A stretch of 64,000 nucleotides of DNA. Source: Cytidiella melzeri (lineage: Eukaryota > Basidiomycota > Agaricomycetes > Polyporales > Irpicaceae). Of the stretch, positions 1-64,000 are shown one piece after another; the stretch's first letter is position 1; every line of letters begins with the position of its first letter. Both the position numbers and the translations under genes were made by a program. The stretch lies in NCBI GenBank assembly GCA_022592445.1, contig JABYQR010000174.1, forward strand, positions 1 through 64,000, given 5' to 3'. The notes under the pieces are model-generated. The model did not search any database, was not told the origin of the DNA, and saw only the letters and a program-made list of their open reading frames with translations.

Positions 1-147
1 TACATGTGTCCTGTTGACGTCCAAACTGCCTCATCCTTATTGCAACTGCCACAGGCTGTGTTTTGATGCAGAATCTGGCTCAGAGAGCAACTAATGTTTG
101 TGGAACTTGATGAAACAATCAACTCCAGTGCTTCATCACATGCTTTG

Positions 148-597
148 GAAAATACAGGGTTGTGACTGTCTTGGATCAACCATCTCTCAAACACTGGTTA
201 TTGTTGCACAGAAATGTTTGTGGAAAGCTGTACATGCATAAAATATAGTCTTTTGAGTGCTGGATCCTTATGACATCTCAATTTGGGAACCCTGTCATGA
301 GGATTTGGTATTTTTGCCAGAAAAGGAAGTGGGGGTCTGTGCTCAGCTTGCACAATGAGCACCTTGTAAACACGGAAATACAGGGTTGTGACTGTCTTGG
401 ATCAACCAGCTCTCAAATAGTGGTTATTGTTGTGCAGAAATGTTTGTAGAAAGCTGTACATGCATAAAATATAGTCTTTTGAGTGCCGGACCCTTATGAC
501 ATCTCAATTTGAGGGCCCTGTCATGAGGATTTGGTTTTTTACCAGATAAAAAAGTGGGGTCTGTGCTCAGCTTGCACAATGAGCACCTTGTAAACAC
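148..597. repeat. 226-bp tandem direct duplication
   Basis: Two adjacent copies, about 148-373 and 374-597, share the same order of sequence with scattered substitutions and a few 1-2 base indels. Both begin near AATACAGGGTTGTGACTGTC and end near GCACCTTGTAAACAC. No coding frame is preserved across both copies, so this looks like noncoding repeat DNA. Confidence 0.9.
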
Positions 598-2547
598 TGC
601 TCTTCTGTTGTCTGCTACTAACTAGCGTCAGCAAGGCCGGCAAGCGGCAAGAACAATTCCTGAAGATTGAATGAAATATTACTTTTTGAGCCAGATTTGT
701 AAGTAAACTTGGTGCTGGTAGCAGCCTGAACAAGTAATTTTGTTGGAAATAGCTTCTCTGATGAGTTATGTATAGTAAGTTGGTGGTTTGTCTTCACTGG
801 AGCACACAATCATTCATGAAAAAACAGGGACTGCACTGTATTGTTTGAAGTGCAACAATAGGTGTGAGTACAGAATTAAGACAAGTTTGTTGAGTAGAGC
901 ATTAGCTAAACCTGGTAATTGTAATACAATTACTTTATCCCAGATCAAGATGCTGATCAATGTTGTTACCAACAGCAAATGCAGTTGCCGGAGCAGTTAA
1001 TCATGAGCAATTCCTTGGAATGGTCATTACCAGGAATAAAGCTCTTTAATCAAGTTCTTTTTGGTAACAAAGTCACTTGTTCTATTTACTGCCAGTAGCA
1101 TGATTAATTATCGAAGTAGCTATTCTAAGGGAAATTACTTGTCCCAGCTGCTACCAGTGGCAAAGCTACCTGCTACTCAAAAGTACTTTTTCATCCAACC
1201 TTCAGGAATTGTACTTGCCACTTGCTGGTCCTGCTGACTGTAGTCCCTGGCAGAGTCCATATACACAAGAAAGGCCAGTCTGCATGTCACAGGAGATGAT
1301 GATTGGGAATCTGGAAGAACTGGCCGAGAGCTCAGTGTTTTCGATATCCATCAAGACATCCTGAGATACAAAGGTTGGGCAGGAGACCAGCCACCATCAA
1401 ATTCAAAGCCTCAAACATTTGAAGATGCATCATGTTTGTGGCTTAGTACAGCAGCCATGATGGTTGTTATACAAATGTGATATGTTTTGATGCAAATTTT
1501 CTACTCTATATGGTTACATTGAGCATTTACCACTGGCACATTTGATTGTATTGAGGTAGGAAGTGCTGTACACACCTGTTTAGCACCACATTCTGCTACA
1601 GCTTTTTTTGATCTCCTCAGCTGTTCTATCAGATATAGGGCAATTAGACAGATAGCATGAGATCCTGAGACAAAGACCCATTTCAATATGCCCTGACCAT
1701 GTATGAGAGTCATCCATGTGTGACTGCAGTAGTCTATACTCTTGGTCATGTTGTCCTGTTGCATCAAGACTAGAGCAATCTTCTACAAATCAGCCTAGAA
1801 TATTGTCAATTCTGGGTGCTGTTTGACATGCAGACAGAGCATCACAGTGCAGTATTCACACACTATTTCCTACAAAGGGCAAATGTCAAAAATAGCCGAG
1901 ACATTATTCAGACTATCTTTTTCCGTCGCTATAGGACATTTTTTGAGCAAATCAAGGGTTGGATCTGTTTGAAATCCTGGAGTTTCAGCTTTCTGCCTTA
2001 GTAACAAGACCCTTCACCCTGAAGCTGATTTGGTCCTTCTCTGTCATGGAAACAACACAGCCGTGACAAATTGTAACCCGGTAATGAGCATGGTTACCAG
2101 GTGCTGTGGGCCTTGTAGCCTGTTATGACTCACATTCTTGTGATTGCACCCTTCAGCCAATTTAATTCCTCCAATCTTGATTGATTCCAGCATTTAAAAC
2201 CACATGCCTGTTGTAACTGCTGTAACCACGGCACAGCTGCACTCCACTGCCTTGACACTAGCTACACATTGGTATTGACTGTACCAGACACGTGATGACA
2301 ACTCATGCACATCTCCATATCATGTAGGGCTAAGATATTCCAGCCACTTTGCAGTGGTTACATATTATCAACTTGCTGAGTGTCTTGTACGCAACTCAAA
2401 GATGGATTAGCCAGTATAATTAAAGTGTGACCATTTACTGCCACCTCCTGATGCATTATGCATGATGCACTGATGTTGATGTCTGGATATGAGACATATG
2501 TCTTGAAGTTTTTTTCTGGTGTGCTACAAGCTAGGCTCCAAATCAGC
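598..2547. other. no supported gene; AT-rich decayed DNA
   Basis: Only short open frames occur here, without recognisable domains, consistent splice structure or codon signature. The sequence looks like old noncoding or transposon-derived DNA. I see no inverted repeats or target duplications that would define an element. Confidence 0.6.
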
Positions 2548-2548
2548 T

Positions 2549-2555
2549 ATAAAAA
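2549..2555 (+). promoter_or_regulatory. candidate TATA box of the secreted-protein gene
   Basis: TATAAAA lies about 460 bp upstream of the ATG at 3012, followed about 30 bp later by pyrimidine-rich sequence. If used, the transcript would have a long leader that crosses the duplicated units at 2681-2902. This is inference from a single motif. Confidence 0.4.
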
Positions 2556-2680
2556 CCTCCTTGGTACAAGCAATTCTTGCACTCCAGTCCCCTTGTCTCC
2601 AGGTTTTTGTACAGTGCAGGCCGGTAAGTGTATTGTTGTCTACATTTCACTTGCCCTGAGCCACCAGACTAGATCATTGT

Positions 2681-2902
2681 TACAGCTGTTCTATTGTTTT
2701 CCTCGCTACCAACCCAGTACCTCACTTTCCATAGCTTCAGGTTCTTGCATACAGCAGGTTGGTGAGCACCTTGTTTGCTTACCTTGGGTTGCTTTACTCA
2801 AATCATGCTCACAGCTGTGCTACTGTTTCCATTGGTACCAACCTTGTACCTCAGTCCCTGTAGCTCCAGTTTTGATATTGCGCAGGACAGTGAGTATGCA
2901 CA
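2681..2902 (+). repeat. two diverged copies of an about 131-bp unit
   Basis: The block starting ACAGCTGTTCTATTG (2681) recurs in diverged form as ACAGCTGTGCTACTG (2812). Both run through ACCAAC..GTACCTCA and end with a GCAGG..GGTGAG or GACAGTGAGT string that resembles a 5' splice site. A third similar junction (GCAGGCCGGTAAGT) lies at about 2615-2628. The units sit in the leader region of the downstream gene. Confidence 0.6.
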
Positions 2903-3011
2903 CTATTGTCCTATGGTCCACTCACCCAGGGTCAATTTACTAAAATCATGTTCCCAGCTGCCCTTCCAAAATACCTCTCAACACCCCATACTATTCTTGC
3001 TCATCTGAGTC

Positions 3012-3799
3012 ATGCGTCTTTCAATCCCTTTTGTGTTGTCTGCCGTTGTCTGTGGCATGTTTCACATGGTGACTGTGTCTGCCATCCCGCATGCCAATCA
3101 AGGATCCACTGAACCACCTTCCCATGGCAACCATGATTTGGGGCCACCAATCACAGACAAACCTGTGGTTCTTCCCCCCGTTCTCACCACAAGAACCATG
3201 GGAGGCGACTACACAGAGTGAGCAATCACATTTTAGATTGTGTAATGAATCAAAACTGTCTCTGACAATATTCTTTCAATCTGTCCCACCAATCAAGTCC
3301 TGCTGACAGCAACATGGACAACTACAGGGTGCAACACCAAGCTTTGCGGCGTGCTTCTCCGGAAGAACTACAATCTTCTCGGGATCCCAATTCTGTTGAC
3401 ATCCATAATCTCAAAACAGCAATGGATTACCATAAATATTTCTGGGGTACACTGGATAAACTGCAAGATGCAGTCCTTAAGGAGTTAGAATTGCGCAATC
3501 CTTCGTACAAGCCTCCTCCTCCCCCTGCAGGCTGGAATCGACAGCAGCTACTCAGCCATGGTGCTTTATCAGACAAGATCACTTATATTCATAGGTTGAT
3601 AGACAGCATATATGTGCAGCTCCATTGGCACCCTTCAACTCCCACACTCCGTCTTAGTAAATACGAACAATCGCAAGCCCCCGGGGAGCGTGAACTTGGC
3701 ATTGTTTGGGATGACATGAAGGACGTACTAGATCGCGCTTTGCATGCCACAGAGGCAAGCAAGGCGAAGCGGCAAGCGGCTTCGCCCTCTGCAGGCTAG
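3012..3799 (+). CDS. predicted small secreted protein, unknown function
   Basis: Proposed exons 3012-3217 and 3310-3799 give 231 aa; the 92-bp intron begins GTGAGC, ends GACAG, and joins in frame. The N-terminus (MRLSIPFVLSAVVCGMFHMV) is a typical signal peptide with likely cleavage near SAIPHA, residues 24-25. The rest is hydrophilic: a Pro-rich linker, a run of five prolines near residue 140, and helical segments, with Trp residues spread through the C-terminal half. I do not recognise a family. The chosen ATG is the one that places the hydrophobic segment at the start. It lies in a repeat-rich neighbourhood, as small secreted proteins of fungi often do, but an effector role is not shown. 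Confidence 0.65.
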
Positions 3800-4235
3800 G
3801 AAGAGCTGGATTGCCCTGAGTCCCGCGGTCTTGCTTGGTAGAATAACTTTGTACTTTGAAATGAAAGCACGTCTCTGATTTCCACGTCGTGACCTGTCCC
3901 GTCTAGCGGCAGCGCTTTGCCTTGACAGGTAATCCTGTGCACCTGAGTCTCCTCCCTTGATTTCTTGACTCGGAGCTCTAGCACTGAGTCCTTACATTAC
4001 GTGCGTGTAGGTTACATTCAACTACCTTCCTACAAGCACCAGTACCTTCCATGTCAAAGAGACACGGTCAATCACCTGTGCAGATTTTCTGGCAGAGGAA
4101 GATATGCGTGCTGTACCTCTTTGTGGAGAGCTTGAAGGAAGGACTCGAAGCTTGAGTACGCTGCAAAAGCATGGTTTGCAATCTACCGAGTCAATCGTGG
4201 TTGACAGTAAATATCTGATGGGCAAAGAGAATTGA

Positions 4236-4390
4236 CCACTACCGCAACCACATTACCGCAACATTGCCACAGTGCCGCACTTTTTGGTGCTCCCCACCTT
4301 CCACCCTGTGGTAAGCTATGCGGTAGTGCGGTAACCGCAACACAGAGGGTAGAAATTCCGCTACATGGGCGCTAAAAGTACCGCAACATC
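4236..4390. repeat. CCGCAAC-rich, partly palindromic repeat fragment
   Basis: ACCGCAAC or its reverse complement occurs repeatedly, including the self-complementary string GCGGTAACCGC. TACCGCAACCACATTACCGC recurs with one change on the opposite strand at about 12,320-12,343. Such subterminal short repeats are typical of DNA-transposon ends (hAT-like), but no full element can be delimited. The flanks 3800-4235 and 4391-4740 contain no supported gene. Confidence 0.4.
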
Positions 4391-4739
4391 TGGAATAAAA
4401 CAATATATTTTGACACTTCACAACTAGTTATTATTCACGCATCTCAACTCACGTTTTACGCCGCCGCACTTACTTCCGTCTGTGGCTCGTCCTCCTTTGT
4501 ACGTGTACATTGACTGGGTTCATGCTTAGTATGACGGGCCTATACAATCACTAGTCTTTAGAGAAGAGCAAAGGTCTTGCATACTTCCTTTTGAACCACT
4601 TTTGTGCCCAGCACATCCTACTTAGTCCCAAACACCACAAGTACACCTCCTCCAGCAACTAAGGAGATGAAGAAGTTCATGCAAGAACTTCGTGGCGCAA
4701 GGCGCTAAATAACGCCGGCTCTGTAGGACCAATCGGAGA

Positions 4740-5104
4740 GCACGTGTAGATACCTAATGGACATGGCATGTCAGAACCTCAGAGATTAGGTAGAAAGCTC
4801 TCATGTATATAACCACCTAATGGACACGGCGTGTCAGACTGTAAAGCGAATAAGTACATGTGTATGTAAGAGTTTGAAGAGAAGGTACTCACACCTCAGA
4901 GATTAGGTAGAAAGCTCTGAGTTCGAGTTGGAAAAAGTCCTTGTAATATAAACAATTGAGGTAAGCAGTACTGTAGCTACGTTACCCTATGAAACATGTA
5001 AGAAGACGTGTACCTGTACAGACGGAGGAAACAAAGAGAGAGAAAAACACAGCCTGGCGGAAGCATAAATTTTGGGCGCAACGGAGGCGCGGGATATTTC
5101 AACA
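4740..5104 (-). repeat. probable 3' LTR of the copia element (outer boundary approximate)
   Basis: Read on the minus strand, this begins TGTTGAAATATCCCGCGCC right after the pol region, as expected for the downstream LTR. It contains internal duplications: CACCTAATGGACACGGCGTGTC has a near copy about 54 bp away, and CCTCAGAGATTAGGTAGAAA occurs at about 4774 and 4892. The outer end and its target duplication could not be fixed. Confidence 0.5.
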
Positions 5105-5191
5105 CTCCCCCTCAAGCCTGCGCAAGTCCCATGGACAAGGCAAAGTGCTTGGCTTTCATAGAAGGGAGCACCTTCGTAAGGATGTCAGCCA

Positions 5192-6596
5192 TCATGTCCC
5201 CGGTAGGGCAATAGACAAGTTTGACTTTTTGGTCTTCAATGGTGTATTGGATAAAGTGGAATTGGATCTCGATGTGCTTGGTGCATGCATGGAATTTGTC
5301 ATTGCGAGCAAGAGCGATCGAGCCTTGGTTGTCGCCACGAAGCTCGACGGGAAGACGTGACGCGCAATAGATTTCAATGAGAAATTATGGCATGAGTGAG
5401 GGCGACATATTTGGCCTTGGTTGTGGAGAGCGAGACAATCTCCTGTCATTTTGACGACCAAGATACGGCTGCGCCGATAAGGAACACGTATCCAGATATT
5501 GTGTGGTGATTTGGACATGCCGTCCGCGTCGGAGTAGCCAAGCAGAGAGGTGTCGTCTGTTTCACCGAGGGTTAGGCGCAAGCCTCAAGTCTTTTTGAGG
5601 TCAGCGTAGATGCGCTTGAGGGCGGTCCAGTGAGCGAGGCCCGGGTTTTTGCCAAAATGAGCAAGTTGGCAGACCGCATAAGTGATGTCTGGCCAAGTAG
5701 CAACTGAGACATATATGAGTGCTCCTAGTGCCTCTCGGTACGGCTTGTCTCTCATTGCAGCGATTTTGGCAGGAAGCGAGGGGGATTGGTCCTTTGATAA
5801 GACTACGTTGGGGTTGACCAGGAGAGCTAGCGGCTTGATGTCAAAGAAACCGTAACGCTCCAGGATTTGATCAATATACGCCCCCTGAGATAGAGCAATG
5901 GTGTGTGTGTCGCAGTTCCTGTGTATCTTGATTCCCAACATCCACTTGATGGGTCCAGAGTCAACAATTTCCACTCGCGAGCTGACTTTCTGTTTGAGCG
6001 TGATGGTGTGTTTGCAGTTGGGTGAGACAATGGACATGTTGTCCACATGGACGAACACGACAATGACTTGATTGTTCGGCAGGTGGCAATAGTAGACTGC
6101 GTGATTGTGCTGCAATTGCGTGAGACTGATGTCTTGCATGTGTTTTTGCAGTGTTGTGGCCCATCGTCTTCTGGCCTGCTTGAGTCTGTATAGTCACACA
6201 GTCAGCTTCAAGACTTGTCCCAGTTTGATACCCTTGAGTGTGATGCCTGGAGGAGGCTTCATGTATATGATCTCGTGATCTTTGAGGCAACCGTAAAGGT
6301 ATGTGGATTTCACGTCGATCTGATCGACTTTGTACCCGGCTTTTGCTCCTAGGGCAAGTATTGCTCTGATGGAGGACATTTTGGCCACGGGAGCAAAAGT
6401 ATCTTCCGCTTGGTAATCGATGCCATGTACCTGGGTATTGCTGCGTGCTACCAGTCGAGATCTCTGTGCTATCTCATTTCTGTGCTCATTGTGTTTAGTC
6501 CAAAAAACCCATTTGCAGTTGATGACGTTTGCGCCGCAAGGAGGATCAATGTAGGTCCAGGAGTTTCTGGCTTCTAGTCTCGAGATCTCATCATCC
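5192..6596 (-). pseudogene. Ty1/copia pol fragment (reverse transcriptase and RNase H), decayed
   Basis: On the minus strand, 6596 down to about 6194 encodes the N-terminal reverse transcriptase region (WTYIDPP, NCKWVFWTKHN, DYQAEDTFAPVAK, VDQIDVKSTYL). The region 6139-5585 continues with the palm (VFVHVDNMSIV) and the connection (PYREALGALIYVSVATWPDITYA), and 5581-5192 holds shattered RNase H remnants. Frame changes separate the three pieces. The usual YVDD catalytic box reads HVDN, so the enzyme is dead. The upstream part of the same frame is found at 9663-9711, beyond the Harbinger insertion. Confidence 0.9.
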
Positions 6597-6599
6597 ATT

Positions 6600-6647
6600 A
6601 GGGTCGTTCAAAGTTGGCGCAGCTCCGCCGCTCGCAGCTCGCAGCGC
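6600..6647 (+). repeat. left terminal inverted repeat of the Harbinger element
   Basis: Forty-eight bases are identical to the reverse complement of 9612-9659; similarity stops after GCAGCGC. GC-rich CAGCTCCGCCGCTCGCAGCT forms the inner part. Confidence 0.95.
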
Positions 6648-6771
6648 CGGCTTTGCGACCGGCCCGGTGTGCGCTAAATGTACTTGGTAGTCACGGCAAT
6701 GTAACGCAGCGACAATTGTAATCAATTTTCTTTGCTTGCACTTCCTTCACCATTCTCAACCATCCTCAGCT

Positions 6772-8000
6772 ATGCCTTACACTCCATATCGCACAGAGAT
6801 CACTCGAGCATACCTCCGGAGCATGCTGCTTCGGGAAATCATTAATCCTTCTGACAATCTTGAAGACGCTCTTATGCAGCTTCAAACTGATGTTGGCATT
6901 CTTGCCGCCGTCATGCAAGCACGCTACCTTCGTGCACGACCTCCTGTCCTAAAAGTCCCCAACTTGCATCTTGCATGGGTGTATGCCCAAAGTCCTCACA
7001 CTCATAACCGGTTTCAGAGCATGCTTCGTGTGTCTCCAGAGGTGTTTCAAACACTTTTGAACTTGATTGACGACCATCCTGTTTTCACCAACAATTCCAA
7101 CAATTCACAGGCACCAGTGGAGATGCAGCTAGCTGTGACACTGTATCGTTTGGGACGGTATGGCAATGGTGCTTCAGTAGAGGACATTGCGAGAACCGCT
7201 GGGGTTTCAGAGGGCACAGTGGTGCTATATACTCAACGTTGCTTTGATGCTATTGAGTCTCTTCACGATCTCTTCGTTCGAAGGTTGACACCGGAGGAGA
7301 AGGAGAAGGAGAAGGTGTGGATGGATGAGCACTTAGGATTTCGTGGAACCTGGCGAAATGGCTGGGTGATGTATGATGGTACAATTGTTGCCCTCTTCTC
7401 AAAGCCAGGCCAGAATGGTGATGCATACTACACTCGTAAGTGCAATTACGGACTTAATGTTCAGGTATGTGTCAAACCACAATGATATCCAAAGTCTTCA
7501 TTCAATTCTCTCAGATTGGAAACATCCCATCTTCTTTGCAGATTGTGGACTACTCGCATGGACTTGTTGGTTCCGCTCACGATGCAAGTGCCTTTGAGCA
7601 CACTGCTGCTGCAAAGTTTCCCGATTGGTTTTTTGAAGAGGGCGAGTTTGCATGGACTGACTCAGCATATCCTTGTAATGCAAGGACAATTCCTGTTCAC
7701 AAGAAACCAGCATCTCTTCACCCACACAACAAGCTTTTTGATGCTGTTGTTGCTGGCTTTCGTGTCCGGTCAGAGCACTGCATGGGTGCTTTGAAAGGTC
7801 GCTGGCAGTGCTTGAGAGGACTCCGAGTTCCAATCCGCAATAACAACGAGCATTTGCAGGCTTGTCGCTGGATTACAATTGCAATTATTCTCCACAATCT
7901 TTGCATTGATGTAGAGGGATGTGGGAACATGGACAGATTTATTGGTGAACTTGCAGGACAAGAGGGCGGACAAGATGTTGGGGGGCACAAGAGGAATTAG
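6772..8000 (+). CDS. PIF/Harbinger transposase, DDE superfamily
   Basis: Exons 6772-7464 and 7542-8000 encode 383 aa; the 77-bp intron has GTATGT and TTTGCAG. A helix-turn-helix-like segment lies at about residues 130-165 (VEDIARTAGVSEGTVVLYTQ), as in this family. The catalytic domain follows: YDGT (D202), the conserved GSAHDASAF stretch at 241-249, TDSAYP (D271) and RVRSEHCMGALKGRW (E309) supply the expected D-D-E set. ATG 6772 is the first ATG after the 5' terminal region and gives the usual family length. The enzyme would cut and paste elements with matching ends. No stop or frameshift was seen. It is convergent with the Myb-like gene, with 153 bp between the stops. Confidence 0.93.
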
Positions 8001-8153
8001 ATGCTGCAGAAAACAATAGCAAACGGCAGCAGCTAGTTGATGAACTTGTAGCTTTTAAAGCATTATAGATGATTAAAGTTCAGGTATATAGAATATCTAC
8101 ATCAGAATCAAGACAATTGTTGGGTATGTTGTATTCTACGCAGAAGAGCCAAC

Positions 8154-9442
8154 CTATTCATCATCAGATGGAAGTGGTCCATTCTCAGCATCCCATTCAG
8201 GAGAACCGTCACGTTGGGAAGGACCAGCAAGCTCATCTGAAAGACGAGGACGTTTACGAGACTCACTCGTTGAACTTGCAAGAAGCTCTTTCAGCTTCTT
8301 GCGGTACTCTTCAAGAGTCCAAACTCCTGCCCTGTACTCCTCAAGTAGCTGTGTGCGCTCAAAACGAGCATCTTCACGCCGGCGATGCTCAGCAAGGGAT
8401 GCAGCGTTTTCTCTGCAACTTCATCAGCATATGCATGTTCACAAAAGACTGAACACACCTTGCAAAGTCCAAGAGCATAGCATCTATCCCACGCTTCTTG
8501 CTCACCGGCTGGATAGAAGCCTGAAGACGTTCAAGCTTCTCAGCAGACATGTTGACAGAGGCCTTTGGACCACGACTAGAGTGTGGGGGAGCTGATGAGG
8601 GCACTGGTGATGGCGGACCATTGGTTGCGTCATCTCCAAAAGTGCGGAATGTAGGAGAGTTCGGAGCTGTATCAGGAGTAGGCTCAGGACGATTGTTGAG
8701 TGGCTGAAGATGGATAGTACGCCTTCCCAGAGGTCCAATCCCTGTTGTGATGGCAATGGGAGTGATGTTTGGCCTCTCAGACAAGAGGCGGTGAAGAGCC
8801 GGAAAGAAGGGGAACTTCTTTGTGATCTCTTCTGCAAAGAGTTGACATAAATAAGAATAGCAGTGCCAAAATGTGTGAACATACCCCATAAGTTCTTAGC
8901 CACCTCTGGAGTCTCAGCATTTGGACCCTCTGCAGGGATATAGGGCTTCAGAAACTCAGACCCATGTTCATCTGCTGCTTCCTCATCATCGTCACGAAGG
9001 CCACCTCCAGTAACAACCAGACGAGCCTTCTGCTTCCTGTATGTCCTGATGAGCCTGTGAATTCAATTGAGCAGGTACATGGGAGCAGAGACCATGATGT
9101 TCAACACACCCTTCAAGCTTAGCCTTAATTTTGTTTGCTAGCTTTGCACCATCAAGCTCATGCAGCTCTGGAAAGAGAGCCTTCCCAATCCGACCATACA
9201 CTGTAATTTTCCTGTCTCCACTTGTATTCTAATCAGTGAAATGGATCAGTATAGCTACTTGACCAATTTCCCGTGCCTCATACCTCATCAGCCTGCTTTC
9301 CAAACAGCACCTTCCGGTTTTCCGACTTCTCTGCAAGCTCCAGCAGCTGCCAGGTCATTTGCTCTTGCCAATCCAGCTGTGGGAAATGCTTGGCCAGCTC
9401 CTTTACAGCCTTCTTCTTCCCAGCAGACACAGCACAAGACAT
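8154..9442 (-). CDS. Harbinger-associated Myb/SANT-like DNA-binding protein
   Basis: Proposed exons in transcript order are 9442-9284, 9228-9110, 9054-8885, 8831-8459 and 8412-8154, giving 359 aa; every junction has GT-AG ends and keeps frame. The N-terminal 100 residues show spaced tryptophans and basic helices (LDWQEQMTWQLLELAEK, YGRIGKALFPEL, LANKIKAKLEGLIRTYRKQK) typical of the Myb/SANT-like domain of Harbinger second proteins, which help import or recruit the transposase to DNA. A Ser/Pro-rich linker with RPEPTPDTAPNSP follows, then a charged coiled-coil-like segment (AEHRRREDARFERTQLLEEY) near residues 278-297. No stops occur. The family role is from known Harbinger biology; its role here is inferred. 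Confidence 0.85.
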
Positions 9443-9611
9443 AGTATGAGATTTGTCAAAAGAGTGTGAGATGTAAGGACAGTGAGAGGTTGAGTCTGTG
9501 CTACTCGAAGACTACAGTAGACACGAAGCGCACCGACTGCGACGACGGCGACCGCGCTGTGACAGAATGTGACCACTTACGTTATATTCCGCTTTGGGGC
9601 AATTGACGCCC

Positions 9612-9659
9612 GCGCTGCGAGCTGCGAGCGGCGGAGCTGCGCCAACTTTGAACGACCCT
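9612..9659 (-). repeat. right terminal inverted repeat of the Harbinger element
   Basis: It is the exact inverse of 6600-6647 and is followed by the second ATT target duplication at 9660-9662. Confidence 0.95.
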
Positions 9660-9711
9660 ATTGACTCTTTGATCACTGGCCAGTTTGGTTGTTTCATAGC
9701 TTCAGAGGCAG
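9660..9711 (-). pseudogene. copia reverse transcriptase N-terminal piece cut off by the Harbinger insertion
   Basis: Minus-strand translation gives ASEAMKQPNWPVIKES, the canonical start of copia reverse transcriptase. It continues exactly into MDDEISRLEARNSW at 6596 once the insertion and one ATT are removed. Sequence upstream of 9711 does not continue the frame; a plus-strand copia fragment starts there instead. Confidence 0.9.
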
Positions 9712-9876
9712 AACTGTCAGTTGGAGCTTGAAGAAACAGGCAACAGTCGCCCTATCAACCATGGAGGCAGAATACATCGTGCTTGCTCACGCCACGAAGG
9801 AAGCCATTTGGTTCAGGACCATCCTCGGAGAACTCGGATTTCCACCCAAAGGACCAACCACTGTTTTTACTGCTTG
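9702..9876 (+). pseudogene. Ty1/copia RNase H fragment in opposite orientation
   Basis: Plus-strand translation reads GRTVSWSLKKQATVALSTME and continues AEYIVLAHATKEAIWFRTIL, the conserved C-terminal RNase H region of copia pol, and stops matching after about PTTVF. It abuts the minus-strand reverse transcriptase head to head at about 9702-9711. The following 100 bp contain CTATAAAAG and may be LTR-derived, but this is not established. From 9980 to 10372 nothing is recognised. Confidence 0.8.
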
Positions 9877-10372
9877 TCTCTTATATACTATAAAAGCCCA
9901 TGTATTTTGTACTCAAAGTATCATCTCACACTCTTGCTATTCACTTCCGTGTGCGCTCTCACACCTGCTTGAACAATAATATTTAGTGACATGCCGCATC
10001 ATAACTGTTCCACAACCAGAGGTTGTCAGATGGAACACCGTGGCACTCAGTCCCTGTACTGTACTGTGGCATAGCTTTCTCACTGAGGGATTTGTTACCT
10101 GGCAGTTATCACACTGACAGACTTGACAGATTTGGGGAGAGTCAATCAGGAGAAGTATTGGCTGCCAATACCAGAATAACAGCAGGCCCAAAATGTTGGG
10201 CTAAAGGTCAGAGGTTGCACCTTCAAATTGTGGTCTACAAGATGATGTTAGAAGAGTGTGAGCCTGAGCTTTGAATTAGTGTGAAAGCTTTGGGTCACAC
10301 AAGCGCACAGCACTACAGCATAACTTCAGTAAGGTTCCCTGGTAGCAACAGGCATAATTTACTGAGAGAAAC

Positions 10373-10502
10373 ATCATCAGGAAACATACTTATCTAGCCA
10401 GGCTACCTGGGTCTACCTGATGCTACCTAAGGCTATGCACAGCTCAGTAGAGCTCCATGGCAACTGGTAGCACAGGTAGATAAGTTGCTGTTTCCTGATG
10501 AT
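10373..10502. repeat. small inverted-repeat (MITE-like) element
   Basis: ATCATCAGGAAACATACTTA near the left end pairs with the inverse TAAGTTGCTGTTTCCTGATG at the right end, allowing a short gap; about 25 bases pair per arm. The 80-bp centre has GGCTACCTGGGTCTACC-like partial repeats. No clear target duplication was found. Confidence 0.5.
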
Positions 10503-10678
10503 TAGCTGATTATATATGCCTGCCCTTTGCACATGAAATCACACTTGCATGGGTTGTGCCAAGCATACATATATAAAGTAGCTGTTAGGACCATGTTACA
10601 CTGTGACATTTACACTATATATAATTTTTACCCGCTATTCCCTGTCACTTATTTATTGTTCCCTTATACAGTAGCAGC

Positions 10679-12270
10679 AAAAAATCTTGCAACACGGCAA
10701 GCACACAACTCTTTGCACTCTGTTTGAGCTCAGAATTGCGTATTTTGATCAACCTTTTTTTGTACATTGAGTATTGCATGTATGTAATTTGTCTACAATG
10801 AAAACAAAATGTTCTTTCTCGTATTCATAACATTGTACACAATCTGCGCTGTTGCGACTCTAGGTGCCTGTCACGCGCACGACCACTATTTGGTTTTGTT
10901 TTGTTTTTCGATCTCTCCACTTCCCCATTATTGTGCTTTTTTCAATACCACCCACTCTCCCAACTTTAGACCACACATATGGTGCAGTGTACCCCTACTA
11001 AGAAGGCCCAAATTTGGACTTTGCATAATTAAGGTGTCAGTGTGCCTGACATTCGCAAGAAAGTCCCAGTTCACCAGTCCACCATCTATTGCACCATCCA
11101 GAACCTATCCCACAATCCTGATTTCTATGCAAACAAGCCCAAGACAGGTCACTCTCACATTCTACAAGACCGCAATCTCTGTCACGCCTCTTTACTCCTG
11201 GCACGACAAGAGGCCCGCAACGCTACAGACGTGCAGCGAAAGGCATTCACACAAGTGGCTGCCCGAACAATGCGTCACAACCTTGCAAAGATTGGGCTGA
11301 AGGGATATGTGCGTCAACAAAAGCCGTTTCTGTCTGTAGCTCATAAGAAGAAGCGCAAGTGGTGGGCTGGACATGCGACCAGATGGGGGCAGAAAGAGTG
11401 GGGGTAATGGTGTTCTCAGATGAGTCCAAATTTAATTTATTTGGCTCAGATGGGAGGGAATACTGCCGAAGAAGACAGGGCGAGAAGTTTTTGGACCAGA
11501 ATGTGCAGAAGACAGTGAAGCACGGGGGTGGGAGTATCATGGTATGGGGATGCATCACTTTGAAGGGAAAAGGAAGGCTACACCGCATTGATGGGAAGAT
11601 GGATGCAAAGCTCTACTGCTTCATCCTATCAGAGTCTCTTCTGGGCACATTGGCAGACCAAAATTTGACCTGCTGACAGATCATTTTCCAACGGGGCAAT
11701 GATCCAAAGCACATGTCAAAGCTTGCCACAGCTTGGTTCAAGGAGAACAAGATCACTGTATTGCCCTGGCCTCCAAATTCACCAGATATGAATATTCTGG
11801 AGAATGTCTGGGACCATCTAGACCACAAATTACGGGCTTGCAAGCAGCAACTGTTGAATAAGGAGGAGCTGTGGGAGGCATTGCAGGAGGAGTGGGCAAA
11901 TTTGGATGATGAGTATATCAAGGGATTGTATGAGTCTCTCCCCACTCATGCAGCAGAGCTTATGCGGGCAAAGGGGTCTTATACTAGGTACTAATTTTAC
12001 CAGAATTTTCTGACAAATTTTTACATAGAATAGTCGAGATGATGTGCAATAGTAGTAGTACAACACGTGGGCGCCTAATGCAGTTTTCGCGCGGATTGTA
12101 CGTAGTTCCTCGCGCACAACATCGATCAGCCTTTTTTCACTAAGGACACAATTTTTACGTGATAATGAACGTGTGAGAACTGTAACCCAAAACTATATGC
12201 AAAAAATGAGCTCGAACAATGAGAAAAATCTTGCGCGCTTGCGGTGTCGCAAGACTTTTTGCCGCTACTG
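10679..12270 (+). mobile_element. Tc1/mariner element, 1592 bp, inactive
   Basis: It is bounded by TA target duplications at 10677-10678 and 12271-12272. Terminal inverted repeats begin CAGTAGC[A/G]GCAAAAA and extend at least 40 bases with several mismatches. It holds one broken transposase. The two ends differ largely by CpG-to-CpA changes in the left copy. Confidence 0.9.
10979..11994 (+). pseudogene. Tc1/mariner transposase, broken
   Basis: The intronless frame starts at ATG 10979 (VQCTPTKKAQIWTLH), with an HTH region (DIRKKVPVHQSTIYCTI), then the DDE domain: VMVFSDESKFNLFGSDG, GNDPKHMSK and PNSPDMNILENVWD, so the catalytic D-D-E is still legible, with 34 residues between the last two as in DD34E elements. 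Three lesions are visible: an in-frame TAA at about 11,030, a frameshift at about 11,380-11,405, and a TGA at 11674-11676. The remaining C-terminal frame is open to the TAA at 11992. The protein cannot be made whole. Confidence 0.9.
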
Positions 12271-12272
12271 TA

Positions 12273-12345
12273 TTTAACCGCGTTGGCGTCTGCCGCATAG
12301 CGGTCGTGCGTCTGCCGCTATGCGGCAATGTGGTTGCGGTAGCGG
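12273..12345. repeat. CCGC palindrome cluster beside the mariner element
   Basis: CCGCATAGCGG and CCGCTATGCGG are perfect palindromes, followed by GCGGCAATGTGGTTGCGGTA, which matches 4239-4259 in reverse complement with one change. It probably belongs to the same unclassified repeat family. From 12,346 to 12,770 no gene is seen. Confidence 0.45.
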
Positions 12346-12770
12346 CAAATCCTACGTGCCCATACACTCCCAAGCAAATGCAATGTTGGGCGGATATGAG
12401 TGCAGGGTATGTCGTCGCGGCGACAAAAGGAGGGAATGTGGCAGTTTGAGGGATGGGCGTGCGACAAAAAAAAAATCACTGAGATGGGTGTGAAACGTCG
12501 CTCCGACAACCAGCCCATCATATAATTTGTCTATAGCCAGTTTATCTAGACCAGCAATAATGGACATCGAGCGTACAAAATCATCATTATATGCACAGTT
12601 CAACTATCTGACCACCATGTTATGTGTGATTGAACGTGCACAGTGCGAGCAGAAGCCGCGAGAGACTCGGGCAATATAGTAGACATATGATCCCTCTTTA
12701 CTTGAGCTGGAGTGGACAGTGCGGAACGAACAAATAGCATAGTTGAAACAACAACAATTTGTAGATACAG

Positions 12771-13864
12771 CTAATTCAGAGTACAATTATACAACGCGAG
12801 CTGCCCCTGAATTTCCGTCCAAACATCCCTGCGAATCTCCTCGCGCGTACGTGCAGCTACAGGTTCAGGTAGGAGCTTCTGTGCTGGGCCAGGGGCACGC
12901 TCCGGCTTGAAGCGCGCCATCCAGGAGTCGAGGAAACTGCCTTCAAAAGGAATGCCGGTATTCCAATCAGGCCAGTTGTCACCAGCAGGAAACTTGGGAT
13001 AGATGCCGACAAATGCCATCCAGTACAGCGAAACACCCCACAACCACTGGGGATGTGTCCGGTCCAAGACAGTCGTGAGGAGCCAACGCTCGACACCGTT
13101 GAGGAGCAATTCCCAGGATGCAAACAACTTGCAATTGAAATGCTTGAGGGTGGTTGCGAACGTAAGCGGGTAATCAGTCTCCTGTGCTGAATATGTGAGG
13201 TGCATGTCGCTCAACGCAAGGCGCGATGGACTTACTGGTGGGAGGGTGACCGCGAAGTCATAATCGGCCTCTTCGCCTTTCACCTTTGTGGGGCGCACTG
13301 TTGCCATAAGGAAATCAGCAGCCTCGGGAGGCACTGCAACTGTGATTGTGAGGGGCTATGAAATGTTAGCAACTCGAGTGCTTGAGAACATGGCGAATCA
13401 ACTTACCACTGCGTCCGATGTCTGTGATAAGCCGTAGATCTCAATCCATAAAGGAACACGACGGCAGCCAATGACCTCTTCACCGTGTTGTCGCTGTCCG
13501 GGATTGACCATAAAGACAGTCGCCATGGTTGAGGGAAGTTGCAGGCGATGTTGCAAGAGGGAGGATGTTGCGGAAGGACTGGCAACACTGACAACAACGC
13601 TGAAGGGGACAAACCCAATGCCAACGCCTCTGGCAGACGCCGAGGAAGTTCGCACAGTCACGTGTGCGTCTCCCTTGTCGAGATCAGCAACCTCAAACAC
13701 ATCGATGGGTTTGCAAACTCTTCTCCTTTCTCTACGATGTGCGCGCAAAGCTTGAGAAAGTTTGGCTAAAGGTGAGCAAGACAGTTCTTGTCTTGTATCG
13801 TGCGATCTAACTTGACTGAGGCTGTTTACAGCTGCAGTATCATTCTTGTACTACCTTTGCACAT
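12771..13864 (-). CDS. hypothetical protein, possible accessory gene of the adjacent CACTA-like element
   Basis: Exons in transcript order are 13864-13855, 13765-13407 and 13355-12771 (317 aa). The two large exons are well supported; the 10-bp first exon is inferred because it supplies an ATG and frame through a GTAGTA..TTTAG intron. If that start is wrong, an internal ATG at residue 76 (MATVFMVNPG) is next. The protein has a basic N-terminus, Ser-rich middle, and a Trp-rich C-terminal half (WLWGVSLYWMAF, NWPDWNTGIPF, SFLDSWMARF). I recognise no domain. Its proposed start lies 12 bp from the divergent start of the transposase pseudogene, so it may be a second gene of that element. Confidence 0.55.
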
Positions 13865-16800
13865 CCACCAATCAGCATGTCTGCAAACACTTCAGCTTAC
13901 AGCTTAGACCCTGCAGGTACGTACATAGGGATTGCTCTGGTTCTCTATGTATGCTAACACCTTCTATGCAGTGTGGTCTTTAGGCGATAAGGACCAAGTG
14001 ACATGCTTGTTGTGTCCAAGCTTGACTTCTGGTCTTCCACTCACAATTGCACGCCGCTACGCTCAGGGCCACGGATCTACAGCTCGGCATCAGCAGCGCC
14101 TCCAGTACCGTCGGCAGCTACAAGAGGCCAACCTTGAGTGCTCCAAGCTGCAAGAAGCAGAAGTGCAGAGGCAAAAAATGCAAGGCATTGAAGAGTCTCC
14201 AGACACATCTCAGGATGAAGCACGTCTGGTGGACATGTTTCATGATTAAGTTCCATTCAGGGAGCTCTGGCAACTCCAGGACCGTGAGCACAGTGTGGGG
14301 GTATTAGAGGTTGATAAAGAGGAGGAGGAGTATGCTGCCGGAAATGCCGAGCGCGATGAGATGTTGGATCCAGAGTATGAGTTGTTTGAGGATGACATGC
14401 AAGATGAGCATGGTGAGCAGGACACCATAGGCATAGGTGAGTTGTCCTACCTGGGTATGAAGCATTGCATGATTAAAAGTCCCGTTAACAATCTATCATA
14501 GGTATTCCAGAGTTCTCACACTCCAGTCAGCCATCTGCCCAGGATTCATTGTTCTCTCCATGGCCATCCAAGTCAGTAAGTATAAGTAGGGTCCTACAGT
14601 CAGATAGCTACTAATTCCCATCAGCTCTTTCTCACAGACCTCTTGTTAACATCTCCACGTCTGCAGTTCTCGGATGCACAAATCAGTGCAATGCTTAGAT
14701 GGGCCAAGGCGTTACACGCACGTGACGTTCCGACCTTGTACGCTATCAAGAAAATGCGCCAGGACCTCTGTCGTCTGGTTGGAGATCCCACAAAGAAGGT
14801 TGTAATTCCTAGCGGCAATATCTTCTACATCAATGATATTGGGGCTGCGGTTGCAAAGGTACGGATTGTATATCTTGTAATCAAATCTCAATCTGAACCT
14901 GTTTAAGAATTACCCAAATCCTTTGACTCGATTTGCAATGTCCGACTTTCCTGAAGACTGTGGAGGGTATATGTCTGAAGCACAGCATGGTTTCAAGATG
15001 CTTCGCGATGGCCCTGAAGGCATTGTCACACCTGCTGTAAGGGTTGAAAGGAAGATCTTTTTCACTCAGGAGCTGCTTCAGCGATCCGACACGTTCTATT
15101 TTATACCGGAGCGGTTCTTTGTGGATCGTTGTAGTTCACAACGAGACCCAATCCCAACTGCTGGAGGCACATCAGAGACACTTACAGCATTAGGCCGTAG
15201 CGTTTCTTGGACTGAGGTAAGGTACATCTTCAATTGGATGTATTTTTTTCTCACTGGTTGATTAAATATAGCGTGGTTTTGTTGTGAGCAACCGACAGAT
15301 GCTATGTCCTGTGGCTACCTTCAAGGTTCCCTTCGACAAATTGTATGGGTCATATCCTGAACATTTCCAGCTGTTCTCTGGTATGTCTCAATAAACCCAC
15401 TTAGTGACTTTCTCACTTAACTTAATTTGCACAGATGAGTCTCGGAAATACACCGAAAAAATGCCAAATCCCATTCGACAACTTGCCAAGGGCAGGATGT
15501 GCTACGCTGTCCCATTCATCGTGTTCATTAATGATGTTTCTGGCAATGTTTCACAGCAGTGGAACAAGCATAATGTTGTCTACGCCTCTAACGCAAACTT
15601 GCCACGGGAGATGATAGAAAAGGAATTCTCGGTCAAGTTTGTCTTATCATCACCACATGCGTCTCCAATAGAGCTTGCAAAGGCTGTCTGTGACTCCATA
15701 AAGTAAGTACAGTCCTGAATTCTGCTGCAGAAAAATTATACTGGTACTTTTTACTTACTTCTCAAATAGTTCAGCAGCCCAGAATGGTGTTGAGGCCTGG
15801 GACTGCAAGTATGACGAAGAGGTTTTGTTGCTTCCATATGGCTTTTTTTTTGGTGGCGACAATCCCATGTAAGCAGAGGAATGCAGTCACAACGGGCTTG
15901 GTTGTAATCTCTTTTGCCGAACTTGCAAAGTTGGTGGTACCAAGGCTCATAAAGCCTCAGAAGAAGGCTTTCTTGAGCTATTCTCTGTTTGTTTCTTTCT
16001 CTCTATCTTCTTTTCAAGAGTCAAGGTTGGGAACCTGATTTTTTGTGCTACTGTAGGAAGGCCCACTTCGAACACCACATGAAACAGACGCAGAAATTCG
16101 AAGACAGCTCAGCATGTCTGTTCTCCCTGGAGCTCAGAGCAAGGTTGACAGCGCACGTCAGGCCACTGGTGTTTGGGACTCAGGACTTCACAGCATCATT
16201 CATACCTTGATTGAGATGGGTAAACAGCTTCGGAAGGCACGGCCAGACAATTCCCAGGCATCTGAGGATGCAATACGAAAGCAGCTTGAGACAGAGCTAG
16301 ATCGCCTACTTCAGCCACATTCCGTGGATGACTGGATTAACCCATTGCTTGGACTAGCCGGTCAGTTTCCACAATATTCATGTTACCATTGATCTCATAT
16401 ATCATTCAAGGAGTTAACATTCACATGGATACACCTACTGAGATACTACACACAGTGCTGCTAGGTGTTGTCAAGTACTTCTGGGGCCAGACTGTTCATA
16501 TCATCGAAAAAGCAAAGTCGCTTGCTTTACTTGAAGCACGAATGGAGTCACTCGCGGTGCATGGCCTCAATCTCCCTGCGTTTGTTCCAGCATACATCTG
16601 CCATTACCGTGGGGGTCTTATTGGAAAGCATTTCAAGAGCCTTGCTCAAGTAATGCCATTCCTCATTCATGACCTAGTTCCTCAGGATGTACTTGATGGA
16701 TGGAATGTGATTGGAGAACTGGTTGTTCTTCTCTGGCATACAAGTATTGAGGACCGAGAAGTATACTTGGCATGTTTCATTTTATTTTATGGTGTTGCAC

Positions 16801-18262
16801 TATCTCATTGCTGCTGTAGGCCCATCTATCTAGGACCATTCAAGACCTTCTCAATATCACTGCAAAATGTGTACCGAGCATTCTCATCACCAAGCCAAAA
16901 TTCCACTTCCTAGTCCATCTTCCAGCATACATCCGCCGTTTTGGCCCTGCCATTCTCTTTTCGACAGAACACTATGAGAGCTTCAACCACGTATTCCGGC
17001 TTTCATGCATCCACAGCAATCAGCAATCACCCAGTCATGACTCCTGTAAGACCTTTGCTGCACAGGACGCTGTCAAGCATGTGGCCCTTGGTGGATTCTG
17101 GTATGATGCCGAGAAGAAGACTTGGAGATCTGCAGGTCATGGAGTCCGGGACTACATGAGGGATCATCCAGAAGAGAAAGCACACCTGGGTTATAAAGAA
17201 ACCAAGCCTGTTATTTCTGGTATGATTCTGAAGATGCTACACTATCTCTGTGACTATACTGATAATTATGCTAGGATCTGCACACCTACCCAAGTCACAG
17301 CGGAGACATTCGATGTCTGTTACATGGGCACAAACATACTCCTCAACAGTCACTAGCAGCTCACCCTCAGCTCAACTTGCTGCCCATGGACTGGACACAC
17401 AACGCTACTTCAAGGTTGAGTCTATGACTCTCATCAACGGCAATAAAGTTGTCACTGGGAAAGATATTCTTGTTAAGTATGGTGATAATCAGGTGAGCTA
17501 TCTTAGTTTTGGTAAATGTTTCACTATCATTGAATCTTCTCCTGCTCTTAGTACAAATTTGCACGTGTTATTGAGATGCTGGTGCCACTGGAAAATGTCT
17601 CCCAAGTTTCTCACATCTCTGTTCAGCTGTTCAAGATAGAGGACACACAACATGAGAAGCTTCGAGTCTCTTGACTGACCTTGACACAAGACACTGCCCT
17701 TTGTAACAGTTAAGGTTACTACTCACCAGTTAAGTTGTTAAACTTGAGGGGATAGAGTGAGATAGAGTGTAAGAGAGGTGGTGAGCAAAGTACAATAGAG
17801 TACTGAGTAGTCCTTTATCAACAGAGTGGATAAGACTGAGGGGATATGCCCTCAGGAGTGCCTCTATATATACATGAAGGGGAGGACCCCAGGTACTACC
17901 CTAAGACCCCTAATACCTACATGAGTAAGCGAAGTAATCTACCTTACTAAGCATGCCCTATGCCCTAGTGGTGCCACTTCAATAATCAACCAATAGCAAT
18001 TGTCCCCATGACCTGACCCCATGACCCAGCTCCAAGGCTAGACTTGTTCTAGCTTGTTCTAAGACAAGGCTAGACTTTTCCAGAAGGTTCTAAGAACTAT
18101 GACATCATCTAATGGAATGTTCTATACTATGACATCATAGTTCCAGCATGTTCCACAAGGTTCCAGAGAGTTCTATCATGTGATACACATATAAGGAAAG
18201 GAGCGCATCAGCGCATCAGAGACAGGAGGCGCATCAGCGCATCAATTGATAGGCACTGAGAA

Positions 18263-18412
18263 TAAGCGCCGGAATAGGCGCCTGATAAGCGCCAGATAAG
18301 CGCTGGATAAGCGCCTAAATAGACGCCAGATAAGCGCCAGATAAGCGCTGGATAAGCGCCTAAATAGACGCCAGATAAGCACTGGATAAGCGCTTGACAA
18401 GCGCTTAAATAT
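18263..18412. repeat. short tandem repeats around GATAAGCGC
   Basis: Units such as GCCAGATAAGCGCTGGATAA and GCGCCTAAATAGAC alternate in imperfect array form; one about 60-bp composite block is repeated nearly exactly at about 18,287 and 18,335. Just upstream, GCGCATCA is also repeated four times (18207-18242). Confidence 0.8.
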
Positions 18413-19014
18413 TCCAATAATACCGTTGAGACACTTAGTCACGCTTCAAACTAAGAACAACCTTAAAGACAACACAACCACCCACGAAGTGGCAATAGAA
18501 GTGTAAAGGTGTGGAAGCGCGGAAGTGTTAAAGTAACGCGAGGTGGTCTAAGAGTCCTAGTTTTACTTGTGCTAAAAGAGCGACAAGGTTTTTGTGATAT
18601 TGTTTATATGAAGGGAACTAGACGGGCAACTACCACGCGTATCGCGGGTAAAAGGGGCAAGTCGGCGTGGTGAAAGCGAAAGAGTTATAGTGCGGCTCCA
18701 AGAGAGCGCGCGTGAAAGGTCGCGGCTTGTAGGAAAACGGTGCGCGGAGGGACGCAGAAGATAAACGCAGACGCAATATGAATCTCGAACACAAAACGCG
18801 GTCGCTGGTGAAGATGAAGTGGTCGCTGTAAAACGCGGGCGCAGTGAAAGTGAACGCAGTAAGCTCGACGCAGTGAAGATGAAACGCAACGCAGTAACGC
18901 AGTAAGATAACGCAGTTAAAAAGCAAACGCAGTATAACGAAGCCGAAAGGAAACGTGAGAGAAAGAGAAGCTAATGGCGCGCGAGTCGTAGCGGAAGGCT
19001 GTGTGAGATCGCCG

Positions 19015-19581
19015 TCAAGTGGACTCGACAGACTGCGCGCGGGGGCGGTAGTGTAGAACAACACCTCCCGAGCGGCGATGCGTATTACAAGCAAACGCGT
19101 GGCCAACGACGACGTTGGTAGAGCTGGTAAGATTGAACTGTACTAGTTCGCACTCGTGACCCTCGCCTTCAAAGTCTGGAGATAGCCAGCAATCTGGGTG
19201 CGGCGCGCGCGGGCAATCGCAGTCGAGTGGGACGAAAGGTCCTGTACGTAGGGGAATTGGATGGTCGCTCTGAGTGTCGCAATAGGAGCAGTTATCGAGC
19301 GAGTCCGCGACAGATGCGACGGACGACGCTGGCGAGGGTGATTTAGGAGTAGGTCTCTCAGGGGAGACCGTAGGCGCTGCTGAGGGCTCGGGCGGCGGCG
19401 TGGGCGCGGGGATGGTGGGATAACGGCGTTGAATCTCGCGCGGGCGCGGGCTGAAAGGGCAACGGCGTTGAATCTCGCGCGGGCGCGGGCTGAAAGGGCA
19501 ACGGCCGGTGGGTGAATGGGGAACAGTGGGACAGCAGCAGCAGGCTCGAGGCGGGTTGTTGTTGTTGGACGCCGCGGGCAT
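19015..19581 (-). CDS. hypothetical protein encoded inside the 2642-bp insertion
   Basis: A 188-codon open frame starts at ATG 19581, about 150 bp downstream of a minus-strand TATA motif. The N-terminal half is Pro/Arg/Ser-rich with a 13-residue repeat (CPFSPRPREIQRR twice); the C-terminal half contains Cys and His residues (CSYCDTQSDH, DCDCPRAPHPDC). It has no similarity I recognise to Gag, Pol or transposases. The region is very GC-rich, which favours chance open frames, so its reality is uncertain. Confidence 0.3.
   Translation of the reverse strand: MPAASNNNNPPRACCCCPTVPHSPTGRCPFSPRPREIQRRCPFSPRPREIQRRYPTIPAPTPPPEPSAAPTVSPERPTPKSPSPASSVASVADSLDNCSYCDTQSDHPIPLRTGPFVPLDCDCPRAPHPDCWLSPDFEGEGHECELVQFNLTSSTNVVVGHAFACNTHRRSGGVVLHYRPRAQSVEST
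19422..19499. repeat. 39-bp exact tandem duplication
   Basis: AACGGCGTTGAATCTCGCGC starts both copies at 19422 and 19461. The length is a multiple of three and keeps the minus-strand open frame. Confidence 0.9.
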
Positions 19582-19730
19582 AAACGTGGAAGAGATCGCA
19601 ATGAGGCAACGCAGGAGAGGCTACAGCTAGGGACGCGAAGAGACTCCCTCGACGCGAGCGCAAAGTGTCAAATATACTCTGGGAACTGGGGTGTGGATTG
19701 ATTTATTTCCTACGCAGTACAAGCAACACC

Positions 19731-19741
19731 TTTTTATATAC
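19731..19741 (-). promoter_or_regulatory. candidate minus-strand TATA box inside the 2642-bp insertion
   Basis: The minus strand reads GGGTATATAAAAAGG here, with AATAAA about 20 bp further on. It would drive transcription towards the 188-codon frame, as an LTR or element promoter might. No experimental support. Confidence 0.4.
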
Positions 19742-21635
19742 CCTGACGACCCTCTCCTAAACCTTTCCTTCTATGTCTTAAACCCAAACGCGAGAGCGAG
19801 GAAACGGGGTGGCAGAATACTTCCGTCTGCGGAGGCAAAATGCCCAGCGAATCGACGCCTGGCGGGACACAGCGCTGGTCGACGCGGAGTAGCGGCGCGC
19901 GCCCTTGCGCTGCAGAGGCGCCAACCGTCGCGAGCAGGTGATGAGACGCCGTCCAGGAGTTGCACAGCGTGGCGTGATAGGAGCCTTCCTGAAACGGGGT
20001 TCGCGCGTCAAGTTTCTTCTACCGTTGTTCCGACCCGTGTCCGATGCACTTGGTGGCTGGCCGGCCCATGCTCCGATGCAAAAGGGGCGTGTCTGTGTAG
20101 CAGAGTTCGGTGCAATTCCTCGGCCTCGGATGTTTCCGGCGCATTGCTCCTTGTCAAGTCCTCGGATCCTCGGCGGACTCCTCGTGCTCGTGACGCTGGG
20201 AAAGTTGAGGGACTTGCCGCTCAGGATGACGCGGGCCGCGCAAATGGCGGGCTGCTGCCGGTTCTCCGCGCCTAGCCGATTTCCGGGCGTATCACCGTTG
20301 CCTGGTAAGGCAAGTCTTGTAGAGACATTGAAAATCTGTGACACCCTTCTCACACTCCAGGTATGTTAAACGCAATTGTACAGCTGTCTGTGCTCAGTCA
20401 GGGATTATTGCAGGACATCATATGTGCAGTCAATACCCAGCACAATTGCACAGACTCGGACTCCCAATGCATAGGAGTGACATTGCATCCTACCCGGCAA
20501 GAATGCACCTTCACAGAGCATTGTACCAAGCAAATTGCTCAGCATGCAGAGACACCTCACTTCTTACTCAATATCTACTCAATTCACAACTACGAGCAGA
20601 TTGCTAAAGCTCTTCCTTCATTGCTACGACGGGCTGAGCCAGTTATCCCTGACACAGCAGTTTTAGAAGTGCAGAAAGCAGCTGTGAAGCACATGGGAGC
20701 TCGAAAAGCTGCATCAAAAGCTGCACTTCCACCTTCCAGCACCACAAGGATCACCAGACTGATCACTCCAGCTGCGTTCAATGTGTCCAACGTCATGACA
20801 CAGCCTTTACCAGGTAAGCCCCTGTGCATGAAGGGTATATCCGCACACACACTAATGATCATGTTCATCACATGCAGACAGCAGGGCTGTGACTGCACAA
20901 CCATTTGAAACACCTCAACGGAGCTCGGTCAAACAAGGTGCAAAGCGCAAGGTAACAGAAATGGATGTGAGTATCAGTTCCTACAATTATTGTGAATGTG
21001 CTCATTTTTTGTGGGCAGAAGGAAGCAGGCAGAGGTTTCCAAGCCAATCCAATTGCTTCCAGCTCTCAATCTCAAAATTGCGAGAGCAACACTGGTGCTG
21101 CATTTGCTGATTCACAATGGCAGCGTTCATTTTCTTGGCCAGCAGCACAGCCAGGTCCTCACATTCCTGAGTCTGGGCCACCCTTTCCACCTCCATTTGC
21201 GCCGCCGCAGTTCCTTTCACCATTCTCCCCACACCCACCTCCATTTGCACCACCACCATTCCTTCCACCATTCTCCCCACACCCGACACATGCAAGGAAC
21301 AAGCAATCATCAATTCCGCCGCCGCCCCCATCCCACACAATTGACATTCCTGTTGCAGATCGCGATCCACCACACCCCTCAGCCGTGCCTCCTCAATCTT
21401 TCAATCGATTCTCGCACTGGACCCGCGCGACGCCATTTGGGCCCGAAAATGACTCTTCGCACATGTAAACTAGTGCCTCACCTTTTTAATAGTACAACAT
21501 GCTCACTCGTCGTGGTCAATTCATGTGGCCTCATTGTTGACCAAACGAAGATAAACACGGTGCGTTTATATCGACGCAGGGCGCTTCTGACCTTTCTCCA
21601 GGTCACACTGGTTGTTCGACACCCTTGCCTCTCTC

Positions 21636-23558
21636 ATGAGTCTCTTCGACAACCTTTTTTGTGGCGACATGCCCTCGTCGCACAAACCCGTGGCCTCAAA
21701 CTCTCAATTTCCTTCTTCCTCTTCTTTCTACCCCCCCAGCACCAGCGAGGACGACACCGGCCTGAACAACGTCCCGCAACTTTCCCGATCAGACGGCACC
21801 GAATCCATTGCCTCCATCAGCACTGGCGTTCAGCCTGTTGGGTCCATTCGTCGTCGTTGCCATGATAGTTCCCCCGAGCTGGGACCTGAGAGGAAGAAGC
21901 AATCGCTTGTGTTTGCGCGCAGCAGATGCTTGAAGTACCGTCTTGACGAGACCGCGGCTGACCACTTCAGCCAGGTAAGTAGCAATATTCCGTCCTCCCA
22001 CTTGCTGACATTACTTCCACAGCTTGATTCCGACCAACGCAGCATCGAGACCTTCATCCTCCTCAAGGCCCAGCTCTTGGCGAAGAGCAATGAGATCTTG
22101 CTGTCCAAGTCTTACAAGGCCCATGTTTCCGACCAGGTTCTGGTGTGCTTGACGTGTCCGTCGATTCCTGCCTACCTCAAGAATGCAGTCAACACGGTCA
22201 TGGTGAGTGGGCCCTAGAGCATGCGCGTCGTACGTGCTAACTCCCAAACATTTGCAGGCCTTCGTCAAGGAGTCCCCGGAATGGTTCAAGCTCGATTGCA
22301 TCACCTTGCATTCCATGTAGAAGTGGAGGATGATCCGGACCATTGTCAGCAATGCCATGACCCGCCACCGATCAGATATCAAGGCCACGGTGAGTCGTGA
22401 TGTTATATCAACATGGCTCGATGGTCACTGGTCTTGCCCTACAGATCGCCGCATCCCTCGTCTCAAGCACCGACAAAAACAAGCCGCGCAAAGGGGCACA
22501 AGATATTATGGCCCTGGTCAGCGACATCGTGCCTGAATACATCAGCACGGACTGTTCGCACTACGTTTGCTTCGCTTTTCTGGTAAGTTCTTTTGCTCTC
22601 GAGGGAAGTTCACCCTGCTAACCTCAATCTGCAGTGTCAGTGCTACCTCAAGCACCGGGAACTTCAAGCCAACGCCGCTGTCGAAGGCGCAAGCAGCGCT
22701 GCCGGGCCTTCGAAGAAGGATGAAACCTACTGGAAGTACGTCGACGACGAGCTTCAGAAGGCAAACGTCAAGCTCAAGGCCAAGTCGGCATCCGATGCGC
22801 AGGCCGCAACGCTTCTCAAAGAGTGAGTCGTTGCTGAATCTTACCGGCACCGTTACTCAACAATTCCCTAGGTACTTCGACAACTTGTTAAAACTATGTA
22901 TAATCTAATATGATATGATATGTAGTTACCCACGCCTTATTACAAGGATGCTTTAGGTAGCAGAGTTCCCACAGTCTTAGTATGGGAATCATGCAGCCGT
23001 ATATGGAAACTCTAGTAGTAACCATCACATTAGCTGAGACGTACAGATATGGGTTGTAGTAATACTATACATATATGTACGCCTGTGTTCTAGTAGCATA
23101 GGAAATGACATGGAAAGCACGTATGACTCCAGAGGATACCTAAAGCATACATCTGAGGACAAGTACTAGCATGAGTCATTTACTCATTATGTACGCCTCT
23201 GGTACAAGTGCTGATCCTAGTCATACAATGAGTCATGCACTCATAGCATGAGTCATGCATGAGTCATGCACTTAGTAGTACAGTAGAATAGCTGAAGTAG
23301 ACATGTATAGTAGTCGCTTACATAAGTAGATACAGACATGTATATAAGCAGAGCTGCTGAAGCAGCAAGAATAATAAGACTCATCTTCGAAGCTTAACAG
23401 CCTCTACCCCTCGCACACATATTCCACTTTGTTACAACTGCCTCAAAGCCGACTTGTACATGTTCCCCATCCGCGACGGAGTGCTGCCCATGGGCCCCGC
23501 TGATCACCTTCCTGTTCAGCGGGCTGTCAAGAAGTTCATGCACAGCGTTGTTATCTGA
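21636..23558 (+). pseudogene. pseudogene of a basidiomycete-expanded protein family, unknown function
   Basis: Exons 21636-21974, 22023-22202, 22258-22389, 22445-22582, 22635-22822, 22872-22885 and 23440-23558 join in frame. The product has a Ser-rich N-terminus, a region SIETFILLKAQLLAKSNEIL, and a C-terminal part (TYWKYVDDELQKANVKLK, YFDNCLKADLYMFP) resembling a family of unnamed proteins I know as multiplied in polypores. Two lesions destroy it: an in-frame TAG at 22318-22320 and a 549-bp insertion in the last exon. The last exon reads through to TGA 23556-23558 when the insertion and one CAACT are removed. Function unknown. Confidence 0.7.
22886..23434. mobile_element. 549-bp solo-LTR-like insertion
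   Basis: CAACT occurs at 22881-22885 and 23435-23439 (the match extends to ACAACT, so the end is uncertain by one base). Removing the insert and one copy restores the codons YFDN-CLKAD. The insert begins TGTTAAAAC, has TATATAA at 23341-23347 and four TGAGTCA heptamers, and lacks coding sequence, so it resembles a solo LTR with plus-strand polarity. It ends GTTA rather than a clean CA, which is a mild inconsistency. Confidence 0.75.
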
Positions 23559-24514
23559 TTGTCGTTGTCGCGCTTGTTCTCGTCGTCGTCCTTGTCCTCT
23601 CGTTGTTGCGCTTTTTCTCCTCTCGTCGTCGAGCTCGTTCTCTACTCGTCTTCGCGCTCGTGCTTGCATGTACATACTGTTGTTTCTCCGCTCTCGCTCG
23701 CTGTCGTTTACACCATGTCATACACTTTCGATAGTTTAAATTCATCACATGCTAATATGATTCAACTGTGTGACTATGTGAAATATGATCTATTGTACAT
23801 CCGGTGTACATCAAGAAAGCACCGTGGGCTGGATGTTTACTACAGACTATACATATATATCCGTTGTCGTCACAATGTCGGTATCAACTACATCAGAAAA
23901 CAATGCAAAGGCTACCCGAGCTCCCAGCTGCTACAGAGTGCTCCGGAGAGCTACGTAGCTGCCAGAGACTTCGTTTTGTTTCCTGATGTACAGAGGAAGT
24001 CTCGGGTGCGATGTGACTTTGACATCGGTGCGCTATCTACGGAGTACGTCGACTGGATCATTATTTATTTCTATCGAAGGGATGTGAGCGCGGCATATGT
24101 CGGTGCGATGTGGTCGGATGCTGCATCGGACATCTTTGCCCGGACATACTACAGCACCTGGCAGTTGTTATATACATGTGGGGTCCGAAAAGAATTAAAT
24201 CGATTTAATTTAAATTAAAGAAATTAAATCAGCCGTGAGGAAGACGCGAGAACGGAGAAAATCAAAGAAAGTAGTACGGTGTCGTACATTGAACATTGAA
24301 GGGATTGGCCGTATGCTAGCCTGTGCAACTGGATATGGACCTGAGACGTGTATGACTCACGACAGCATTGCTACGCGAGCGCGATTCGACCGTTCCGAGG
24401 GCTTTTCCTCCATCGTCCTCCTACATCTTGAAGCGAAACATCGACATTGCCATGGAGTGGGGCCCGGGGCCACTGGCAGCATTACCCGTGTCAGCAACCT
24501 TTGTCTGCATATAT
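23559..24514. other. no supported gene; contains AT palindrome
   Basis: A 219-codon open frame on plus has low-complexity Ser/Leu/Arg composition at first and no recognisable domain, so I do not call it. At 24193-24210 there is a perfect 18-base palindrome (AATTAAATCGATTTAATT) followed by TTAAATTAAAG. The region lies between two pseudogenes. Confidence 0.5.
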
Positions 24515-27500
24515 TCAGTCAGCCAGTGCCTTCGCTATGTAGATGTCGACATTACGCACCGACGCTGTCTGGTATTGACAAGGCCGACTCCTGAATGCTC
24601 CCGCGCAATCTCTACGGTGGCAGTGCTTGCATTTACGGGGTGCTTGTCGTTTCACCGGTATAGCAACATTGCGGCCGGTTGCTGGATCCACAACCGTGAG
24701 ATTAGGCTGCTCGTGGCCACTTCCGCTGGCTACGCCTTGGTCGAGACATTTGGCCATGCGCTTTTTCCCTTTATCTCTTGAGCTGCTGTACATGACGGCC
24801 GGCCGTGCAGATGGGTCATCGGGCATGTACTTGAAAAGCTCCGATTCTTGCATGCGGCTGTGCTGTCCAAGGGCAGTTGCTACCTGCCATTCGGTGACCT
24901 CCATGTCGTGCTCGTCGTGGTGAGTTATCCGACTTGATGGAGATATCTCTTCGCTGATGGTAGTGCGCTGTGCGACGGGGATGGCCGGAATTTGTCGCGA
25001 GTCTGCCTCCAGAGCCTTTCGGATCGCTTCATAGGCTTCGCGCGACGACTCAATAGAATCTTCTTCGTTGCGAATCTCAAGCCACCGCTTGTGGTAGCTC
25101 TTCAAGTGTTCGGGCAGCTTGAAAGCACAGATACTGTAAGTACAGCAAAGCTCGCTGTGCAAAGTAAGAGTCAAAGTACTTACCTTATAATAAACCTTGA
25201 TTCCGTCGCAGTGTGTCGGCCATAGCATTGCCAGGGCGATCCAGTCCGGCTGAGAGCGTTGCGTGAACAGTCCATTGTACTGGCGACGGATGAGGCGATA
25301 GAGATGGCGCTCGTGGCTTGTGTGTACAGGTAAGATGGCATAGATGGAGTTTTGTTGTTTTGCTAAGTTTGCGTGCTTGATCTTCTCACCCTTAGCTAAA
25401 GCTTCGTTGTAGGGTAAGAATCCAAGCTTCTGTCTCGTGCTCGGAGGAAGTGGCAAGATGCCAAACGCTTCTTGCGACGAGGCATAGTCTCGTCCGTTTA
25501 CCCATCCAATTACTGATGCCTCGGCTGTCTCGGGTGCAAATGCGACTCGTGTCACATCTGCCAGCTGAGCAAGCCGATTTCGCGTCCATATATCAAACGA
25601 TCTGCGGTACGCCTTGCCAGTGCGATTGAGTGTCCCGACCTTAGGTATACATCAAGAGTGAGTTCAGCTTCTACACTTCCAGCCAAAGAACATACCCGTA
25701 GATTATGCATCAGGCAGTAATCTCGTATCAGATTCACGGACAACCGTGGAGAGGCGTTGAATGCGCCGAAGTAGCGGATGATGTTTTGATGGATACCTCC
25801 CTCGACGCTGTTTGTGCCTCGCATGCAACGATAGATGGTGAGCCCGTCTTTATCTTGTCCACGCACTGTATAGAGACTGATGTCAGGTGGGTCGGAGTAC
25901 AGCCCCATTCGGATGTTCTCGAGGATATTCCGCGCCTGTTGCCACTGGTCCTCGCCTTTGAAGAGGGGTTTGCCTGTCTTTGCGTCCTTTAGAGGGCCGT
26001 ATGTCTTGAAAACCTCGCTGACACGCTGGAATAGAACTGTTGCACAAGGCACAAGGCGCTTGACCCGCTTCCAAACCCAGTCGGACTTCCAGAGTACCAT
26101 GTCGCTGAACTTGATACCTCGTCGTTCCAGCACAACTTCTACCGCAGCTTTGTCCTCGGGATCTATAATCAACAGTGCGTCTCGAAGTGCTCGCTTGTAT
26201 GGTGCATGAATTCCGTGCTTCTGGGACACTTTGACCTGATCCGTGACGTGCCAAAGATCTCCGAGCACGCGGGAATGTATGATGGACTCCTTGTAGGTAA
26301 GAGAGGATGTTTCAGCGAGGAGAGTGTTTGCACGAAGTGTACTGAATGGGTCTGCTTCAGAGTCAGACAGCTGCTGTTCCTCAGATGTGTTATCCTCGTC
26401 TTCATCGGCATCTCTGTTATCATTGGAAGGCATTCCAGAGATGGTAGTCTCGTTATCCTGAGGAGAAGAAGTTTGATATGGTGTTGGTGGAAGTGGAGAG
26501 GATTGTGAAGGTGCGAGAGGATCAGGAATTATGTTGCAATGCTGTAGGTCCTTGAGATAACATAGAAGTCCGAATGGGGTAGCTGTTGCAAACTGGGCAA
26601 GTGAAGTCTCTTCATGTGATTTGACAAGATCATTACGAATGAGATTTCCAGACTGCAAGATGGAGGTAATGTTGACAATAACCCGAGTTGGTGTTACGTT
26701 GACTCCTGCAAACTGCTTTGGTCGATCTGGTGCAATTACTCCCAGGGCAGCGATAGATGAACCATCACGAGAAAGAAGCCGGACTGGAGTGCCAGGAGGA
26801 GAGTCTTTCGTAACAGGCTGTGCTGTGGATGTCATATCAGACAGTGTCTGATGAAGGCTCCATACTGCGTAAACGTCCAGTGCGGCGTACGTGCGATGAG
26901 CTACAGAGAGCTCCTTTTCATCCTATCCAGTACTGACACAGATACTTTCGTCTTTTGGTAGATGTCGCTTGAGAATGCGAGCAGTAAGATCTACCAGGCT
27001 GATGTTTGCACGGGTGCATAGCCCTCGCAGTTTTGCCAAGGCACCAATCTCCGTGGCTCCAGCAAAGGCCTGATCGGTAGCTGTAGAAAAACCACAGTCA
27101 TTGAAAAGACGAGTAAGGTCTCCCTTCACATGAACACCCAGCTTTCGGATCCGTGAGGCACGTAGGAAGGTGAGTAATGGAGGAGAAAGTTTGAGGTGTC
27201 CACCGTTTTCGTAAATTGAAGTCTGTTCAAAATGTAAGAAGGTAATACTATGAATGACACAAAAGGGAGATACATACATGAACCAGGAGGATAGACTTTT
27301 CATAAGCTATCGAAAGGATGGCTACCTTTCCGTATATGCCCTCAGTCACGTTGACTGGCCATTCCATATCTATCGCAACATCGAGACATTTATTTGCTGG
27401 GAGCTTCTGAAGATCTTCGAGAATGGAGTTGAGAGAATTTCGGATGCGGAAGTCGGTATTGAGATCATATACAGTCCAATCTGCTGGAACCTCAAGCACT

Positions 27501-29797
27501 ACCAAGGAATTTGGAGGCGAGATTGGATGAATGTCGTAGGTCAATGAAGGGATGGCACGCTCGAGCTCAGGCTTGTCTGCACGTGGATTGTCAGTGAAGA
27601 CCAGCTGGACATCATCATGGCTGTATGTGCGAAGAGAATGGGGAATGCGTGCTAAGACCGGCATAAACTGGTCATGAGCTTTGGTAGGTGTGAGGACTGC
27701 AGCACGCATCTCTCCGTATTTGTTCACTGTAGAGTGCAGAGCTCCGCAGACTGACTCGCCGTTGACTTTGCTGAGATGTTTGACAAGCTGTAAAAAAGGT
27801 ACATTATCAGGCTACAGTGAGTATCAAACAGTGAATTGAGTAACTAACCTTATGGCTATGATCAATTGCCAGAAAACGAGCTGACAGCATTGACATCTGC
27901 TTGTCTATCTCTGGCGCATGTCCTTCAATATACTGGTTATAGAAGCCAGTGAAGAATGTTGCAGATGGAACATAACCAGCAAAGCCATTCCGGTCATCCC
28001 ACGCACTGAACCTCTCGGGCCGTACACTGAAAGAGAGAATGGGAGAGTTCAAGCGAAGCTTCACAGCCTCAAGATACTGGAGAGCAAGCTGCTCATAACG
28101 ACAAATGTGAAAGGTACAAATGGTGTTGGTGAATGGAGAGGGGCCAATCCCGTGCTGAAACATGTGGCGTAGTAAAGCGACAAGTCTATCTGTCAAAGCA
28201 CACCTCCGAGTGCAGTGAAAGGTGAACTGGGAAGACAGCAGCGGGGGGAGAGCCTCCAGAATAGAGTGTGACCAGCTGAGATATGTCTTCTTACAGCTGT
28301 CATGGGTGCACCGGTAGCGATAGCCAACAACATATACATTTTCCTCGATGTCAACAGCACGGCGAGGTGCTTGGGGCCATCCGAGGCACTGTAGAAGGAC
28401 AGGGCTCCCATTGTCTCGAGAACGTCCAGCTTTCTTACACTGCGGACAGGGGATCCGTCCGAAGAGATGAGGTAGCCAGATAAAGAAGCGGACTCCATAG
28501 AATAGTGATGGCGAGAGCTGCGCGACATGACGTGTAGAGAAAATTGGTGCAGGGGGTGCAAGCTCGAATGTACCTGAGTCGTAGCACGTAGGCAAGCGCG
28601 ACGGATTAGACCTGCACTGCTGCGAGAGTGCATCACATAGGCTGTCGTAACGCGAGGCTAGCCAGGTGGGAATCGAAGAGCGCGGCTGGCTCTGCCATGT
28701 CGTATGACTTTGTGCTTGAGTTGTAAGCGGTGCGCTTGCTGTCTGAGAACCTTCCTGATGGTTATCAGAACAGTGCTCCTCGTCGTCGAGGTCATCCATG
28801 CGGATGTCATCTTCTGAGGTAGCGTCTGGGCTCATGCCCTCCAATATGTCGTCCAGTGACTCTTCGCTTGTCTCGTCCGACGTGAACGAGTCGACACCGT
28901 TTAAAACCAGTGCTGCAAGGGTATCTGCCATGTCAGCAGCTACAAGTGGCGGTGCTGGCTCACGCTCAACCGCTTCAGGCACAAATGGATAAGTGCCAAC
29001 GTCGGCTGGCTCCGAGTCCAAATTGTCTGGGAGCAGCACGGGACGGTGCTCAGCTCTCTGGTAGGTGTTCGAGTCGCGCTGGTCACTGCAAAGCTGAGAT
29101 GCCGTACCGAAAGCTTGCCTGCTGTTGTCAGGTAGCTGTATCAGGTCTATTGCAGGCGTTGGTTGCGCACTGGAAGGAGGCGAGGGAGCAAGAGAGGTGC
29201 GAGCACCCGAAAATGGGCTTGCTGGGCGTGTGGACGGTGCCGGACTCGGAGAGGCGTTGACAGCGTCGTCTAATGGATAAGAACATTCAGGCCATGAGTA
29301 GGTCATATTTCACGGCAAGACACGTACCGTTATCGCTATCATTGTTTGTAAGATCGGCGCGAAACACGTCGCGCCGAAGTACTATTGCAGCACTTTCCGC
29401 GGCTGACTCTTCTACGACAATACACGCTGGTATGTAAGATGCAGAGCTCTCCCATGCAATGCGAGCTTTTACGCACCTGGCCCCGTGCTTCTCATGCTAC
29501 GGACTTCCTTTTCGGCTCTTCCTGCGCGTGCCAGTTGAGTCTGGGCCGAAGGGGCTGGGTGAGATGTTTTCGGCTTCTTTGCTGTACAACATGATGATGG
29601 GCTGAGTTCAAAGAGTCTTCGAATTTGAGCATGAACTCACCTGCTGGCTCACTGGCAGAGTCCTTTGCTGCCTTTGGTGCCGTGGCAGCGCTCAAGTTCT
29701 TTCGTGGTCGCCCGACCTTTGCCCCTGGTGGGTTCTTGGTTCCAGGAGGACGGCCGCGTCGTTTGGGGGGTCCGGACTGAGTTTTCTTCGTAGCCAT
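24515..29797 (-). pseudogene. putative DDE transposase-like protein with an embedded DnaQ/WRN-type 3'-5' exonuclease, one nonsense codon
   Basis: Exons in transcript order: 29797-29641, 29581-29477, 29426-29328, 29269-27849, 27787-27278, 27222-25696, 25639-25184, 25117-24515; 1625 codons, all GT-AG and in frame. Order of parts: AT-hooks (KRRGRPPG, VGRPRK, residues 13-33); acidic disordered stretch to about 340; a Cys-rich zinc-ribbon-like domain (CPQC at 395, RCTHDSCKK) resembling DUF6729; FLAIDHSHK (D590) and LVFTDN (D660), candidate catalytic aspartates; an exonuclease with DMEW (D734, E736), HVKGDL (D799) and YAALD (D880), the DEDDy set; then TNSVEGGIHQ (E1238) and LNRTGKAY; a C-terminal CKHCHRRDC knuckle. 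A TAG at 26923-26925 (codon 864) lies inside the exonuclease where TGG is expected. The transposase role is inference. Confidence 0.75.
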
Positions 29798-30672
29798 GAT
29801 GAATGTCTCGCGCGAGAGTGAACAATCACAGCTGCTATAACGAGAAGATGAGTGACAGGTTCGGAGAGATCCAGCAGAAGTCGGACGGAGAAAAGTCGCG
29901 CGTCTCAGATATAACCATATGAAGTAAATCGTCGATATAGCCATATAGAGTAATAAAAGTTACATCGGAACGTATATAATAACCGCCCAGCACCTAGGCT
30001 TCGCCTGGGCGTGTATCTGATACTGTGCACGGCGCTACGTACACCCCTGTAGTCAATGGAACCTCGTTAGTGTCAACATTGGGCATATCAGAGTGCTGGT
30101 CAACTCTCGCTCGGATACTATAGCTAGACTCTGTTCGCACTGCCAACTTCAGGTTCTCCACATCCCAAAAGTAACCTCATCAAGATGCAGCCTCATCCTA
30201 CACGAGTACCCTACGCTAATCTTCAATCTCAACCTGACCGAACACAAACCTCCGTTATTTTGCCCGCCTGCCTGCCATGCACAGTCGCGGCGCTTTGTCT
30301 CTTTCCTACCACATAGTCAGATTGTCCGCTGCAATCAATCAAAAAAAAATCAAACGAGTGTGTCAATTGTGTACCATACAGTCAAACGTCGGGACGCAAA
30401 ACACGTCCGGTATACACAGGGGGAAAAGCTTAACCAAGGTAAAGTATTCGAAGCTTCAAAGCAAGTTGCGTGAAAGGAAATTTAAACCGCTGATGCGTTC
30501 CAGAGAGACGAAAAGAGAAAACAAGCAGCAAGAGAAAAAACTAGATGATTGTAAAGGACTGTATGAGGCGCAGTAGAGCAAAAAAGTGGCAAGAATGTAT
30601 GTCAAGGAGGGGGGTATAGAAGGGGCTGCAAAGGTATCCTGCCGTACGCGAGGTAGGTGTGATAATCAAATT
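29798..30672. other. no supported gene; upstream region of the exonuclease-like gene
   Basis: CGATATAGCCATATAGAGTA and GATATAACCATATGAAGTAA are similar neighbours at 29910-29950. A hairpin CGCCCAG..CTGGGCG with a GGCTTCGCC loop lies at 29987-30012. No terminal repeat matching the 24.2-kb side could be found, and no gene is apparent. Confidence 0.5.
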
Positions 30673-33600
30673 TTAGGGATCCTTTTCTCCAACGGGCTGT
30701 TCCTCGTGATGTTGTGTCTGATGCGCTGGAATACATGTCAGGGAGTGCTGGAAACAGGCATGGTGTTATCAGAGTGGTGATACTCACCTTCGCTATCGTC
30801 AGTAGCATGATGAGAGGGCGTGGCAGTCTCGACTTTGGGACTTTCCGGCGGCGCGTCACGGTTCTCATGTACGATTTCTTCTGGCGACTCGTCCGGAGGG
30901 ATTCCGTGAGGGGCCTCTACAGCACCGTTGGTGTGAGCTTCGATAGTGTCGTCAGCCTTGTGAGCTTCCGCGGGAGCTGAAGTTTCTTCTGTACTCTCGA
31001 GCACTTCAGCCTCGTCCACATGAGCGACCTCAGGTGCCTCGGCTGTGAGAGCCTCGTGAGTAACCTCTATGGCACTATCGTCATTGTCCTCGAGAGTCTC
31101 AGAAACTTGCGTTTGCTGCGAAGGGTGTACATGGTCAGGACCCGCGACAGCTTGAGCCTCTTCTGTCGTCTCGGGTATTGTAGGCTCTTCGACAGCTAAA
31201 GCAATGGCACCTGTGACAGGGACGTGTTCAGGAACAGCAGGCTGTTCTTGGGCTACGGAGGTGTCAGCATTCTCCTCAGCTGATCCCGCTTCGGCAGAGG
31301 GTGCGAGAGGTTCAGTTGTACACTCCGATGAAGGAGCTTCAGATACCTCGGGCTTCGGAGCATCGACTTGAGGTGCAACGCTCGAAGAAACAACTTCTTC
31401 CTGGACCGGAGGCTCTTCGACCACAGGAGGAGCTGTCGAGACCTCGTCTTCAACTGACGTCGGGGCTGGTGCAGGCACATCAGGTTCGTCATGGTCAACA
31501 GCATCAGCCAAGGGGTTCGCGGGTGCGCTTTTCGCGACATCAACAACATCCTCAGTCGGCTGGGTAAGAATTCCGTCGTCAATGTGTTCAGGACCTGCGA
31601 CAACTTGAGCCTCTTCTGTCGTCTCGGGTATTGTAGGCTCTTCGGCAGCTAAAGCAGTGGCACCTGTGATAGGGACGTGTTCAGGAACAGCGGGCTGTTC
31701 TTGGGCTACGGAGGTGTCATCATTCTCCTCAGCTGATTCCGCTCCGGCAGAGGATGCGAGTGGTTCAGTTGTACGCTCCGATGAAGGAGCTTCGGATACC
31801 TCGGGGTTCGGAGCGTCGACTTCAGGTGCAACACTCGAAGAAACGACTTCTTCCTGGACCGGAGGCTCTTCGACCACAGGAGGAGCTGTCGAAACCTCGT
31901 CTTCAACTGACGTCGGGGCTGGTGCAGGCACATCAGGTTCGACATGGTCAACAGCATCAGCCCAGGGGTCCGCAGGTGCGCTCATCGCGACATCAACAAC
32001 ATCCCCAGTCGGCTGGGTAAGGATTCCGTCGTCGATGTGTTCAGAGGCCGGCTCGACGGACGCTGCGTGCTCAGATGCTTGAGCGAGGGCAACAGGTTCG
32101 CTGGTCTCCAGGGCGATCTGCGGACCAGGTGTGCTACCGGTAAGGACAACAGTCTCAGGTGCAGGAGGCAGCTGCTTCCCCGCATCCACCTTCGAGTCTT
32201 CAGCAGCAGACGCAGCAACATCAGAAGAGATAGACGGTCGCGCCGACGCCCCCTCTTCAGTCTTCACAGGCTCAATAGCAGTCGGGGTGACGTCACTCGT
32301 TGAAGCGGGCTCAGCATCAACAAAAGGAACAGGGGACAAGTCTTTCTCTTCCTCCTTCTTGGCGTCAGAAGAGATAGACGGTCGCGCCGACGCCCCCTCT
32401 TCAGTCTTCACAGGCTCAATAGCAGTTGGGGTGACGTCGCTCGTTGAAGCGGGCTCAGCATCAACAAGAGGAACAGGGGACAAGTCTTTCTCTTCCACCT
32501 TCTCGGCGACGACTGGTGCAGCTGCACCAGCAGTGACAGCGGCAGCCACCGCTTTCGGAGCGACAGGCACGTCCTCCTTCGACTCGTGCTGGACCTCATC
32601 CACAGTGACTATACCCAGTCCCTGAGGTGCAGACTCCCTAGAAACCTCGACCGCATTCACTGGTTCAGTCTCCTCTGGCAAGATCTCACCCATCTCGCCA
32701 ATCCGCGGGCTCTTGGTCGACGCGGCCTTGGAGCTGCCCTTGCCCTTCTGCGTGGGCTTCGCCGTGACGTCCCGCTCGCTCGTATTATAATTTGAAAAGA
32801 AACTGAACCGCTTGATAGTCGGGGAAAAGTTGAAGCTCCTACGGGCTCGCGTAGACGGGGCAAGAGATGGTCTGGGCGACGAGGGTCTCCGCGTAGGTTC
32901 GAATTGAGGAATAGGAGGCAGCGGGGGAGGTGCAGGGCGCGTGTACGTCTGCTCAATCACGACGAGGTTGTACTTCCACACTGACGGCTTCAGCTGCAGC
33001 ACGACAAACATCGGCCAGTTGGCTGCGATGGGATCGAGCAGGGTGTCGCTCCAGAAATCGAAAAAGGCTTCGTCGATGGTGACAGTGCCAACGTGTGTTA
33101 GCAGCGCAGGCAGATTTCGAGTTGCCTCTGCTCCGGCTTCACTGTGCTGGTCAGCGTCTGCACGAGGATTGTCCATGGATGACCTGCGACCCCGCCCAGG
33201 AGAAGAAGCACGACGTTTCTTATTTGATGCAGCCGTGGCGGAGGGAGATGCAACCTTTGGTGTGGTAATTTCGACATCATTATCCGCGATTGTGAGGTTC
33301 AGGTCCTGGCCAAGTGTGCTCTCCCCGAAGCCAAGCTTGGAGAAGTCTGCCCAATCCGTCGGTGGCGCAGCGGTATCGCGACCGTGGCCGTTAGCGGGGA
33401 TTCTGTTGGCAGCGCCAAGGGAAGATGACCGTCTGCGGTGCGGCTGCGAGCGTGTGACAGGGCTTTTCGGGGGTAGAGGATCTTTGGGATTGGGAGGTGA
33501 GATTGGCTTTCCTTGCTCGTCTGGTACGAGAGTGAGGATCCGGAGAGTCTCGTCGTCCAGAACGTGCGACAAGGCTAACACCTGATCGCCGTCTAGAGCC

Positions 33601-35055
33601 TGATTCTTGATGTCCTCCCATACAGACAAAGCATCCTCCGTGAGAACAGCATTGCCCGCAGCCTGCGCCTGTATGGCTTTCGAGATCAGGTGAAGAGGGT
33701 GTTTGCGGGGTGGATTTGTTGAGTTCATCGTCGGCAACTCAGTACTCAGACGAACGAATAGAGCCTCGTAGCGGCGAGTAGAGAAGCGTGGACGTGCCAG
33801 AAATGGGAGGTCTTCGTTGGCATCTGTTGACGATCCAGTACCGTACGGGTAATGATTCACCAACTCGGACAGTCGTACGGGCATCTTCATCAGCGATGAT
33901 TCCTCTCTGTACTAGGTTTAGGTGATGCATTCTGAGAATAAGCAGAACCAACTCACCGAACGTGTGCCAAGAACAAATGTTCCAATACCCTTCCTGCAGT
34001 TTCCCACCGCTTGTAGAAGTCGGCCCAATCTTCATCCTTGTTTACCCGCTGTGCAGACACTAGCCAGAGACCAAGCAGTTTCGTTAGTTTGCTTCCAGAC
34101 GAGCCAGTTACTTCAGCATGAGCTGCGAGAGACTCTATGATGTCCAAAGTAGCCGCCAACAGCTGCACGTGCCCTGGCGGAAGCAACGGCACGAGCGTCT
34201 TGGAGAAAGCCGCCGATGGGAAATCGGCCGCACGCTCGGACGTTGCAAACGTCGCGTACCAGTCCCACTCGGACGCGTCTTTTCCAAAAGATGTGCCTTC
34301 GAGCTTGAGATGACGAAGTCCCCAACGCATAACAGCGGCGACGTCGTGCGTTGAGCGCGTGTATTTGAGCTCGGAGTCGAAGAGGGCGGACGAGGACTCG
34401 GGGTTGGAACTAGGGAGTTTCGAGCCCAGGGAGAGGATGTAGAGGGACACAAGTCGCTGCTGCACTTGCGCCGACGCCGCATACCAGTGAGGGTGCATGA
34501 GCCCGAGAGTCTCGAGACCTACGAGCAAAACCGTCAACAACAGAACGTATAGCAACGCGCGTGAGAGTATCCGGTGGAATAGAGCATAGACACACCTCCA
34601 TGTTCAATGATAGCTTTTGAACACGCCTGCACCAGTGTTAACGTCTCTGCAGGGCTGAGCCTTTGCTCGCCCGCTGTCAACCCTCCTGATTCCTCTGAGC
34701 CTGACTCAAACACAACATCCAAAGCACGGTTGCTTTGTTCCTTTTGCACTGGGAGGTTGAGCGTGAGATGCGGCGGCGGTGTCTCGAGAGCAGTACTCCT
34801 TCGCGAGTTGTCGACGTTCTTGGACTTTGTCCGGAACAGCCCAAGTGGTGAATCCTTGGACTGGCCTTGGGGGAGTCGAGCATTGTCGCTGAAGTGAGCC
34901 GTAGAGGGTGAGACATTGGGTGGTGATACTGCCTCGTATTTGCCGTCGAGAAGGGTGGGCGCAGAGGAGCGTTTCTCGACGGTTGGGCTCGTGGGAGACG
35001 TAGAGTCTTTTTCGTCCTTCTTACGTCCAAAAACCTTTGAGAAAAACGAGGGCAT
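30673..35055 (-). CDS. Msb1/Mug8-domain protein
   Basis: Exons in transcript order 35055-34596, 34518-33957, 33906-30788 and 30725-30673 give 1397 aa. The start MPSFFSKVFGRKK is the conserved beginning of basidiomycete homologues. Residues about 140-420 form the Msb1/Mug8 domain (LMHPHWYAASAQVQQRLVSL, YTRSTHDVAAVMRWGLRHL, LPPGHVQLLAATLDII, SKLTKLLGLWL, RLSELVNHYPYG). A later conserved piece is DPIAANWPMFVVLQLKPSVW, then FNFSPTIKRFSFFS. The long C-terminal tail is acidic, Pro/Ala/Glu-rich and built partly of internal repeats. Yeast Msb1 acts with Cdc42/Rho1 in polarised growth; that role is extrapolated. An in-frame upstream ATG exists but lies in promoter-like sequence, so 35055 is preferred. 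Confidence 0.85.
31139..32044 (-). repeat. two tandem 453-bp copies inside the Msb1/Mug8 gene
   Basis: Copies at about 31139-31591 and 31592-32044 are nearly identical and 151 codons long. They encode repeats containing HIDDGILTQPT and EPPVQEEVVSSSVAP. Frame is preserved, so the tail length can vary by unit number. Confidence 0.9.
32221..32508 (-). repeat. two tandem 144-bp copies inside the Msb1/Mug8 gene
   Basis: Copies start at about 32221 and 32365, each 48 codons, with DAEPASTSDVTPTAIEPVKT in both. This repeat lies upstream in the protein of the 151-residue repeat. Confidence 0.9.
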
Positions 35056-36560
35056 CGCGTGGCTTCCCCACGTAAAGGTAGTGTAAAGGAGAGTGGGTCG
35101 AAACCAGCGATGTTGTTGTTTCGTGAGTAGGGGGGAGGAGGACAACCTGCTCACGGGCGCTTAGAACGCATCTCTCGAACGTAAGTAAGCCGAACTGTAA
35201 ATCATTTGTGTTCTCCCAGCATAGACATGGCTACGAAAGCTGCAATGTCTCTGGCTTGGCTAACAAGACCTCCAACTGTTGTGAACCTCTCTCCCAATTT
35301 CTCCGTGTCCAGGCAGGGGGTCCTTGAGCCTCCTTGTTCCCTCATTAACGAACGACACCGGTACCGTTTCGACGTCGACGCTATATGACTTGAACTGCAG
35401 CCACTCTCAAACTCTCGCGCCTGGCACGTCTTGCCTGTGTCACAGAATACTCTCACAATCGCAAACTTCGCAGTTGGCCCCGTGCATTTCTCCAGAGTTC
35501 CCAAGCCCATTGACAGGCTTTAAAGCGTAGCTCGGGATGTTCAAGGTCAGCGAGCAACAACTACACAGTCTTACTACAAGGCACAAGTCGACATCGAGAC
35601 TCTCGATCCTCCTGCCAGTGGTATGTCCAAGCCATGATGGCAAACTGCGTCCTGAAGATGACGACCACAGCGAGCTAGGCATTTTCTCACTCGAGTGACG
35701 CGGCTGACGACTTACTACATTGTGAGTGGCGAGACAAAATTGCTGACTCTGTATACTAAGCTCGCGTTGTCGTGCATTCTAATAGAAAAGGAAAGGGCTT
35801 CGAAGCAAGAGCGTTCTGCTGTGTTTCGCGCCCGTACCAAACCAGCGTTGCAGCCTCGTCAGTGATCAGGGCCACATGGATTGCGAAACCTCCAGTTACT
35901 CGTGAGGAACACGAAGTTGACATCATTGTGCAGAGTAAAATGTGCAAATAGAAGGCTTTGCCTGAGACCGTCGACGTACTTCATTACTACTAGCGTGCAA
36001 ATCATACGGTACGCCATAGGATGGCAAGAGTGGTAATTGGTAGTCTCGTTCCTAGACGATATGGCAGATATCCTCATTGGGTAGGAGCGATGGAGAAAAA
36101 AAGACGCGCTCCCTGCCACGCGTGCACCATACCGTCTAGTGACTTTCGTACGGGCGGGTGTACACTGTAGATCAGTCCCCCGTCTATACGAAAAGCGCCA
36201 GACGGTAGGGTACTCTTTTTTGCGCGAGCAGAGTTTCCTATTCTGGCAACCGCGCACAAACCGACAGGTTTGGGGCGCCTCCCTCACGTCTGGGACCGAG
36301 ACTAGGTAATTGGTACCAATGCCATGTATCTAAAGGTGGTTCTATCCCCTAAGCACTGTAAGAGACTTCTTATCACATGCCAACGGTGAGTCTCAAACAT
36401 TTCGTGACTAGCAAATGTCAGCCGCCGCGGCTGTCGAAGAAGGACAGCCGCGAAGGCGATAGTTGAACATAAATAGCGTACGTTCTCGCTCTACAACCCT
36501 TACCTACATACACTCACATCCCCGCATCCCTACCCCTCACACATTTTTCCAGATTTCGCA
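35056..36560. other. intergenic, no supported gene
   Basis: Short open frames only. The last 100 bp before 36561 (AAATA at about 36,470, then CT-rich CTACAACCCTTACCTACATA-type sequence) looks like a fungal promoter and leader for the next gene. The middle contains no recognisable element. Confidence 0.5.
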
Positions 36561-36854
36561 ATGGCTTTCACCGCATTCTCTTCCCTCCACGACCAGGCTG
36601 GCCTGGTTTCTCTCGACGTTGCCCGTTCTAACCTCACCATCGTGTACCGTTCCATTGACATCATGTACCCAGAACCGACCCCTAGAATTGTCAGCATCCC
36701 CGTTCGCTGCCCTGCCCGTGGTCTCAAGTCGTCTATCCCTCTCATCCCTCTTGCGGCTGCTCAGGCCAAGAAGGAGATCAAGTACAGGAGAGAAGGCTTC
36801 GAGATGCAGGAGAACCGCCGACACATTCTTGCCGTTCGCGCGGAGCGGTCCTAA
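36561..36854 (+). CDS. small hypothetical protein, 97 aa
   Basis: A single-exon frame starts MAFTAFSSLHDQAGLV and ends RHILAVRAERS. The ATG has a good upstream CT-rich leader and follows TTTCGCA. The protein is mixed alpha/beta in character, with SLDVARSNLTIVYRSI and a C-terminal basic helix (AQAKKEIKYRREGFEMQENR). No domain is recognised. Codon use is balanced and similar to neighbouring genes, which supports coding. Downstream introns that would extend it are not evident. It could also be an exon of a larger untranslated transcript. Confidence 0.45.
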   Translation: MAFTAFSSLHDQAGLVSLDVARSNLTIVYRSIDIMYPEPTPRIVSIPVRCPARGLKSSIPLIPLAAAQAKKEIKYRREGFEMQENRRHILAVRAERS

Positions 36855-37782
36855 ATGGAGTTCTTTCGTGAATGGTGGAGAGCGACTTGGCGCACACTTG
36901 TTCGTCTCGAAGCTTGAAGCGGGAGGGCCGCCGGGGAGGGTGGAAGGTGGTGGGGCGCACACCCGCTGCTGGAATCCTGAGGAACCGGTTCAACAGGTCG
37001 CTTCGAGGGGAGAAGACATCAGCACCGGCTTCGACGTCTTGCGGTTTCTAGTATGTTCCTACTTGTCTTGTCGTCTCGTTGTGGATGCATTGTTGCCTGG
37101 AGATCTATCACCCATTTTGTTCACACTGATGCACCTCTACTTGCTTCTCTTCCAGTTAGGTCGACTCACAACAACACTGCGCGCGCTCAAGACCCAGGAC
37201 CGGGACGTAAGGTATCGCCAAGGAAGGCGGGAGGTTCAAAGGACGAGGACGATGGGGTCATGTCCCTGACTCTCCGGAGGCTGACCGTCCGACCGAGGTG
37301 TTTCATTCTTCAGCCTGGCTTCCGAGTTGTCGAACAGTGATGCTGAACTGTCCTTTCTCCTTCGAGTTCTGTAGGTCGCGATAGGGAGGGTGAACGAGTT
37401 GGGCCCACTCGCGATCCCTCGGTACGGCGAAGGCCTTTTAGACGAGCCGTGAGTCCCTTCCGATTTTCACAGACTTACAACATTGATTTACATTTCATAC
37501 TTTGGGAATTTTTAGGGAAGGGGCCGTTCCCGGGGGAGGGCAGCCTCTTGGCTGTCCTGGTGCAGACCTTTTCGTGGTCCCCGGGATAAGTACCTTGAAG
37601 CGGAGTGACCGTCGTGTCAGCCGCTGATGGGGAAACCAACATGCACCTGAAGTTTCTACGTAACTAGTAGTTGTAATTTTGCGAGGCAGACAACTACAAA
37701 CGCGTTCAAAGATAGTTGCGACGCTGGCACGTCATTCAGCCAAAACGTCTATCTCATAATTAATTCAAGACATGAAAATGAG
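36855..37782. other. intergenic, no supported gene
   Basis: The stretch holds pyrimidine-rich segments and several GTAAG- and CAG-like sites but no long conserved frame. It may include the 3' untranslated region of the 97-aa gene and of MRD1. Confidence 0.45.
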
Positions 37783-40428
37783 TTACAGGTCACTATCCAC
37801 TAGCATAGCATTGTCCTCGCCCATATTCAATTTTCTCTTTCTACCCGGGAGCTCCTTGCCGTCACCGAAACCAACACCGGCCTTCTTCCGTAGCTCCTCA
37901 ACGTCAATGTTCGAGTCGTCTTCCACCCACTCCAGAACAAGATGGCGACCAAGCAAATGCGTGTGTTTTAGAGCGGCATACGCGTTGTCAGCTTCGTGTT
38001 TGGTGACGAATTCTAGGAACGCGAAACCACGAGAACGGTGGTCGAATTTTTTAGGCAAGCGTACTGATTTGAGCTGGCCATGCGAACTGTATAGGACAAT
38101 CAGTAATCAGCGTGATGAGAATAACACTGGCAGTAGAAGTACACATACCCAAATAGCTCTCGGATGTCTTTCTTTGTCGCCTCGAACGGCACATTCTTCA
38201 CAATCATCTTTGTCGAGTGATTCTTTGTCTTTGCTCCAACCTTGCCGTCGCTATCCTCCGCACCACGCCCAGCAAATTTGACAACGAGCGCATGTCCATC
38301 GAGCACGAAGCCTTGCATGCTCTTCATCGCCTGTTTCGCGGCGTCAGACGACTTGAAGCCAACAAACCCGTAGCCCATGCTCAAACGGGCATTCTCCGAC
38401 GCAGGACGCTTCGGATCAGGCTTCGTCTGAATCCGAGCAAACGAAAACTCGGGGAGATTACGGAACGCCTGTGAAAAGCGGTCGGACGTCGTAGCAAAGG
38501 ACAGATTCTTGACAAAGAGCGTCGCGCCAGCAGACAAAGGCAATTCCTCTGCTCCCACAGAAGCATCTGCAATGACGACCGGCTGTACACCAGCGACCGT
38601 CACTGGTGTGGTTGTGGAAGCCGCAGGCTCGAGGTCCGAAAACATGCCAACAGGCCCCTTCTCGAGGTAGACAATGGAATCGCCCATGCGACGATACGCC
38701 ACTGCACGAAACGCTTTCCTGCCCTCATCTGGATGTTCGAACTCGACGACAGCCATCGTCCCTGCTGGAGGCACTAAGACGCGTCGCAGCTGTCCGTGAG
38801 GTTCGAACAGTTCGCGTATTTGCTCGACAGATGTACCGTACGGGATGTTTTTCACGAGGATGACACTGTCGCTTCGCGCGATGCGTGTGCCAGAGAGCGA
38901 CGATAAGACAACACCGTTGTCTTCCAGGAAAGATTTGGTCTCCTGGATAACGTGTGTCTCCGCAAGTGCGAGTTTTACTGCCGCATTCCCCGATTCGGGA
39001 TCCAATATGTCGGCTTTGGATAGATTCATGCGGTCCGCTACTGACGAGAGAACTGCGTCACTCTACGACGGGCTGTGAATTGACTGGGGAAACAAATATA
39101 TCCTGCTCAAAAGTACGTACATTCATGTATAGCATACCCCAGTTGAACTCTTTCCCAGCACCTGCTCTCCTTTTCGCATCTTTCTCCTCCTTTACTGTCT
39201 TCGGCTTGCCAGATCCTTGCTCAACGCTAATTTTGCCCTTCCGGTCAACAGCCGGCAGTATGTGCAACAACCGCCCTTGGAAGGACTTCTTGTCCAACGC
39301 TTTATATGCTGCCACGGCGTTTGACGGGTCGGAAAAGGTTACGTATGCCATGCCCTTCGAGGACTTCGTCGCCTGGTCAAGTGGTATGTGAACCTGAAAC
39401 GAGCGAACAGTCAGAATATGCGACGTGAAAGGAGAGATAGGCGCATGATGTTCAGAAAATATTTCTACTATCGGATTTTCCCTAAGGAATCAACATTCCC
39501 GTGAGGGTCTGATGTCCCTATTTATGTTTGTCATCCCAACAACAGCGACTCGTCGCGTTGCTTTGCAATGAACCAAACTCTCACCTGTGCGACTTGACCG
39601 TGCGGTTCGAACCACGCTTGAAGCTCCTCTTCGGTAGATGCGAATGGCAGGTTGCGCAAGAATAGTCGGCCGGTTTGGCGGATACTGAGGGTTATATCGT
39701 CATCAGCTGACGTCTGCATGAGCAATATGGTGTTAGAGTCAATAATGCATCAAGCAGTATAAAGACAGCCGTACGTGGATGACGTCGGCATGCTCTGCAT
39801 CCTCGTCAGCTTGGACAGATACAGCCTCTTCTGCCCCCTTCGCTTCATGCACGGATGCTTTCGTATGTTGCTTGAGCCAATCGAGATCTGACGCGGGCTC
39901 GACCTGAGCTGTCTCGCTGACCTGAACGTGCTTCGACTTTGCAGAGGCAATGACCGACTTCCTGGCTAACTCCTGGGGCTCCTCTACCGCGCCGTCCTTC
40001 CATGATGGCCCTTTCTTTGCACGGGGCTGCATAACGTCAAGGAACTCTTGAAGCTGGGGATCCTTCGCAGCCTTAGCCTTTGTTAACTCCTTCGCTATCG
40101 CCAGCATGGCACTGTCGTCGTTCGAGGATGGACCAAGACGTGGACGCTTGTTTGGACGGGGAGTAGGCGCATCCTTCGCGCCATCAACGACTGAGACGGC
40201 AATTCGCGATGAGTGGATGAACGTGCGGTCAAACCAGTTCTTCGCCTTTTCTGCCTCTGCTTCTGTCTTGTATCCTACAAACCCAAACCTCCTCGAGGTA
40301 CCATCAGGCTTTTGCAAAACCTTGACGTCGGTGAGCGTTCCGCCAGGGCCGTTCTTGGATTCAAAGTGCTCACGGAGTCGATCTTGCGTAAGATACGCTG
40401 GGAGGTTCTTGACAATAAGCCTCGACAT
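37783..40428 (-). CDS. MRD1: MRD1, multiple RNA-binding domain protein of the small-subunit processome
   Basis: Exons in transcript order 40428-39775, 39713-39585, 39393-39121, 39062-38149 and 38086-37783 encode 757 aa. Five RRMs are visible: residues about 2-80 (RLIVKNLPAYLTQDRL, RFGFVGYKT), 230-310 (GRLFLRNLPFASTEEEL, GMAYVTFSD), 417-490 (SVILVKNIPYGTSVEQI), 535-615 (ATLFVKNLSFATTSDRF, GYGFVGFKSS) and 635-712 (KMIVKNVPFEATKKDIRELF, RGFAFLEFVT). The order and the NWGMLYMNSDAV linker match MRD1, a nucleolar factor for 18S rRNA maturation and U3 snoRNP release. The C-terminus is acidic. It is divergent from the prefoldin gene, 209 bp between starts. Confidence 0.95.
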
Positions 40429-40637
40429 TTTAACCTGGGTTCAGTGCAAGGAGAATAGTGAGCGCAAGCGGGGTTGTAGTGAACATGAACGTAGAGATCA
40501 AGGATCAAATTGTGGTGAGCAGCGATTTTATACTGCCTCGGTGATTGCCGAGGCGCCTGCCCTCACATACGGACTTCATATCGCCACCACGGTACCTCCA
40601 AAGTGCTCTGACTATCCGCTCATAACAGCCTATAGCT
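40429..40637. promoter_or_regulatory. divergent promoter region of MRD1 and prefoldin 3
   Basis: The whole space between the two ATGs is 209 bp. It lacks a clear TATA box, as is common for housekeeping genes. Sharing suggests linked expression of two growth-related genes. Confidence 0.6.
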
Positions 40638-41489
40638 ATGGCTACATCCATGACCAAAATTGAAGAAAAGAATGCGCGAGGTATCCCGAAAGCCCCGTTC
40701 ATTGTAAGTTTGCAGGCATCCAAAGATAATCGCGCTCTGAGCAGAGCCGTCTCAGGCTGATGTTGCAGAGCACTTGGGTCCAAATCCTGACGTGGAGACT
40801 GCGTTGAAAGAGATACAATCAGCCTTGGCGTGAGTGTCTGGCACGTAGATATTTTCTTCAGCCCTCATGTTTCTCTAGAAAATATCGCTACATGGACCAA
40901 AACTTGACACAGAGAAGGAGAGGGCTGGAGGACAAGATACCTGATATCAAGAAGACGCTCAACATGATCGAGTTTCTGCAAGAGCGAAGAGTGAGTCGTT
41001 TTTATTGCGGCGTACATATGCCCTTTCTCACCTTTAAAACACACAGGAAGGAAAACAGCCAAAACAAGAGGAAGAAGAGGATGAAGATGAGTTAGATGAC
41101 GAAGATGTCGAGGATAAACCGATAAAAACAACGTTTGAGCTTAACGACACGCTCTATGCTGAGGCGGAGCTGGAGGACACAGACACCGTTTACCTATGGC
41201 TTGGAGTGGGGTCCATTCATCTTTATTTTTGTGCTTTTGCGCCCTGATTGTTAACTTGGTTTAGGCGAACGTGATGCTATCGTACAAGCTACCAGCAGCT
41301 ATAACTCTTCTACGGGACAAGCTTAAATCTGCAGAAAGCAGTCTAACCAGCGTTATTGAAGACTTGGAGTTTCTGCGAGAACAGATCACGGTGATGGAAG
41401 TGAATACAGCTCGGGTGTACAATTGGGATGTCAAAAGGCGACGCGAAGCACGGGAACAAGAGGCAGCAGAACATAAAGAGAAAAGCTAG
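40638..41489 (+). CDS. PAC10: prefoldin subunit 3 (VBP1/PAC10 type)
   Basis: Exons 40638-40703, 40756-40829, 40879-40990, 41047-41205 and 41265-41489 encode 211 aa. The alpha-class prefoldin fold is legible: NARGIPKAPF at the start, coiled coil KYRYMDQNLTQRRRGLEDKI, an acidic linker (EEEEDEDELDDEDVED), the hairpin motif DTVYLWLGANVMLSY, and a C-terminal coiled coil ending KRRREAREQEAAEHKEKS. Prefoldin hands nascent actin and tubulin to the CCT chaperonin in the cytosol. Length matches the family (about 190-210). A second ATG at codon 5 is an alternative start. Confidence 0.95.
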
Positions 41490-42263
41490 TACGTTCACCG
41501 GTGTATTTATGCGTCTTGCTACTCGTTGCGCTCCTTCAGCTTCGACCATGAAAATCCAACAGTAATCTTCCTGGTGCGTACCTGACGCTCTCAATCCGCT
41601 CTTTTATTGGTGACGGTTACGACGCCGAGAATAATGATTGGCAAAGCCATAGACTCCGAGTTTGCTTGACTAGCGAGACTCAACGCTATCATGAGGTATC
41701 GCACTACTACAGCTCTTCAGATTCTCCTCTATGTGTTCAAAGCGCAGTAGGTTAGCTTGATTGACATTGTATAGTTTGCACCGGCTCCTGTCATTATGGC
41801 TGGTTCCAACAAGGCACATCTTCAACAACGGCTGTCTTAACCGCCCTGGGACATGCAGAGAACCCGCAGTCATCCAGCATCTCCTGCCACCTCGATGTGT
41901 AGCTATCGTCTGTCGTTTCATCGGCGTTCTACAACCTTGCTTTGACTTCTCTCAGCTGAGCAAGCACACCTATGCATATACTGAGGGACTGGTTGGTCGT
42001 TCTGGCGCGTACTTGGTCACTCACCCGCGATTTTACAGCTGGTTAGAACACTAACCTAGCGTCGTCATCTTAGGCATGGTGGAGAGTTATGTCTACCATC
42101 CCACGCTTTATCAGAACCAAACAATAGCCATGCCGTGGGGTTGCAACTTGCTCTTGACTCTCACTTGGTACGCCATTGTTCTTGCGTATCGTCTAGCAGA
42201 TGCCAGCTCAGATGCATCGTGGTGATTCTTCAGAAATAGCTGTCCGCAGTCAGAAATTCACTT
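41490..42263. other. intergenic, no supported gene
   Basis: No conserved frame was found. It separates prefoldin 3 from the ruined reductase and probably includes its former promoter and first exon. Confidence 0.4.
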
Positions 42264-43782
42264 CACGTGCAGTTTGCCTTGGCAACTCGGGCCTCAGGGT
42301 ATCATGGCTTACACTAGAGTGCGCCTGATTCGGGAACAAGGGCTTATCGACGACCAGGAAGATGCAGTCAGGCAGATTCAATTTGCGTAGGTTCTTCGCA
42401 TTTTAGCCGGAGTTAGTCTTAGCTGATTGGCCTCTCAAGTTATGAGTCAGAAATCTCGACTTTCGATACGGAGAATGTAGCACCGTGCAAAACACGGCCT
42501 TCCTGAAGTTATGCTTGGTAAGGCCATCAAGACTCTGAATTTACCACGGAAAGAGCTCGTCCTCATGACCAAGGTGAGAGATGTCAGCTTCTCATGAGTA
42601 AAGCAGCTGGTTATTATTTGGCATTGTCGCCCCGGAGTATGGAGTCCGCATCGTGCTCATTGAGCTTTCGCTGACTTACTTTCCGGCTGAGACCCCGTTG
42701 ATTAATGATATCGCATTCTTCAGGAGATTTTCCAGAAGTTATAACATATTGTGATGATCGTCGGTGCAGCACATTCTTGATGCTGTCCAGGCAAGCTTAG
42801 CTCGGCTTCAAGTTAATTACATCGATGGCCTTCAATGTAAGTAACGGCCGCCACTCAATGTACTATACGCTTCGCGAGAAGATCACCTCAAACTGTGGTT
42901 CTGGTCGCCGCTTGGACGAGGGCACACCCAAGGAAGAGATAATGCATGGGCTTCATGATGTAGTAAAGACCAGGTTTGTTCGCTACATCGGCATGGGCTC
43001 CTGCTCCGCACAACAATGTGAGTTCAGACATGTCCTTCTGTATTGACCGCGGCTCTCCAGGCCATGCAAAGTGCGTATGATTGGTACCTCTTCGGTGCCA
43101 TGTACTGATAGCAAGCCTACGCAGACTACGCAACCACCAACAACCTGACACCGTTCATTTCCATGCATAATCACTATAATCTTCTATAACGCGAAGAGAA
43201 CCGCGAGATGGTTCCAACTTTGAAGGCATGCTTACTGCTTCAATGTCCTCTAACACCAGAGCACCGCTGACTAGATGTTCGGCGTATCTCCTCTTGCCGC
43301 CAGCCTTCTTGCAAATCCACCCAACAGCGGTCAAATCACTACATAAAGTCGCGTGGACAGGTACTGCCATTGTCATCCTCTTCCGCAACAGTCTATAATC
43401 TACCTCTTCATCAAACGTGGAACACACAGTGGGTACAAGTGCCCAGGTACTCCGGATATCCTCATCAGGGCCGAAGAGCTGGCGCAGAAGCAAGGAAGCA
43501 AGATGGCGCAGGTCGGTCTCGCGTGGATATTGACGAAGGATCCCATAACTGCTCCCATTATCGGCGCTACGAAAATTCAGCATTTGGTGGATGCTACTGG
43601 TGCGACTCGACTACAAAACAATTGAAGGCGGGAGAGAGCTCACGCCTGGTTGTTTTGGACTTGTAGCTGCGTTGGACGTACACCTGACCGCAGAGGAGAT
43701 CAGCTATTTGGAGAAGCCGTATCAGTCCACGACTACTATGGAACGCGCTGAAGCTGCTTTCTCTAGATTGTGCAGGAACTGA
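42264..43782 (+). pseudogene. aldo-keto reductase pseudogene
   Basis: Fragments of an aldo-keto reductase occur in order: LGNSGLRVS, YESEISTFDTENV, MLGKAIKTLNLPRKELVLMT, HILDAVQASLARLQVNYIDG, EEIMHGLHDVVKTRFVRYIG, NNLTPFISMHNHYNLL, REENREMVPTLK, AEELAQKQGSKMAQVGLAWI and LTAEEISYLEKPYQ. They align exon by exon with the intact gene at 47902-49649. Lesions include TGA at about 42,329, TAA at about 43,187 (NLL then stop then RE), lost first exon and a deletion around the FGV..SPLA region. The usual catalytic Asp-Tyr-Lys-His set cannot be assembled. Confidence 0.85.
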
Positions 43783-44118
43783 ACGAGCAGCTGCATTTAG
43801 TGGAGCTGTACACATACAGGATATCAGCACATTGAAAAAGAAGAACGCGTCTTGGGTGACTGGATTATCTCAATTGTCGACGCCGACAGCAGCAACATCA
43901 GTATCAGTCCACACGAAAGTGTAACTAAGAGGTTCAAAAACAAACAATAAGCATTCGAACACCGGTAAGCTACCCCCCTACATTACGTACACGATACACA
44001 TTAAGAAAGAACACAACGGCTACATTATACGAAGTTATTCAAAACACAAGACGCCATTAGTAAATGTACTTAATGATTAGATTACTGTCGAACGATCTCA
44101 ACCGACGCCGCCAATTTC

Positions 44119-46843
44119 TCATCGAGGCCTCGCACCTGCAGCCGCCGCCTTTCTCTTTTTAAGCCTGAAAGGTTCCCGCACGCGGGGGTCTACGGGCAAC
44201 TGAACCGCCTGAGCCATCTCCACCACAGCCCGGTTCCTGTCTCGAGCAGGCAAGTACGGTGCCTGCACAACAGCTGCTGGTGGTGGGGGCGGTGGTGCTG
44301 GTGCTGGTGGTAGCACAATAGGCGCCCAACGTGCCGCATGTGGCGCTTGCATCTGAGCGAAACGCTGCTGCCGCTCTTCCCTCCTGAGTCTCTCGATCTC
44401 TTCGCGTGCCTGGCGGGCATTCCGTTCGAATAGCTCTCGAAGCCGGACGTTTTCCTGCGCCTCCAGTTGGTTTGCCACTTGCACGTGAAATCCAAGTTGT
44501 TGTTGCGGTGCCGGTGGGTGAGGATGATGATGATGGTGGTGGTGGTGGTGGTGGTCAGCTCTGGGGCCCACACGATAGTCTTCTAGCCTTGGAGCCCGCA
44601 TAGGAGGAACGTGGCCGGCAGCACCAGGGGGAGTATTCGAAGGTCCTGCCACTGGCTTGGGTAGTTCTACGTGAAGGTCTTTGTCGTTGGCTTCTGGATG
44701 AGCCTGCTTGTACTCGTCGATAGCTTTTTTGGCGGCAGCTATAACCTGTTATAACGAAATCTACTGTGAGCAGAGGGGGAGGGGGAGGGCAAAGCCGTCA
44801 TGCTTTATTACTGACCTCATCTGCGTGCCTCTTATCGACAGAGTCCCATAGGTCGCACTTTGTAGGGTCTACTTTATGGTTGTAGGGCGGTTTCTAGCAG
44901 AGTCTTTGAGTCAGCACAGTCATCAGCGGAAGACTAGGCGTTCAAGTCTGACTTGGTTGAAGTGATCATATCCTGTAATGACCTGGCGACAGACGTAACA
45001 GGACACCGTATGACAGTTGGGGCACGTCATCTTGTTACACTGTAATAGAGTTTCCATCAATACCAAGCGTACTCAGAAGCAATTAATAGCACACGTACGC
45101 CGCTCTCCTTCATGAAGGCTATTGACAAAGATGCGGTGATTAGCAGAGGCAGGACTCGAGGGACAGTTCTGGTGCACACCTTTGTCGCACTTTGGACAGT
45201 TTCTCAACAGAGCTCGTGCTAATGTAACGGTTAAACATGCTCTTCAAAGCTGAAGGTAACTTACTCATAGCTTCCTCTATAGCGTGTCGCCCGTCAAGTT
45301 TCTTGTCCTCCTCTGCCTCTGTCGTCCAAAGTATAATTAGAGCGAGTTTCAAGCATAGTTGAAATTAAGTGGTACCTTGACAACTCTTAGGCAGATGATC
45401 CTAAGGTATGACAGTCAGCACGAGTCCCCAGAACAATTCGCATTCTTGCGACGTACGAGTTTCTTGCAAGCCCGACAGCTGACAGCACCACAGTCGTCCC
45501 TCTCGCACCTGAACAATTTTTCGTGCTCATTGTCGATGACAGCTTTGTACTCGCAGAATGGACACTCTTCGAGATTCTCGAGCCCTGCGGCCTCGATCTC
45601 CTTGCGCTGTTTGACACGGACGTACAGCTCGAGAAGCTTGAGGGGTAGGAACCTACGCAGCTCTGATTCTGGAAAGGCGAGCTTGCAGCCTGACTGGTCC
45701 ATGCACACGATGTTGATGTCGTGCTCGCCGAGCTTGCCAGCTGCATAAGTTGACACGCAGTTCCTGCAAAACAAGTGTGTCTCGGGGCACTGCACCATCT
45801 TGTCCTACATCCTCGTCAGTCGCAGTATCAGATACTGAATACAAGAGAAGGCTTACGAAAGGATAGTCAGCAAAGCAGCATCCGCACTCGATTGCATCTT
45901 CTTCCTCCTGGAGTTGCGCCGCCACCTCTGCGTCGTCCTTGCTTTGGTCCTCCTGCGATATCAAGCGTATCCATTGCTTTTCTTCGTCGAGTGCAGGGTC
46001 TACCCTCTCTGCCTGTTTTCCTTTAGACCTGTTTCGCGACGCTGACGCCAGTCGCTGGTATGGCTGGTGATCACTCTGAAGCTCGGCTTGGAGGGCAAGA
46101 TATGTCGGCGCATACAACGAATGATGCCTTGCAAATGTCCTTCGAATGTGAAACATCGGGACAAAGGGGAAGTCCACGCGAAGTTGCTCCTGTACTTAGC
46201 TCAGGCTTTGATGAATACGTGTTCCGTCTGACAGGCCACTCACCACCGAAAGCTCATGGTAGTGTGGACCGCCCATACTTTGCCGGTCTACACTGGCATA
46301 GTCGATTTTCACCACTTTTGTCACCACCTCGCTCCCCCCAGGTACCTCGTCCTCTTCGTCTCTCTTCCGCTTACCTTTCCCTTTGTCCCCCACCTTTGGG
46401 TAGTTCGGGTTCTCGAATAGGAGGTGTATGACTTGCTCCAACACGTTTTCGGTATACCGCCTTGCTAGGCTCGCGACGTGTATGGGATCAACATCTGGGA
46501 CTATGTCCAATACTTGCGCGACATACGCGTCGATGGGGTCCACTACCGGCGCGTGTCCCTGGTCGGACGCGATTCCGGCCATCGAGGGGTGTGGCGCGTC
46601 CTTGGGCTGTTCGTCGTCGCTGTCGGGTAGGAAAAGTTTTTGGGGACGCGTCACGGGGGCTTGAGGTGCTGGCAGCGGTTGTGGCGGGTTGTGCTCGTCG
46701 TCTGAGGAGTCAGTGAGCTCTATAACATCCGAAGGTGGGATGAAGGGAGCTTTGCGCCTTTGCACGGGTCGGCCTGCGGTTGCGACGCGAGTGTTGCGTT
46801 CTCTGAGAGGCCAGGGCTCAGCAGGAATGGCCTCGGGACCCAT
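44119..46843 (-). CDS. RBR-type E3 ubiquitin ligase, RNF216/TRIAD3-like
   Basis: Exons in transcript order: 46843-46244, 46189-45857, 45804-45457, 45400-45376, 45318-45265, 45218-45180, 45118-45099, 45039-44953, 44893-44816, 44745-44119; 736 aa. RING1 starts at about residue 302 (CGCC..MVQCPETHLFCRNCV); the IBR follows (ECPFCEYKAVID, CERDDCGAVSCRAC, then HLPKSCQ); RING2 has NCPKCDKAFMKESGCNKMTC, CHTVSCYVCRQ. Such enzymes pass ubiquitin through a RING2 cysteine. Upstream are acidic motifs DVIELTDSSDDE and LFLPDSDDEQ, which resemble SUMO-interacting sequences, and a helical VDPIDAYVAQVLDIVPDVDP region. The C-terminus has a ten-His run and Pro-rich tracts. Two exons are only 25 and 20 bp. Confidence 0.9.
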
Positions 46844-47901
46844 TTATATAGTGTCGAAACACGGCAACGAGGATGTCTCAAGGCCGTCCATGCTAGAGTC
46901 TTTAGGCCTAGGAGAGCAAATGGCAGACTGAAGCGCTCAATTCCGACTTGGCGCTAGTTTTTCAAAGGCCAACTACGAGGGAAAATCATTTTATCATGCT
47001 CGCCCACGACCTCCTCACGACCACACACGATCTCCTCATGATCGCATACCGCTCTCTGCTCTTCAAACAAGTTACCGAGGTGCAATATCAACCCTCACAT
47101 CACTGCCATAACCTCCCACATCGTTGCCATAGGCTCTCATATCGTTGCACAACCCCCTGCACAACCTTCCACGGACCTGCCATAGTCCGCCACAAGTCTG
47201 CCACAGTCTGCCACAGGTTGGCCAGGCTCAGACAACGTCGATTTGGATCTCCGTGGACTCAACGTCTGTTTCCCTAAACGCTGGGTTGGATACGTGTCCA
47301 AAATAGGAAGCTGATGTGGTTCACCATTGCCATCTACACTCTTCGATCCGGCCCCCTGCTTGTAGAGGACTAAGCCTTCGCCCATAGTATGCAAGAAACT
47401 CATTCAACATAGGCTTCGCGCCCTACACATGCGCCGCATTGTCAATGTTTCGTATGTAAGGTCACACCCTCGAACTCACACATGTCATGTTAGGCGACAT
47501 AAATAGGCAAAGTAGCTCGGCATGCTCACTCAGAAACCTAGGAAGTGCTTGCGTGACTGGGCTGGCACGGTTGTGTCTATATGCCGACAGTATCGGCACA
47601 ACGCTGCTATACTACTACTTCACACCACTCAGCTTCATTTTTCCTACGCCGTAAAGCTACCGATATGGACGCTCGTTCCGCGTCTCGATAACGACTTGCA
47701 CAACACCCTCGTATACAGTAAGTTAGTAATCATCGACTTTGCCGAAGCTTTCCGGCTTGCGTCACGACGGCTGGTGGGGACAAGACGCGTGACCGCACTG
47801 GATGACACCATCTGACATAAGCTCCTAGAGAGTATATAACCCGAGAGATTTGAGGTTGTGAACAGCATTCCCACCAAGCTAGCTTTCTGCACCTCGTAGA
47901 C
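46844..47901. other. intergenic, no supported gene
   Basis: The plus strand has loose repeats of CCATA, CACATCGTTGCC and CGCCACAAGTCTGCCACAGTC at 47,090-47,220. No conserved frame occurs. The last 60 bp contain the leader of the reductase gene; TATATAA at about 47,835 may be its TATA box. Confidence 0.45.
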
Positions 47902-49649
47902 ATGACTGACTCTCCTGCAAAGAAAATGCAATACGGTGAGTTGTTTGCTAACCAAATCAAATTCGAGACAGCGTCTGATGAGGGGTGTAGTTCGTCTCGG
48001 TAACTCGGGCCTCAAGGTCTCCAAGATTATCCTCGGAACAATGCAGTACGGCTCAAGCGCCTGGCAAGATTGGATCCTTGAAGAGGAAGAGGCAATCAAG
48101 CACATCAAGTTTGCGTGAGTGCTTGAAAGTCCTCGTATGCTCTCATAGGTTTATATTGACCTTCGTAACTTACAGTTACGATGCGGGTATCACAACATTT
48201 GATACAGCAAATGTGGGTAGTCAGCAGTCATCACCAGAGGCAGCATTTAACTTGAAGAATAGGTATACTCGAACGGGCTTTCTGAGGTTATCCTCGGAAA
48301 TGCAATTAAGAAATTGAATCTTCCTCGAGAAGAGATAGTAGTTTTGACCAAGCTTTACGCACCTGGTGAGAATCAACGTCTTCTGTATTGTGAGACTACT
48401 AAACCAGCGCAATGTCCCCTCGTGTCAGTTGCCCCATCATACGAGATCAACTTCCAGAAGCCTGGTACTGGCACTCCTCTGGATCACGGGATCATCAACC
48501 AGCTCGGCCTGAACCGCAAGGTATAATTCCAGTCGTTTCACAGTGTGATATGGTATCGATGAACGGCCCGTGGCCAGCATATTTTCGACTCAGTCAAGGC
48601 AAGTCTGAAGCGTCTCCAGCTTGACTACATTGATGTTTTGCAATGTAAGTCAACGAGGTCATTATGGAACCAAGTCCTACCCTAACCAATCGCAGGCCAT
48701 CGATTTGACTATAATACGCCTATCGAAGAGACCATGCACGCTCTGCACGATGTTGTTCAGGCGGGCTATGCCCGCTACATAGGAATGAGTTCCTGTTATG
48801 CGTATCAATGTGAGTTGCGATCTGATTCTACTACGGAAGTGTGCCTAACGCTGCAATATCCGAATGCTTCCAGTCCATCAGATGCAAAGTACGTGGTCCA
48901 CTCTTGATCTTGAAGAATCGCATTAAACCGAAAGCACTCGATGCCTCAGATTACGCCATCGCGAACAAACTCACGCCCTTTATCTCCATGCAAAACCATT
49001 ACAACCTGGTCTATCGTGAAGAGGAACGCGAGATGTTCCCTACCCTTAAGGTCCGTCTACAGCACACGATGAGTCTATCGTCATCACTGAAACTTCAATG
49101 GTTAGCTCTTTGGTGTAGGGTCCATCCCGTGGTCTCCGCTTGCTCGCGGGCTCCTTAGTCGTGCTCTCAGCTCCAGGGATGACACTGTACGGGGAAAAGT
49201 TGACACGTAGGCATGCGTCTCAAATTTTTCCTTCCTTTGTTTTTACGCTCTGTAAAATCACAGCATGATCAAAGGTTACGCTGGCCCTGGCACTCCTGAA
49301 ATCATCTCCAGGTGAATCAGACTAGTCGCTAAAACGTTATTATTGTGTACTGAATATGTCTACACCTCAGAGTCGAAGAGATTGCGAAGAAGAAAGGTGT
49401 GAGCATGGCTCAAATCGCTATTGCTTGGACTTTGGCCAAGGACGGCGTCACTGCGCCTATCGTTGGCACTACAAGCTTGGACAACTTGAAGGATATGATC
49501 GGTGAGTACCGCCTGGTGCTCGTCAATGAGGAGTACATGGCTAAAAGTCAAGAACATGGATAGCTGGTCTCGACGTGAAGCTGACTGCCGAGGAGATCAA
49601 GTATTTGGAGGAACCATATCATCCTACCAAGACACACGGCCATATGTGA
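47902..49649 (+). CDS. aldo-keto reductase (aryl-alcohol dehydrogenase-like)
   Basis: Thirteen exons, 47902-47935, 47991-48114, 48176-48212, 48263-48365, 48429-48520, 48578-48644, 48696-48809, 48874-48888, 48950-49050, 49106-49206, 49264-49311, 49371-49501 and 49564-49649, give 350 aa with no break. It is an (alpha/beta)8 NADPH-dependent oxidoreductase: [17 protein letters not shown] holds the catalytic Asp and Tyr, EEIVVLTKL the Lys and LQCHRFD the His; MSSC, SMQNHYN and SPLARG line the cofactor site; the C-terminus has [12 protein letters not shown]. Substrate is unknown; aldehydes, including lignin-related ones, are usual. One exon is only 15 bp. A dead paralogue lies 4 kb upstream. Confidence 0.92.
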
Positions 49650-50063
49650 AGAATCCGCTTAGGATCACAGGGTGGTACTAGAAATTGGTGGAGAATATTG
49701 ATAGCTAGATCTAACAACGCTCGTGGTCTTGTCTCCATTTTGTTACTTTCATGATACTGGCAGTTGCAAATTCAAAACCATGAGCGAGTCTACGAAACCA
49801 TGACGGATGTGTCCCCGATGCGATCTGATCTTCGACACGCAGTGACGCGCCAACTTCATGTCTTTCAAGTTGGACGTCGACCAACGCGCCGCGGATGGCC
49901 ACAACCTCCAAAGTTTTGAGACAAACACACTTTCTTTATTCCTTTATTTTATGTTGAAACTGCATATTTCTCTTTTGTTGTTACACCTCTTTCATTTCGA
50001 CTCGTTCGTGACCACAAAGGAAACTCCGGAATATCGAAAAGAACGCACATCCTCCACATCGCC

Positions 50064-52963
50064 ATGTCTTCCAGCAAGCACAGTGAACTCTCAGGAGAGG
50101 GACACACAGCTGAAATGGAAGAGTGGATAGCAGTAGAACCGCCTGGCAGTCCTCCTCCAATGGGACCGTCGACGTCCCCGGATGGTGAGTAGCTTCGTGC
50201 CACTGAGATTCGAACATAAAGCACTTCTGTCATGAGCTTACACACTTTTCCATTAGACCCGACCTATCGACCTCCCTCATTCCAGTCGGCACAATTTGAC
50301 GTTATATTACGAAGACAGCGACAGCGCCCACCACAGGGTAGCGGGATGAAGTCTACCGCTGTCCCTTCTCGGTTCTTTCATCTACCGAACACATTCGAGT
50401 TTTCGGGGTGGGGAACTGTCTCACGGTTTGAGCTACAGGAACCGGAACTTTTGAAAGGAGAAGATGATATCCAGCGAGCTCGGCGAAGTATCACTCTCGG
50501 GCAGTTCACTGCTAGCGCTGTAGCTGGAAACTCCATCCTAGGCGGTGTCTTTTACACCCTACCAGCGGTGGTTGCCGTGGCTGGCGTATTGTAAAGTCTC
50601 ATCAACTCTCGTGCATGTCTAAATTATTAATGATTCTTAGCTCCCCGATATCTCTGTTTGTGGCGACCATGTTACTGTGGCTCTGGAGGCCCATCATGGA
50701 AGAACTGGCATCCGCGCTGCCAATAAGTGGCGCACCATACACTTATCTGTCAGTCTAGTACCATTCATCTCTCAAGGTGATACACTTTGCTCACTTGTGA
50801 AAAACCCGTCAAGACTGAACGTAGGTTCCAAGAACATGGCTTTAATCGGCGCAGCACTGCTGCTACTCGACTATGCAGCGACAGCTGTAGTGTCAGCGGC
50901 GACAGCGGTTTCTTACTTGGCTGGGGAAGTGAAACTACCATTTCCTATTGTGGTTGGGACGTTGTTGGTGTTCGCCATTTTCACAGGCGTGAGCCTGAGT
51001 GGACTGAGAGAGAGCGCCCGCATTGCATTGGTGGTGCTCACTATTCATGCAAGTCTGCTCTCGATTCATCTGCTGTTTCGGACTGACTCTTGGTGTAGCT
51101 TATTACCATGCTTGCGCTCTTCCTCGCTTCAATGGTGGCTTGGGGTCGCACAGGCAATTCGCAAATCAGCCACAACTGGCACGCTGGGAGACAGAACCTT
51201 TCTGCGGATGATATTGTCCGGCAGGTCTTTGACGGAATTTGCATTGGGATTCTGGGAGTAACGGGTTTCGAGTGTGCGTGTATGCGTTCTGTGCTAGATC
51301 CTTGTTCCTTCTAAGACCGAAGTCCTTGATTCCAGGCATTCCATCGTACGCCTCGAGTATCAAACAAGGTTGTTTTCCAAAGGTGTTGCGCAATCTGCAC
51401 TACCCAGCTATCCTGGTCAATGTTCTGGCGATGCTACTTGTGCTTGCTCTTGTCCCTTTGGACACGGTCGGTGCGAACGTTCTTAGCGTTCTTGCGGAGA
51501 ACGTAAGACAAGTCAGCCACCTCCCTGCTTGTACTGTTTCTGATTTCCTTTCACGTTTGATAGGCGGCTGGAAGGTGGCTGCGCGTTGTGACTGTCGTCG
51601 ACGCTGTCATTGTATTATGCGGCGGGGTGCTTACAGGTAAAGACTACTTTCGACACACAACGGGTGGTTTTACGCACTCTAATTTCGCGTTTTCTATCCT
51701 GTAGGTATTCTAGGCGCATGTGAGTTATTCGAGCGTTTGGCGCGTGACCGTTTACTGCCCCAACTGTTCTTGCGCCGGTTACCCGTTACCAACGCTCCCG
51801 CCTACTCGATATGCGGGTTTGCGGCTTTCAGCTTTGTGCTGTATGCGACGTCCGGGGCCAGTCTAGACATTATATCGAAAATGTGGGTCATCAGGCCGTC
51901 GCAATCAGCTCTTCGAGCTCACCGTTGCTTTCAGGTTCTCGCTGGTGTGGCTAGCTGTCATGACGCTGTTCCCGCTTGCTGTGCTCCTTCTCAAATTCAA
52001 TCGTGGTCGTTTAGCGAGGGAGAAGCGGACGCCACTCTACGCAGTCTTCTTCACCCTGGCCGTCGTCGCTGTGATCATCGGAGGCAACATCGCGATTGAT
52101 CCCACCATTGTAGGGTATGTGTTCCTGTCGTCCGCTTCCAACGGCCTTTCCTCCACAGATATCTGACCCTCTGTTCTGATTCTCTGTTTCAAGCTACGCG
52201 GCGGCGTACTTTGTCGTAATTGCAGCATTCTTCTACGGCACGATGAAGACGTCTCGCTTCGTGCATGCCATCCTTTGGCTTTACGATCAGTCAAGCTGGC
52301 TCCAACGGACCCTGTGGGCGAGGAATTGGGGCACGAGATTGACAACCGCGATGAGTCACTTGCGAAGAGAGCCTGTTTGTATTCTAGTGAAATCAGATGA
52401 GGTATGGGAGAACTATCACGGCATGAAACTTGAATGGCTCACAGACCTACTCCACACCCAACACATAGATCAACGTTCTTTTCCACAAGCTACTGTACGT
52501 CAGTCAGAACGAAGAGACGTCGTGTCTGAAGCTAGTCCATTTTTACGACGACGAGTATGGCATCCCTTCGGAAATGGAAGCAAACTGGAAGAGTGAGTTG
52601 ATTATCTCTCTTTCGCGTTACATCCACGGAGTGGATTCCGGATGAAACGACGTGCTCGTCCCTGACTCTCCCTGTCCGCAGTTCTGGATGAAGCGTTCCC
52701 AGAGATCACCGTCGACCTTGTGGGTTCCATCCTGTTTGCTCACACCCTAGTCTTCCCGAACTGACCGATTTCCACCATGCCTCGTTGCTCGTCGCTCCAC
52801 TGACATCTTCTAGGTCCTCGTCCAAGGATGTTTCACCCCGTCTAGCGTAGCCGCGTTGGCCCACCGCCTGAACATACCGACGACGCTGATGTTCATGTCT
52901 TGCCCTGGCCCGCGATTTTCATATTCCGTCGCCGAGTTCGGCACACGTATCATCAGTCTTTGA
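50064..52963 (+). CDS. APC-superfamily (amino-acid/polyamine type) transporter
   Basis: Exons 50064-50184, 50257-50590, 50641-50748, 50814-51048, 51099-51273, 51336-51502, 51564-51636, 51705-51882, 51935-52114, 52194-52401, 52469-52592, 52682-52719 and 52814-52963 give 696 aa. A hydrophilic N-terminus of about 115 residues precedes membrane segments starting at FTASAVAGNSILGGVFYTLP; about 11-12 helices follow, including ASALPISGAPYTYL, a typical APC signature in TM3, and GFECIPSYASSIK. The last 170 residues are cytosolic (WENYHGMKLEWLTDLLHTQHI excluded as intronic) and resemble the C-terminal domain of cation-chloride or similar APC members. The intron after 51048 has a GC donor. Substrate is not determinable. 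Confidence 0.8.
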
Positions 52964-55540
52964 AGGAGTGGCTAGGGTGTTTTACGACGACGACGACGAC
53001 TCTTTCTTACGACTTGAACTTGCCTTTTTAACTCTTTGGGATTTTCTAAGGATTCTCTTCACGCACGCACGCACGCACGGACTCCTCCATACCTTTTGCA
53101 CACACTTTCAAGATTTTAATTCATAAGGACTCCCTACAATGCATCACGACCATGTATACGACGTTTGAGGAATTGTACACGTCTCTAGTAGCCGCATAGC
53201 TGACGGCGGCCATCGTGATGGATGTGTACCCAAAACTGTTTCGGCGGGAGGATGCATGGCACACTGCACCTGAACTCAAAAAAAGAAAACATGGAGTGGT
53301 TTTCTTACGGTTGGATTATGGATGAATGATGTTTTTTTATGACACGTAGGTTACTTTCGGTTCTCGACCGTGACCGAATTGCTATACGGTGACTAGAGCT
53401 GTCTTCGTCGTCCCGTGGGTGGGATCTGTGAATCGCGTGCTTTTTTGTTGGTTTTCGCCGGACACTGGCATAATTGTTGTGAAGTGACGCATCTGTCAGA
53501 TGTCCATGTCAGCAAATCGGCCGCTGTTACTGTTTGACGGACGGTTAAATTAAACTAGTAGTCCTCGCCTAGTAGTGTTTGAGAAAGCCAGACTGGGAAG
53601 AGGGGTGAGGGAGGGAGGCACACACTGCGAAAGAAGCGTTCGGGGTTCATTTTTCGGCGAGCAAGTAATGGTAAAGCTTGTCATTCCACATAGTAGCCGA
53701 CGTATCGATCTCACCTCCACGTCCCCATTTTTTGCGAATTGTATCACCCTCCGTGGAATGTAAAAGTGTACCGACCTACCAATCCAACCAAAAAAAAAAA
53801 GATCATCATCATTATCATCATCTTGCTGCTGTTTACATGCGCAACAGACTTGGAGCGTAGGTTATTTGACGGGGTTTTGGCACTGCCAACGCCTCGCTGT
53901 CATGCAATTTAAGAGAGACGTGGATTGGAAGCTTTCTTGCAGTTAGAGTTGCGGGTGCTGGTACTGACGTAGGAGACGGAGATCCGTTGGGCCAGCGACG
54001 TATGGGAACGGGAGAAGCCACACTCCAGAAGGAAAGTAGACGTAGACGTATGATTTCTTGGTTGAAACACGCACAAAACATGCATGGCATGAGACCGAAG
54101 CACTGAGACGCCCGCGGTACGGATGGTGAGTGTGTGCGTGTGCGGCGGCTGTGATCATCACTGTCCAAGCACTGTTTTGGTTTTTTTCTTGGGGGAGAGA
54201 ACATGGAACTTTGACCGTGTCCATTCCGTCACTGATGCGTTCATCATGAATGCCCAGAGCTGTGATGGGTCGAAGCTATGAATGCCACTAGTAGCAGCCC
54301 TGCGAAAGCTCCCCCCGTGAGTTAATGAAGACAAAGGCAGTGGTGAGCAACTGCATACGAGTGAGTGTTTGGCCTCTGGAGCGGGAGGATACCCAAGGCA
54401 AAGGCGTCGGTAGGTGCCTGTCCCGACAGGATTCTATGTACAAAGGTACAGACTGTGCGTTTGCAAGCCATGCACTTTGATGGTAGCGCTGAGGACGTGT
54501 CAGGGCCGATCTATCCGCGCATGGGTGTTGAAGAGATGTGAAATAAAATAGCCAGAAACCATCGACGCTGAGTGGTGCAATGAGCTCCGACGGAATGCAG
54601 CAGAGGTCGAGGTAGAGTGTGATGCCCACCGACGAACATAAACATATACCGGAAAAGGAAGGAAGAGTTGATAGGGCGGAGATTTCCGGTGTCGCTGAGA
54701 GTGTATCTCCGGTCAGGCAGCGATGGACGATGAACACGATCAGCAGAGGGGTGACAGCGAGTAGATAGTCCAGACTTGGGTCGGCTCTAGGGACTTTGAC
54801 GGCTCCGATGGTCCACAGCCGAGCTCACAGCAGCCATAGCATACTCTGGCAGGCACGCGCGAGCTCAGCAGGGCCTTTCATGTCACATCTGACCCATAGA
54901 GCTTAGCGGGACGGGACCTCTCGATAATGAACTCTGCGTGACCCATGTTTTCGTTTTCTGGAACTGACCCACCGACGATTATGGCTAGCACTCGTTGGAG
55001 CGACAGACGTTATGTTCCGCACCACCTTCTGTTCTCACTGCTTTGTCAAGTTACGGGAAAGACGGGATGGCGAGCAAGTCAGAGTCGGACCGCGATGTGC
55101 ACAGGTGAAGGCGAGGTTGGAGGAACGAGGCAGACAGGTCTGTGTGCAGTGTCGCCCTACGCTATCGGTGGTTGACCACGGCCGCGTCCAAGTTGATGAA
55201 TCAATAGAACGATCCCAACAAACCTTTGTGAGGTACCCAACTGCAGCCGCCCAGCAGTCCGGATTGCTGTGCCTGGGATGCCATCATCAACGCCAAACCC
55301 TTTCTGGCCTATCCAAAAAAACAAAAAACAAATCTTTATCACCTATCTCTATTGCCTTTTCCGGTTCCCGTTCTTTCGGGAATCTATGTTGACCGCGACA
55401 ATTTACGTGTGGAGACGTCCTTCGCGTGCTACTGCCATTCCGTTTCTCAGTACAAATACCACCACCACCTCCCTTGACATGGTCTATCACACACCCTCCC
55501 TCGTCGTATCTCATACAACGATACCACTCATCTACCACAC
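52964..55540. other. 2.6-kb intergenic region, no supported gene
   Basis: Contains CACG microsatellite (53,060-53,080), an A-run at 53,793 and ATC-rich repeats, and several open frames of up to 149 codons with no domains or consistent splicing. It is probably the regulatory region of the TEA/ATTS gene, as regulators in fungi often have long upstream regions. Confidence 0.5.
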
Positions 55541-57114
55541 ATGCCATCCTCCGCGTCCACCGTCCGTGCCAGCATCAAGGCTCACCGCTCTGCCGCTTCA
55601 GACGAATCTGCCCTCGGCACAAACAAGGCCGTCAAAACTATCCTCGACTCGCGCAAGTGCTGGAGGAACATGAAGGGCAAAGAAGAAGCGGTCTGGCCTC
55701 CAGAGCTCGAGGCAGCACTCATCCAAGGTACAATTTGTCCCGTCCATCACAATCTCCACCGCGCCGTGCTCACCGATTGCGACAGGCCTCGAAAAGTACC
55801 GCCCAGCTGAAGCAAAGTCGAAGCGAGTCCTCGGCCGTTTTCCCATGCGAAACAAATTCGTCGCAGATCATATTTTCGAGGTTACAGGGCACCGTCGTAC
55901 ACCTAAGCAGGTCGGAAGCCGCATTCAGCAGTTGAGAGACACCAGCTCGGGGAAACACAGTAGGTCAACCCCTTTCACACTTCGCAGTCTCTCACTGATC
56001 GCCCGCCCCAGTCCTCAAGGCGATCTCGGATAAGCACTACGAGATGATGCACCCAAAATCCTCGACATCCGACGAACAAGAAGCCGGCCCCTCGGGATCG
56101 AACGTGAACAGCAGTTACTCGCTCCCACAGTCATCACCACTCCAGCCGACGCCTCCCGCCATGGTAGTCCCCAATCATGTCTACATCAATACCCTGCCTC
56201 CCCATAGTAGCTTCTATTCCCCCGCCCAACTCTCCAGCATTCACGCTCAAGAACCCCGGCCTCTTCGTCACATTGACCCCACCGTGAGCTTCACCTCTCC
56301 CGTGCAATCACCTTGCCAAGCCGTTTTCCAAATCTACAAGGCCGGACATTTCGTGCAGCAGGAGTACGCCCCCGTGACACTCTCCTGTGGCTCACTGTCC
56401 GAGCCTGGCACTTCCATGCCCTTGTTCACGTACAGCACGACGCTTGTACCTCAACATTGGTCCTTCCTGTGCGAGGTAGAAGGTAACGTTTGAGCCCTCC
56501 TGTCAACTTGGGATCGTCGGCTGATTGCTGCTCCCAGACTTGTCAGCTTACACCATCTATCTTCAAGTGGTCCGCGTTCCTCTGTCCTCTGTCAACTCCA
56601 GCGGCTCCTCCTCCTCCACACTTCTCTCCATGCTCTACCACTTTGTCGACGCATCAGCCTCCTCTGCCTACACGCTCCCCGCCGCCGCCTGTACGCCTCC
56701 GCTTTCTCCACGCTCGAGCTGCGGAGAGGCAGATTTCGACTTTTCGACATTGTCGTCCTGCTCGTCGGTGAGTTTCCCGCGCGCATCCAGGGTCGAAAGG
56801 CACGCCGCTCATCAGTCACCGCTTAGCCCAGTCCACTGTTGGACAGCATGACACTACGCACTCCACCTATGCTCGGAAGTGGTGGTGACAGCACCCTGCT
56901 AGGTGCCATGCCCGAGCTAGTGTTCAAATTTGAGGATAAATGTTCAAGTCTCCCGAGCACTCCGTTGGCCCTTCCGACCACCCTTGATGGCCAGCTGTGG
57001 ACGTATTCTGCCTCGAGAGCGTCGCTACCTCCCTCCCCACTGGCGTTGTCCTCCTCGGCGTGTGATCCGTACATGGAAGCGGCTGCGCTGTTCGATGCGT
57101 TTGTGTATCAATAG
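55541..57114 (+). CDS. TEA/ATTS-domain transcription factor (AbaA/TEC1-like)
   Basis: Exons 55541-55727, 55786-55959, 56012-56482, 56538-56767 and 56827-57114 encode 449 aa. The TEA/ATTS DNA-binding domain is at about residues 48-125: VWPPELEAALIQGLEKYRP, LGRFPMRNKFVADHIFEVTG and RTPKQVGSRIQQLRDT are its three helices. The remainder is Ser/Pro-rich, with a conserved-looking middle (DPTVSFTSPVQ, LVPQHWSFLCEVE) and a C-terminal acidic patch. TEA factors of ascomycetes control conidiation or filament growth; the basidiomycete role is not established. Long flanking intergenic regions fit a regulated gene. Confidence 0.92.
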
Positions 57115-57359
57115 CAGCGGTCGGCTGGCGGGTTTTCGGTTATTTTTATTGTTTTCTGATTGTCATGTTGTTGTTGCTGTCATCTCTATGCGGTGTCTCG
57201 TGATATGTTTCTTGCCTATCTCTCTTCTCCTTCCTTCCTTCCTTCCAGCCGAAAGTATATCCGCATGCATTACGCGCACTCCTCCCTTCTCCCAAAAATC
57301 ATTCACATTCGTCATTTGCATTGCATACACGTCTGTTGGCCCTTTTCACATTATTGCTT

Positions 57360-57397
<38 letters not shown>

Positions 57398-58405
57398 CAC
57401 TGCTGTATACCACCCATATCTTATTGTACTATGTATAGTTAATCCACACTGGCATGTCATTTTGCGCGATGTTACGCATTGTAGAACCATTGATCGACAA
57501 TTGCAAGATTGTTATCATGGTCAAGTGCTTAACCTATAGACGCCAACTGGGAGTGATGGACGTCCCGCTCGGTTCGGTCCTCTTTAATGACATTCACCCA
57601 CATCTCTGGATGTGATTTTCCCAGGGAGGGTTAAACGGGTCGTTCGCTCGCGGCGAGTTTACTTCTGCGATGCGCCGTAGATCTCCTATACACAGTTGAT
57701 GATATGACCGAAGTCGAGGAATAATTAAAGTGAACCTTAAGTAGCGAGTGAGGTGAGTGAGTGAGTGAGTGAAAGTAATATGTTCGAGAACCCGGTCCGT
57801 TTGGTTGAGCCAATGCGAGTTCGTGGATCGGCTTTTTTTTCGCACGGACGGAAAAGAGAGAAGAGAGAAGTGTGGGTTATAGATCGGAGGAATCTGACGA
57901 GGGCCGCGAGGCGAGGTTTTTTGTGGGCGTCTCAGGAAAGGGTCCTTCTCTATTGGACCCGTGTTTGTCGGGTCGTGAGCTTGATGGCTGTGATGTGAGT
58001 GGGCGAGGACGTTGGGAAGGCGGTGAACTTTGACTGTGGACGAGTGGTGCTTTGGGTGGTGGTGAGGTTGCAGTTCAGGGCGCAAGCTGGTTGGACATGC
58101 TGTTCACAGTGAGACGGCCTGGGATCCAAGGATTTTTTTTGTCAGTGCACATGCAAACAGGAGGGTCCACGCACCTGACGATGCGCATCGTTATGTTTTC
58201 CACCTTTCGAAGCTAGAACACTTGCATGAGCGTGAGCGCAGCTTCGGCATCCAGTAAAGGCAGTATATGACGACTTCGAGAAGTATCATATATTCGACCG
58301 TTATAGATATATTGTGATTGAGATGATATGTCGCCAGTACGAGTCGATAACTTGCGATTGGTGAGTGTGTGTGAGTTGACAGTCTGCATTGAAGCTTGCA
58401 GTGGG
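57115..58405. other. intergenic, no supported gene, microsatellites
   Basis: The start is the 3' untranslated region of the TEA gene with CCTT and TTG repeats. GAGT repeats lie at about 57,748-57,772. No gene is apparent. Confidence 0.5.
57361..57397 (+). repeat. TTG trinucleotide microsatellite
   Basis: Twelve uninterrupted TGT/TTG units in the probable 3' untranslated region of the TEA/ATTS gene. Confidence 0.98.
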
Positions 58406-58499
58406 GAGGCAACGTAAAGGTGCCTCACGGTGATTACCCAGAGTGGTTATAGCCCAAGGGAGCTTGAGAAGACTCCCGGCCGCAAGGCGGTCTGGGTAA
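58406..58499 (+). other. candidate structured RNA element, nested hairpins
   Basis: GAGGCA (58406) pairs with TGCCTC (58421). TTACCCAGA (58434-58442) pairs perfectly with TCTGGGTAA (58491-58499); inside it are GGGAG/CTCCC (58458-58462 with 58473-58477) and GCC-GCAA-GGC (58479-58488), a GNRA tetraloop. The arrangement looks like a three-way junction. A weak tRNA A-box-like stretch (AGAGTGGTTATAGCC) is present but no B box, so it is not a normal tRNA. Confidence 0.3.
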
Positions 58500-59961
58500 C
58501 GCTCTAGATTACATAGTGGGTGGGACTAAAAAAGTCTATGGGAACGGACGGACTCACGGGAGAACCGACCGTTGGGAAAGGGTCCTTTGGATGGAGAACA
58601 CACGTATATCGCGATTGTAGCTACCAACTTCCACTTTCCAGTTGGCCGAGATATCTGTAATAGTATGCTATGTTTGCGCAGCGAGTGAGTGGGCAAAAAA
58701 GAGTGAGTAGATGCGGCTGCCAATTATGACGGTTTTGGTTTGCAGTGCTCACTGCTGGACTTGCGTGATCACGGCATCTACTTACTTTGACGGGGATGAT
58801 CAGACCCTGGGCACTGCTACTTCTACGCAGCTGTGTGAAGTCATCAGGATGAGAATACCAATAGACCCTGAGCAGATTGACGTGCCGCGCATCAGGAAAC
58901 AGAACCTGTATAGTTGTAGTGTGGGCCCTCGTACCGCAAATCGACCCGAGGTGAAGCACGTGCGGTAACGTTGTATGACAAAAGACCTCGAGGCGCATGT
59001 TCTGGAGAACTAGACCATTGTGAAGCACCTGAATCCGTGACAATGGTGCGCACAGTTTCAGATTACGCCCACGTCGCTGGAACCAAAAATCACTTGCCAC
59101 CCTCTTGAGTGATTCGTGCTGCATTTGGCGAAATGGAGGTGTTTTACGGTTTAATATGAGCCAATTGTAGCTGGAGTTGTTGCACGACGGCTCATTGGCT
59201 GATTGTCAATTCCTTTACCGATTGCGTAGGCTAGGTCTAGGTGCTTTGCACTGGTCGTGGTTAGGGAGTTGAAAGATCACGAGTAGGCTGTCGTGGACGT
59301 GACAATCATGTCGGTATGCACGTCTCATTCGCACCACTGGCAACGAGGCGAGTATTCGCCCAATGATCTAGCCGTGTCTTGAGTCAAACTGCTGTACGCA
59401 ATGCAAGTGAGAACGCAGTTCAATGTGAGAGAGCCAAATATGACTTGCTTGTTGTGTGTATCTGGTGGTATCCCGCAAATGTTGAAGAGTGCGGCCCATT
59501 CGCGCGACAGTAGCCGTCACCGGTGTTAGTGTTTATTATCCCTCATACTAGTAGTGAATTGCTAAGGAGGTAGACTGCGTAGTTTGCCATCGCAGCAGTG
59601 ACGCGCTTTGCAGGCTGTGACGAGCGCACATGACTGTGACTCGACGTGCGTGCCGCCCGGCATGATTATGCATGAGTCCGGAAAAGGCCTAGCGCACCCC
59701 TAATATGGCAAGTTCATTTTGGCAGTTTCGACACCGCTGCCTCTTTGCTTCACGACGGCGACGACCTCTCTCACATCTTCCAGCACGAGCGACGCCCTGG
59801 CCACTGTGAGCACTACATCGCTCGGTACTTTCATCTCAACGGCACTGTTATTGGCGCTGTCGGTCTAGACCAGCCATAACACCCGCCCACACGGTCCTTC
59901 AACGCCGCTTTTCAAAAACTACCACTCACTACCCTCGCCCCCCTTTTTACCAACCACCACC
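58500..59961. other. intergenic, no supported gene; promoter region of the amylase
   Basis: No conserved frames. The last 100 bp are pyrimidine-rich and end CAACCACCACC before the amylase ATG, typical of fungal leaders. No clear TATA box close by. Confidence 0.5.
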
Positions 59962-61933
59962 ATGCTCAAGCTTCTCCTCGCCTCTTCACTTCTTGCGGTC
60001 CCCGCCTTTGCTGCCACGGCAGCTGAATGGCAGAACAGGACTATTTACCAGGTAAGCGTCGTTGGGTTTATGCCTACTGGCGGTGTGTCCTTGACGCTAG
60101 TCCCCAGTTGGTCACAGATCGATTTGCGACCCCAGACGGCTCGAGCCCCTCATGCGACACCTCCAATCGTCAGTACTGCGGCGGAACATGGAAGGGCGTC
60201 GTGAACAAGCTAGACTACATCCAAAGCATGGGTTTCGATGCTGTGTGGATTTCGCCGGTTGTGAAGAATGTTGAGGGTCAGACAGCTTACGGAGAGGCTT
60301 TCCATGGGTACTGGACAGAGGACATCACCCAGTTGAACGAACACTTTGGTACAGCTGATGACCTCAAGGCGTTGTCCACGGCTCTGCACAAACGCGGAAT
60401 GTACCTGATGGTTGACATTGTTGTTAACCATATGGCAGCGACTTCGGACCCCCCCAACTTTGGAAGCTTTACACCTTGGAACGTGCAAACTGACTTCCAC
60501 TCCGAATGTTACATCCAGGCCAGCGACTATTTCAACAATCAGACGGCGGTAGAGCAGTGCTGGCTTGGCGATACAAAAGTTCCCCTCGCCGATATTAACA
60601 CCGAGGATCCGAACATTGTCAGCACATGGAACTCGTGGGTTGGCGATTTGGTGCAGAACTATAGCATCGACGGTCTTCGGATTGATACCGTCAAACATGT
60701 TCGCAAGGACTTCTGGCCCAACTTTGCCAAGGCCGCTGGTGTGTTCACTATCGGAGAAGTGGAAGACAACAGGACCACTTATGTCAGCGACTACACTCGT
60801 AAGTAATACGTTACCCAGTGATGCATATACTCATGTTCCCGCAGAGGTCATCGATGCCGTGCTGGACTATCCGGATTGGTATCCTCTTACCGCTGGTTTC
60901 GTATCCACCAGTGGCAACTTGTCTGCGCTCGCGGCTACTGTTCAGGCTTCTCAGAGCTCGTACAAAAATGGTGCATTTGGTACTGGCTCTTTCCTCGAAA
61001 ACCATGACCAGCCACGTCTCGGCTCGGAGACTACGGATCAATCGGTTAGTCCAGTGTTGTGAAATGTATTTGCCATGCTAAGTTGGTTGTGTTCGTCCAG
61101 CTTATCATGAATGCTATGACCTGGCCTTTCGTCGCAGACGGTGTTCCGATCTTGTACTATGGTATGTTTACCCCACAAAGGGATCGTGCTTAGGTGTATA
61201 AACATACTCCCACAGGTCAGGAGCAAGGTTATACTGGAGGTGCCGACCCTGCCAACCGTGAAGCGTGAGTTCAGAGTCATCATTGTCATTTTATGTTTGA
61301 TGAAATATAACTTGATTATGGCAGGCTTTGGCTTTCTGGCTACACCACCGACAAGCCCCTCTTCCAGCATGTTCAAGCGCTCACCGCTGCTCGCCAAACC
61401 GCAATGAAAGCGAACAAGGACTTTTTATCCACCAAAGTTCGTAACGCCATCTACGTCGTCGACCTTTTGCTGACAAGTCATGTTTTCGTTTTAGGTCCAG
61501 TTCCTCAACGCTAGCGAGTCTAGTCTTGTCATCTCAAAGTCGCCGATCGTTGCTCTACTCTCAAACAAGGGAAGTTCGTCAACGCCTACCTGGACTGTCT
61601 CCAACGCTGGATTCTCCGGAAATGAAGAGGTTTGGGATGTCCTCACGTGCACGAAATACACGACCGATTCCAGCGGTGATCTTACTGTCACTGGATCCAG
61701 CGGGAAACCTCAGGTAAGACTCCATCTTCGGTTATCATATACATGTATGCTAAATATTGCATGATTAGATGCTGCTCCCGACCTCTGCTCTCAGCGCTGC
61801 TGGACGTGCCTGCCCCAACTTTATTGCTCAATCTGGGACGCAGGCTTCTTCTGCCGCAGGCTTCACGAACCTTCTGTTCCCTGTCGGTACAGCCGTTGCC
61901 GCAGCTCTTGTTGTTGCTCGCCTCTTCCTTTAA
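59962..61933 (+). CDS. alpha-amylase-type GH13 enzyme, probably GPI-anchored
   Basis: Exons 59962-60051, 60108-60798, 60845-61044, 61101-61161, 61216-61264, 61325-61436, 61495-61713 and 61769-61933 give 528 aa. A signal peptide (LKLLLASSLLAVPAFAATA) precedes the GH13 barrel. The four conserved regions are DIVVNH (133-138), GLRIDTVKH (nucleophile D223), IGEVED (acid/base E247) and ENHDQP (D315). Domain C follows, and the end SAAGFTNLLFPVGTAVAAAL plus VVARLFL is a hydrophobic GPI-anchor-type tail. It would act on starch-like alpha-glucan at the membrane or wall; related ascomycete GPI amylases shape cell-wall alpha-glucan. No starch-binding domain is seen. Convergent with the GH3 gene. Confidence 0.95.
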
Positions 61934-62439
61934 AAGTGCATTGTCGTCTCGAGCATCACGGACTTTACACACCATCTACCAGGACACTCTTTGTTTCCTA
62001 CTACGGGTACGACTCGCTCACTCGTTCCGAGTGATTGTTGGCTTCTACCTTCATGCCCTAGACTTGTTACTTTTTATGTGTTCCAGGATCGATTCGGCGA
62101 ACGACGGACCATGGCTACTTGTCTGCATATTTCCTTTCGAACGGACCTCAGCACTCGCAGATATTTCTAGATTTTTGTAATCTGTAGACACTCGTTTGAC
62201 AATACAGTACTGGTACTAATCCAAACCTGTCTGTGCCTGCTTCATAAGTGTTCAAAAAGGGAGCAGAAGTGGCTAGGTATAAGTCATGACCGAAGTTGAT
62301 GACATTCAAGAAAATCTATGTCACCGCGTACAACAACAGGCTGGTACAACCCTCCGTGGTCCAGAACAATTGCTGCAGGTATATGATCCACAGAGTACGT
62401 GGTAACGTCCAATCGATATCCATGCCCCGGCTCTTGTTC
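61934..62439. other. intergenic space between convergent glycosidase genes
   Basis: Contains the 3' untranslated regions of both genes; nothing else recognised. Confidence 0.6.
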
Positions 62440-64000
62440 TCAAACAGGGACAGTGCCCGCTAGCCTAAAGTCTCTACTGCTCGCACCTACCGAGAACGTG
62501 ATCTTCCCAGTGGGCTTGACCCATCCCTGGTGAACTACATCCCAGATACTGAGGTCGTACCTCGAGAGAGTGAGGGTGACCGTCTTTTTCTCGTTCTTGG
62601 GTAGGAACACGTCGGTGAAGCCTTTCAAGACGGATGGGGGCTCGCCTGCGGACGGGGGGTGGTGGACGTAGAGTTGTGGGATCTAAGCGGATGGATGGAT
62701 GGATGGATGGATCCGTTTAGCGTTTTTGTTTTTGGTGGGAGAGCAAGCGAAAGAGTGAAAGAGCAGGAAAGAAAAGATAAAAAAAAAGATAAAATAAACT
62801 TACCTCGCCGCCGTCCACGCCCCCAGTGTTTTGCACCTCAAACTGTACTTTGACGAGGGGCCTGTGAAGCCAGAGTGCGGTAGTCGAACCTTCAGCGATC
62901 GGCGTCGGTTTGCCAGCCGCCCACGCCGACTCGAGTGCCTTGGAATCAGAGTCGGGCTGAGAGATGAGGCTCGTCTCGAGGTTAAAGTACTGGAACTCGG
63001 AGTAGGAGAGTCCGAAACCGAACTCGAACCGGGGGGAGATGTTTTTCTGGGAGTTTTCAGCAAGCGTCAGAACACGAACACAACCACAACAAGTAAAACA
63101 CAGAAAAGAAAGATACTGACTGCGTCGAACCACCTGTAGTCGATGAGCAATCCTTCGGTGTATGGTATACTCAAATACGTCGTCGCTCCCCCTCCCAGGA
63201 CAAGTCCGGCAGGGTAATCAGTCAGTTGTTTCGCGATCGTGTATGGTAACCTCCCGGACGGGTTTACGTCGCCGAATAAAACGTCGGTGATGGAATTGCC
63301 TGCTTCTTGACCGGGTATGCCAGCCCAGATGACGGCGGTGACGTTGGGATGGTCAATCCAAGGCTCGATAATCGAAGGACCGACGGAATGAGCGACGACG
63401 ATGGTGTTCTTGTTGGTGTTTGCTACGGCGGTGATGAGGTTATCGGCGTTACCCCACAACGTCAGGTTCTTTCTGTAGAGTCCAGATCAGCGTCGTAAAA
63501 GACGACGAGAGGAGCCCCCTCCCTCAAAGAAAAAAACCACAATCCTCACCGATCACCCTCGTTTCCGTCCACAGTGATATAATCTTCCCCAGAATCCGCG
63601 TTGACGAAGACAATCGCGGCGTCTTGTCCGGCAACCGCACTCGCAGCACCGTTCGTGTCAAAGTTGTTCAACCACCAGCTAACAAGTGCTCGCTCGCTGC
63701 TCGTCTGTCCTTTGCGGGCGCGACTCTGGATCGCTTCGAGAGGGTCGATGAGGTACGGGAACTGAGCGGTCCCGGAGCCCCAGCCCATCGCGAGCACGCC
63801 GTCGTCCCCACCACGGTCGCCGAAGCCGTTCGGGCCGCGGAGTGCAGGACCGCCATCGTTGCCTGCACCACCCAATGCCGAGTGAGCTGACTGCGCAGAT
63901 TAGGTTGACACGGATGCGAAACTGACCGACGACGACGATGCTCCTGACAAAGCCTGTACCTAGTTTGAGAGGTAATGCGTTATTCTCGTTCTTCAGTAGC
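62440..64000 (-). CDS. GH3 beta-glucosidase, 3' part (5' end beyond the window)
   Basis: Exons in transcript order: beyond 64000 to 63927, 63862-63550, 63472-63121, 63046-62804 and 62682-62440. The visible part begins in the GH3 C-terminal barrel domain (NALPLKLGTGFVRSIVVVG, GPNGFGDRGGDDGVLAMGWG, PYLIDPLEAIQ, AIVFVNADSGEDYI), with WIDHPNVTAVIWAGIPGQEA and DVNPSGRLPYTIAK, then FEFGFGLSYSEF. It ends with the fibronectin III-like domain (VLKGFTDVFLPKNEKKTVTL, LSIWDVV). These enzymes release glucose from cellobiose or other beta-glucosides. The nucleophile-bearing N-terminal domain lies outside the window. No breaks in the visible part. Confidence 0.93.
62689..62712. repeat. GGAT microsatellite in a GH3 intron
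   Basis: Six GGAT units in the last intron (62683-62803) of the GH3 gene. Confidence 0.95.

What the first reader, a model, noticed from the sequence alone, without database searches (positions are those of the whole stretch)
24515..29797. A putative DDE transposase core interrupted by a DnaQ/WRN-type exonuclease, with AT-hooks and zinc motifs
Eight exons join in frame into 1625 codons. Candidate catalytic acids D590 (AIDHSHK), D660 (VFTDN) and E1238 (VEGGIHQ) surround a complete DEDDy exonuclease motif set (D734/E736, D799, Y876/D880). An exonuclease domain lying between the second and third acids of a DDE enzyme would be a new architecture, perhaps coupling cutting with end trimming or repair. 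I know this protein type only as an unnamed basidiomycete expansion with a DUF6729-like domain; the DDE assignment is inference.
Basis: partly seen in the sequence, partly recalled or inferred. Interest (0 to 1): 0.88.

Follow-up and report, generated by a model that had tools for sequence, protein, structure and literature searches.

The report
Fungal jumping gene with built-in exonuclease
The protein is the probable transposase of a complete 5.8-kb DNA transposon, with a DNA-trimming enzyme placed inside its catalytic core; that layout was published in 2013 for a transposon group called Dada, but this element has inverted-repeat ends, 8-base target duplications and insertion sites unlike those described for that group.

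Summary
It lies in a DNA transposon, window 24160-29987 (5828 bp), with terminal inverted repeats (21/23 in the best-preserved copy; 16/23 here, one end being damaged) and a perfect 8-bp target duplication. Paralogous empty sites exist for two of three insertions. At least four related loci lie in the genome; two of them differ mainly at silent sites (dN/dS 0.03-0.04 in the two putative core halves, 0.10 in the exonuclease). Motif order D590-D660-[DEDDy exonuclease]-D1086xxH1089-E1238 matches resident MULEs except for about 400 residues between second D and DxxH. So DDE-plus-exonuclease is probably right, but not new: Kojima and Jurka (2013) reported a DEDDy exonuclease at this place in Dada transposons of Laccaria and Ectocarpus. 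Differences from Dada as published: true terminal inverted repeats, 8-bp instead of 6-7-bp duplications, no small-RNA-gene target found. No RNase H fold could be confirmed; the models were uninformative.

The parts
24160..29987 (-). whole transposon, 5828 bp, transposase gene on the minus strand
   Evidence: ends set by where the copies C84, C100 and C445 stop aligning; inverted repeats and duplications at those ends
24152..24159 (.). left target site duplication CAGCACCT
29988..29995 (.). right target site duplication CAGCACCT
24160..24182 (+). left terminal inverted repeat
29970..29987 (-). right terminal inverted repeat, shortened by a 9-bp deletion relative to C100 and C445
29641..29797 (-). 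exon 1, start codon and two AT-hook-like motifs (about 29699-29758)
   Evidence: AT_hook below cut-off
29477..29581 (-). exon 2
29328..29426 (-). exon 3
27849..29269 (-). exon 4: DUF6729 (28041-28556) with C395/C398/C441/C446, and first D590 (27861-27863)
27278..27787 (-). exon 5: second D660 (27590-27592), exonuclease D734/E736 (27362-27370)
25696..27222 (-). exon 6: exonuclease D799, Y876, D880, then D1086xxH1089 (26248-26259) and E1238 (25801-25803)
26923..26925 (-). in-frame TAG at codon 864; a sense codon in C445 and C100
26818..27379 (-). WRN-like DEDDy 3'-5' exonuclease (residues 731-899), split by intron 5
25184..25639 (-). exon 7
24515..25117 (-). exon 8, C-terminal cysteine cluster C-x2-C-x4-C-x8-C (24578-24631)

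Best explanation
A cut-and-paste DNA transposon of the DDE class with a C/DxxH motif, built like the exonuclease-bearing Dada transposons. Its one large protein binds the ends (cysteine-rich DUF6729 part and AT-hook-like N terminus: inferred), cuts and joins with a split RNase H-type active site D590-D660-E1238 (inferred from motifs and constraint), and inserts with an 8-bp staggered target cut (shown by duplications and empty sites). [quoted passage not shown] Most likely it trims 3' ends that cleavage exposes, probably those of the donor gap, since the transposon's own 3' ends must stay intact to be joined (inference). The window copy looks dead: a stop codon and a damaged right end.
For: 8-bp duplications in 3 of 3 copies with both ends (two perfect, one 7/8), inverted repeats of 21/23 (C445), 20/23 (C100) and 16/23 (window). 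Empty sites: in 8 of 8 loci examined for the window insertion the repeat runs through the insertion point with one octamer; four are 96.9-99.5% identical with the exact octamer, the others 88.5-92% with one or two changes in it; likewise 3 of 3 for C100 at 92-93%. Random control: 0 of 200000 position pairs reach 18/23 (the window copy itself would not either), 3 of 200000 have a perfect 8-bp flank match. Spacing D-D, D-xxH, H-E: 70/426/149 here, 77/21/118 in both of the two resident MULEs looked at, of 36 matches. D590, D660, all DEDDy residues and D1086/H1089 are invariant in 3 of 3 aligned copies. dN/dS, window against C445: 0.04 and 0.03 in the two core pieces, 0.06 DUF6729 part, 0.10 exonuclease, 0.32 acidic linker. 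Published precedent at the same insertion point.
Against: No RNase H fold shown: single-exon models pLDDT 39.4 and 34.5. The core without the exonuclease has no Pfam match listed at E 10, no meaningful NCBIfam match, no credible PDB profile match, and hhalign to the two MULEs gives probabilities 0.4% and 0.1%, out of register. E1238 is seen in 3 of 4 copies; the C391 contig ends four residues before it. [CD]xxH occurs six times in the protein, one more of them (989) between D660 and E1238, though C391 does not keep that one. dN/dS is one pairwise comparison without a significance test, and exons 1-3 are not in it. The exonuclease's role is untested.
Confidence: 0.82

Rival explanations
1. It belongs to another superfamily with 8-bp duplications (hAT, P or KDZ/Zisupton) that took up an exonuclease independently.
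For: 8-bp duplications and short terminal inverted repeats fit hAT, P and Zisupton better than Dada with 6-7 bp and no TIRs; [quoted passage not shown]
Against: No transposase family in Pfam is listed for the core at E 10; the position of the exonuclease and the N-terminal four-cysteine motif fit the published Dada description.
Confidence: 0.2
2. The exonuclease-bearing lineage is its own superfamily, sister to Dada, with TIRs and 8-bp duplications.
For: Three features given for Dada were tested and not met: 6-7-bp duplications, absence of TIRs, small-RNA-gene targets.
Against: Superfamilies are drawn mainly on transposase sequence, which could not be compared; the ends of the Laccaria families are not described in the parts of the paper that I read.
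Confidence: 0.25
3. The protein is an accessory or domesticated host protein and the element is moved in trans by another transposase.
For: Few copies: three with both ends; strong constraint also fits a host gene.
Against: The other long frames inside the element run against this gene or overlap it in another frame (not searched for families); copies sit at unrelated loci with different duplications, and three of the four are damaged: stop codons in the window, C100 and C391, further insertions in C100.
Confidence: 0.06
4. The exonuclease is a passenger that is not used in transposition.
For: The paper reports it only for Dada of Laccaria and Ectocarpus, so other Dada presumably move without it; stops lie in it in the window and C100 copies.
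Against: All five DEDDy residues are invariant in 3 of 3 aligned copies and dN/dS is 0.10.
Confidence: 0.2

Closest known systems
Dada transposons with exonuclease: Laccaria bicolor (Dada-1_LB, Dada-2_LB in the paper's table) and Ectocarpus (Dada-1_ES), Kojima and Jurka 2013, PMC3706591
   Same: DDE transposase with DEDDy exonuclease between the second D and DxxH; as for Dada in general, an N-terminal four-cysteine motif, introns, about 70 residues between the two D (68 in zebrafish), a protein of similar size (1402 residues in zebrafish) and an element length within 4.7-11 kb.
   Different: Here: 23-bp TIRs, 8-bp duplications, insertion in dispersed repeats or unique DNA. Published Dada: no TIRs, 6-7-bp duplications, insertion in U6, U1 or tRNA genes. 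C-terminal motif here C-x2-C-x4-C-x8-C, in zebrafish C-x2-C-x9-H-x8-C. Whether the Laccaria families themselves have the published kind of ends is not stated in the parts read.
KolobokD (DEDDh/DnaQ exonuclease) and KolobokE (lambda-type nuclease), PMC9587614 (passages)
   Same: DDE transposons of the C/DxxH group that encode an exonuclease.
   Different: TTAA 4-bp duplications; DEDDh, not DEDDy, in KolobokD; the passages seen do not place it between second D and DxxH.
ISL2EU, PMC4482050 (passage)
   Same: DNA transposons that encode an exonuclease.
   Different: YqaJ exonuclease in a separate ORF.
MULE (PF10551) elements of the same genome
   Same: Motif order D, D, C/DxxH, E.
   Different: 21 residues from second D to CxxH against 426 here; no sequence match.

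Membership tests
Dada | DDE triad, 68 residues between first and second D in zebrafish | tested here: met
   D590-D660 = 70, E1238; motif level only; both D invariant in 3 of 3 aligned copies, E in the 3 copies that reach it
Dada | DxxH after the second D | tested here: met
   D1086LWH1089, D and H invariant in 3 of 3
Dada | DEDDy exonuclease between second D and DxxH (Laccaria and Ectocarpus) | tested here: met
Dada | N-terminal CCCC zinc motif | tested here: met
   C395, C398, C441, C446, invariant in 3 of 3; the two spacings are in reverse order relative to zebrafish
Dada | C-terminal CCHC zinc motif | tested here: inconclusive
   C-x2-C-x4-C-x8-C instead
Dada | 6-7-bp target duplication | tested here: not met
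   8 bp in 3 of 3 copies, one with 7/8 identity
Dada | no terminal inverted repeats | tested here: not met
   21/23 in C445, 20/23 in C100, 16/23 in the window
Dada | insertion inside snRNA or tRNA genes | tested here: not met
   3 of 3 sites: no tRNA in the joined flanks; no snRNA or tRNA match in the flanks or, for two of the sites, in empty-site loci; C445 has no uninterrupted locus for Rfam
Dada | sequence similarity to Dada transposases | not testable with these tools
   protein database off; the paper's Dataset S1 and Repbase not available
MuDR/MULE | PF10551 MULE domain | tested here: not met
   no Pfam match listed at E 10
hAT | 8-bp duplication | tested here: met
   the 8 bp of hAT from passages of PMC12730594
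hAT | hAT Pfam domains | tested here: not met
   no Pfam match of the core listed at E 10
KDZ/Zisupton | KDZ Pfam domain | tested here: not met
   no Pfam match of the core listed at E 10; that Pfam holds a KDZ model is recalled; 8-bp duplication is shared
Kolobok | TTAA 4-bp duplication | tested here: not met
   definition
DDE transposases in general | RNase H fold | tested here: inconclusive
   two single-exon models, pLDDT 39.4 and 34.5

The most novel reading that the evidence does not exclude
The exonuclease-carrying elements form a transposon lineage separate from RNA-gene-targeting Dada: the split-core transposase recognises true inverted-repeat ends, makes an 8-bp staggered cut without an RNA-gene target, and needs its inserted exonuclease to finish the reaction, so that cutting and 3'-end trimming are coupled in one protein scaffold.
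Probability: 0.27. Interest if true: 0.6.

Novelty: new variant of a known kind. Interest (0 to 1): 0.4.

Why it matters
It gives defined ends, target duplications and empty sites for a transposon whose protein has the exonuclease layout reported in Laccaria, and shows that features used to describe Dada (no TIRs, 6-7-bp duplications, RNA-gene targets) need not go with that layout. With defined ends, the published suggestion that the exonuclease processes 3' ends during transposition becomes testable.

Tried and rejected
Rejected: 'new architecture' (published 2013; found by paper search). Rejected: small-RNA-gene target. Rfam at gathering scores: 0 matches in the window and 7 loci. Permissive Rfam (E 0.1) on 17 loci: 4 matches, all microRNA models below gathering and overlapping at one place of L043, about 1.3 kb inside the C100 element, where one search shows other DNA inserted; 1, a microRNA model below gathering on L062, some 15 bases past the matched repeat. 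ARAGORN: 0 in the window, in 18 loci and in the three joined flanks. Not found: relatives in viral contigs (four alignments; two of them used the same two peptide patterns) and genome contigs (one alignment). These scans rest on two short patterns each, so they would miss distant relatives. Rejected: ISL2EU-type separate exonuclease ORF. Led nowhere: structure of two single exons (no fold search was run on them); profile searches of the PDB; hhalign to MULEs; PADLOC scan of the exonuclease; NCBIfam. A 50-nt last intron from a simple motif scan was replaced by a 66-nt one that keeps the frame. The TIR pattern search (8 hits, reversed control 0) used a pattern drawn from these same ends, so 5 of its hits are the known ends; new ones are C212 (no mismatch) and two with 3 mismatches. 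Papers: PMC3706591, parts 1-3 of 4 and passages; PMC12730594, introduction and passages; PMC9587614, PMC4482050, PMC6431247, PMC5718144, PMC4455052, PMC8290104, PMC12477816, passages only; other papers, search listings only; Muszewska 2017 not held. I know of no print of this exact combination (exonuclease Dada-type protein with TIRs and 8-bp duplications); that rests only on the searches in this library.
Full report
What was checked. The gene lies on the minus strand. The paralogue C445, with exons placed by alignment, has no stop from exon 4 to exon 8 and a sense codon at this place, as has C100, so the window copy carries a nonsense change. C100 has another stop in the exonuclease part and C391 one upstream. 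Pfam finds DUF6729; phmmer finds the WRN exonuclease at residues 731-899 of the spliced window protein; the C445 exonuclease passes the Pfam DNA_pol_A_exo1 cut-off, while the window's exon pieces alone do not.

It is a transposon. Aligning C84 with C100 and C445 shows sharp ends. Both ends carry one inverted repeat, about GGC(A/G)GTT(A/G)TTATATAC(A/G)TGTGGG: 21/23 identical in C445, 20/23 in C100, and 16/23 in the window, where the right end has a 9-bp deletion. The flanks are 8-bp duplications: CAGCACCT twice, GCCTTCAG twice, and TCGAGCCC/TCGAGCGC. Of 200000 random position pairs in the window none reached 18/23 inverted identity (a bar that C100 and C445 pass and the window copy does not), and 3 had a perfect 8-bp flank match. 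Searching the genome with the joined flanks gave 35 rows for the window and 67 for C100, the elements' own flanks included. Of the loci looked at base by base, 8 of 8 and 3 of 3 run through the insertion point with one octamer: exact in 4 of 8 and 2 of 3, with one or two changes in the rest; some have small gaps elsewhere. C445 sits in otherwise unique DNA, so it offers no empty site. The C100 copy spans 21.5 kb because other DNA is inserted in it.

The protein was under selection. Between the window and C445 copies (dS 0.59-0.93 by segment), dN/dS is 0.04 for residues 540-690 and 0.03 for 1066-1273, the two pieces that would make up the DDE core; 0.06 for the DUF6729 part; 0.10 for the exonuclease; 0.11 for the stretch after it; 0.06 for residues 1274-1470; 0.20 for the C tail; 0.30 and 0.32 for the disordered N part and the acidic linker. 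The lowest values are thus on either side of the exonuclease, though segment limits were mine and the differences from 0.06 were not tested. Residues 1-120 are not in the comparison. Both D, all DEDDy residues and D1086/H1089 are invariant in the three aligned copies, window, C445 and C391. E1238 is present in the window, C445 and C100 and lies beyond the end of the C391 contig.

The core. In two MULE transposases of the same genome (2 of 36 matches, motifs picked by eye) the spacing is D-77-D-21-CxxH-118-E; here it is D-70-D-426-DxxH-149-E. The order is the same, with some 400 extra residues between the second D and DxxH, filled by the exonuclease, a conserved stretch and an acidic linker. 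This is motif evidence. Sequence and profile comparisons of the core found nothing, and two single-exon AlphaFold models had mean pLDDT 39.4 and 34.5, which speaks neither for nor against a fold.

What is known. A paper search led to Kojima and Jurka 2013 (PMC3706591; parts 1-3 of 4 read). They describe Dada: DDE transposase, DxxH motif, N-terminal CCCC and C-terminal CCHC motifs, introns, 6-7-bp duplications, no terminal inverted repeats in the U6 and U1 families, insertion in U6, U1 or tRNA genes. The Laccaria families carry no target name, and the paper says that all Dada with clearly definable termini sit in small RNA genes; this implies, but does not state, that the Laccaria ends were not defined.

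What differs. Three published features are not met: duplication length, absence of TIRs, and RNA-gene target. I therefore do not file it as a member of Dada as defined. It is built, and probably works, like the exonuclease-bearing Dada elements. The sequence comparison that would settle membership could not be made (data sets not available).

Mechanism. Shown: insertion with an 8-bp duplication and no loss of target sequence at two sites; selection on core and exonuclease. Inferred: DDE chemistry; end recognition by the cysteine-rich DUF6729 part; exonuclease trimming of exposed 3' ends. Because the transposon's own 3' ends are joined to the target and must stay whole, I favour trimming at the donor gap; this is reasoning, not a result.

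Noticed in passing
window 23989-24159 and 29988-30015: The window element sits 20 bp from the end of a dispersed repeat whose copies share a fixed end, AGGCTTCGCCTGGGCGTGTA or close variants, with a possible small hairpin and unrelated sequence beyond; it may be the 3' end of a Helitron-like or SINE-like element (inference).
   Followed up: partly
L020 4339-5146 (C391), + strand: Beside the C391 copy's right end are reading frames with a GTGSGKT helicase-type motif, resembling RecQ-like helicases (name recalled, no family search).
   Followed up: no
C212:108714-108765 (L045): A 52-bp piece identical to the window element's left end, with no other part of the element in the 3 kb held: a truncated copy or remnant.
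   Followed up: partly
C1:348138-348160 (L048): An end with 3 mismatches to the TIR pattern but no match to the element or its protein in the 3 kb held; perhaps a related family.
   Followed up: no
C423:86527-87867 and C705:141297-141644 (L039, L038): Exonuclease reading frames of Pfam PF01612 outside the transposon; C705 has stops inside, and a stretch FDMEWPV nearby gives only a weak match to the transposon's exonuclease (E 0.81).
   Followed up: partly
window 30738-33911 (-): A 1057-residue open frame with internal repeats and no Pfam match at E 1.
   Followed up: no
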